64,000 bases of DNA from Agelas oroides (taxonomy: Eukaryota > Porifera > Demospongiae > Agelasida > Agelasidae): the NCBI GenBank assembly GCA_949130485.1, contig OX422197.1, forward strand, positions 566,001 through 630,000, read 5' to 3'. Each line of letters opens with the position of its first letter. Position 1 is the stretch's first letter. Below the pieces are notes generated by a model. It was not told the origin of the DNA and ran no database searches. It saw only the letters and a program-made list of their open reading frames with translations. This document shows, piece by piece, positions 1 through 64,000 of the stretch. Made by a program: the position numbers and the translations under genes.

Positions 1-102
<102 letters not shown>

Positions 103-261
103 AGGGAAGGGGGATTATGATCATATGACACCTGGATCTCCCTCTTTCCCTCTCTCCTACGTACTCCAGGCTGGTCACTCTATCTAGCTCTGCCCCTCTT
201 CCTCCCCATCTCTCCCTTCCTCCCTCCCACCCTCCTTCCTTCCCTCTCCACATGTGCTCAC

Positions 262-908
262 GTGAGGAGAGCCTTGGTTCTTCGTCCAGGGTCATCTGGG
301 CGAAATCTCTTGTACTCTTCCACCTCCTTCTCCATCGCTAGCACCTCTGCCTGCAGCTTGCTGCGCAGGGAGGGGAGTGTGTCCCGAATGTGGTTTGTCA
401 GGGTCTGTGGACAGTGTGGGTGTGTGAGTGTGAGTGTGTGTGAGTGTGGAGTGTGCATGTGTGTGTATGTGGAGGGAGAGAATACCTGGTTAAGGACTTT
501 CTGGAGGTAAGGTGTTCCCATGCGGTCGGCCATGTGGCGATAGGCACTGTGGCTGAGAAAGAACTTCCTCTCGGCTGCCAGCGCGGCTTTGATGTCTTTC
601 CGACCCTCTATATCCTTCTGACTACGATTTACCACACCAACATACCCTGTGGAAGAGATGGGGGAAGGAGAAAAAGAGAGGAGAGGACAAATGGGAGAGG
701 AAGGATGGGAAGGGGAGAAGAGAGGAGAGGAAAAGGGAGTGAGAAAAAGGGGAGGAATAAGAGAGGGAGGAGGTGAAGAAAGGAGGGAGACTCAAATCCA
801 ATTCCCAGTACACATTATAGGAGTTCTACAGTACACACACACACACACCCCACACACACACTCCACACACACACTCCACACACACTCCACACACACTCCA
901 CACACACT

Positions 909-948
<40 letters not shown>

Positions 949-976
949 CACACACACACACACACACACACACACT

Positions 977-1032
<56 letters not shown>

Positions 1033-3578
1033 CACACACACACACACACACACCTCTCCTGAGTGGGAAGACCTTGTTCTCAAGGATCTCACGTGCATCT
1101 GTGCCCTCGTCCATCAGATCCAATTTGGTGAGGACACCAATGGTGCGTACACCTGTGTGATGTTTGGGAGGAGGTGTTGTGTGTGTGTGGACGTGTGTAA
1201 TGTATGCCAGCTAGAAAAAATCTTGAACCCCAATTCTTGAGACAGTTGGCTAGACACCCATCTGGCTCCCCTCCCTCTCTATCACCTCTCCCCCCTCTCC
1301 CATCTGGCCCCCTCCCTCCTCCCTCACACCCCTCCCCCCTCTCCCATCTGGCCCCCTCCCTCCTCCCTCCCCCCATCCCTCACCAGTAGGATCCACCTCC
1401 CTGGACAGTTTGAGTGCATCAGAGTTGGCGAGGTCCGAGTTAGCTGGTGTCACAGCCAAGATCAGGCAGTTCTCCTTGGTGATGAACTGCATGAGCATAT
1501 CTCGGATCTGGAACTCAATGTCTGCAGGCTGGTCACCAACTGGCACTTTGGTCAGCCCTGGGAGGTCCACCAATGTCAGATTTAGCACTGTGTGTGTGTG
1601 TGCATGAATGTGGATGTGTGCATGTGTGTAGAACACTTAGCATCTGGTATAATATGTACATGTACATAATTGTACAAGCTTCTAGGAGGATACAAAACCA
1701 CTTTACAGAATACAATTGCCATAGCAACAGAAATGCTGAGACTTCATACTATAGCGCAGCCTCCCAGACTTTCCCATTCCCACAGTCAACTATAACATCA
1801 TGTCATGCCGCCACAGTACTACAGGTCAAAGGTCAGCCCCACCCACCCACCATGAGGGGAGTAAACTCGAAGGTTGATAGGAATTGGAGAAATGCCTTTT
1901 CTCTTGCCCGTGAGCCGGTCCGTCTCTGCCTCAATCTCCTTCCGTACTTCATCAAAGTCTGTGTACTTCTTACCCTTTTGGTGGAGAAACTCCGCCCACT
2001 CTGTGAAAGGAAAGAAATATGCATACCACAACCTCATTCCCAGGATGTCATGTCTGATTCCCAGGACATTATGTCTCACTCCCAAGACATTGTCTCATTC
2101 TCAGAACACCCCTATTTCCCATTCTTTGTAAGACTACAGCCAATCGGTGATTAAGGCTGGAGGCCAAAGCTGTATGCTCTTAGGGTTAGCCTCGTTCCCA
2201 GTCCTCCACCACAGCTATCGTCGCTTGCAGTACGAATAACGCGTTATTCGTACTGCAAGCGATGATAGCTGTGGTGGAGGACTGGGAACGAGGCTACTTA
2301 GGGTAGCATCTACAAGAACAACCAATGAACGGGGACAATGCAGAAAGGAAGAGGAAAGTGAGTGGTATAAGCCTAGGACTTGAGGCAATCTCTACCAAGG
2401 GATTCAGTTGGTCTTTCTGTAAACATGCATTAAAACCAGTAGTTGCCTGACTGCAACAATACCATGAGACAATATGCCAGTGTTTGCAGTGTTTGTTGAA
2501 AAGGGTGACTAATGGCTGTGCCAAGTGTGTGTACACACAAGCAGTTATTACACAACTTCATAATAACGCTCAGTCTCCCCTACGAAACCTCAGTCTCTGC
2601 CCTCACCGTCTCTACTGGATAGGATTGTAAAATGGTCAGCTGAGTTTAGAATAGAGTGGTTGATTTGCAACAGAGGGCAAGAAGGCAATGGGCAAATGAA
2701 GGAGAAACACCCACACATGCCCTACTGGTCGCCCTGCAAAACAGTTGGACATTAACAGTGATAGCTTGCACCTCACCAGCTTTAGCGTTGTTCAGTTGGA
2801 GGATGAGGGGCCGTCTGGTTACAATACCGGAACCTCTTGGAAGAAAATCCCTGAGGAGGAAGACAATGAGAACAAGTCCCAACTCTCCCATGACAGATGC
2901 AGGGAATGAAAGCACACTTAAGAGATGAAGGATCAGAGAAGGGTACGCATAGCCTCATTCCCAGGCTCCCCTCCAAAAAAACTGGTAATTGGCCTAGTCT
3001 CAGCATAGTTATCTATGGTCTTAGTTGTTAGGTATGTGAGGAACACGAATGATGAGATTCTTTGCATGCATCTTGTGGTAGCTAGCTCCTGTTACAGTGG
3101 TGTCAAGCAGTCTTGTAAATGCTCCATCTACCCAAAACCAAGACTATAGACTCAACATGAAATTTAATGTGACCCCAGGCCCTCCCCCAGCAAAGTTTCT
3201 GGAGGGGACTGGGAATGAGGCGTTACAAGGCTACCATAGGGGTGCTAGCTGCCAGAAAGCTGACCTGCTAGTACATATGTAAGCGTAAGGGGTGCAAGTA
3301 TGTTCATAAAGGATGTCGGGACTTGAACCTCTGTAAACATGTCTTCTTGTGGGTGAGGGGGGTGGGGGCCACATAACTTACACTCTCTCATGCATCATAC
3401 TTTTATGTCCTCACCTTCCTACGGCATTCTCGAGCACGGAGCTCTTCCCCGCGCTCTGCCCTCCCACTACAGCTATCTGTGGGAGGTCGATTGGAGAGGT
3501 CATGCCCAGGGAGGAGAAAGCGTCCTGGAGTTGGTTGACGATGGGGATCAACTCCTTCATCCCCGGGTTGAACGCCAT
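262..3578 (-). CDS. DNM: Dynamin GTPase, N-terminal part (3' end outside window)
   Basis: Seven exons are joined on the minus strand: 3578-3415, 2850-2777, 2000-1851, 1587-1384, 1152-1054, 646-486 and 404-262. They encode about 331 residues, and the last exon ends in a GTGAGC donor, so the gene continues beyond the left edge. The start is the ATG at 3578, giving the conserved opening [10 protein letters not shown]. The large-GTPase signatures are present in order: P-loop GQSAGKSS at residues 40-47, DLPGLTKV (G3), [12 protein letters not shown] (G4) and VNRSQKDI, then the start of the stalk. Dynamins hydrolyse GTP to constrict and cut membrane necks in endocytosis. All exon phases agree. Intron 5 is largely an AC microsatellite. 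The GTPase half alone does not separate dynamin 1, 2 and 3, which are vertebrate duplicates. Confidence 0.95.
833..1052. repeat. (AC)n microsatellite with CTCC interruptions
   Basis: About 220 bp of AC dinucleotides are broken at intervals by CTCC. The run abuts the donor of dynamin exon 5, so the intron begins GTGTGTGTG on the minus strand. Reading frames through it are spurious. Confidence 0.97.
2187..2296. repeat. 110-bp near-perfect palindrome (foldback element)
   Basis: The sequence reads the same on both strands from TAGCCTCG to CGAGGCTA, centred between 2241 and 2242. I find one mismatched pair (2220 with 2263) in 55. The ends carry the CCTCGTTCCCAG motif shared by the dispersed foldback family elsewhere in the window. 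It lies in a dynamin intron between 2001 and 2776. Confidence 0.95.
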
Positions 3579-3939
3579 CTTCCCTCCTCGTCTCGTGCAG
3601 CAGTTTCACGATGTAGAAACAGTTGCAGTGTTTACCTCCGACCTCTTGACGAATACACACTCGGATGGATCATGGAAAGGGCTCGTCGCTGAATCAGTAA
3701 AACAGCACGTGACTCACGCGACGTACTAGTTTATTGCTTCCTTGGTACTGGTATTGCCTTATTTGGCAAGAACCTGTCTGATCTCACACAGTAGCACTAT
3801 GCACAGTTTGTTTCCAGATCTTGCACAGTATTTCATACTGCTAGAAACAAAATTCTGGGCTGCTGCCTGTGAATGAGGAAATTGGTGTATATATAAACAG
3901 CATAAATCCACATGTTTGGTACTTAGAGAATTGGTTTCG

Positions 3940-3970
<31 letters not shown>

Positions 3971-4009
3971 TAGTAAGATGGGTCAGATGACAAAGTTAAG
4001 AGCTCGCTG
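3579..4009. other. Spacer: dynamin 5' region and CDC73 3' UTR
   Basis: These 431 bp separate the dynamin start from the CDC73 stop on the same strand. They should hold the dynamin promoter and 5' UTR plus the CDC73 3' UTR. A GT run of about 25 bp starts near 3939. I see no coding exon. Confidence 0.6.
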
Positions 4010-7000
4010 TCAGCATCTGAGGTTCGGGCAATGCTTGACAACAAACCTGCGAGAGAGAGAGAGAGAGAAAGATTATTACTAACACTAACTTTTCACAAAC
4101 GTTACTATCTTAATAGAACTGAATCAGATTTACCAAAATATTTCAGTGATCTAAACTCCCCAGACAAGTGAGTTCTACTTACTTTACTAGTCGACCAGAT
4201 GGACTTACTTGTCAAGTGTTTCCCAGAAACATAATATGGAGGCTTTATCCAGGTGTCTCTTTGTTTTGCTGATCTGGAGACAGACACACAGCACATTACA
4301 CCATACCAGACCTTCCAGACACTCTAGGGACCAGGAAATGTGTCCCACACACAGTTCACCTGTAAAACTTGGACGTCCCATTTCCTAATGTTGGAGTCCA
4401 TCTTCGACTCCTCAAACTTCACATGAAAACCTTTGACTGCAGAACAAGAGGATGGTTTACGATGAGTGGGAGAAAGGGCAGGTGGAAGGGGGGAGGGAGG
4501 GAGGGAAAGTCAGTTGACTTACTTTTGGAGAATATATTAACAGGAGAGCCATCGCTGCTAATCCCAGGCCATCCCTTGAACTGCCAAGTGGGGCCTGCCA
4601 CAAACACAGCTACAACCTGTTTCCTGAGGAGGTGAAAGTGGCCAACAGGAAGTCATGTGAGAGGACGTAGTGACGTCCTGTTGTGACTCATGAGGGTTCT
4701 ATAGATGATTTCCAAATGTGAATGATTACATATCCTGCATGTCAATACATGTACAAATGTACGATCAAGAGGCAGCTACACAATGGAACTTTGGCCTTGA
4801 GAGAAGCAGCTTTACTTTACAGTACTAACGGTAAGGACTAGATGTAGCGCTTCCTTGCCTATAGTTTTACAGTGAACATAGACTCTAACTTGTGCCCTCT
4901 GGAAGTGACCATTGCCCCATGAAAACTATCTATCTGTCTCCATACCATTCTTGAGGGTTTAATCTGAGGGGATTATCAGTGACTCGGTATGGGATGGAGA
5001 TACTCTGCCCTGTTTGAGTGGGGTGGGGCCTCTTGCGATGCAGAATAATCTCATTTTGTCGCTTGGCTCCAGCCCTCTTTTTCTCCTCCGAAGAAATATA
5101 ACTGAGGGTAGGGAAGATATACGAGAAGAGGAGTTGGAGAAGAAAGAAAGCGAAAGAAAAGGGAGGAGCACGAGGGAGGGAAAAAGAAGAGAAGAGGGAG
5201 AAAGAAAGGAGGGAGGGGGATCTGGATGTACTTGATGCCCTCTAGGAGAGAGGAGTGTGAAGAAGAGAAAAAGAGGAGAGAGGGGAGGGAAGAGGGGAGG
5301 GAAGAGGAACAATACAGGGAAGGGGGGGATCTGAACACACTTGACACCCTCCAGGAAATCTTTGACATTATACATGGTGATAACAGCACTTGGTGCAGCC
5401 GGTACAATGATGATGGGCGTTCTCAAGCGATTGTCTGAGAGAGGAGAGAGAGGGGAGGGGGTGAGAGAGGGAAGGGGAGAGGGAGATGGAAGGAGAGAAA
5501 TGGAGTGAGGTGAGGCGGGAGACAGATGACAATTCGGTGTACTGACCTTTTCTGTTAGGAACACCAACAGCTTCTTTTTTGACAGTATCTGTGAGGCAAA
5601 AGACACATCACATAGAACTAATGCACACACATCACAATGAAATGGACTGGGTACAAGGCTACATTGTGTAGATACTGTCATACTGACATGCATCATACCA
5701 TTTGGTTTCTGGGCGGGAGGTGCCTTGACTGGCTGGATCTGCGGCAGTGGTTTCGATACTCCCTCCTGAAGGGACGTACAAGAGTATGCTTCCTCTCAGG
5801 TACTACTGGTACGATGGACAGAAAAATCTTACAGTCACAGATTTGAGGTTCATTCCGTGATAAGTGCCTGTTGTGTCGATTTTGAAGTCACCAGTCTCTG
5901 TAAGATGATCAGAAAATATACAGTTAGCCACATGTACATATACACATACTTTATATCCAGTCTCATTCCCAGACTGTATCTAGTCTCATTCCCAGACTAT
6001 ATCTAGTCTCATTCCCAGACCAACTGGAAATGAGACTACGCAGTCTGGGAATGAGATCATGTGGTAGCTTTTCAGAACTGATCCTATAAAGTCGATAATT
6101 GATGACGGTAGATTTCATGGGAGTCAAATATTGTGGAAAGTTGATCTTTAGAAGGTGGATCATAATCATGGCAATTTCCAAACCTTCCTTTCCCCTGAAT
6201 CTCTCTTGGTCATATCTGCTGTAGCCAGTGGTAGGAGGGGGAGGGTTGCGTGTGTGGCGAGGCTCCTCCACGACAGCGGGCTGCTTGTTCACCATCTCCC
6301 CCTTTCCCTCGTCCCGAGCCTTCACAGATTGTAGAAGGCTGAAGATGTTACCGAATGACTTTGAGGGTGTGAGGATGTAACAGAGAGAGGGAGGGAGGAA
6401 GGGAGAGGGGATCAATCTAATTGGAGGTACTGTGAGTGTAGAAAGCAGCGTCTCCGCAGCACTTGTTGCTTGCAGTACAAACCATCACCCATGGTGCAAG
6501 TTGTACTGCAAGTGACAAACAAAGCCTCTTACCTAGGTACCTATGTACGAGGCAAGCGACAAACGCTAAAATGGAAAGCTACCTACCTTTCCAGAACTCT
6601 GCAAAACTGTTGCCCTTGTTCTGTGCAATCTCTCCTTACTCATAATGTCCTTAGTAGCATCATCAACAAACATACGGTCCTGAGGAAGATAATGGCCAAT
6701 CCAAATTACTTGCTGAAAGCACACAGCACACACGCTGTACTTTGTTGTATCGTAAGTGGACACCACCAACAATGTCAAATATCTGAGCTTAAGTTAGTAG
6801 CAGAGACCCTCCCTGGTTGCACGTACCACACCAGCTCCCATGTCATTGTCAGTCTTGATGGTAGCCCTCTTCTTGGCGAGCCGCTTTGCCTTGATGGCTG
6901 CAATCTTCTCCACCGACATGGCTTCACTCAGAGATCGGATCTGGTCTGTGATTGCACCTCCCTCCTTCCTTGCTTCCAGCTTCTCCACCAATCGTTGCTG

Positions 7001-9021
7001 CAGACACAAAAGAAAATCATCATACACACATTTTTCACCGCCCATGATGCATATAAATACTCTTATCAAATAAAATATTGCAAAAATAATTTTCACATTT
7101 TACTGACCATAAATAATTGACCAAAAAGTGAAAAAAAGGTAGGAAAAAAAATCCGCCCTGTGTGGGGCTCGAACCCACGACCCTGAGATTAAGAGTCTCA
7201 TGCTCTACCGACTGAGCTAACCGGGCTAACCGCAAGAGACTCTGTTACAGTGCACTTTAAAGAACGAAGCTGAGTTGTATAGACAAAATGTTTTGTCTAG
7301 ATCTTCAAGTACCTTCCTTTCCTATGTGTACCAGTCTATCAAGCTACATTCTCTTTAGCCTCATTCCCAGGCCATTCCTACCATCCATGGCCTGGGAATG
7401 AGGCTCTCACTCTCCTCAGTATGAGCCTGATACATATGTAGGTTAGCATGCAGATACAATGGTGTACCTTGTCGGCGAGAATGTCTTCACTCTGGTGGAG
7501 AGGAAGAGGAGGCAAACAACATTAGTGACAGCTGGTATAAAAGGTGAGCACTATTTAGAGCATACGTACTGCAGGATGCATACCTCCATTCTGGGCTTCT
7601 TCACCCCCTCACCGTGCCCCTCTTCATTCGCTCTCTTGGGAGCTACAATGTTTATATGAACAGCATAACAAGTGGTGTATGTACACACAATAATCGTCTA
7701 GCCTCATTCCCAGGTTCACAACTAGCTTCAGTATGAAAGACACTATAATGCTAAGAACGTTTCGCCTCAGTTGAAAATAAGAACACTTTTGATGTTATCG
7801 AGGCCAAAGTGAAGGCTAATATAGAGCATGCTTTGCACAGTGTCTTAGAAATGATATTGAGGGGTTAAAATTAAAATCTTGTTGCTATGGTAGCATATGT
7901 AGTTGTAGTTCTAATGTGATATTGAGGGGTTAAAATTAAAATCTTGTTGCTATGGTAGCATATGTAGTTGTAGTTCTAATGTGGGGTGTGGCTTACGTGG
8001 TGCCGGTATGCCCATCTCAGGATGTATACTCTTGTCGATACTCTGTGAAGAATCTGAGAAGAAGCAAGGACCATGAAATGAACTGAAAGAGACACCAATT
8101 GGAGGCATGCACTTACCAACTTCTCCATTGAGGTAGGCTAGCAGGCCCTGTGAGGAGTGAGGAGGAAGAGAGAGTAAACCTCGTTCCATTCTTAGTAATA
8201 ATGACAGGTTGAAGAGTGAAGGGTTACTGCTACTAAACAGGGTCCCTACTTACTCGTATCTGCATGCATAACCTGGTCTAGAGCGAAATTGATACACAAC
8301 GGGAGAGACTTAGCCTCATTCTCGGGCCCGATTTTTCGGACGGGGGCCTGGGAATGAGGCTAGGGAGAGACTAGTGAGGAGCCATCTTGATCCTGAGATC
8401 TCTTTTTGTATTAAATGCATGTATAATAATCTTTTAGGATAGCTTACCCGTCTGTCTGGAAACTTTATGACTGGTATGTTTTGAGCCTGAAAGGATGCCA
8501 ATGTTGATGGATGTGAAGACAGTATAAAGACAGGTGACATGAGATGGAGGGGTGTGAACTTACCCCAGCTCTCTGCACATACATAGGGTGGGAAAGGCTG
8601 ACATTCTTCAGGAGAAAGAGAAGAGACTCCAGAGTGTAGTACTCTTTCTGCGCCCCACCCTGACCACTCCTGGTGCCAATTGGACGAGGAGAGAAAAATG
8701 CATTATAAGTAATGCACACCATCTTGAGCAGAGTCTGACGTCTAAACTATCATAGGAACTATGGTCCTGATTACGGCATAGATAATAGAGCAATTTATTC
8801 CATTATCCATGATTCCATGGTTGCAGTCTCTCAAGTGTCACTGTTAAATAATTTACCACCACCCTTGCTATGTATGGTAGATAAGCTTACCTGTACACAA
8901 GGTAGTTGGTCTTGGCGTTCCTGGGCCAAGCGATCTGTTCAAAGATGATGAGTCCATCTCGCTCCACGATCTCCTTCTTCTGAATGTTGTACTGACGCAG
9001 CAGAGTCAAACAGTCCGCCAT
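4010..9021 (-). CDS. CDC73: CDC73 / parafibromin, PAF1 complex subunit
   Basis: Nineteen exons give a 529-residue protein (human 531): 9021-8891, 8669-8564, 8486-8448, 8147-8117, 8053-7997, 7642-7584, 7491-7468, 6997-6827, 6679-6587, 6358-6184, 5897-5833, 5765-5699, 5588-5547, 5434-5341, 5101-4946, 4623-4523, 4436-4360, 4273-4209 and 4046-4010. Recognisable parts are [12 protein letters not shown] near the N-terminus, [20 protein letters not shown], the mid-region [32 protein letters not shown], and the C-terminal Ras-like domain ([41 protein letters not shown]). CDC73 acts in the nucleus in the PAF1 complex during RNA polymerase II elongation and histone modification. All phases close. A tRNA-Lys gene sits in intron 7. 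The gene shares a 204-bp divergent promoter region with the DED-like gene. Confidence 0.96.
5957..6056. repeat. Foldback cluster of CTCATTCCCAGAC motifs
   Basis: Three tandem copies of a TCTCATTCCCAGAC motif about 22 bp apart are followed by the inverted copy GTCTGGGAATGAGA. The cluster can fold into a hairpin. It lies in the CDC73 intron between exons 10 and 11. Confidence 0.8.
7154..7226 (-). tRNA. tRNA-Lys (CTT anticodon)
   Basis: This is a 73-nt intronless cloverleaf on the minus strand. It has an A-box-like TTAGCTCAGTCGGTAGAGCA, an anticodon loop CTCTTAA (anticodon CTT) and a B-box GGGTTCGAGCCCC. The acceptor stem pairs GCCCGGT with ACAGGGC with one G-A mismatch at the fifth pair, where I recall the human gene having a G-U pair. 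The discriminator base is G. It is nested in CDC73 intron 7 on the same strand as the host. Confidence 0.96.
7362..7405. repeat. Foldback element, CTCATTCCCAGGCC family
   Basis: CCTCATTCCCAGGCCAT and its inverted copy ATGGCCTGGGAATGAGG are separated by a spacer of about 11 bp. It lies in the CDC73 intron between the tRNA and exon 7. Confidence 0.85.
7853..7982. repeat. 65-bp tandem duplication
   Basis: Two essentially identical 65-bp copies begin near 7856 and 7921 (each starts ATTGAGGGGTTAAAATT). They lie in the CDC73 intron between exons 5 and 6. The near-identity indicates a recent duplication. Confidence 0.9.
8311..8362. repeat. Foldback element, CTCATTCCCAGGCC family
   Basis: TAGCCTCATTCTCGGGCCCG is followed by the inverted copy GGGCCTGGGAATGAGGCTA, with a loop of about 12 bp. 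It is in a CDC73 intron. Confidence 0.85.
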
Positions 9022-9225
9022 CTTTTTTTAGCAGGCCTTGCTTCTTCTAATTATCTGCAAACGAAAACATTTCAAGGGAAACCCCCTCCGACTTTGCTGG
9101 AGTTTCGTTCAACTTCTGAACTTGCCAGAGGGAGTAAAGCTTATTACGATTTGTCATCAAAGTTCGAGAGCTGTTTACCTCTCTTTGTGCTGTGTGTATT
9201 CCGCTTCTTTGTACCGTCTGGCGAA
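9022..9225. promoter_or_regulatory. Divergent promoter region, CDC73 / DED-like gene
   Basis: These 204 bp separate the two outward-facing start codons at 9021 (minus) and 9226 (plus), so both 5' UTRs and core promoters must overlap here or extend into CDC73. I see no clear TATA box. The reading frame of the DED-like gene stays open upstream to an ATG at 9094, which would add 44 residues with no domain match. Confidence 0.55.
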
Positions 9226-11709
9226 ATGAAGTTGGGAGAACTAGAGAGACTCCTGGCTAGGCTGGCCCTCAAGATGCAGTCACCTCAGCTCAACCAGCTG
9301 AGGTTCAGCTGCTCCGAGCTGACCGAGGCTCAGAAGATGGAGGCACAGTCTCCCATCAAGTTACTCACAATTCTAAAGAGAAAGTCCAAATCAAACGAAC
9401 AGTTCGTGAGCGCCTTGGAACAACATTTTGAAGGAACCCAAGATTTTGAAGACTTATCTACAATAGTACAAGAGTTCAGAGGTGAAAATCCGGACCCTAA
9501 CTCAATTAAACCACTCAAAGGTCCCATCCTCCCAAATGGAGCCTTTGCGTTTCGCCCAGGAAGGGAACAGTCACATCATTTCAAGAGGATGCTTCTGAAC
9601 GTCAGTAACAGTCTGAACTGGATCCACTTAGAAATCATGGTCGCTATCAGCCCCATTCCCGATAGCCTCAAGGAGCACATGAATAAAGGATACCAGCTGT
9701 TTGAGGAGCTCAAGCGTCATGGTTGCATCAGCGAGAACGACACCGAGTTTCTTGACGATGTCTTTACTCTCCTCAATCTGCAGACTCCCCTTCAGCTGCT
9801 ACAGTCCTACCAACACCAGTATCCGCAAACCATCTTCCCCGAACCCTCACCGAGTGCACCAACGTTTGCCACACCTCCCTCGAGCCTTCAACCAAGCTAC
9901 AGCTCACCATCAGAGGGCAGCCCTTCGTTCCTCTCTCTACCCACTCACCACTCACCAGTAGAAACTAGCGGAGTAGGTGGGTTGTCACCTCATCAACCCC
10001 CCTATCTCCCTCACCAAGTCTCCACATACCCCCAGACCACACCACACGCCCAATGGCAACACAACACATACCCTCGACCACCTCAGACCACCTCCCCCCA
10101 ATCACGAACCCAGTGGCAACACGAGACGTACCCTCGACCACCTCAGACCACCTCCTCCCAACTGCAACGCAACACGTACCTCCGACCAGTAGCTACATCT
10201 GGTACATCATCATCTTTGCATCCAAACCAACAGCCTGTCCAGGGCACTACAACAAGGTACAGTTCACCTGAGGTCCCTTACCCCACCACAAGGAGCCTTG
10301 AGGAGCGGAGGAAGAAGAGACAACTGGGAGAGAGAGAGGAAGACCAGTCGCCAGATCCCTCCGAGGGTCAGCCACCAGCTGTGAAGCGAACCCGAGAATT
10401 TGACAGCTTGCCCACACCCAGTGGAAGCTCCCGTGCCTCCACATCCCCATTCTCTTCACTAGAAACACCTTCACTAGGCAGCAGTTTGTCGTCACTGTCC
10501 TCATATCGTGCTCGCCATAAATTTCCAAGTGGGATATCTGAGTTAAGAGGCTCAGGACAGGAGGGAGTATTACCAGAAAGGAAACGATTGGAGCAGCATG
10601 AAACAGCCCACCACCGTTCCTCAGCCCTGTCACGAACTGAAAGTGCAGTGTCTCACCATGAGACAGGTAGCTACCTAACAGATAAAGAGCGGCGTGTGTA
10701 TGGAGTTCCTAGACCTGACAGTTGTTCAACAGAGGAGAGTGGAGTGGGATGGACAGAAAAACGTGTGGCTCCCTATGGGTCTTCGCACTCATCAGGTGTG
10801 ACAGAAGAGAGTGGAGCGAGAGGGACAGGAAAATTAGTGGGAAGCCATGGGTCTTTGCGCCCACCAAATGTTACTCCTGCCCGCAGTGTGCTCACACGCT
10901 CTGAAGCTCAAGCCACACCTTCGATAAACCTATCGGTTGAACAGCAATTGTCTACCAGACCTCCAGATGATGCACACTCCTATTCTGAAATTCCCCAGTA
11001 CCCACGTGCAGTTGCAGAAGACTTGTACGCCCAACCAACAGAGTCCACTGCTAGGGAGAATGATGAACTTGTATTGCACAGAACCTCCTCAGGCAATCCA
11101 GTTCGCCAAGCAAGTTCACACTCCAATGTTGCAATTGGAACTTACAAAAACTTTCATCACCCTGAACAACAGGGATACATTCTTCAACCACCAACCAGCT
11201 ACCAACCTTTCAGGAAGGAGCATTTTGTACCAAGTGTCCAACCCCCCTCTTTTAGTAGCAGTTCAGGATCTTCCCTCGTGACAGGTACATCTTATTATCC
11301 AACTGGTACATCCCTCGCGACAAGTGATCTCCTTAGCAGCGAGAGTGGTGACTCATCTTCTTACCAGGGCAGTACAATGCCATCACAGCCTTCCTTTGAG
11401 CCCTCCTTACCTAATGTTGAGGAAGAACAGTCTGAGGAAGAGAGGGAGGAGGAAGATGAAGAGACATGGGTGAAAAAGCCGAAACTTGCTAGATCTGCAT
11501 CCTCTGCCAAAAGACGGAAGAGTTCACCTCCTGCAGAGGAACAAGAAGAACAGCCAAAGTCGTGGACTTCCTCACTCTTCAGTTTTCCTAAGAAAGTTGT
11601 GTCCGGAGTGTGGAGCACATTTTCTGGGGGTACACAGGAGAAGAAAGAGGAGGACTCTGACAACTCATTCGAGTCTTGTGAAGACGACAAAGGAAGCAGT
11701 TCTGACTGA
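9226..11709 (+). CDS. Intronless tandem death-effector-like domain protein with long disordered tail
   Basis: A single open frame encodes 827 residues from the ATG at 9226; an in-frame ATG at 9094 is possible but less likely. Residues about 1-85 and 105-190 look like two successive six-helix death-effector domains: the first has LNQLRFSCSELTEAQKM, the second LHLEI-type helices and YQLFEELKRHGCISENDTEF. The rest is Ser/Pro/Thr/Gln-rich and probably disordered, with a short tandem repeat around TYPRPPQTTS. Near residues 750-767 there is a basic bipartite NLS-like stretch (KKPKLARSASSAKRRK) flanked by acidic runs. DEDs mediate homotypic assembly in apoptosis and innate signalling, so an adaptor that can enter the nucleus is plausible. 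No caspase or kinase domain is visible. The DED assignment rests on pattern only. Lack of introns sets it apart from most neighbours. Confidence 0.72.
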   Translation: MKLGELERLLARLALKMQSPQLNQLRFSCSELTEAQKMEAQSPIKLLTILKRKSKSNEQFVSALEQHFEGTQDFEDLSTIVQEFRGENPDPNSIKPLKGPILPNGAFAFRPGREQSHHFKRMLLNVSNSLNWIHLEIMVAISPIPDSLKEHMNKGYQLFEELKRHGCISENDTEFLDDVFTLLNLQTPLQLLQSYQHQYPQTIFPEPSPSAPTFATPPSSLQPSYSSPSEGSPSFLSLPTHHSPVETSGVGGLSPHQPPYLPHQVSTYPQTTPHAQWQHNTYPRPPQTTSPQSRTQWQHETYPRPPQTTSSQLQRNTYLRPVATSGTSSSLHPNQQPVQGTTTRYSSPEVPYPTTRSLEERRKKRQLGEREEDQSPDPSEGQPPAVKRTREFDSLPTPSGSSRASTSPFSSLETPSLGSSLSSLSSYRARHKFPSGISELRGSGQEGVLPERKRLEQHETAHHRSSALSRTESAVSHHETGSYLTDKERRVYGVPRPDSCSTEESGVGWTEKRVAPYGSSHSSGVTEESGARGTGKLVGSHGSLRPPNVTPARSVLTRSEAQATPSINLSVEQQLSTRPPDDAHSYSEIPQYPRAVAEDLYAQPTESTARENDELVLHRTSSGNPVRQASSHSNVAIGTYKNFHHPEQQGYILQPPTSYQPFRKEHFVPSVQPPSFSSSSGSSLVTGTSYYPTGTSLATSDLLSSESGDSSSYQGSTMPSQPSFEPSLPNVEEEQSEEEREEEDEETWVKKPKLARSASSAKRRKSSPPAEEQEEQPKSWTSSLFSFPKKVVSGVWSTFSGGTQEKKEEDSDNSFESCEDDKGSSSD

Positions 11710-12448
11710 CTTTACATGTCTTTTACTGACTGTATATACGCTCATCGTCTTCCAACTTTTGAGATGTGTCATGGTGTCTCTGGTAGCTTGGTTTGTGTAT
11801 CATTGTTGTCTCTCTCACAGTTTATACTTCCTCTCGCTGAACAGGGTGTCATGTTCAATATCACTGTCATTTCTCTCTCATTGTACTTGCTACCATGGGA
11901 ACCCCCTAGCTCTTACATCACCTCTGCATGTCTCCAAACTATATATACCAGGTGTATAATACATGGCATCTACACTATAGTCATGGAGTGGTGGCACAGC
12001 TATAAGCCATGAATGTTACAGTACTACAATGATGGAACTAGTGCATAGTTGCCATGGCAATAGGTACCATCACCTGATCTTATGTAAGTTGTACAGCAGC
12101 CGTGTTCCCAGGCCTTAGCTGGCATCACTGTTTCCAGTATGCAAACACCGGCAATTGCATTACTCAGAAAGTGCAATATCAATCAAATATTATAGGCAGT
12201 GAAGGCCTAGGAACAAGGCCAAAGGTGTTATGCTAAGCACTCAGCAGTTCATTCACAAAGCACACAGTCATGACTAGCACGAACAGATCAGCTTAATGAG
12301 AACTGCAGTGGCTGTGTTCAACCAAGTACAACATACGATACTGCAGCTACAGTCTATAAACATGCCATATTATGTAAATGCATACAAAGACAAATTTGTC
12401 AGCAGAAATATAATAATGCTTTCATTTGAATGAGAGGAGGAGAAGGAG
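11710..12448. other. Convergent intergenic region
   Basis: These 739 bp lie between the stops of the plus-strand DED-like gene and the minus-strand C6orf136-like gene and should be mainly their 3' UTRs. A foldback repeat occupies 12103-12217. I see no further coding sequence. Confidence 0.6.
12103..12217. repeat. Foldback element with GTTCCCAGGCCTT ends
   Basis: TGTTCCCAGGCCTT at the left end is matched by AAGGCCTAGGAACA at the right end, about 115 bp overall with an unrelated interior. Confidence 0.75.
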
Positions 12449-14352
12449 TCATGGGGGCTGTGGTTCCAGTTTGCCGGGGGAGAGATTGGAGAGTCCCATG
12501 AGCATGCCCAGTTGTGCCATCCATGTTAGCACCCGGCTCTTCTCCTTGTGAGAAGGCATGACCTAGGTGTGTGTGTGTGTGTGTGGGTGGGTGGGTGGGG
12601 GTACGAGGCAGCAGGGAGAGTGTGGTTGTATATATCAATGATGATCACGTCTATGTTAGTAACTATGGTAACAGGCTCTACCCTGTCCATTTTGTGAACA
12701 GCAATCAGGCCATCAGAATTGACCGCAAATGTCGAGAAGCCGTCCAGAATCACTCTGCAGCAAGACAGAACGAGCACAGGAATAATTTGTCTTCTAGATC
12801 ACTCTTCTTCCCTCTCCCTCACTTCTTCTGCATCCTCCACCACAGCAGTCTAGGGCACCCCCTCACCCTCCACCTCGCCTCGATCCTCCCTCCCTCCACC
12901 TCCTTGGTTATCTTCAACAGGTCGAGACTTAACTGAGAGTAACAGCACCGCAGCACCAGACGAGAGGAGGCCAGAAAGAGCCGATAGCTGGAGCAACCCC
13001 TGAAAGAGAAAGAAGAACCAGAGAGAGTAAATCAACTTGTTTGCTACACATGTGCATCTAAGCAGCTTGGAAGGGGGAGTCGTTAAAGGATGGTGCTACA
13101 GTAGTTTTTCTGCTTCTCTATGAACGCATTCCTGGAAGGAATACTTCACTAGTATATTTTCTGCCTCGTTGCGATAACCACTGAACATTAAACCCCACAC
13201 TGCCTTCTCTCAACTTTCAGCACTCCAGACATCCAGCTACTTCATCTGTATTGCATCGGGCAGCCAGGGTTTCAACTTAATATCTCACTCTCCCTTCCTT
13301 CTCTCAAATCTCAGCACTCCAGAATGATTGCATCTCCTTACGTGGTTGTCCAGGCAAATCGTGTCAGACTGTTCTCAAATCTCATGTTGGGAGCGTATGT
13401 GCCAAACGTGTGGTGGCCATCAAAGAAGGCTGGAAGCTAAAGTGATAGGGAAGAGATGACATGTGAAACATTTCTGAACCTCCTGTTTTTGTATTCGTGC
13501 TGTGTATGTAGTTTTCGTCCCTTTTTCTTTGCCCTATATAGTGTGTATCTGTGTACTGGGAAGCACAGGGATTGATGAACAAACCTCTTCTCTGAGTTTG
13601 AGCAAGACATATGCAAGTTGTGCTGGTGTGGGCTTGTCGTTCAAGGGGTGTGGTGACATCTGGTGGGTCTCGGCCTCCGACTGGCAGGTATTGGTTCTTC
13701 CAACGTGGAGTTGCTGCTCCTCTGCCCTGTTTCTTCTGAGAATCTCACTCAGTACTTGTGATTCAGGGAGGTAGCTATTGTGAGCTACTGCTTTAGTATG
13801 TGGAATGGAACAGGGTTGTAGTGGAATGGGAATGGGGTTGTGTAACATTGTTGCTAATTTGTCAGGCCTTGATGGGGTGTCATCTCTTCTGATCTTCCTC
13901 GGTTGATATTCTAACAGCTGTCCTACATCAAGTGTTGTTGCATTAGGCAATGGTACGCAGAGGTAAGGGGGCTCTTTCAGATCTGTGAGGTGAATCCTTT
14001 TAAATTTGTGTCGTGCAGGGTCCACCAGATATTGGCCCGATTGAGGATGCTTTTTTGGTATGTATGTGCAATGTTGAGTAGAATGGTGTTTGTTGCTTGG
14101 AAGAAGGTTGTACTGCATCATCAGTGGAAGCTTGCGGAGGTGTACGGAAGTCGTTGAAGATGATTTGAAGAGATTGGATGCAGCTGAGGGCATTTGGTCT
14201 TGGAAACACTTTAATTTGAACCGATCATCTGCTGGCAGTGGCTTGAGGGGTGGAGTATGGTTGAGAGAGAAACACTGCCTGAGGAGGAGCACGCTCTGCC
14301 AATGCACACTCTGGTCAAGGTGGACCGGATCTATTAGCTTGGGGGCGGCCAT
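12449..14352 (-). CDS. C6orf136-like / DUF2358 family protein
   Basis: Five exons (14352-13585, 13436-13342, 12999-12823, 12754-12682 and 12562-12449) encode 408 residues. The N-terminal 250 residues, all in exon 1, are Pro/His/Lys-rich and not recognised. The C-terminal domain starts around KLREELPAFFDGHHTFGTYA and contains RIEARWRVRGCPRLLWWRM, LDGFSTFAVNSDGLIAVHKM and VMPSHKEKSR, matching the order in human C6orf136, including its DxYSTFYLNSSGLI and LMPSHS parts. The family belongs to the SnoaL-like/DUF2358 type found in plants and animals; a mitochondrial or plastid role has been suggested for relatives, but the biochemical function is not established. All exon phases agree. It shares a 247-bp divergent promoter region with DHX40. 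Confidence 0.85.
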
Positions 14353-14599
14353 AGCTGCAAGAGCAGAATAGAGAGAGTGTTTTTATGAATCAAACCAAAT
14401 TGGGAGCTACAATGCATGCAGCCTCTGTGGGAAGCCTTAACTCACCAGTTATGCATGGCAGCTAGCTTTGCAGATCCAAGATGCCCTGAGAAAATTAAAA
14501 TTGTTTCGCATAATTAGAGAGCGTAACAAAAAGGCGAAAAGTGAACTGTGAAAAGACAAAAGTGAGCTAGCGAAACTGTCTGGTACGTCGGCAGTTTCA
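14353..14599. promoter_or_regulatory. Divergent promoter region, C6orf136-like / DHX40
   Basis: These 247 bp separate the start codons at 14352 (minus) and 14600 (plus). Both genes must be transcribed outward from here. No TATA box is evident. Confidence 0.5.
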
Positions 14600-16774
14600 A
14601 TGGATGAGAGTTTTTCAAAAAAGCTCCCAATCCAAGACTACCAACAAGAGTTAATTGAAGCGGTTCAAAACTCTCAGTGTGTTGTTATCACGGGCGAGAC
14701 AGGATGTGGCAAGACCACACAGTTTCCACAGTTTCTCTACAAGGCTGGGTTCAGCAAAGAGGGTATGATTGGTGTCACCCAACCCCGCAGAGTTGCAGCC
14801 ATCTCAGTCACTCACAGAGTCTCCCATGAGATGGGTACTAGACTTGGGGAGGAGGTTGGGTATCAGGTTCGTTTTGACGACTGCTCCTCAGCTGCAACCA
14901 AAATCAAATACATGACTGATGGTTGCCTTTTAAGGGAATTTCTAGACGACCAGGAACTCTCGAGGTATGGCGTCATTGTTTTAGACGAGGCACATGAAAG
15001 GAGTTTAGCAACTGACATCCTCTTTGGTCTTGTGAAGAAACTGCTCGAGAGGCCAGTTTCTGAAATGAAGAGTAGAAAGTTACCACTGAAGGTTGTTATC
15101 ATGTCTGCAACTCTGGATGCAGAGAAGTTCTCAACGTTCTTTGCATCGTGTCCAGTCTTCACGATACCGGGTCGTACGTACCCCATTAGTCACCATTACT
15201 GCAACACGGATGATAACTTTGACCCTGAAAAACTGACCTACTTGTCACAAGTCACTCGTGTTGTAATGGATATTCATCTAGATCAACCACAGGGAGATAT
15301 ACTGGTGTTTTTAACAGGGCAGGCAGAAATTGAAAGCACTTGTAACCGACTCTTTAAGGTAGCTGAGACGATCGATTATGAGCATGACATACGGTGCAAA
15401 GGAATTAGAGGGGTGTTGATTTTACCTCTGTATGGCGCACTGGCTACTGAACAGCAGCAGAGGGTCTTTGCTCCAGTGGACAAGGGGATCCGTCGCGTTA
15501 TCGTGGCCACGAACATTGCTGCTACTTCTCTCACAATAGATGGGATCGTGTACGTGATCGACAGTGGCTACGTCAAGCAGCTTGCCTACAACCCTCGCAC
15601 CGGTTTGGATAGTTTAGAGATTGTTCCTATTGCCAAATCTGAAGCCATCCAGCGAACAGGTCGTGCAGGAAGAACAGCCCCAGGAAAATGCTTCAGATTG
15701 TACAGCAAAAAGTTCTATGAGCAAATGGACGAAACTACCGTTCCAGAAATCCAGCGGACAAGCCTCACAAGTGTGATTCTGAGCCTGAAGTGTATGGGGA
15801 TTGCTAATGTACTTGAGTTCCAGTATCTGGACCCTCCGGAGGAAAGAATGATACTGGAGGCTCTTCGACAGCTGTATTATTTTCAAGCCTTGAACCAGGA
15901 CGGTAATGTCACAGCATTAGGGAGACAGCTGGTCGAATTCCCCCTGCAGCCAAGTCTCGCTCGAGTGCTGATCCGGTCCAAGCAGCTGGGTTGTGAGGAA
16001 GCTGTGATCCCTATTATAGCAATGCTGTCTGTAGAGAACGTGTTTATCAGACCATCGACTAAAGAAGAAGCTGCGCGAGCGCTGGAAGTTCATAAGGAGT
16101 TGGCAGAGGCAGGAGGAGGGACGAATGACTTTGCTACCTTGCTTGCAATCTATAAGCTTGCGACTGATCATTGGAACATGAAACGCTGGTGCAGAGAAAA
16201 CTTTGTTCATTGGAGAGCAATCAAAACTGCTCAAAGCATATGTGCACAGCTTGAATCAATCCTTGTGAGACAGACGATTGAGGTGGAAACAGACAGAAGT
16301 AGTTCTCCTGTTAGCCAGAGAGTGCGGCAGGCACTATGCTTTGGCCTGTTTGGGAACGTGGCTCGAATTGCACTAGGGAGACGCAGCTTTCGGACAATGG
16401 ATGGCCACAGCACCATTTCCTACATCCACCCAGGTTCAGTGCTGTTTGGCTGTGAGGAGTCTCTAGACTGGGTTCTGTACCATGAGCTTGTTGACACTGC
16501 CAAAACCTACATGAGAACAGTGTGCCCCATTCGCTATGCATGGGTGAAGGCACTGCTACCACAGCTACATGAAGTGGATGTGTATAGACTGAGTGAGTGC
16601 GAGAGGAAGCGACCAAGGAGCGAAAATGATCCTGAACTCTTGCCAAGCTCCAAGAGAACTGAAATTTCCCAAGTGCTACAAGAAGAGGGTGGACGTGAGG
16701 GGTTGCAAGAGAGAGCTGTCGCTGCTAGAGAACGGTACTTGGCAAGAAAGGCACTCAGAGAACAGACTTTATAG
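14600..16774 (+). CDS. DHX40: DEAH-box RNA helicase DHX40, intronless
   Basis: A single frame encodes 724 residues (human 779). It has the superfamily 2 DEAH motifs in order: Walker A TGETGCGKTT near residue 31-40, TQPRRVA (Ia), VLDEAHERS with DEAH at 129-132 (II), MSATLDAEK (III), FLTGQAEIE (IV), ATNIAATSLTIDGI (V) and QRTGRAGRT (VI), then winged-helix, ratchet and OB-fold regions. DHX40-specific stretches include GYQVRFDDCSS, KYMTDGCLL, MDIHL and FIRPSTKEEA. The enzyme is an ATP-dependent RNA helicase; human DHX40 has been linked to mRNA surveillance and splicing-related roles. It keeps every catalytic motif although it has no introns, which suggests an old retrocopy that replaced the parent, or intron loss. 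Confidence 0.95.
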   Translation: MDESFSKKLPIQDYQQELIEAVQNSQCVVITGETGCGKTTQFPQFLYKAGFSKEGMIGVTQPRRVAAISVTHRVSHEMGTRLGEEVGYQVRFDDCSSAATKIKYMTDGCLLREFLDDQELSRYGVIVLDEAHERSLATDILFGLVKKLLERPVSEMKSRKLPLKVVIMSATLDAEKFSTFFASCPVFTIPGRTYPISHHYCNTDDNFDPEKLTYLSQVTRVVMDIHLDQPQGDILVFLTGQAEIESTCNRLFKVAETIDYEHDIRCKGIRGVLILPLYGALATEQQQRVFAPVDKGIRRVIVATNIAATSLTIDGIVYVIDSGYVKQLAYNPRTGLDSLEIVPIAKSEAIQRTGRAGRTAPGKCFRLYSKKFYEQMDETTVPEIQRTSLTSVILSLKCMGIANVLEFQYLDPPEERMILEALRQLYYFQALNQDGNVTALGRQLVEFPLQPSLARVLIRSKQLGCEEAVIPIIAMLSVENVFIRPSTKEEAARALEVHKELAEAGGGTNDFATLLAIYKLATDHWNMKRWCRENFVHWRAIKTAQSICAQLESILVRQTIEVETDRSSSPVSQRVRQALCFGLFGNVARIALGRRSFRTMDGHSTISYIHPGSVLFGCEESLDWVLYHELVDTAKTYMRTVCPIRYAWVKALLPQLHEVDVYRLSECERKRPRSENDPELLPSSKRTEISQVLQEEGGREGLQERAVAARERYLARKALREQTL

Positions 16775-16907
16775 TTTGTTGCTTATATGTACCGTATTTG
16801 TGCAGGTAGGTATGTTCAGCCCCGCCCCTTTGTGGTGTGCTATTAAATAGAAACAATAACTTCCGGTACACGTGTAGTGCGCTTTAAATAGAATTGATTC
16901 AGTAGTG
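16775..16907 (+). promoter_or_regulatory. Putative ATP13A1 promoter
   Basis: These 133 bp lie between the DHX40 stop and the ATP13A1 start. They contain an ETS-like ACTTCCGG (16859-16866), an E-box CACGTG (16869-16874) and two TTAAATAGAA stretches, one on each side of those sites, that could act as TATA-like elements. The element choice is inference from spacing. Confidence 0.45.
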
Positions 16908-27373
<10,466 letters not shown>

Positions 27374-27475
27374 GTGTATAATTAGAACATTAGGTAACTG
27401 TCAATCAACATTATGCAAGGTATCTCAGTTTGTATATCATGATAAACTTTCCAACTGTATGCAGCCATATTTGTT

Positions 27476-27508
27476 AGCCTCATTCCCAGGTCAGCTTGGG
27501 AATGAATA
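27476..27508. repeat. Short foldback element
   Basis: TAGCCTCATTCCCAGGTC is followed at once by GCTTGGGAATGAATAA, an imperfect inverted copy. It lies in the convergent gap between ATP13A1 and the first PARP gene. Confidence 0.65.
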
Positions 27509-27542
27509 ACTGCGAATGCAACGAGACATTAATTTTAATATA

Positions 27543-30500
27543 CTAGACACTATACTCCAAGACATAGGCTGGCAACACACGGTACGTTTTGTACACAACA
27601 TATTCCTTCTGGCCACTGACATTGCCCTGAGGTGGGGAGGTAACCAAAAAAAAAATACAAGTTAATTTACAGTCAAAGATGTGTGTTGTGCTGGCTATAG
27701 TATATCCCAGTCATGTTAGCTGATGAACAGAATTGTCACTGTGGCACTTTCGCTCATCATGAGTTATGAGTCTTCTAGTACCATGCTTCCCTGACATGCT
27801 TCCAGCTGAGCACTTATTAACCTTGACAGAGTCATATGCCTTGGGCAACCCTGGCTCCTGTTTCTCTCTCATTGGCTCCCTCCTCAGGGAGGAGTTGTTG
27901 GTCCCTCGAGGGTACTCCTGGATGGGAGGGAAGGTGACTACTAAATGGGCAGACACGTTTCTGGGGTACTTCTCTTTGGACTGGGAATGAGACTATAACC
28001 CACAATGTTTGGGAATGTACCCTTCCTGCTGCAAGGAACCATACTCTCGTACCTTGATGTCTCCCAGCAACACATAACAAGCAAACACTTGTCTGGGGTT
28101 TCCTTTTTTCCAATAATGGTCACACTTTTTAGGGTCATCACTAGGAGGAAGGAGAAGTGCAAGAATCATACAAGAGTCAACACAGGGGAGAAGCACAGAG
28201 CTAGTAATAAAAAGACAGCTGTGAAGTCTTTCACAGAAATTGCTTGCCTGAAGTATATCCCCTTTCCAAAGTTTCCAAAATCATCCTTGTAATTTTTTCC
28301 ACTCAGCCTCTGGTCAAGTCCCTCCTCACAAATCACCTCCTTACTGGCAGATGTAGTGTGGTAGAGCAACGTTTCATTGAGATCACGCCCTGCTGGACGC
28401 TCATCCCTCATTGATTGCCTCTCGAAATGGAAGCGATTCCACAACTTCTGGTTCTGAATCTGCTGCACCTTGGTGACCATGTACCCAGCTCTAGCGAAGG
28501 GGGCCATCACTTGGGTCCACTTTTCAGAGGCAGGAGAGACGTCTATCAAGTGGTACTTTCTCACAGCGTTGGGAGCACAGTTGGGACACACAGTCCACCA
28601 AGGAGGAGGAGGGGCGTGAGTGACTGTGTGTGTTGCAGAAAGACGTGGAGGTTCTCTACTATTGGAAAACTAGCTAACGTTTCAACTGAATATTTCAGTA
28701 GCCACTTGATGACAATTTCAAATTGGTAACAGAAAACATTCTTTCCATTTACACTGAGAAGACACTGAAACATATCGTGACATGCACTCAACAACTAAAC
28801 AAAGAGCTGTGCAACAGTAGTATAGTCCTACAAAACAGACCTACCAGTGGTAGAGGGGTGGGTCCCCTTCTTAGGTAGCCGGGTCACCTTGAAACAGATG
28901 CTAAACCCATTGATCTCTCTGAGGAAAACAAGCATTCATTGTGTTGAACCCTCACAGTACACAATTTTGGAACTACCTCTTAATTACCAGCAGGTGTATA
29001 TTGATTGCTACACGTACGGCAGTCTCCGGTATCCGGCAGGAACGTCCTCTTTCCTGGAGGGGCTGAGGACTACTATGTCGGTCACTGCTTGAGTTGCCTG
29101 CTCCAGGGGAGTGAACTCAGCTAGAAGTTGCTTTGAACTGAATGCCTTGGTGTCTATGTAGGAATAAAACCTGTCCACACAAACCTACACAGGGGTCCTT
29201 TGCAAACCAATATACAGTAACCTCTATCACAGGCCAAACCACACAGTGGTACAGCTTTTTGCTGACACAGTCCTAGGCACTTACTGTCATCGTGAGTGTA
29301 CGTCAGTGCTGCATAGCCAAAGGGAACTTCATCACTGGAAGATATCACCTTTAGTTCTGTAAGTGCAACACGACCCTAAGCAGACAAAACACCATCTAGA
29401 TGTAGATCGTGTGTGTGTATGCTGTGTGTGTCTCACTCTGGTGGGTGCAGGTGACTTCTTGGTGAAGCAAAGGTACCGTCTGGTGTGTCCTAACCTCCCT
29501 TCAGGGAAATCTGCCCTCCTCCCATCAGCAGTGTTCTTGAGCTATGGAAGAAGGAGCAGAGACTGACCTAACCATAGACAGTAGTCATCATGACTAATGT
29601 TACATAAAATTTCAGCACATAAAAGGTTAAACACACCGTTGTAAAGTGGTCTGGGGCTCTTTCCTTCTTGGACAAAATGAGTATGTCTGTGATCACAAGG
29701 TCCATTATCGACTCTGTAAGTGTGTAGATGAAAACTTCAAAGACGTATGTATGATGTGCAGTCAACAACTAGAAAGAGACAGAATGTGGTCTTGGATCAC
29801 ATCACGGACAGAATTCCTACCAGCAGAAGTCAAGGGAGGAGAGGAATGGGTACCCTTCATAGGTAGTCGGGTTACCTTGAAACAGATACTAAATCCATTG
29901 ATCTCTCTATGAAAAAACAATCATTGTCATAGCACAGATGTTTGAAATGCCTCTTAATATAATGAAGGTGTGGAATGTTTGGAGTACACGTACGGCAGTC
30001 TCTGGTATCCGGCAGGAACGTCCTCTTTCCTTGAGGGGCTGAGGACTACTACGCCAGTCACTGCTTGGGTCACCTCCTCGAGGGGGGTGAACTTGGCCAG
30101 AAGCTGCTTTGAACTGAATGCCTTGGTGTCTATATATGAATAAAAATTAACAACAAAACTGGCTGCATGAACTCTGTAAATCTCCACATAAAACAAACAG
30201 TTAGCCTTACTCCCAGCCTCAACCCACAATCATGTTATTTGTGGTATGTACTGTGGAGAGCATACTCACTTGCAGACACTTAGCTTTCTGTGCACTGTGT
30301 AGTGGCTAAGGCACTTACTGTCATCGTGAGTGTATGTCAGTGCTGCATAGCCAAAGGGGACATTATTATTGGAAGAGACCACCTTTAGTTCTGTCAGAGC
30401 AACACGGCCCTAATAGGTAAAAACAAAAACAAATCCACCTGTTATTAAACACAAATGTGTTGTTGATAGGTGTGACCATGTGTGTCCCTCACTCTAGTGG

Positions 30501-31563
30501 GTGCAGGTGACCTGTTGGTGAAGCAAATGTACCGCTTATTGTGTCCCAGCATCCCTTCAGGGAAATCTGCCTTTCTCCCATCAGTAGTGTTCTCCAGCTA
30601 TGGAAGAACAGTGAGTATAACCTAACCACATGTAGATAGCAGATGTCCTTCTAAGACAATTCACACAAATACCATACTCAGCTAGGGTGAAGGGTGCTCA
30701 CCACTGTAAAGTGGGCTGGGGTTCTTTCCTTCTTAGCCAAAATGAGTAGGTCTGTGATCACAAGGTCCATTATCGACTCCAAGACTGTCCAGTCTTCGTT
30801 GTCAGTGTATGAAAACCATGCATGCTGCAAAACAAACACAAACAGTCTGTCCATTTGCAGATGATGCATGACGACTCCTGAACAGTAGCAAGTATTTAAA
30901 GTTTAGGCCTACGAGATCGACCGGGATCAACCGTGTCAGTCTCGTGAACATGCAAAAAGAGGACTGTAATATGGGGTGCCGTTTGTGTCAAAACTCCGGT
31001 TTTTAGAAACCGGCGACCTTTACTAAACCTCGATCGATCTTTACTAAACATCGATCGATGTTTAGTAAACATCGATGTTGAGCAAAGATCGATCGATGTT
31101 TAGCATACATCGATCGATGTTTAGTAAAGATCGATGGATTGCCATTTCTAGTAGAGATCTATGGTGCTATATTAGCGTCAAAATTTAACAGTATTCTGAC
31201 TACCTGTGATCGACCGATGTTTAATAAAGATCGATCGATGTTTAGTAAAAATCGATCGAGGTTTAGTAAAGGTCGCGGGTTTGATAAACATTGCTAAAAA
31301 CTGGAGTTTTGTGTATAAACAACTACAGATCATGTACAGGGTTCTTACATATAGTCGATTACGGAATAAAACAGGAGCGAAGGATCGGCTGCGCAAAACC
31401 ACAGACCGCAATACTCTAGTTTCGTGGGCCCGACTAGCAAAACGCACCTACTCCATCTTCTGCAGCTTTTCTTTAGTCAATCTCTTTGCTAGCAAATTTG
31501 AAGCAGCGGGGACTAATACAGGAAGTAAACTATAGAGCAAAGTGTTCATACCTGCAGCAGCAT
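27543..31563 (-). CDS. PARP-type ADP-ribosyltransferase with two MABP domains
   Basis: Well-supported exons are 30824-30702, 30597-30493, 30409-30319, 30129-29994, 29906-29821, 29713-29637, 29541-29437, 29375-29285, 29153-29018, 28918-28845, 28623-28248, 28140-28053, 27917-27822 and 27626-27543. They encode 555 residues in consistent phase. The start is uncertain: the phase-compatible candidate is a 12-nt exon at 31563-31552 (MLLQ). Residues about 5-184 and 185-345 are two MABP domains, each with SIMDLVITD, RYxCFT, VPFGYAALTYTHDD and INGFSICFKVTRLP; their matching exons have equal lengths (105, 91, 136). A PARP catalytic domain follows: IQNQKLWNRFHFER, LLYHTTSASK, GKGIYF and EYVVYKTYRVLPAY, with His, Tyr and Glu of the triad present. 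The Gly that normally follows the His is Thr. The intron after exon 28623-28248 starts with GC. MABP domains bind membranes in MVB12 and DENND4 proteins, so membrane-localised ADP-ribosylation is an inference. Confidence 0.85.
30825..31551. other. Intergenic or first-intron stretch between the two PARP genes
   Basis: About 730 bp lie upstream of the first certain exon of the double-MABP PARP gene. A foldback element fills 30989-31311. On the minus strand at about 31506-31449 there is a short open stretch NLLAKRLTKEKLQKM that resembles the ubiquitin-binding-like motifs of the neighbouring PARP, but its phase does not fit the next exon. Confidence 0.5.
30989..31311. mobile_element. Foldback element with internal ATCGATCGATGTTTAGTAAA repeats
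   Basis: The ends are inverted copies (CAAAACTCCGGTTTTTAG on the left, CTAAAAACTGGAGTTTTG on the right), continuing into GACCTTTACTAAACCTCGAT and its complement. Inside, palindromic ATCGATCGAT cores followed by GTTTAGTAAA recur about six times in both orientations. No coding capacity. Confidence 0.8.
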
Positions 31564-31922
31564 TCCTGTGGACGAAACTGCGCAACCAGCAGCCCCCCCC
31601 CCCCCCCCCCCATCCTACGAGCTAGCCTCGTGCCAGGATCCATTCCGCTTTCGGGTGAGTCTGGGAACGAGACTAATACAAGACCCAAGCCTCATTTTCC
31701 CCAGGCTCCAGTTTTTGGTATACTATGTAGCATAGCCCTTGCAGCATTAGTTTTCCCTCAAAATGCTTTTTCGTTTCCATCTGCAGACCACTTACGAAGT
31801 ATATGTTTACTGATGTGGCAAAATCTAGAAGAAGAAAAAACACTTGAGAATCCCTTCACTGTATGAGTGACAGTATTATATCCATCAGCACAATGATATG
31901 CTCATATAGCCTGGGGTACATC
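31564..31922. other. Spacer between PARP paralogues
   Basis: This 359-bp gap holds a run of about 20 C residues near 31591, a foldback element (about 31623-31673, CCTCGTGCCAGG to TCTGGGAACGAGAC) and single ends of related repeats. It should contain the 3' UTR of the upstream PARP gene and the promoter of the downstream one. Confidence 0.55.
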
Positions 31923-34357
31923 TCAACATGTATACTCCATGATGAAGGCTGGCAACACACGGTATGTATTGTACACAATGTACTCATTCTGGCCAGTGAC
32001 ATTGCCCTGAGGTGGGAGGATTAGATATAAACAAATCAATCAATTGATTGTGTTGAGCATTTTAGTACATGCTACCTGATGCCACTCTCAACCTTGTTCC
32101 TAGACTCTTACCTGCATGGGTCCAAGAAGCGGTCACTCCCATAGGTACTGCACCTATAGGAGTGATCACCCCTTGATGGTACTCGCCTAGCTTCCAGTAT
32201 CTGGTGGGAATCGGGCTACTTAATTAGGTGGGGGGTCCAGGTGGCTTCTGTCTATTACATGTTTCAGCTAAGCTACAAGGTTCTGTCCAGCTGGCTGACC
32301 TTGACAGAGTCATATGTCTTGGGCAACCCTGGCTCTTGTTGCTCTCTCATTGGCTCCCTCTGCAGGGAGGGGTTGGTAGTCCCTTGAAGGTACTCCTGAA
32401 TGGGGAGGAAGGTGACAGCATGATTAACTGCATGTAGACTCGTTCCCAGGTCACTTCCATTTGGTCTGGGAATGAGACCAGTGACAAGGTATTTAAAAAA
32501 AAAAACACACACCAATAATGCTGAATCATTTTAGAAACTGCCTTGCTTGTGATCGATTATACCTTGATGTCTCCTAGCAACACATAGCAGGCAAACATTA
32601 GTCTGGGTCTGCCTTGTCCCCAATATTGGTTACACTTGATAGGGTCATCACTGGAGAACGGAGAGAGAAGGAAGAGGGGAAGGGGTTGAAGGAGGAAGAG
32701 GGGAGGAAGAGAAGAAGAGAAAAGGGATGGGTGGAAAGGTAGAACAGAGCTCTGCAATATTTCAAGCAAAATTTGCTTGCCTGAAGTATATCCCACGGCC
32801 GAACCTCCCCTGTCTGCTCAGCCTCTGGTCAAGTCCCTCCTCACAAATCACCTCCTTACTGGCAGATGTAGTGTGGTAGAGCAACATTTCATTGAGATCA
32901 CGCCCTGCTGGACCCTCATCCCTCATTGATTGCCTCTCGAAATGGAAGCGATTCCACAACCTCTGGTTCTGAATCTGCTGCATCTTGGTGACCATGTACC
33001 CAACTCTAGTGAAGGGGGCCGTCACTTGGCTCCACTCTTCAGAGGCTGGAGAGACGTCTATCAAGTGGTATTTTCTCACAGCGTTGGGAGCACAGTTGGG
33101 ACACACAGTCCACCAAGGAGGAGGAAGATTGTCGGTGCTCTGTATTTGGTCAAAAGGTCGTGTTTCATTTTCTTCATTTTGCAGTTGTTTGGCTAGCAGC
33201 TCATCCATGTCAGTATCTGGTTGCTTGTTCCACTCTTGGTTCACACTGAGAGCAACCTCATAATCTCGTGCAAGTTCCAGAGAAGTCAAAGCGTCTCCGA
33301 CACACCTCTCATCATGGGACAGTTCAACTGCTGGTGTGTTGTGCTCCTCCTGCAGATGTTGTGCTAACAAAAGGTCAGAATCCAGCTGCTGATGATCAGC
33401 GTTGCTTGGCAACGCCTGTGGGTGGTCAGGCAATGGCTGTGAATCTAACTCTTGCAACTCCTGAGCTAGCAGGAAATCTGACTCTGTAGAGGGGCAGTCA
33501 GGGTGCTGAGACTGGGCCTCTATATCTTGGAGTTCTTTGGCTAGGATATGGTCAGACGCAATCTGGTCGTCATCGGGGGCAACAGAAGGTGTATCCAACA
33601 CCTGCAGCTGCTTGGCAGACAGGAAATCTGATTGGACAGCGTCAACATGTGTAGGGTCTGAGTGTAGCTCATCAGTGGCTCCACTGTCAAAGGCGACCAT
33701 CTCTTCCTCTCTGCCCTGTGTCTCTATCGCCTCTGGACTAGTGACGGTAGCGCTTCTATTGTGAAAAGTTTCTGGATGCTCTTGGATAGAAGAGGCCACC
33801 TGATCACGTCTGTTTGGAAGGAGAGGAGAGGAGGTAGGAAGACCTCCATCAGCCTGCACTCCATGCATTGGCGGGCAGTCGACCGTAGCTTCCTGCTCAA
33901 CCAGCTGCTGTGCTATCAGCCAATCGAGGGAGGTGTCCGGATGGGTCATGGCTGTCTCACTAAGAGTCATGGCTAGGAGGAGATCTTGAGACTCACGGTC
34001 AAATCTCTCAAATGCCCGCCTCTGCTCCTCAAGCTCAGCCACTGAGAAGTGTAAACCATCTGCTCCTGCAAGTAGGTAAATACTCATATGGCTTCACCCC
34101 TGACACTAGCATGTCTAGATCCCAGATCCTTCTGACCATGGGCTCCAGACTAGTAGCCGCTAGAAATACCCACAAGCCAGACCCAACCAAACCCCAGCGA
34201 GGATCGCTTTCAGTAATCCCTCCTTCCCTGTACATGATACTGACAGCGATCCACGCTAGCTTTGGTTTGCGGGCTGGTTGTACCAGGAGTCACACTGAGC
34301 TTCTCCCTTATTGGCAGTGACACTAACTAGCTATGTACCATCAGACGAGTCCTCCAT
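31923..34357 (-). CDS. PARP-type ADP-ribosyltransferase with MIU/UIM-like motif array
   Basis: Five exons (34357-34339, 34065-32781, 32650-32563, 32395-32300 and 32006-31923) encode 523 residues. Exon 1 is a 19-nt exon (MEDSSD plus one base). Residues about 35-310 carry eight Asp-anchored motifs: DLLLAMTLSET, DWLIAQQLVEQE, DFLSAKQLQVLD, DHILAKELQDIE, DFLLAQELQELD, DLLLAQHLQEEH, DYEVALSVNQE and DELLAKQLQNEE. They match the pattern of MIU (inverted UIM) or UIM ubiquitin-binding helices. The PARP catalytic domain begins near PPPWWTVCPNCAP and has LLYHTTSASK, GRGIYF and EYIVYNTYRVLPAF. It is close to the adjacent PARP gene: the last three exons are 88, 96 and 84 nt in both. The intron after exon 2 is GC-AG. 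A ubiquitin-directed ADP-ribosyltransferase is the natural inference. No MABP domain is present. Confidence 0.87.
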
Positions 34358-34517
34358 GTTCTATCGTGCGCGCGTAGCAAGGGGCTGCGGCAGGAAGCGT
34401 GCCACCGATGCATAATCACTGTCAGACTCAGCCCCGCCCCCCTCCATATTGTAACCAGAACAGAATTATCCGGATATGAACGGTATAAAAATTGTACAAA
34501 TACATCATCATCCTCTG

Positions 34518-37491
34518 CTACTGAGCTTTTGTCCTCATCCGTTTCCTGGAAAAGAGCGAAACAACACAGGAATATCATCATCATATAAAACCATTCAGTT
34601 TCCTCCACACTGAAAGCAATTGGTGCTGGGGAACAGAAAGGGTCTGGCTCACAAGACTAGGTTGACAAGGATAAAAAAAATAGCACAAAAGACTTCATCA
34701 GCTATTGGCTGGCACGACTGAGACGAGTCAGATGTCGATACTCCTGGTTATTTCAGCTCATGACAGTAGCTTAGCAGCCTCGTTCCCAGGCCGTGTGGGA
34801 GACCTTGGAACGAGGCTAGTAGTTTATCAGCAAAGCGGCTGATGAAGGCTCTTGAGTCAAAAGTTTTGTAACAAATGCGACACAATGTAATCAGTCTCAC
34901 TCCCAGGTGGTCTGGGAATGAGACAAAAGTCTATGCAGTCACCTGGTCTCCTGTCGCACTGAGGTGAACTCGTACCACATGTAGTTTGGGATTTCTGAAA
35001 AGTCCTTTAGCAAAAGTATCTCAGAAATAGACCTGCCAAGGAGCGTCAAGTTCTGTCACAATGGTATAGCTGAGGAACAATTAGCTTCATTCCCAGGCAA
35101 CAGGACTGGAAATGAGCCTATCTACCAACAGGCATACATAGCTTCATCCCACCTCCAGTTTTTGGTGCACAATTCACCAAGACTTTTCTCTTCTCCTTTT
35201 GCCTACCGTAAATTGCTCAAAAACTGGAGGCAGCACAGGGAAAGGCAAATTGAATGAGGCTTGTGACTAGCAAAGTGTTGGCTCTTGAAAACATGGGCAC
35301 ATCTAATCATTTGTGATAATGCACATGGACTCATTAGTTGCAAAGTTCCAGAAGAAAATAAATTGTGATGGTCTCCTCAGATACTTACCAATAGTAGATG
35401 TAAGGAAAATAGGGAGCAAGGACGAGCTGTAGTCAGAAGAAAGAGTGCAGTTCATCAAACATGGACGTTGACAAACCTGCTGCTTTAGTTGAACTTCCTA
35501 CCTGCACCAGGGCAAACCACACAGCACCAAGGAACAAACCTATCACGATTCCGTACAGAATTTGCTCCATGGTATGGTAGCCAAGATATATCCTGCAAGG
35601 GAATATCGCAGAGAACTGTTACCAGCCAAGGTTGGGTTGCTAAGCAACAGTCAACTACCAGTCCAATTCTACACTATAGCAATAAATCATTCCGGATTTG
35701 TCCCGCAGATTTGGGACAAAATCTAGAGGAGAAAGCCTGGGTTCGAGGCTAGTAAAATCTTGCCTGCTGACAGAGACAAAGATGGCAGCCGCTATTGCAA
35801 TGACAGCCGTGAGGCTCTTCCACACATAGTCCCGGATACCATTGGACAGTATTACCCTGTGGGTGTCAGAATAAACACACCTAGTCATGGTGTACAGACA
35901 TGAAGGAGGTGTTACACAATGCAGCTGTTACAGTACACGTAACCTCATTCCCAGACCATGGGACAAACTCTAAGGGGAGGCCTGGGAATGAGGTTACAAT
36001 ATTCATCTTGCTCATTAACGAATATGGCCGAGGATTGAGACTACTAAAACATAGTGTCTCTTGAACTATACTAAAAATAAAAATGACATCATTATGTGCA
36101 GCGTTCACAGTAAACCTCAGGTTCGGAGACCCGGTACCTTAGCTCATTTCCCATAAGAACTCAAGAGGCTGGATACAAAGCTAAGGTTTGTTCGTACTCG
36201 TCCCAACAAGCGTCCTTCCCAGGCCTTCCCCCTACAAACGACAAAAGCTGGGTGGGAGCTGGGAATGAGGCTACACCCAAGCTCTTACCTTATGAATATA
36301 AACAGAGTGAAATAGGTTGCAAAACAAGCCATAAACTGGGCATGGCTTGAGGGCATTCCGTACTCCACAAACAGAGAATGTGTGTACACGTCTGCAGAGG
36401 AAAGAGAAAATCATCAATGCCTCCTGTACCACAGCAATATGGTCACACTCACCATTTGACGGTCTGGGCTGCTTAAAAATGTGCTTTAGAACAAAGTTAC
36501 AGCCTTCGTTCAAAACCATACCAGTACAAAAGCAGATCTGAAGGAGAGGAAGGCATACCGTATAAAGAACCTATGCCTATAGCTTGATACAGAACAAATA
36601 CCGAGTACCACGGTCAGATAAGTTTAGTTAAGATACTAACAGCAGGCCCGGAGCGAGGCTAACCCTCCTCCCAACTGGCAAGAGTGAAACATGCATCTTA
36701 AGAGCCTGAACCCTGATTTTTCAAACGGGCCTGGGAAGAAGGTCAGGAGGGGGATATAAAGGTCATGTTACGTCATTTTAAATACCTGACTTCTTTGAGA
36801 GAGTGGGTATAGACTGTAGCCTTGTTCCCAGGCCTCCGCTGTTTTTTTTACTCTTCATTTTGTGTTTATTATATTGTACGCAAACTAAAGAACATAAAAC
36901 GGGGGGAACTGAGAACGTTGAACATTAGATATTGTAAGTTTCAGGCTGGATGCAAACTTTTAATAACCACTCAGTTTTGTGGTTTGCATTGGTCGATTCA
37001 AATCATCAGTTTTACTGCACAAACAAACAACGATTTGCAAAGTTTACGATTGCAAAGTTCATTGTGTTTAAAGAATTTGGTGTAATTGGTACTGGAGCTC
37101 ACAGTGTGCAGGTCTCTCCTGAAAAGGATGAGCGTCACAAACCCCACCATTATGAAAATGGGCAGCAGGCTACACCAGGCCAGGAGCATACCCAGGTAGT
37201 CACCTGTACTTCAGTGGGGGCAGAAAATACAAAGTATTACAATCTCATGATCTCCATTTGTGTACAATAGGAATCAGAGAGGAGAAAGTCACGTTAAAAG
37301 TTCAAATTATAGGCTCCACCCTTTGCGGAATTTCCTTCAAATCCTTTTTTTCTGCCCACAACCAGAGGCCAAAGACTCTCCTATGACCTACCTTCGGTAT
37401 ACTGCACGTGTGTTAGAGTAATGGGCACTCTGGCTGCAGCTTCTGTTCCCTCTACAGCCGCTTCTACATCTCCTTCCATCCCAGTCGCCAT
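34518..37491 (-). CDS. DOLPP1: Dolichyldiphosphatase 1
   Basis: Nine exons (37491-37392, 37203-37103, 36537-36453, 36391-36289, 35856-35764, 35592-35502, 35436-35399, 35032-34943 and 34545-34518) encode 242 residues (human 238). The family signatures are [49 protein letters not shown] (KX6RP motif), [10 protein letters not shown] (PSGH-type) and [16 protein letters not shown] (SRX5HX3D-like, with Glu at the last position). About four membrane helices are visible. The enzyme hydrolyses dolichyl diphosphate on the lumenal side of the ER so that dolichol carrier is recycled for N-glycosylation. The intron between 35763 and 35593 has a GC donor. The gene ends 160 bp upstream of the motif-array PARP gene and has a divergent partner at 37782. 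Confidence 0.95.
34778..34820. repeat. Foldback element, CTCGTTCCCAGG family
   Basis: GCCTCGTTCCCAGG and CCTTGGAACGAGGCTA are inverted across a short loop, in a DOLPP1 intron. Confidence 0.85.
35941..35996. repeat. Foldback element, CTCATTCCCAGACC family
   Basis: ACCTCATTCCCAGACC and GGCCTGGGAATGAGGT are inverted around a loop of about 24 bp, in a DOLPP1 intron. Further single or imperfect copies lie at 34892-34924, 35083-35120, 36207-36272 and 36640-36745. Confidence 0.85.
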
Positions 37492-37781
37492 TTTCCACGT
37501 GATACTGCGCATGCGTGACGAGTGCTGCAAGGTGGGGGCTGCAAAGTGGGGGCGGGGCACGCAGCTTGCTGGAATAAAATTCATCACAGCACCCGAAAGA
37601 TCTAACGGTTTGCCACCGTCTATCAGCTGTATTCTTGAAGCATCGAGTTGAACGGACGTGTAGACACCACTGTAAGGCTGTAAGTTGAACGCCAAGTTCA
37701 GGTCGCAGCTCCACCCACAGTAATCTCGCAAGCCACGAGATCCTCCCCCCTCCCCCTGCGTCTGGCCACACACAGCACCAG
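37492..37781. promoter_or_regulatory. Divergent promoter region, DOLPP1 / unknown gene
   Basis: These 290 bp separate outward-facing starts at 37491 (minus) and 37782 (plus). The region includes GGGGGCGGGGC (GC-box-like, near 37547). Confidence 0.5.
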
Positions 37782-39904
37782 ATGGACGATCCAGAGCAAA
37801 AAGACAGACCTCAAACAGCTAAAGAAGGTATTTGGCGCAAATTTGTCTATTAGGCTGGTTGTGTACATCCACAAGTGACACAAAATTAAAAACCTCATTG
37901 ATTGATTGACGTCGATTTTATTAGAATTTTGGGAGGATTGCTCTGTATAACTGCAGCCCCCCCCCCCCCCCCCCCCCCCCCCCACGCACACACACACATG
38001 CAGGATCATGTTCTTCAGCTCTCAAGACAAGTCACAAGAAGAAGGCTCCCAGGAGTGCAGCGTTGGTGTCAGCTGTACCTCCCATGGAACAAGGCAACAA
38101 GTTTAAGAGAAGGACAACTGCTTCAGCTACCTCTCAAAGGGTTCCCGTCTCCCCTCCTGTAAGCATGCCAGTACTACTAGAATCACAGGGCATAATGAAT
38201 CCTACATCTTGAATTACGAAAATGCTATACAGTAGAGCATTTATTTCTAATGCAACTCATCCTTGAGTCTCATAATTAACCAATGATTCATATTTCTATA
38301 TCATGTGACTAGGTGCGCTATTGTTGATTTTTCAACTTTGCCGACTTACTTTTTTGGTACGTATCAGGTCTGCGGTGTCCACCCAGGCAGGGTACTGGAG
38401 TTGAGAACTAACCTTGCTCTCATGAGAGCTAAGGCCATTCTTGAGCAGCAGCAGCAGCAACGAGAAGATGATGAAGAGGAAGATCAGAAGACGAGGGGAC
38501 GACTCAAAAGTGCAAGGTGCGTGAGAATAAGATTACAGTTTTCTAGCTCTTACTAGTTTGTCAAATCTTCAGGTTGCAGCCTCTGGGGATGGTGAGTGGC
38601 CACACAATCACGGCAGATGAATGTCTTGGAGTTGTACCAGGTATGACACTTGTTTTTTAAACTATCCATTAATGCAGGGGTGAAGATATAGGGGGGGCAG
38701 GGGGGGCTTAGGCCCTCCCACTTTTCACCCTCCGCCTCTGTAACATAAATGTGAGGGTACGTTTCTAGTTATACCAATAGATATCCTCATTCCCATGTGC
38801 AAAAAGCAAGGAAAAGGTGGTCTGGGAATGTGGCTAAACAATATGAGTTGTAGAAGGCAGTGTCTGTCCTACATTGGCTCTCTCCCTCCCTTTGCAGTGT
38901 GTTCCAGGGGAAGCAAGCAGTACAACCGGCAGAGACCAAGGTCTTCCACTACTCCTGGGGTGCACTTTGACCTCCCTGGCCCGGAATCTCCTGAGGAGGG
39001 GAGGGTGAGAGTGGGGAGGAAGGTGAAGCCAAAGAGAAGAAGCTATTCGGCAGTGTCAGCTCGCTCTGTTGACACTCACCAACTCCTCAAGTTTCTGTCA
39101 GTGTCTAGGCAGACTGGACTGGTGCCCCAGAAGTCCATCAGCTTGGAGAATTGTGTGGAAGCAGCTCTTTCAAATCCCAGCAAACAGGAACCATCGCCTA
39201 GTGACAGAGTAAGGACTTTACTGCCTCCTGTCATCCAAGATGATGTAGTCGGGATGAAAATTGAAGTGAAAGGATTGCGGAGAATGTCAGAAGATAGTCC
39301 TACCCCTAGACAACCGTCTGAACCTCAAGAAGCCTCAGAAGCCTCAACTAAATTGCCTCCTATCACAGCTTCTCCTTCCGCAACAAAGAAAGAAAGTCCT
39401 TCTACTTCCAAATTGGACACACTGAACCAACCATGTTCAGCAAACTCAGCCGCACCATCTTCAAACAATACGCAACCCCCTGTTACCACCTCCAATACTG
39501 AAACAAAACTGCACACTGCTAACACCAGCACGAGTCCAAGAAAGGTCACCATTGTCTCCATAGGTGAGGCAGAGGTTGTGGAGGAGAGACAGAAAAGTAG
39601 CAAGCCCCACAAACATAAGAGACATCCTAGCAGTAGCCAAACTGGTCGACTTAGCCTGGGGTGGAGCCCCACGAGACCCATTGAGCCCCTCAAGGGAAAC
39701 TCTTTGCCCATACCCCACCCTAATACAAGAACATGGAATTATTCCACTAGTAAGTCATCTACAAGAGCTAAGAATGAAGGGGAGACAGGTGGACAAAGCG
39801 GTGCAGAACGGAGTGAGATGGAGAGGGTACTGTCACCCAATAATATGTTAATTGTTGATGTTAACGAATTTCTGTCTGATGATGTCCTAGATGCAACACA
39901 GTAG
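37782..39904 (+). CDS. Unrecognised Ser/Thr/Pro-rich protein
   Basis: Five exons (37782-37827, 38004-38158, 38368-38516, 38573-38640 and 38898-39904) join in phase to encode 474 residues. I do not recognise the family. The N-terminal third is basic (HKKKAPR, FKRRTTAS) and includes a helix-like LELRTNLALMRAKAILEQ leading into a short Gln run and an acidic stretch. The C-terminal exon is rich in Ser, Thr, Pro and Lys, contains SYSAVSARSVDTHQLLKFLS and KVTIVSIGEAEVVEERQ, and ends NMLIVDVNEFLSDDVLDATQ. No membrane segment, signal peptide or enzymatic motif is visible, so a mostly disordered nuclear or cytoskeletal protein is possible. The exon chain is supported by splice sites and by phase agreement at all four junctions; exon 4 must run past an early GTGAGT to keep phase. 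A (C)n run of about 24 bp precedes exon 2. Confidence 0.7.
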
Positions 39905-40234
39905 CCTTTGTGTCACAGGAAATTATATGTCCTCTTATTTCAAGCATACGTCTGTTGTTTTATTGAAACTTGCAACAAGCAAAGCAGGAAGCAAAAAGGC
40001 AAGACTATCAACTGTTCACCTAATTACCAAGGCAACCAAGACAGCTGCGCACACCAAGGTCACCTTATACTCAGAATTACCATAAATATTATTTTTAATT
40101 TAAGGGTTAAAAAAACTGGTGAACGAGATATACTGCCAAAGACCAAGAGTGCATGATAATGTCATTTTTATAGCAAAGGCTGCAATAAAATGACATCATG
40201 TGCTCTTGCAAAGACATAATACACACAACTAGTC
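39905..40234. other. Convergent intergenic region
   Basis: These 330 bp lie between the stops of the unrecognised plus-strand gene and TAF13. They contain an AATAAA at 40184-40189 that could end the plus-strand transcript. A foldback element occupies 40142-40208. Confidence 0.6.
40142..40208. repeat. Foldback element with CCAAGAGTGCAT-type ends
   Basis: CAAGAGTGCATGATAATGTC and its imperfect inverse GACATCATGTGCTCTTG enclose a short centre. The end sequence matches the terminus of the larger element at 23493-23742 and a fragment at 25588-25624. Confidence 0.8.
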
Positions 40235-40732
40235 TCATGTCTCAATGCCTGTCTCCTCAAAAGCCTTTCTGGCTTTCTTGAGTTCTTCGTTCATCATAAG
40301 CAGTTCCTTCACTCGTCTGTACTTCTTGGGGTCCTTCCGAATCAGGAAAATGATGTCATTTACGTGGACTTTTCCACTCTTTCCAACCTCCATTGCCTTG
40401 AATGTCATCTCAGTTACAAAGTCCATCACTAAGTCCTCCACCAAGTCGACAGTTTCTGAATATGGGTTAGGGTCATCTCCAAATCCATGCATCATGAAAC
40501 GCAACTCCCTGTGAAACATTCGCTTTCTTTTAGCAGAATTGGCACTTTCAGTAACAGTAATGGAGGGTGTGAGTGAGTTTGTGTCTGGAGTGGAAGAGGA
40601 GAGGAGAGATGTTCCCGGGAAGGAGCTACCAGGCGTGGGATACGGGAGTCTGAGGGAAGAGGACGGAATGGCGCCAGGATGCTGGTTTCCACTGACATTT
40701 GCACCACTGCTACTGCTGTTTTGGGTAGCCAT
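40235..40732 (-). CDS. TAF13: TAF13, TFIID subunit 13 (intronless)
   Basis: A single exon encodes 165 residues from the ATG at 40732; an in-frame ATG at 40783 would add 17 residues. The first 60 residues are Ser/Pro/Thr-rich. The C-terminal 100 residues form the TAF13 histone fold: KRKRMFHRELRFMMHGFGDD, ETVDLVEDLVMDFVTEM, KVHVNDIIFLIRKDPKKYRR and LLMMNEELKKARKAFEETG, colinear with the human protein (124 residues). TAF13 pairs with TAF11 in the TFIID complex at RNA polymerase II promoters. The start is set at 40732 because upstream residues have a different, Cys-rich character and the first exon of the divergent neighbour begins only 137 bp away. Confidence 0.95.
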   Translation of the reverse strand: MATQNSSSSGANVSGNQHPGAIPSSSLRLPYPTPGSSFPGTSLLSSSTPDTNSLTPSITVTESANSAKRKRMFHRELRFMMHGFGDDPNPYSETVDLVEDLVMDFVTEMTFKAMEVGKSGKVHVNDIIFLIRKDPKKYRRVKELLMMNEELKKARKAFEETGIET

Positions 40733-40869
40733 GACTGAAGGACAGGCCAGCTGTAGACAGACACCACCAGAACAACAGGACAACCTTCCCTAAATAATGC
40801 CCACCATTCTGACGTCATCAATCGACTTTGAACTGCTGTCTTAGCGCCTTAGCAGCAAACTGTGCAGCC
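40733..40869. promoter_or_regulatory. Divergent promoter region, TAF13 / CDK5RAP2-like
   Basis: Only 137 bp separate start codons at 40732 (minus) and 40870 (plus). It contains CTGACGTCATCAATCG, a CRE-like TGACGTCA at about 40811-40818. Confidence 0.55.
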
Positions 40870-43800
40870 ATGACCTCCGTAACCGAAGAACCATCGCTTC
40901 CGTTGGACCTGGATGGGACGTAAGTGGACGAGGGGGTACAGATGATTTCAACTCGTCAAAATAAAACTCTGTTCTAGTTTATATAGACGTAGCTAGCATG
41001 CGAAATGTGTCAAAATTTATAAAGCTATAGTAGCTTGCAACGTTTTAGTTTTTCGCGTGGCTACATGTGCTAAAAAACCAGATCACATTGGTGGATGCAT
41101 CAAGCCTGGATGCCATAGTGGACAAACCCTCATAGTGGCGGTACCATGTGATAGATCACGTCTGCGTACCTAGTAAACAGTTTGGTTTTCAAATTACACT
41201 CTTATTTTCAGTACATTTATTTCCTTTTAAGGAAACATAAGTTTGTAGTTTTATTGGGTAAAATAACGAAGAATCATTTCTAAGATAGCAGTTAACCACA
41301 CAGCCTGTATATACCCCCTTCCCTGCACACCTCTCCCCCCTACCCCCTCCCCCACATTCTCCTCTCACCCCCGCCCACCTGCAGGTCCAATCAACTCTCC
41401 AACTCCTTACCATTCGGCCACCACGACTCCATGTCACAAGATATCACCTCCTCCATCTCCAGTGAACTGGAACAGCCAGGTACCGCGTCAACAGTATCAC
41501 ACAGTGTATGTGTGTGTTTGTCCTGTGTGCGTGTGTGCATAAGAACAGTGTATGTGGTGCAGTGTGTGTGTACATGTTGTGTGTGCATACAAATGCTCTT
41601 TCTGTATCATTACTAGTGATATTTCTTGTCAGGCACATTTAGAAACCTGACTAGCGCAGGGCGAGTGTCACCCCATCGCATCAGAACCATGAAGGACCAG
41701 GAAATGGTGAGTCCAAGCTGCCCCCTCCCTCCCCCTTCCTCCCCCTTCCTCCTCACATTCTTTTCCCCTTGTCCTCCCTCTCTTTCTCCCCCCTAGCAAC
41801 TCTCTGACCTCAAGAAAGAGAACTTTGGTCTGAAACTACGTATCTACCACCTGGAAGAGGCTCTCCGGAAACAGTGGGGGGATGACAGTGAAGGCTGGCG
41901 GCTGGTACATGTGCATGTCCCACTCTCATAATGTTTGACAATACTGACCACTTCTGTGAAGAGTGCCAAGTAGAACCCCACAACTGCGGACTCCTCTGGG
42001 AGAAAAAAAAATCATTTTAGAGCAGAATACCTTAACTTTCTTGATCAACTGACCCACCCTTAATTCCTGGATGTCCTTTAAAGTTTCCGTTGTGTTGTCA
42101 AGTGTCGACTGAGTGTTGACTTTGTGTGATTTCTCTCACACAAAGTCGACACTTGATTTGTGTGATTTCTCTCACACAGAACATTGAGCTGCAGGTGCAA
42201 CTGGAGAACATGAAAAAGGAGTTGGCTGAAAAAGACTCCTTGCTCATGCAAGCCAAGTACGTCTTTTTGTGATAAGCCTTTATGGGATGCGAAAAGATGT
42301 GCTTTTGTTGCTGGTGCATAATTTGAATGCCTTTGTTATTGTTGTTGGCATATTTCTGAATGTAGGTCGGCCATTGATAGCATGGCTGCCCAACATGCAG
42401 CACACATCAGACAGGTTGGTGCGTGATACCACTGGGGACTTGTCCGTGGCAGACAAAATTAGTACATGTAGCTTGTGTGTATAACTGGGTGGGTGAGGTG
42501 TGTTATGGTGCTGGGGTTTGAAGGTGGTCTGTTTGTCTTGTGTGACAGATGCAGCGTTCTGCTCAGTCTTCACAAACTGAGGAGCTGAGAGACTTGGAGG
42601 AGAGGCTGGCAGAGAAGGAGGCAGTGAGTAGACATTTTGTGATTCATTACAGACTGTGGTTATTTTGGTTGGTCGATTGATTGATCGCTGATCATCTGAC
42701 CATTCCTTCTGTGTGGTTGTGTAGGAGCTGGGGGAGGCTCTGAAAGAGGCTGAAGAGGCCAACGAGAGACTAGTAAGTTGGAGCAACTCACACGAGAGAG
42801 AAGGGTGACATCATCTTACTCTTTGTTTCACAGGAAGAGCTCCAAGCTGCCAACGATAGATTGGGCTCAGAGCTCAGGGACAAGGTAGGGATACAATGGA
42901 GGCTTGCAGGGAAGTTTCTCCCTCTGTGAGCTGCTAGCTTCATTCACGTGGGTTCATGCTGCTCCGTCTCTTTCCTCAGGATGATGATTTGGGGAGACTT
43001 GAGGGGTGAGTAAATTAACAGTGTCTTTAAAACATTGTTGGATGTCTGTATAACTAAAAGCGGGCACACAAATGATCAGCAGGATGGTTCTGGTTATGGT
43101 ACATGCTGTGCAATTTCTAGTAACCCTCTGTTTGTATCTCACCAACTCTTGGTTCAGCTGTTTTGTCTGGTTGTCACAGGGACGTGGGAGCCTTGAAGCA
43201 GGCGTTGGCAGAGAAAGACACTGCGGCTATGGTATGTGATGTGATTGTGTGATATCTTGAGGTGTGTGTGGCAGTCTATTGAAACTCTAGCTGCGTTGCT
43301 CACTCACACCCAGGCACTACCTCCAGTGAGAGGCCTGCACAGTGCAGCAGTGCAAACGACAGAACCGTTGGCAGCTAAGGTAGGATGGAGTATGCACTCC
43401 GTCACAACACTTTTATGATGTTCATCTTCCACCACCTCTCCTCCCACCTCTCCCATTTTCTCCCCTTCCTTCACTCTCTCTTTTCCGTCACCCCCCTCCC
43501 TCTCTCCCCTTCCTTCCCTCTCCTCCAGCTGGACAGTGCACAAGCACAACTGGAAGCCGCACAGGTGGAACTCCAGGACAAAGACAGAGCTGTTGTGGTA
43601 CAGAGTAATGTAAACATCTTTAGTAACAAATCTTTTGCTGGAATTCATAAATGTAAACACGGACTTAATTCCCTCTCTTTCTACCGCTCCCTTCCCACAG
43701 GAGCTGCAAGTTAGTGCGAGGGAGAAGGACAAACATATTAAGGAGCTGGAACTAGAGCTACTGACGTCCAGCCAGAAGCTGGCTGCCGGGGCTAACGACC

Positions 43801-46800
43801 ACGCTGAACAAATGCAGGACCAGGCAGACCAGTTGGATAAATGCAAGGTACAATGCGCACTGTGTGTTTCAGTTTCCAGCTGTTCAACTGCCATTCTCTT
43901 CTTCCTCCTCTCCCTCTTCCTCCTCTCCCTCTTCCTCCTCTCCCTCTTCCTCCTCTCCCTCTTCCTCCTCTCCCTCTTCCTCCTTCTTTCGTTCCCCTCT
44001 AGACTCAGCTGCGTGATGCAGATGCTGCTCTACGTCAGTGTGGTAAGCAGCTAGAGGACCAGGGAAGACGGCTGGAGGAGGCACAGCGAGGGAGGAGGGA
44101 AGCTGAGGCAACTGTCCAACATCTTCAGCCCTTGTTGCAACAGAGAGAGGGAGAAATACAGGTTTGTGTGTGTGTGTGTGTGGAAAAAGGAAGGAGGAGA
44201 GGGGGGGAGGTTGGATGGGGAAGGGTGTTGATCTAGTTTTGTTTCTTTGTTCAGGATCTGCGGAGACAGCTACATGATGCTGGAACACAGGCCCAGGAGA
44301 ATGGTCAGGCCAAGGACAGAGAGATCCAGGTCAGTTGAGCTTCCTGTACCAAGTTTCACATCATACCTTCACTTCCCAAAATTCATACTCCTCCCACCCC
44401 TTCCCCCATCCTCTTGTCATATCTTGTATGTCAACATACTATATACACATGTGCACTTACATTATGTAACTCCATCAAAAACTATGTCCGTGTTGTAACT
44501 CCATGTGTCCCCTTATCTGCGTCACTGATGTTTTATTGTATTGTGTTCTAGGATCTTGGGAGGAGACTGAGGGATGCTGAGTCTCGTGCACAGCTGGCCC
44601 AGCCTGAGCTAGCTGCCAAGGACAGGGAGCTTGAGGTAGGGGGCAGTTGATGTTCACTGCCGTATCAGCAGCAGGTAGCACAAAATGTGGCAGGTGTTAT
44701 TTTGTCATAAATAACACCTGGTGCAGTGGTGTTATGGTGCATTGATACTTGTACATCTGTGCGATGTGGTGTACTATGGAATGCTTTTGAGTCAATTTTG
44801 GTGTTCTGTCGGCCATAGCAACTCTCAAGAACAATACGGGAAAAAGATGAAGAGGTACTAGACCTGTTTTAGTATGATGTCATCATGATGTCATCAGGAC
44901 TTGTCTTACACAGCTGTCAAGGCTGCGTTCCAAGCTGAGGGAGAACGAGGAGGCTCTGTCGCATGCCAGGAAATCCACACACAATGCTACCATGGACAAA
45001 CAGGAGGTAGGGCGACAAACAGTATGCAAATATAGAGGGGGGAGGCCTGTACCATGGGTCGCTAATTTGTACGTATTGTAAGGAGAATAATTTTATTTGC
45101 ACCCCTGTGTTACTTGGGATGGTTGAGTGGGAGAATGGAAGGACTTGTTGAGGTATGAGCAGAATGTTCTATTGTGTTGTACTGTTCCCAGCAAGCGGAG
45201 TTGCTGAAGCAGCTTCAGAGAGAGCTGGAGGCCTTGAAGGAACAGTTAAGGAGGCAGCAGAACGGCACGCAGGTGAGGCAAAGGAGAAGGAAGAGAAAGA
45301 GAAGGGGGGTGGGGGGGGGGGGGGGGAGGGGGGGGAGAATTAGGGAGGGGAACTGGGGAGGGAGAGGAGAAAAGGACAGAGGGAGACAGCTAGGGGAGAG
45401 ATGGGAGGACTTGTTTATTTCTTCACCATGTGCTCAGTATTTGTCTCCTTTTCCTCTCACTCCAGCATGATTTCGAGGCGGCTCTAGCGGCCAAAGATGC
45501 TATTATTGAGCAGCTGAGGAGAGACCTTCGGGAAATGCAGGCAAAGCTTGATGTGAGTGGGGAAGGAAGTTGGTAGGGAGTGAGTCATGTATCGTGAAGT
45601 ATCTCATCGTTTGTGTGGCTCTAATGTCTGCAGGAGGCTGATGAAAAGCTTCTCCAGTTGACCACCAGCAAGGCCGCTGAACTGGCAAGTTGTCTGTTAG
45701 CCTCGTACCCAGCCTACATACAGGGTTTCCTACTAGTTGTCAACAGTGTGTGTGACATCACTTTACTCCCTCTTGGTTTCTGCCATCGCTAGGGAGTTCT
45801 TCGTGGGACAATTGAGGACCTCACTAGACAGCTAGAGCACGAGGAAGGTATGCTACCAACTGGCAGTGATACACTATTGGTGTGCATTAATTGGAATACT
45901 TCTTCGCCTGCCAGGCTTGGTAAGATCCCTCAAGAATGAAGTGGGGCAGCTGACAGGAGAGAAAGCCAGCCTACAGAGGGAGGTCGAGAAACTGAGAGCT
46001 GAGGTATCCCAGTCCTCCCTCTTCTCTCTCCCTACCGCTCTCCCTCTCCACCCTTCTTCCTCTCTTCTCCCAGACTTTCACCCCAAGTTTTGCAAGCCAT
46101 GTTTTCTGCTTGCTTTCTCACAGAACAAAGAGATACAGAGGCAGTTGGAGGCACTCCAGAACGAGTTGGCAGCGAGGGCAAGGAATTTGGAGCAGGCTGA
46201 GTGAGTTGAGTCGTGCATGTGTGTGTCGTGAAGTCTGGCTGCCTAAAAGAGCACTGCTGAGTCATGTGACTATCACATGATCTGCATGATGTAGTGAACT
46301 CCCGGTAGCTATAGCAAAACACCCTTACTCCCAGCTGGTTGTGTATGTTGTATTGCGCAAGATGGGCATATACACTGCTGTCCGTCTTGTACCAACCCTG
46401 GGAGAACAATACATGTAGGTCACCATGGTGCCAGGGAAGTCAAGTGGGCTTTAATTAGAATAAGACATTTTGTATTAAGATTGTCAGCTGAGCTACATGC
46501 ACCATGGATCTTGCTGCTGGAGTTGCTATCTTGCTGCTGGAGTTGCTATCTTGCCGCTGAAGTTGCTATCTTGCCGCTGGAGTTGCTATCTTGCCGCTGG
46601 AGTTGCTATCTTGCCACTGAAGTTGCTATCTTGCCGCTGGAGTTGCTTACACCAATATCTTGCTTTGGTCTCCTGTAGGCAGACGATAGCCAGTCTCCAG
46701 AAGCTGCTGGGAGATCTACAGAAGGCACAGCCACAGCAGTCACAACTCGAGCAGAGTTCTGCAGAAGTGGTGAGGGACACTTGTACTCTACAGCTACTGG

Positions 46801-49800
46801 TAGTTCTACTGTAGAAGTTTCTTTCCTGTCACTCTACTACACACTCTCCCATTCACACCCCTACCCCTCACACACTCACATCCCCACTTCCTCCCATTCA
46901 CGCATCCCCACTCCTCATCCAGGCGCAGCTGAGGTCGCAGCTGGCGTCTCTAGAGCATGCTCTGAGAAACAAAGAGGCGGAGGTGGAGAGCATGATGCAG
47001 ACAATTGGGCTCAAGGACAAAACCATCAAGGTAACATACTGTAGTCACACACAAACATTGACACAAGCAGGCTCATAGGCTCACTGCTGTGCAGCACTCT
47101 TGAGAACTACCTATAGGTTGATGGAACATAGACTGTCAGCTTCAGTCCCGGGCCCTTTCTCATGATTTTTCAGACAGACCTGAAAACAAAGCGAGCATTT
47201 CAGCTTGAGCCTTCTTCGCCTGCACTGTCTATGTCCATCAACCTGAGTTCTGAACGTGATGCTATGTTACTCTGTGTTAATATCTTCTCAGGAGCTACAG
47301 CAGCAGTTGCAGCGGCTGATGAATGACAAGGCCAGACTGGAGGAAAGAGTGAGAGATCTTGAGGCAGAAAAGAACACCCTGGAGGTACACATGTGCAGAC
47401 TGCTGTCACATGACAGTCACATGACTACTAATTGAGTCTTATGATGGTCACATGACTACTAATTGAGTCATATTATGGTCACATGGGTACATTATTCTTT
47501 TCCAGAATGAGGTGGCAGGGTTACAGTCTCAGGCTCGAGTCTCCCACCTCTCATCTGAAGACCTCCAGTCCAAGCTGGCCCAGGCGTTTGGGGAGAGGGA
47601 AGACCTGGCTAGAAGGCTCAAAGTGGCCGAGGAAGCTCTCGGGGAGAAGGTACTAAAAACATACGGTTTGCAGTGAGTCTCTTGTGCCCAGACCCAACCC
47701 ACAAGGAATGGATCTGGCATAAATAAGCCCTTGGTCTTACTCCAAGGCTCAAGACTGTGTATACCTAGTGAGAACTCCAATTTGTTTCCGTCTCAGGGAG
47801 CAGCATATGATCAGGCGAGGGCTGCATGTGAGTCTCTCCAGGAGCAGATTAAGCGGCTGCAGAGGCAGTTGGCAGAGCTCTCCAGGAAGAGGGCAAGGGA
47901 AGTGGGCGTCAACACTTCCACCTCTCATACAGAACAATCCACTGGTGCTAGTGGAGCCGAGGTTGGTTTGGAGGGAGGAGAGAGGGAGACAAATTGCTTA
48001 GTCTAAGAGAAAGTGATTCCTCAAGTTTACTTTTCTTTTCCCCTCCTCTCAGCCTGGGTCAAGCTCAACCACCATGATCTTTGGTTCCCTCTCGGAGAAT
48101 CTTCTCCTCACCATCCTACAGCGGCTACAGGAGCTATACTCTGAGATCACAGCTGGCAGGGCTGATAGCAACCTTGCCACAAGGTAGGAGAGCAGATACG
48201 TCTCATTCCCAGACTATCACTGGGTCTGGGAATGAGACTACAACTCTGTACTCTTCATGACTGATTTGCTACACCTGTACAAGACGGGTGAGAACATTTC
48301 TTGAATATGTCTCATTCCCAGCCCTTCATCTGTGTCTGAGAATGAGATTCCTAACTGGCCAATTTCTTCCTCTCCCTCCTGCACTCCAGCTCTCTCTCCT
48401 CCAAGCTAGAGCACATCACAGAGCTACAGAGACACCTGGAGTCTAGCTTCCACCACAGCCCTCCACACGAAGGCAAACCTCCCTCCTCCACCAACACCAG
48501 CTACACCAATTACTACTTCACACGAGGAGAGGATGGAGACTCTTCTGATGGAGAACCGAGCCCAAAGAGAAGCAGCACCCCGAGATCACGCCCCAGTCCA
48601 AAAACCACTCCCAGGAAGGCCTCGGACTTGAGTGGTCCTCTCCATGACGCCATCCAGCACATAAGTGCCTTGCAGTCTGAATTGGAAGAAGTGAAACGTT
48701 GGAATGAAGCCTTGCAAGCTAAACTCGATGAGACTGGTCGCACACGAGATGTCGGTGTGGGGATGGAGAAAGACGGTGAGGCTCGACCCCAGAGTCCTCC
48801 TCATGCCCCACTCTTTGGCCGTGAAAAGTACCTGGAGCTACAGAAGGAAGTTGACCGCCTACTTGCCGAACTGGAAACAGAGAGAGAGCGGTCGCTTGCG
48901 GAGAAAAGGCTGCAGGAGAGGCTACAATCCCAGGTGAGGGAGGCGGAGGAGAAAGTGGGGAGTTTAGAGAGGCAGCTTCGCCTGGCCATGAGTCGAGATG
49001 CTTCCACCTCCACTGATTTGGAAACGATTGAAATGCTCCAACAAGAAGTTGAGAGACAGAAACGAGAACTGGATGAAGCTAGGGGCACCATTGCTGCCAT
49101 GAGGGGGCAACTGGAAGCCAAAATGGATGAAAACCAGCAACTGAGGGAGGAGCTTGGTGATTCGGGGCTTGACGAGAAGGGGGCATCCCCTCAGAGGGAG
49201 GATAAAGCTACTTTTGCATCCACCTCTGTGCCACACCTGCTCACTCCAGACCACACCCCGGCAAGAAACTTGTCAGACAGCTGGACGAGTCCGGGTAGGG
49301 GAGCTACCATGGGTGAACACCCGGAGGTGAGAGCTCTCAGAGAGAAGCATGAAGAAGTGACACGATTAAATCTCGAGCTACAACGAAAATGCCAAGAGCA
49401 GCTGAAGCGATCACCCCCACAATCGCGACCTACAAGTGGTGAACAGTCGACCCTGCAGTCTCGGCTGAGGGAGATGGAACGATTACAATCGGAGATGATG
49501 GAACGTGAGCGCACCCTTCTGTCACAGTTGAGAGAGAGCGAGGCAAGGTTTATCGAGAGGGAAGGAGAGTGGAAGGCCAGGGAATCGTCTCTTCACATGC
49601 AAGTGATGGATCTGGAAAGTCGGCTGAATGTGGCAGGGAAGAGTGGCGAGAACCTTCAGAGCAAACTAGCGGAAGCCCTGTCTGCAAACAGAGCCAAAGA
49701 CGAGGAAATCCAAAAGTGAGAAAATTGTATCAACATGTAGCTAGGCAACTAAACTCTATAGTGTTAGAGAGTAAAACTCGTTTTGACCTCCACTTCTCCC

Positions 49801-52513
49801 AAACTACATACATAAGGGTAATTTCTCAGATCCCCCCTCCCCCCCAAATATAATGGCTTTTCAGAAAGTGTATATTTCAGTTATCTGAACACGCTTTGGT
49901 CCCAAAAAGTGACTTTTTACTGTAGCTATGTTGCACTACAACTGCAGTAATACTCTATAGTGTTTGATACCCTTGTTCTCTCTCTCCGTCTCTTCCCTCT
50001 CTTCTCTCTTTCCCCTCTCTCCCCTTTCTTTCCTCTTCTTCACATGGTTGATGTTCTCTCTCCCTCTTTTTCCCCTCTCTTTCTCTTTCCCCTTTCTCCT
50101 TCCCCTCCTTTCTTTCAGTCTCACCAAGAGCCTGGCAAGAGCACAAGAGAAGATCCGAGTGCTTGAAGAGCAAATTGACCAAGTGCTTGCCGAGAAGAAC
50201 TCTCTGATCCAAGAGTTGGAGGGGAGGATCAGAAGCCTTGAGCAGGAGCTGCAGTTGGCAAGAGAGAAGGACTCTCTGATCCAAGAGTTGGAGGGGAGGA
50301 TCAGAAGCCTTGAGCAGGAGCTGCAGTTGGCAAGAGAGAGGGCTGAGAGGTTAGGGCAGACGGTGGAGCAGCTAGAGGCCAGTCGGGGGGAGGGAGAGTC
50401 TGCGATGGAGGCAGAGACGCTACGAGAGACTGTAGACTCACTGAGTCAACAGCTGACCACCACCTTGGAGGAAATGGAAGAACTGAGAAGACAGTGAGAG
50501 ATGTTACCTTGCTTAGTATTATAGTGCTCAGTCTCAATGTCTCTCTAGCCTCTTCCCCATGCTCCTCCCAGTGTTTTGGTCGCGTAATATGCGAGCAAAA
50601 GCTGGGGAAGATCCTGGGAACAAGGCATGATGTACATGTAGCTGAAAGCTGGGGAGAAGTCTGTGAACAAGATTAATATTTCTTCACTTTAATCTCTGTG
50701 AATCTTACTCTCTTTCAGGAATATTGGTCTTGAGGAACATCGGACCATTCTCACTAGCCAGCTTGCCAGCTGCCAAGAGCAGATTGCCACCCTGCAAAGT
50801 GAGCTGAGCCTCTACCAGAAACTGTTGGAGGAGAGCACGAGGACAGAGGGTACCTCCACTGGTGCCAAAGCAAGTTCTTCTGCTGGGACTGGGCCCCAGT
50901 TGAGTCTCTCGGCAGAACAGATACTGCAGCTGTTGGAGGAGGTGCGAAGCTTACGAGACCAGCTCCATCAGAGCATCCGGAGCAATAGTGCCCTCACAGA
51001 CCAACTCCGGAGTAGGATGGAACAGGGTACTACAAAGACTGCTTCCGAGGTGCATATCCACCACATGCCTGGTGCAACTCCATTTACCTCCTCCACTCGA
51101 ACAAGATCCAGCCAGACTGCTCCTCACACTCGACTTTCAGAGAAATCCACTGGCATTCACACTTCCATGTCAGACAAAGCCACCAGTCCCCTCCATCCTA
51201 CTCCTCCTCGTACTGAACACAGCAGCAGCTATCGAACACAGAGGACATCAACTCGCCACCACTACCATCATCACCACTCGGGCACCAACACTCCCCCTGT
51301 TGGTACCAGGGACATCAAACTGACTAGTTCTGCAACTAGCTCCTCTCATTCTACTACTACCTCCAGTCCCAGAGCTGGGAATACAGTGACGGTTTCAGCA
51401 ACAAATGTCACCTTTACTTCACCAAGAGATACTTCAATCCCCCACTTTAATGGCAGTCGGTTCACCAGCAGTAGAGGAAGACAGTTTGACGATTCGATAC
51501 AAAGTGATCGAGTCACTCGTGTCAAACATATATCCAGAGGAGTCAATACTGGTGTCCCTCAGCGAAGTCGTTCCGATGAATTCCTAACTGCAAATGGTCC
51601 CTCTCTAGATTCCTCCACCAGTTCCTTCTACTCGCACAGCTCAACAACCAGGCTTCATGGTACAGCTGACTCCTCCATCCCTCGGACACGGCAGAGACCA
51701 ACCAGTTCTGAGACACATGGCACCTCCTTCCGCCCACTCCCTGTCTCTTTGTCTGCCTTTCATGGGGCAGGAGACTTTGACGCTCTGGAGTTGAAGCTCA
51801 AACAAGCACTCGACTCACCCACACTTCAGGTTAGTGTGGCCTTGGATTTCCATAATTTGCTCCAGTTTATCAATCTCTGGACTGCACTTTCCCTCACTCT
51901 AGGGGGCAGATCGTTCCTTCCTTGAGGAGCTTCTGATGTATCTTCGGCAGCAGCGGAGACAGTTGGACGAGAGTAAACGACTGCTGGAGAGGCTGGAACG
52001 CCAGCAAAGAGGCATTCCTACCCCTTCTCATGTTGGGGCAGAGTCAGGGACAATGCCGGCCACCAGCTTGCACCACAACGGAGCCACTGGTGTGGGCAGT
52101 CCTGGGGTATGTAGTAGATTCACTAGGAACAGCTCAGTTGCTTACTCTCCTTCTAGCTGAGGTAGCCACTTAAAACTCAGTTGCATACCACTTTTATATC
52201 ATAACATGCCAGCGTAGATGTTAAGGCCAGCATAGATGTTGAGGCCAGTGTGGTTGTTGAGGCCTAGGCTATCACGTTAGATAAATGGTTATTCTATACA
52301 GGAGATGGCTGATGGTTTGCGTTCGAGAGGGTCAAAGGTCAATCTGTCTTCGCTTTATGAGCAATGTGAGTTGCGTTGTTACCTACTATGGCTTGTGTTT
52401 GTCAAGTTAGGGTCCTCACAGACGAGGGTATTCTGTTCCTTACTTTAGTGCTCAAGACTCATGCATCACTTGTTGAAGCCAGAAGCACCCTCAACCAGCA
52501 ACAAACCCAGTAA
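40870..52513 (+). CDS. CDK5RAP2: CDK5RAP2 / centrosomin-family coiled-coil protein
   Basis: Thirty-seven exons encode 1916 residues (human CDK5RAP2 1893). Early exons are 40870-40919, 41385-41479, 41633-41706, 41797-41904, 42180-42256 and 42366-42414, followed by many 26-165 nt exons (42549-48183) and large exons 48390-49715, 50119-50493 and 50719-51829, then 51903-52106, 52302-52365 and 52449-52513. The CM1 motif (about residues 57-110) has HRIRTMKDQEMQLSDLKKEN and FGLKLRIYHLEEAL, which in relatives recruits and activates gamma-tubulin ring complexes. The rest is heptad-rich coiled coil, with EEVRSLRDQLHQSIRSNSAL late in the protein as in CDK5RAP2 and myomegalin. A centrosomal scaffold is expected. 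Vertebrates have two paralogues, CDK5RAP2 and PDE4DIP; this gene may represent the single ancestor. Exon 45634-45684 ends in a GC donor. Total length is an exact multiple of three. Confidence 0.92.
42097..42179. repeat. Duplicated, partly inverted splice-acceptor tract
   Basis: GTGTGATTTCTCTCACACA occurs twice about 40 bp apart, and the first copy is flanked by inverted GTGTCGAC motifs. Only the second copy ends in AG before exon 42180. The duplication lies in a CDK5RAP2-like intron. Confidence 0.75.
43903..43987. repeat. 15-bp pyrimidine minisatellite
   Basis: About six copies of a CTCCCTCTTCCTCCT unit lie in a CDK5RAP2-like intron, just before the acceptor of exon 44003. Confidence 0.93.
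46507..46648. repeat. 21-bp minisatellite, about 7 copies
   Basis: A 21-bp unit of the form CTGGAGTTGCTATCTTGCCG is repeated about seven times with few changes. It lies in the CDK5RAP2-like intron before exon 46679. Confidence 0.95.
48200..48242. repeat. Foldback element, TCTCATTCCCAGAC family
   Basis: GTCTCATTCCCAGAC and GTCTGGGAATGAGAC are perfect inverted repeats separated by about 10 bp. A second, less perfect hairpin lies at 48308-48347. Both are in the intron before the largest CDK5RAP2-like exon. Confidence 0.88.
50201..50344. repeat. 72-bp coding tandem duplication
   Basis: Two copies of a 72-bp segment (24 residues, beginning SLIQELEGRIRSLEQELQLA) stand in tandem within exon 50119-50493. 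They differ only near the end. The length keeps frame but is not a multiple of seven residues, so it shifts the heptad register. Confidence 0.95.
50546..50628. repeat. Foldback element, CCCCATGCTCCTCCCAG family
   Basis: TAGCCTCTTCCCCATGCTCC is inverted as GCTGGGGAAGATCCTGGGAACAAGGC with an interior containing CGCGTAATATGCG. It lies in the intron before exon 50719. Confidence 0.7.
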
Positions 52514-52798
52514 CCATGGAAACCTATACCTAAACTTGTGTACAATGTTATTTAATTTTGCAGCTCAGAAGGCATGTACTTTTATGCAAATTGTCTTGTA
52601 AGTTATTTTACAATTTTCATGCCAAATGTGTACATATCTGTATTCTGTTCATGCAAAGTTTATACAACTAAGCTAAAATTAATTATGTGTCTATATTTCC
52701 GTAAACGAAAAAATTACTGCAAAGTTTATACTCGAAGCAAAAATTTAGTTGGCGAATAAAATGCGCTCCTAGCCTCGTTGCTTCTATAGATTGTAACG

Positions 52799-55426
52799 AT
52801 GTCTGATGTTCCTAATCGGTCGGGGTCGGTGCTGGGGAAGGCTGTGGAAGTGACGGTGCACTCGGGGAACGTTGCCAGCTGGAACAAGTTGAGGAGGAAA
52901 GGAGGGCTCACTTCCACCGACGAGGTGAGGAGCTGGAGTGTGTACTTGTAATGTTGTGTAACAAAACACAATATGCGCATCAGATTCGACTACAGTAGGG
53001 TTAGACAAAACAGCTTTAAAAGTGATGTCATGGTTGAGTCTGACTTACATGCTGCAGCAAATTATGAGCTAAATCAGTGGATGAACTTCATTGTGTCTAA
53101 GGGGGATATTAGTCAGATATTAGATCAGCTGGGATATATGGCACTGTAAATCCTGTCCACATAACCCTTACTTACCCTAGTCTCACAAACAGAGTAATTA
53201 CCAAGAGTGCATTATCGACCTTGCAATGCTTTCTTCTCTCCTTCAGTTGATATTGGCTACTGAGGGTGCCCTCAAGAGCTGGCTAGGGAGACCGAGAGAG
53301 GAGGAGGAGGAGGAGGTGTGTTATATGTGCACTAATCTTGTATCCCCCCACCCAACTCACACACTCACACACACCACACACAGCCCTCTTCCCAGCTGCT
53401 AATCCGTAACGCTGGTCTCACTAAGACAGTGAACAGGGAGGAGCGAGCCAACCACACCTTCACCCTCAAGGTCTTCCTCTCGAGATGGGAAGGCAGCCTC
53501 GTCAAGAGAGCAGTCGAACAAAGTAAGCAGTTAGAATCACTCAAACTAACAGCATACCGAGATTCATTTTCTCTTGCTGTACGAGCCTGGGTAATTTACT
53601 TTGTCACTCTACTTTCACCGACACACGTCTGACCTAATTTCACTGTTACAGCACTCAGTGAACTTGGTATCCCTTCAGTGGACACTCTAATAGTGGCCTT
53701 TCCCGCATGCCCTGAAGAAGAGCTAACGCTGGAAAATATGAAACCAGTTTGGCAGGTAAGACACTTAAACCTGTAGGTGTAACTTTAGCATCCCTCTAAA
53801 CATTGAATATTGTGCTGCGGTGGCAAGCGTCTACAAACAGTGAATAAAAGTTTCATCTGCTTATTTGGTAACACTGAAAAACAGTGAATAGAACCGACCC
53901 ATTATTCATTTCATAATGAATAAATGAAATTAACTGCCTACAAATTTCCAAGTTTCAATTCTCAACTCCCCTGTACAGCTTTCTTGTGGTACTCTCCACT
54001 CTCTGTACTGCAAGTGACAAAATTTTGGGGGGTGGGTGAGGCCCTCGTGAATGATGTATATATTTGCAACATGTTCTGAAGAAGTATTTTGGTGGTGCTT
54101 ATGTGGGACCAATAACCTCTTTCCCAAACCCCCCACCACCACGCTTCCTGTTGCTCACAGCACTGTTCTTTCTATGGTAGCCTGAAATCTCAGTGGTCAA
54201 ATCTGATTGCCTTAGCTGCTTCCAGTATGACTTCTGTTTGCTATTTTGCAGCAAGTGGAGCAATTGTCCAGAGAGGGTGTGGCACAGGTGGTTGGTACCG
54301 CTGACCTCATGCGACAACGGCTGGAAGAACTCCACAACTGGGCAGCTGTAAGTCTCATCAGAGGTGCCTGTCTGGCAGGACTCCAGATGGTCTAACATGT
54401 GCCACAGAAATGTGTTTAGAAATTTGAGTTTGAGAATGAAAATTGTAACAAGTGAAGTGTAGGCTACTCGTGTCATGTATATGTATACCCGTGCTCATTT
54501 TATTTTGTACTGTGACAAGAGCTTAAAGCTATTGTTGTTATTTCACTGACAGGTTAAGCCTGCTGTGGACCAGGTCAATCTCGCCCACTGCTGTACACTA
54601 CCACAGGTTAGAGTCACATAACAGTCAAATTACAGTCACAAAATGATCACATGATGTTCACATGACAGTCACATGACATGAAAATCCATTGTATCTGCAG
54701 GACTTGGTTGAGTTTAAGGAGCAGCATAACGTCTCTCTGACCACACACAGTGATGAGTCAGAGATCCTCACCCACTCTCAGCTTCACTCCACCCTCTCCT
54801 CTGCACTGGGTGAGCTCGTGGACCCAGCCTGTTGGACACACAGCTGGGTCACCCGCTACTCCTCTGTGGTGCGCTCAAGGGGTATTGTTGCACACAAAGG
54901 GTACGTCCTAACGAGTAACTACTGTTGCTACCAGTCTCATTCTGATACTGCAAGTCTGGAAATGAGATTAGTAACACTACTTCCGCCAACTTTCTAACCA
55001 CATTTCCACAAGTAGGTAATTATGGCAGCCATATATTATCTTTGACATACTATAAATGCACAATCTTCAAAAGAAAGTCACATGATGTTCATATGGCAGT
55101 CACATGATGGTCACATGATGTTCACATGGCAGTCACATGATGGTCACATGACAATCACAGATCGGGAAACTTTCCCGGTTAAAATAATTCGCATTTTAAA
55201 TTTTCGCGTTAAAGATATTTTGTCACTTGATGGTTCCGCAATGTACCGTGTATGCGTATTTTATTTTCATTGCTCCGGCATACCGACGAAAATATTTTAA
55301 CAGCGAAAATTTCCTGATCTACAGTAATTCCTTATTTGGTGAATGTGGTGAGCCATTTCACTTCTTTTGATTTTCACTGTCTTGCTTTTATTCTTTAGGT
55401 ACTTGATTGGATTGGAAAGAACGTGA
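52799..55426 (+). CDS. GCLM: Glutamate-cysteine ligase modifier subunit
   Basis: Eight exons (52799-52924, 53247-53315, 53384-53522, 53652-53755, 54252-54347, 54553-54606, 54701-54900 and 55399-55426) encode 271 residues (human 274). Matching parts are VHSGNVASWNKLRRK, FTLKVFLSRWEGSLVKRAVEQ, IPSVDTLIVAFPACPEEELT, VVGTADLMRQRLEELHNWA, VKPAVDQVNLAHCCTLP and the C-terminal WVTRYSSVVRSRGIVAHKGY. The protein has the aldo-keto reductase-like fold of this family and lowers the Km for glutamate of the catalytic subunit in glutathione synthesis. An Asp/Glu run in exon 2 (six Glu) has no human counterpart. The exon 3 acceptor could instead be 12 nt downstream with the same phase. An AATAAA lies 14 nt after the stop. 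Confidence 0.94.
55076..55160. repeat. Tandem GTCACATGATG repeats
   Basis: GTCACATGATG/GTTCACATGGCA units repeat about seven times in the last GCLM intron. Similar GTCACATGAC units occur at 54610-54680 and 62120-62160. Confidence 0.85.
55160..55321. mobile_element. Foldback element with AGATCGGGAAA-type ends
   Basis: AGATCGGGAAACTTTCCCGG leads into TTAAAATA on the left, inverted on the right as TATTTTAACAGCGAAAATTT and CCTGATCT. About 160 bp, non-coding, in the last GCLM intron. Confidence 0.7.
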
Positions 55427-55439
55427 TCTTATCTTGAAC

Positions 55440-55445
55440 AATAAA
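55440..55445 (+). terminator. GCLM polyadenylation signal
   Basis: A canonical AATAAA begins 14 nt after the GCLM stop codon, on the same strand, implying a very short 3' UTR. Confidence 0.6.
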
Positions 55446-55683
55446 CAATTGTTTGTTTGTTTGTTTCTTTTTATCCAGTCTTGAATATAGTCATATTCCT
55501 ACCAGGAGAGCTGTCTGTATACATGATTACCAGTAGTAGAATAACATTATTGTACAATTTTGTACAAACTTTCACAGTACAAAACCTTGAAAACATTCTT
55601 GCAAGCACCTTAGAATAGTCTGAAATGTACGGCCGTCCCGTATCACATGAATCAAACAATTGCCCCTAAAACAATTGTACCAA

Positions 55684-55886
55684 TCAGATCAGATCGTAGT
55701 TTCCCTGCGATTGTTCTCCGTTGGTTGGTTTCTGTGAGTGCCTTGTCTTGTGTTTGTGTTTCTTCCTGTGGGTAGTGCCGCCCTCCTCTCGGTCCCGATG
55801 CTTCCTGTGCTTGTGCTTCTTATGATGGTGGCTTGGCTCCTCCCCCTCTCTCTCTTCCACACCAACTTCAGTCCCTTTGTCAGTAC

Positions 55887-55934
<48 letters not shown>

Positions 55935-57672
55935 GGGGGGAGGGGGGGGGGGGGGATCATGGGAAGAAGCAACGTATTGACCATGTTTGTCTTTTGGTAC
56001 CTCTTCTTACCTCCCAACTTGAGTCGGCTGCATTACTGTTCCCTACGGTGAGGAGATGCAACTAACTGCACAGGCTACAGTATAACTAGATGGAGATGCA
56101 AGAGGCATCAGAACCCCCCCCCCCCCCCCCTTCGATTTTCCTAGCCCCCAATTTGGAACTACGAGCGTGTTTGTGTTAGGCTCACCAGACTGCTTGACTC
56201 TTCTGACCCGGCGTTGAGCCACGCATCCAACGACGGGGGCAGTGCAAATGGGTCCTCACTGACTGGGGCTGGAGGTGGCTCATCTCCACCTGCCTTCTCC
56301 TTCTCCTTGTGTCTGCTTTTCTTTGATCCCTTCCTCTTCTCCCTCCGCCGCTCACCGGTGGGGGTGGTCGGTGAATCTTTCTTGGTGGCACTTATGGGGG
56401 TGGTGGGTGACTCTTTCTTAACACCAGGACTCTTTGGCTTACCCTTCGCGTCTCCTATGGAGGACAAGTAATCAAAATCCAGTAGTAGCCCCTTTGATGG
56501 CTTCTGTGCTGCTGGAGTGCTTGTGGTGAAAACATCACCGTCTGGTTTACTCTTGGGAGTAGCTTTCCTTTGTGGCTGTGATGGCAACTCTTCGTCTTCT
56601 TCCTCACTCTCCGTCAACACAACTTCTTTTGCTGATTTCAGTTTCACTGGTGGAGTCTTGGGTTTCACTGGTGGTGTTGCTATGGCAACAGAGGTGGGCG
56701 AGGCAGGTTCTTCCTCACTAGAGAAGTCCTCGTCCATAGCTACCTGTGGGTTTTTGACATCTTCTTCACTGTGTGTGGTGAGTGTGCATGTGGTGAGTGT
56801 GTGCATAGGGTGGAGTGAGTGAATTAGGACGACGTAAAATGCCGTTTACTATGTACCAGCTTCACACATTTACCTTTCATCCTCCTCCTCTTCCTCCTCC
56901 TCTTTGCCACTCCCCTCCTCACCAAAGAAGTTGGTGTCCACCTCTCCCTCCGGCACAAAGTCATCAACATTAGAGGTTGTAACAGGCCGCCTCGGTTGCT
57001 TAGTAACTGAAACCAACAGGTAGAAAACAAGACATCAATCAATTAGTCAATTTCTTGGATAAAATATCCCTTCACACAACTGTTGTAACATCATAAAAAT
57101 TCCTTTTTCCTGAGCGCCAGTTTTGGGTTGCTTACAGCATACCCTTCCTCAACGTATGTCTAAACTGTACTGGAGTCAGGAAAGGCCTGGGAACAATGTC
57201 AATGTACACACCTGTTGGACTGGGTTGTTCCTTTTTGCTTTCCTCCTTGTGTTTTGAGCGGAAACCTACAAAACGTGAGGTCAGTCTGGAGGTGAATGAC
57301 TCTGAGCGTTCAGTCCGGGGAGACTCGGCAGTGGACCTAGGTGAGCGTGGAGAGGAGCTACCATCCGGAGCATTCATTTTCAGGGGAGACTCTGATGCAG
57401 TGGAAGAGGGAGGTGGAGAGGAAAGAGGGATGGAGGAGAAAGGAGGAAGGAGAGAGGAAGGAAAGAGGAGGAACAAGAGGGAAGAGGAGGAAGGAGAGAG
57501 GAGGAAGGAGAGAAAAAAATGGTAGACTTGACAACAGCTACAAGCCGAGCCACGAGCTTACTTGGGCTTTCATCCCCAGCAGCTTCTGCTGCAGCTGCCT
57601 GTTCCTGAGCCTTTCTTTTCTTCTCCTCAGAAATCTTCTGGAGTTTTTCCAGGAAGCTGAGAGAATGCATGT

Positions 57673-57709
<37 letters not shown>

Positions 57710-60466
57710 GGGGGGGGCATCAGTGAGCTAGAGAGGAAGGAGTGTGCCAACTGTATCCCACCCCCCCCCCCCCTTCCCACACACACACCACACTCACAGG
57801 TCATAATTCTGGTCTTCAGTCTGTACTGCAGCGTTCAGTTCCTCACTGGCTGCTAACATCTGCTCTCTGTTCACCTTCAACTGGTGCAGGAGGGTCTCTT
57901 GCTGTGTGTGTGTGTGGAATTGTCATATCATCCTCCCTCCCTCCTTTCCTCCCTCTCTCTCTCTCTCATACCTGCAACTGAAGGAATGGTATGCTGAGGA
58001 ACTTGTGCAGGTGCATGAGCCCAAAACCGTCCTTCATGGAGGCCTCAGCATACCTCACCTCTGCTGCACCCTCTGGCCTGCACAGTGGGACAGAGGAACA
58101 AGATCAAAGGTGGTGAGGGAGGGGGGGTATACCAATCACAAAGCTGTAGAGGATCACCTGTCAAGGTGTTCAACAAAACTGCGACACTCGTCCTTGGTCA
58201 TTACTCGGTGTTCTCTCATGTCGCTGAAACTACCCTGGGGGTGACAAGAACACATGCACACATGCACACACATGAACACACACACACATGCACACATGCA
58301 CACATATGCACACACATGCACACACATGCACACACATGCACACACATGCACACACATGCACACACACACACATTGACAAAGCTGAGGTGGAAAGGCCATA
58401 TGGTAACGAGGCACGTGGCAGGGGTTCTACTTACCAACACCATTATTGGGATGTGCAGAGGCACTCTGGGTAGCTCCTTCTCAATATACTTCCAAGTCCT
58501 GCAGGATCGTGCACAAGCAGATAATACACTGTGCTATACTATACTCACCAGTATACTAATACACATCACTAGTATACTAATACACGTCACTAGTATACTA
58601 ATAAAAATCACTAGTATACTAATACACGTCACCAGTATACTAGTACACGTCACCAGTATACTAGTACACGTCACCAGTATACTAGTACACGTCACCAGTA
58701 TACTAATACACATCACCAGTATACTAATACACATCACCAGTATACTAATACACATCACCAGTATACTAATACACCACCAGTATACTAGTACACATCACCA
58801 GTATACTAATACACGTCACCAGTATACTAGTACACATCACCAGTATACTAATACACGTCACCAGTATACTAGTACACATCACCAGTATACTAATACACGT
58901 CACCAGTATACTAATACACTTCACCAGTATACTAATACACCACCAGTATACTAGTACACGTCACCAGTATACTAATACACGTCACCAGTATACTAGTACA
59001 CGTCACCAGTATACTAATACACTTCACCAGTATACTAATACACGTCACCAGTATACTAGTACACATCACCAGTATACTAATACACGTCACCAGTATACTA
59101 GTACACATCACCAGTATACTAATACACGTCACCAGTATACTAGTACACATCACCAGTATACTAATACACGTCACCAGTATACTAGTACACATCACCAGTA
59201 TACTAATACACGTCACCAGTATACTAATACACATCACCAGTATACTAATACACGTCACCAGTATACTAATACACATCAATATGCTTACCACTGTTTGGTT
59301 ATATCAAACATGAACACGACACCGTGCGCTCCTTTGTAGACATCCAGAAAATCTGCATCCAATGGAATGTCAGATGTTTCCTGAGGTAGAAATCAACATC
59401 ATTAGCTCTTTATAGCAATAGCCTTTTGTTCCAGTCCTCATTCCCATGCCACCCAGCCTCATTCCCATGCCACTCTAGTCTCATTCCCACACCACTTATC
59501 CTCATTTCCATGCCACCTAGCCTCATTCCCATGTCATCCTAGCCCCGTTCCCATGCCACTCTAGCATCATTCTAGGACGGAGTGAATGTATGAACAGGAG
59601 GAGCTCTCCCTCACCTGCTTCTCTGCGGGGTTATTGAAGAGTTTGAGCATACCCTTGCTCTCCTTCCTCTGTACCCTCCCTTTGTCCACCACATCCCATA
59701 CCTCCACTTTCACTGTGTCGTTGGTGACTGGGGGGGGGGGGGGGGGGGGGGGGGGGATACATCTAGCATGCTACGTGTCTATCTTTTTCAAGCTGTTTTA
59801 GATAATCCTGTAAAGTATTTAGCAATGCCATTTCATGTGAATTGTCTCAACAGGCTCACGTTGTTACGGAATACCGGATGGTGGGAAGGCTGAAGCTCCA
59901 CCATACAAGCTCACCTTTGTAACTCCAGAGAATGCTTGTGATCTGAAAAAGGTAGGATACAACAGAGTGATTGCTGACAAGTTTGTCCATAGCATTTGGG
60001 TGGAAAACGATAGACCACCTACCTGTATTTCACTAGTGGGGATGTATGCCTCTGAGAAGTTCTTTCCCTCCATGCGATAGAAGAGGCAGGTTTTTCCTGT
60101 GTTCCTGTCACCACGAACCACAATCTTCACTGGAGGTTAAGACAAACAGTCTTCTATGTTGTTTTCTCTATAATACAGTCACTAAAGAGGCCATATACAT
60201 TGCATATTAATGTGCACATTAATTTTGTACTGTTAATATTATTTTTCCACGCTCCTTGTTTACATTTCATACTCCCTTCTTTTAATTCCTAAACACTGAT
60301 AAATTTACAGCTCCAAAAGTGTAATTAATAGGCAATTTGCACAAATTATTTTAGGCTACCTACTATTGTACTGGATGCCTTTGGAGAACTTCTTCTGTAG
60401 ACTTTCGTCCATGGACTGTATGCTGGCCGTGGTGGGCACAGCGTGTCGCCCCGGTTCGTTCCCCAT
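55684..60466 (-). CDS. RABL6: RABL6, Rab-like GTP-binding protein 6
   Basis: Fifteen exons (60466-60364, 60129-60023, 59942-59915, 59727-59615, 59380-59289, 58498-58435, 58234-58158, 58077-57972, 57901-57798, 57656-57562, 57391-57212, 57006-56874, 56768-56186, 56042-56011 and 55888-55684) encode 673 residues (human 729). The G domain has [19 protein letters not shown] (P-loop GDRNTGKT), [22 protein letters not shown] (where Rabs have DTAGQ), FMFDITKQW and [11 protein letters not shown]. Beyond it lie SVQQETEDQNY-like TEDQNYDL, a Ser/Pro-rich region, [17 protein letters not shown], a long acidic/Lys-rich segment, [16 protein letters not shown], and a His/Lys/Arg-rich tail ending GNYDLI. In humans it is an oncogenic GTP-binding protein of nucleus and cytoplasm. 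Intron 5 is nearly all minisatellite. Phases agree throughout. Confidence 0.94.
55891..55958. repeat. (GT)n then G-rich run
   Basis: A GT run of about 40 bp is followed by a G-rich stretch. On the minus strand the CACACAG end serves as the acceptor of the last RABL6 exon. Confidence 0.93.
57673..57780. repeat. GT microsatellite and C run
   Basis: A GT run near 57673-57706 is followed by G and C homopolymers around 57709 and 57760-57775, within the RABL6 intron between exons 9 and 10. Confidence 0.88.
58250..58372. repeat. (ACACATGC)n microsatellite
   Basis: ACACATGC octamers and variants repeat about fourteen times in the RABL6 intron between exons 6 and 7. Confidence 0.93.
58545..59280. 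repeat. Large 21-bp minisatellite, ~35 copies
   Basis: About 735 bp of a 21-bp unit (CACCAGTATACTAATACACR type) show alternating variants: ACTAATA or ACTAGTA, and ACACGTC, ACACATC or ACTTC. Two units are 3 bp shorter. It fills RABL6 intron 5 right up to the donor of exon 59380-59289. Frames through it are spurious. Confidence 0.97.
59434..59575. repeat. Tandem CCTCATTCCCATGCCAC repeats
   Basis: Six or seven units of about 22 bp, each with a CTCATTCCCATGCCA-like core, lie in the RABL6 intron before exon 59380. The core resembles the end of the dispersed foldback family without its inverted partner. Confidence 0.85.
59728..59756. repeat. (G)n homopolymer
   Basis: A G run of about 29 bp forms, on the minus strand, the polypyrimidine tract directly before the acceptor of RABL6 exon 59727-59615. 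Confidence 0.95.
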
Positions 60467-60789
60467 CCTCGCAGGCTAGCTCTTCAGTACAGTGTGTACT
60501 GTGTATCATGTGACGAGGGCTTTAAATAGAAAAACCACTGTCTGTCTGTCATTCTACAACACCACGTCTGGTGAGCAGTATTCTGCTAACGTGTTCGTGC
60601 AGTCAAGGATACATTACCGGTTTAAACTCTTGGTGCACAATGTCGTTGGTGGTCTAGTAGTTGAAGTACTGGACTGTATGTGGACCATGGCCACGTGAGC
60701 AGCTGAGGTTTGTTTTCTTCCAGGTTCCACTCAGCTCCACCTCCAAGTTATTTGGAAGGAGGTTTTGTGGAGCACAGCCAACCCTCACC
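60467..60789. promoter_or_regulatory. Divergent promoter region, RABL6 / small membrane protein gene
   Basis: These 323 bp separate starts at 60466 (minus) and 60790 (plus). GGGCTTTAAATAGAAA near 60520 resembles the GCTTTAAATAGAA stretch upstream of ATP13A1. An AG at about 60721 could be an acceptor if the plus-strand gene has a non-coding first exon. Confidence 0.45.
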
Positions 60790-61504
60790 ATGAGTGAGCC
60801 GGAGCCACAGACACCCCAGGGGCATGTGAGGCCGGAGGGAAGAGGAGGGAAGGTACGGGTACCTGAACGGCTTTTTCGTGAGATGATGAAACCCCTCGTG
60901 TTTGGGAACAGGCAGAAGCAGTTCACGTTCTTCACCGCCATTGCTTCTGCAGGTGATAATTATTGTTATGGACTTGTGACACTAATATACTAGTCTTGCC
61001 AGCCAGACTCAACTAATAGTGCGGATCACTTTCATGGGTCTGGCGATACGTGATAGGCTTTCGTGTGCAACCCTTCCTTCCCTGTGTGTGATGCTAAAGC
61101 AATTCACACTGCATGGGATTGGTTGGGTGTGGCTTGTGAGGCATACCCATATGTTGCTAGTGTACTGGGAATGAGACTATGGTTTGTACCAACAAAACTC
61201 TTTTCTTGTCTTTCTGCAGTGGTGACGTATTACATGGTGTTTGAGCATGATTTTGGGCCCAACAGACATGTGTTTACATGGGTGCGTCCTGTAAACACCA
61301 CCAGATATTTTCATGTCTACTGGTAAATTGACTGCTGTCTCTTTTCATTCTGTCTAGTTGCGTGAACTGAAGGAATGCAAGAAACGAGAGTTTTTTTCTA
61401 TCGACCCCGATGACCATGAACTGCAGAGAGTACGACAGAGAGCCATGGCAAAGAAAACTGATCCAACAGAACTAGATGTACAACAGCATGCTGCCAGTAG
61501 ATAG
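60790..61504 (+). CDS. Small single-pass membrane protein, unrecognised
   Basis: Three exons (60790-60952, 61220-61281 and 61358-61504) join in phase to encode 123 residues. I do not recognise the family. The N-terminal 30 residues are Pro/Gly/Arg-rich. RVPERLFREMMKPLVFGNRQ leads into one hydrophobic segment (FTFFTAIASAVVTYYMVF, about residues 45-62), then EHDFGPNRHVFTW and a charged C-terminal helix (LRELKECKKREFF, RVRQRAMAKK). Basic residues before the membrane segment and a charged helix after it are typical of small mitochondrial inner-membrane or ER proteins; that placement is inference. An AATAAA lies 30 nt after the stop, supporting a real transcript. Confidence 0.75.
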
Positions 61505-61533
61505 CATCCTCAGTGTTTATGATGATTCTTCCA

Positions 61534-61539
61534 AATAAA
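61534..61539 (+). terminator. Polyadenylation signal of small membrane protein gene
   Basis: A canonical AATAAA begins 30 nt after the stop codon at 61502-61504. Confidence 0.55.
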
Positions 61540-61570
61540 CGTACATAAAAGAAATTTTGTAAACCTTGAC

Positions 61571-61613
61571 TGGTCTCGTTCCCAGGCGATAATTTTTAGT
61601 CTGGGAACGAGGC
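61571..61613. repeat. Foldback element, CTCGTTCCCAG family
   Basis: GTCTCGTTCCCAGGC and CTGGGAACGAGGC face each other around a loop of about 15 bp, between the small membrane protein gene and DUSP12. Confidence 0.87.
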
Positions 61614-61659
61614 ATTACCTGCGGTGCAGTGCTGCTGATTTTGCATGCTGCAAGCATAG

Positions 61660-63890
61660 ATGCTTCAAGTTCGTCCTGGGTTGCTGCTGGGCAGTAGGGG
61701 GGATGCTCTCGCCGTCCTCTCCCGTGTCCCTAGCATAACTAAGCAGCACACTGTCACCCATGTTCTGACACTTGCAAATGAACCACTGGAGGTGGAGGAT
61801 GAAAGGGTGGATGGGGAGGAGGGGGATAGTGGTGATGGTGATGGCAAGAGTGGTGAAAACTGCAAAGGGATTGGTGGAAACAAAAGAAGGCGTGGTCCTC
61901 CCATTAAGACCATGTTTGTGAAAGTTGCTGATATGCCTGGTAGTGATCTGCTGCACAGTTTTGAGCCGTGCATTCAGTTTATCAAGGAGGGGATGGAGCA
62001 AGGGACGGTGCTAGTTCATTGGTATGTATTAGTCTCACATACGTAGCTGGACTCTCCCTTTCTGGTGTGAGTCTGCAAGACTACACAAGAATAATCATGT
62101 GGCTATCAATACCCATTGCACGACTCTCACATGACTATCACATGACTGTCACATGACTCACTTTGTGCTACCCTTTCATCAGAGGAGGTAGGACAAGCTT
62201 TGTACTTAACTACATTCCTGAGTCGATCTAAAAAAGGATCAGCTTCTGTTTTAATATCATGTTCTTTGCAAACTTCATTTGACCAACTCGATATTTTGTG
62301 CACGACTTTGTCCTCTGCTCTTTCTAGTCAGTCCTCTCCAGCCGGATATGATCACAGAAAACCCGGCTGGACAGGAGGACTGACTCTTTCATGATGGCCT
62401 CATCTACGATCTGTGCAGTGAGTATGGTATATCACGGAGTGTGACCATGGTTCTGGCCTACTTGATGTGGTCCGAGGGCCTCCCTCTCAAAACCTTATTT
62501 CAAGACCTGAAGACCCGAAAACCAGAAATTAGGTGAGTAATGGAGTCTACACTGTGTCTGTATCTAGTGTCGTTAGCAGGCCTTCCCTGCCTCCAGTTTT
62601 TGATTGCTTGTAGTCAAGAACTGGACGTGGGGAAGGCCTGCTGTATCTCAGTTGATCCTTGGTGATGTTCCTTCTTGTGAGCTGGAATGTTTGGTTGTTC
62701 CTCAGGCCTAATGGTGGCTTCATGGATCAGTTGGGACTGTGGGAGGCAATGCGGTGTCGCATTGACCAGAATAACAAGTCGTACAGGACATACCGGCTGA
62801 AGCACATGGCACAGGAAGTTCAAGGTTCGTGCAACACCTAGTGCCTTGTTACCAGCCTCCTGCTCAGCTGCTTGCAGTGTGCTCAAGTGATGGAGCTGGG
62901 TGGGTGCCTGGGAATGAGGCTAACCACGTTTTCGACCAGATGAAGCTTGCTTGGTGTGATTTCCAGATGCAGGTTATGTTGAAAACATGGCTGCCACTAT
63001 GGCTCCGGATCCCTTTACCAAGCAGCTGGATTCAACCGCCTACTTCAGATGCAGAAAGTGCAGGTAGGGAACTAGTCTTCTCTTCTTCCTCCTCCTTCTC
63101 CTTTTCTCTTCTTAATTCTTCCTCTTCCCCCTCCTTTTCTCTTCTTCCTCCCCCTCTTCCTCCTTCTTTTTTTTTCCTCTTCCCCCTCCTTTTCTCTTCT
63201 TCCTCCCTCTCCTTCTCTCTCCTTTTCTCTTCTTCCTCTCCTCTCCTTCTCTCTCCTTCTTTCTCTGAAACGAGGTTACCCTCCATGGATGCCAATTCCA
63301 ATTTACTGCCACGTTTCTGTATTTTGGTTTTCAGACGGTTGCTGTTTACAGATGAGAGCCTTCTTCCTCATGAATTGGGACAGTGGCAGGCAGCATTCAG
63401 GCGACATAAACACTCTCTGCCAAGGGAGGACAGTTCCACTTATAGAAGTGAGAAACCTTTCAGTGGTGGTGAGGGTGAGGGAGGTGAGGGAGGTGAGGGG
63501 GTGGAGCAGAGGGGCAGCCAGGATGATGAGAAGGGAAGTGAAGGGGTGGAGCTGAGGAGTGGTGCTGAAGGTGAGAAGAGTAACGTCGACGCTTCTCTGA
63601 GGATCCTCTCACAAGAGAACATTGGTAGCAGTGGTTCCTCCTCATCTGTTGCTAACAAACACATTTCAAGTGAACCTAGCAACCAAGTTACAGCTGCTGA
63701 AGGGACAGTGAAAGGAGTTTCTCCTACCTCTCCTCCCCCCCTCACCCCAGACGAGCTGGCGAGGGTGAGAGCTCAGGTGGCCTCCCTTACTACACACTCC
63801 TCCCCCCTCACACCCCACACCTGTAGCTCCTACTTCATTGAGCCAGTTGAGTGGATGGAGCCAACCCTCCTGGGACACGTGGAGGGGAAG
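61660..63890 (+). CDS. DUSP12: Dual-specificity phosphatase 12 (3' end outside window)
   Basis: Five exons (61660-62021, 62419-62532, 62706-62824, 62967-63063 and 63335-63890) encode 416 residues; the last ends in a GTGAGA donor, so the gene continues right. It opens MLQVRPGLLLGS like the human protein. The phosphatase signature is split by intron 1: VLVH, then CEYGISRSVTMVLAY, giving HCX5R with nucleophile Cys-121 and Arg-127. FRCRKCRRLLFTDESLLPHE begins the zinc-binding region, and TCSSYFIEPVEWMEPTLLG matches the human C-terminal domain; the last Cys-rich part is outside the window. The family dephosphorylates protein tyrosine/serine and its zinc domain supports ribosome-biogenesis roles. 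Compared with human, there are acidic Gly/Asp insertions near residues 47-70 and a Glu/Gly/Ser-rich insertion of over 120 residues between the two zinc-binding parts. Confidence 0.92.
62574..62642. repeat. Foldback element with CAGGCCTTCCC ends
   Basis: GCAGGCCTTCCCTGCCTCCAG is inverted as CTGGACGTGGGGAAGGCCTGC around a TTTTTGATTGC loop. It lies in DUSP12 intron 2. Related ends occur near 18507-18560. Confidence 0.8.
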
Positions 63891-64000
63891 GTGAGAGCCT
63901 GTTAACTACTCTGAGTTGACAAATTTGGCACCATGAATGTAAACACATGTCTGTTGGGTCTAAACTAGCACTTCTTGTCTTGATGATGGGATACTGCCAT

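Follow-up and report, generated by a model that had tools for sequence, protein, structure and literature searches.

Does the minus strand of a contig from the sponge Agelas oroides encode a single protein in which two MABP domains precede a PARP catalytic domain, and if so, from which genes were its parts drawn and what might the product do? We addressed these questions within a stretch of 64,000 nucleotides (C15:566001-630000, hereafter the window; positions are those of the window unless a contig is named) and in the rest of the same genome assembly. The exons in question had previously been outlined in a sequence-only reading, which proposed a tandem pair of MABP domains running in unbroken phase into a PARP catalytic domain.

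Gene structure and domain composition

Fourteen exons on the minus strand, from 30820 to 27543, assemble into a single open frame of 553 residues with all phases consistent, and this frame is free of stops and frameshifts until a TAG at 27543. Splice sites are GT-AG in 12 of the 13 introns and GC-AG in the remaining one (after 28248); the GC donor is common to this gene, which we call the fusion gene, and to its neighbor PARP-B, described below. An ATTAAA hexamer is found at 27539, beginning 4 bases past the final stop. The exon coordinates of the sequence-only reading, including the 28845/28623 junction, match the assembled model. Its exon 1 is present as well, with a 5' end placed at 30824; our model begins at 30820 and is left open at its 5' end. 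Exon 1 has no start codon ahead of the MABP domain, and the in-frame ATGs nearby are located at 30869 and 30854 (both upstream of 30824) and at 30770, at the very start of the domain.

The encoded protein begins with an MABP domain of about 150 residues (MABP1), which a short linker connects to another such domain (MABP2); the PARP catalytic domain follows after a further short linker. MABP1 starts in exon 1 (30702..30820), runs through exons 2 (30493..30597), 3 (30319..30409) and 4 (29994..30129), all of which fall within the match to the Pfam profile PF10240, and ends in exon 5 (29821..29906). MABP2 starts in exon 6 (29637..29713), with DNA similarity between the first and second blocks beginning 1 base ahead of this exon, continues through exons 7 (29437..29541), 8 (29285..29375) and 9 (29018..29153), again within the PF10240 match, and ends in exon 10 (28845..28918) at a phase-1 donor (28845/28844). 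Intron 10 (28624..28844) is the fusion junction; counted in the coding frame, it is a phase 1 intron, as is intron 5. The PARP domain is encoded by exon 11 (28248..28623), which carries the H and Y of the catalytic triad and the GC donor, exons 12 (28053..28140) and 13 (27822..27917), and exon 14 (27543..27626), which carries the E of the triad and the TAG stop.

Domain assignments were made by comparison with Pfam profiles and with sequences of solved structures. PF10240 (MVB12) matches the whole protein in two stretches with an E-value of 3.8e-60, and the two MABP blocks taken singly score 7.5e-28 and 9.8e-30, so the assignment is not due to chance. The better stretch covers profile positions 3-152; either block alone matches positions 3-142, which rules out that each block represents half of a domain. 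The two blocks are 84% identical to each other, and the closest solved sequence to MABP1 is MVB12B (3tow, 2.1e-12). The PARP assignment is based on PF00644 (2.9e-14; 53.5 bits, where the family cut-off is 26.7; profile positions 20-198 of 199) and on similarity to solved PARP sequences, of which PARP12 is the closest (9.8e-19). Among solved structures, the catalytic domain scores 71 bits with PARP12, 48 with PARP14, 44 with PARP15 and 40 with TNKS2. No WWE, zinc-finger or macro domains were found in the fusion protein by Pfam at E <= 1. The sequence-only reading had stated that a lack of MABP matches in a profile search would count against it; both blocks match, and its description of the domains and of the in-phase frame is confirmed. 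That all of these domains are carried by one transcript is our inference.

Origin of the two halves

A gene of nine exons encoding 267 residues lies beyond the window on this contig (G000:C15:636531-639113), approximately 40 kb from the fusion gene and on the opposite strand. Because its match to PF10240 spans positions 3-251 of 253, we take it as the MVB12 orthologue, with an MABP domain and a C-terminal UMA region. A search of the genome (259 Mb, 141 contigs) with the MABP2 protein sequence, which would miss distant MABPs, returned at least 14 similar pieces at E <= 1, nine of them in the fusion gene and five in the MVB12 gene (C15:636.6-638.4 kb). The exon layout and the phases inside the MABP domain are identical in the two genes. 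At the DNA level, similarity extends from inside the coding part of exon 1 (from 30801 on in the fusion gene) through exons 2-5 and much of the intervening introns, and exon 5 of the fusion gene retains a stub of the tail of MVB12 exon 5 (tblastn E 0.016). Fusion exon 1 retains neither the first nor the second ATG of its MVB12 parent.

The downstream limit of the copied segment can be traced within introns. Intron 10 of the fusion gene shares a 31-base stretch with MVB12 intron 6 (local score 42; the highest score reached by 300 mononucleotide shuffles is 26), and introns 5 and 10 of the fusion gene resemble each other (score 27, maximum of 23 in 300 shuffles). Compared directly, fusion intron 5 and MVB12 intron 6 score 19, which is not significant (32 of 300 shuffles are as high), and the extent of the first block therefore rests on intron 10. 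MVB12 intron 6 is in phase 1, like fusion introns 5 and 10. Taken together, the intron matches and the shared phase indicate that the copied MVB12 unit probably spanned from the interior of exon 1 into part of intron 6. At E <= 0.1, MVB12 exons 6-9 have no counterpart in the DNA of the window, and a tblastn search with the UMA region gave only E 5.4 inside the fusion gene (the best hit in the window, E 0.036 at 47548, is distant and on the other strand); these results argue against persistence of the UMA region in the fusion gene. The MABP domain of MVB12 (MVB12A/B, a subunit of ESCRT-I) is thus the source of both MABPs, while the fusion gene differs from MVB12 in having two such domains, no UMA match and a PARP domain at its end. 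Synonymous divergence is lower between MABP2 and MVB12 (0.25) than between MABP1 and MABP2 (0.30). The pair may have arisen by a single copying followed by doubling or by two separate copyings, and we favor neither route.

The closest relative of the PARP half is PARP-B, which is encoded directly upstream of the fusion gene (approximately 34.1-31.9 kb) on the same strand. Its first recognized exon (32781..34093, the open frame extending no further than 34093, which is not a proven exon start) carries ubiquitin-interacting-like motifs, described below, and the first part of the PARP domain; the remaining exons are 32650-32563, 32395-32300 and 32006-31923, the last ending in a TGA stop. DNA similarity between the two genes starts at 28610 in the fusion gene and 33125 in PARP-B, 13 bases inside exon 11, and partly includes the introns; ahead of this point no similarity was found in the region compared. 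A third PARP copy, on contig C16, is 60% identical in the first exon. Ahead of the PARP domain, both PARP-B and the C16 copy carry repeats of a motif that we take to be of the MIU type, with seven matches (six distinct) in PARP-B and four (three distinct) in C16; means over 2000 shuffles were 0.22 and 0.09, respectively, a contrast that is optimistic since the pattern was written post hoc. The presence of these motifs in both genes suggests that motifs-plus-PARP is probably the older plan, from which the fusion gene would have departed by dropping the motifs and acquiring MABPs. The C16 PARP does not share the fusion: it has MIU-like motifs instead, and no significant MABP match was found in the 17 kb examined. 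PARP10 makes a useful comparison, differing from PARP-B in the kind of motif (ours being MIU-like by our presumptive naming) and from the fusion protein in that no such motifs were noticed in the short linkers of the latter. PARP-B and PARP10 are alike in plan, with ubiquitin-binding motifs, putative in PARP-B, ahead of the PARP domain; in PARP10 these are UIMs (PMC4245714).

Synonymous divergence of the fusion gene from its parent genes is 0.18-0.35. This value rules out a haplotype or assembly duplicate; because it is so low, the fusion gene is probably young and lineage-specific, and looking for it in other early-branching animals, as had been suggested in the sequence-only reading, is probably misplaced.

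Comparison of the copies speaks for coding constraint on the fusion gene, stronger for the MABPs than for PARP. Exons are 85-91% identical between blocks 1 and 2, against 68-77% for introns. Between the PARP part of the fusion gene (PARP A) and PARP-B, exons are 94.5, 83, 90 and 83% identical (326/345, 73/88, 86/96 and 69/83) and introns 70.5, 71 and 72%. Relative to MVB12, exons (84-97%) and introns (67-93%) differ little in identity, and the alignments are gapped and in some cases made to much longer introns. The dN/dS ratio is 0.27 between MABP1 and MABP2 (Fisher p 1e-5) and 0.23 and 0.21 between the two MABPs and MVB12 (Fisher p 4e-7 and 2e-6), the latter values including constraint that acts on MVB12 itself. 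For PARP A and PARP-B the ratio is 0.55, weakly below 1 (p 0.035); the C16 copy was left out, as the A-C16 comparison is saturated and dS between B and C16 is 4.6.

The junction, the catalytic residues and competing explanations

The least certain junction of the gene model is the one that joins the two halves, 28845/28623. The donor at 28845 is in phase and of moderate strength, scoring 5.0 where the 19 other donors (leave-one-out) span -1.6 to 11.6. The acceptor at 28623 has a low score of 1.0, which exceeds that of only 3 of the 20 other acceptors (range -2.7 to 14.7). Alternative acceptors are available at 28653, in frame with a score of -1.6, and at 28655, with a score of 2.6 and a need for a poor donor at 28841 (-3.3). 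With several possible donor/acceptor pairs, the match of phases at the junction is weak evidence. In the PARP exon the reading frame does not stay open in the upstream direction, and its first in-frame ATG is at residue 36 of the PARP part; a product that includes all of the sequence in common with PARP-B therefore requires a further exon upstream. This ATG stands 5 residues ahead of the start of the Pfam match (residue 41), and a PARP-only product begun there would retain almost the entire Pfam domain, at the cost of approximately 15 residues alignable to PARP12. Neither AATAAA nor ATTAAA occurs in introns 5 and 10, which is uninformative, since only 0.15 occurrences are expected at the window's own rate. 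We infer that splicing takes place across 28845-28623 and that all 14 exons belong to one transcript.

The H-Y-E triad is recognizable in LLYHTT, GIYF and KEYVVY, which align with the corresponding positions of PARP12, ungapped around the third residue; which residues of PARP12 form the triad, and which of them is catalytic, is presumed here. The H, Y and E positions are retained in PARP A, PARP-B and the C16 copy, the third residue being E in all three, where PARP12 has I. The residue that follows the catalytic H is usually G, as is also seen for PARP12 in our alignment. In the sponge proteins it is T (HTT in A and B, HTS in C16), a replacement that could weaken NAD binding and makes activity uncertain. 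Among solved structures the catalytic domain is nearest to PARP12. From PARP12 and other clade 3 PARPs (PARP14, PARP15 and PARP10) the fusion gene differs by the lack of a WWE, zinc-finger or macro domain match, and from PARP12 also by the E. In a PARP survey (PMC2964712), the mono-transferase signature of clade 3 (PARP7/9-15) is a third triad residue other than E, which A, B and C16 do not show, and E in this position is reported for only one clade 3 member of the survey set, a Tetrahymena protein. The presence of E in all three paralogues, together with its rarity in clade 3 (PMC2964712), suggests that these enzymes either lie outside clade 3 or are an exception within it, and chain-forming (poly) ADP-ribosylation by A, B and C16 is possible.

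Given the observed domains and parent families, a frame that stays in phase and a conserved coding sequence, we consider it probable that the locus is a young chimeric protein-coding gene whose MABP-MABP-PARP product is an ADP-ribosyltransferase directed to membranes and equipped with an H-Y-E triad. Two adjacent genes might instead be present: one a truncated MVB12-like gene with one or two MABP domains, ending at exon 10 or beyond it, the other a PARP gene that has an unrecognized first exon or starts at residue 36. Read-through of the exon 10 donor does lead to a stop within 20 bases, an ATG in exon 6 could start MABP2 alone, and the weak acceptor and the ATG just ahead of the Pfam PARP match fit this explanation too. 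However, the MABP and PARP parts are just 221 bp apart, the donor at 28845 is of moderate strength and in phase, intron 10 resembles a phase-1 MVB12 intron, and a start at residue 36 sacrifices residues that still align with PARP12; we regard separate genes as unlikely.

It is distinctly improbable, in our judgment, that the locus is a chimeric pseudogene or a non-functional duplication whose product is not made or is useless: while the parents are recent, the PARP dN/dS of 0.55 has a p of 0.035 and exon 1 lacks the first and second ATGs of MVB12, fourteen exons without a stop or frameshift, the low dN/dS between MABP1 and MABP2, and the better conservation of exons than of introns, both between the copies and against PARP-B, argue against decay. 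Loss of enzymatic activity alone is another matter, in that the gene could then encode a decoy that sits on membranes and competes with MVB12 for sites there. The T in place of the usual G is compatible with this scenario, and inactive members of the PARP family exist, such as PARP9 (PMC2964712); yet none of the three PARP copies has lost H, Y or E, and a decoy appears improbable to us.

Proposed function and significance

For the preferred reading, a single chimeric gene, we propose the following scenario. An MVB12 piece comprising the interior of exon 1 through exon 5 and part of intron 6 occurs in two tandem copies in the new gene, and catalytic exons of the PARP-B type would have been copied behind the tandem pieces. 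Acidic lipids are reported to be bound by relatives of these MABP domains. The pair may anchor the enzyme to the kind of membrane that MVB12 binds, possibly more tightly by virtue of two domains, and there it may ADP-ribosylate proteins. Binding of the MABP domain to ESCRT-I, which the sequence-only reading had put forward, is not borne out: MVB12 assembly into ESCRT-I is driven by the EBB/UMA regions (PMC4007767), and the gene has no UMA match. Because the UMA region is missing, we do not expect incorporation of the fusion product into ESCRT-I, and because the MIU-like motifs are missing, we do not expect it to bind ubiquitin, unlike PARP-B, which probably does.

A more specific proposal, which we offer tentatively and with some doubt, is that of a new enzyme in which two MVB12 MABPs bring an H-Y-E ADP-ribosyltransferase to ESCRT sites at endosomes or the plasma membrane. 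Its targets might be cargo, lipid-associated proteins or parts of ESCRT, possibly modified with chains, and a ubiquitin-reading N-terminus would have been swapped for a membrane-reading one. MABP domains are found next to other functional domains elsewhere, as in DENND4, which is not an ADP-ribosyltransferase. The MACPF-MABP protein MPEG1 is similar in this respect; a hairpin of its MABP binds negatively charged lipids (PMC7593815). MPEG1 differs in that it is no ADP-ribosyltransferase and in that the lipid-binding hairpin is an insertion in a somewhat divergent MABP (PMC7593815).

We found no protein joining MABP and PARP in the literature as judged by titles and the beginnings of abstracts, with subscription papers thinly covered, and a term search of the available text of two PARP surveys (PMC4245714, PMC2964712) gave no mention of MABP or MVB12. 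Collections of contigs from viruses, bacteria and archaea, which are silent on other animals, yielded three pattern-matching stretches for the MABP1 part in viral contigs, and 39 and 38 stretches for the PARP domain and the MABP alignment, respectively, in genome contigs, none of which was confirmed as a relative.

The parents and the product are located within 46 kb on one contig, and since the parents still lie so near, how domains came to be newly combined can be traced here down to the introns. If expressed, the gene would connect ADP-ribosylation with the domain through which the ESCRT-I subunit MVB12 binds membranes, and together with PARP-B it would provide a natural comparison of two closely similar catalytic domains, one sent to membranes and the other probably to ubiquitin.

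PARP genes beside the fusion gene and on other contigs

PARP-B, the neighbouring PARP gene and closest relative of the PARP half of the fusion gene, was read in part on the minus strand at window 34093-31923, where MIU-like motifs (D..LA..LQ) are repeated N-terminal to the catalytic domain. A third gene of the PARP-B type, in which MIU-like motifs are also present, is located on contig C16, in the DNA stretches L045 (8176-9864) and L046 (G000:C16:6233176-6237095). The last PARP exon of this C16 gene is duplicated, the second copy lying about 1 kb downstream. A further seven PARP matches, at G000:C19:6049508-6224162, are more distant, with 29-36% identity; five lie within open frames of 1032-1491 residues.

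Other open frames in the window

Both open frames described here lie on the plus strand. The 942-residue frame (window 8881-11706) matches the death effector domain (PF01335) in two stretches, scoring 36.2 bits where the cut-off is 35.9. The helicase frame (window 14552-16771; DEAD, Helicase_C, HA2 and OB-fold domains) is uninterrupted over 740 residues, while the surrounding genes are exon-rich.

Repeats flanking the fusion gene

A tandem array (window 26833-27178), with reported periods of 12 to 102 bases, lies directly downstream of the fusion gene. Upstream, at window 31007-31282, we observed an element rich in GATCGATCGATGTTTAG repeats and carrying inverted-repeat arms (68 nt, 94%); an element of the same kind, with arms of 114 nt (96%), lies within intron 2 of the MVB12 gene (L043 6895-7534). 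The GATCGATCGATGTTTAG-rich element looks like a mobile element inserted at both sites.
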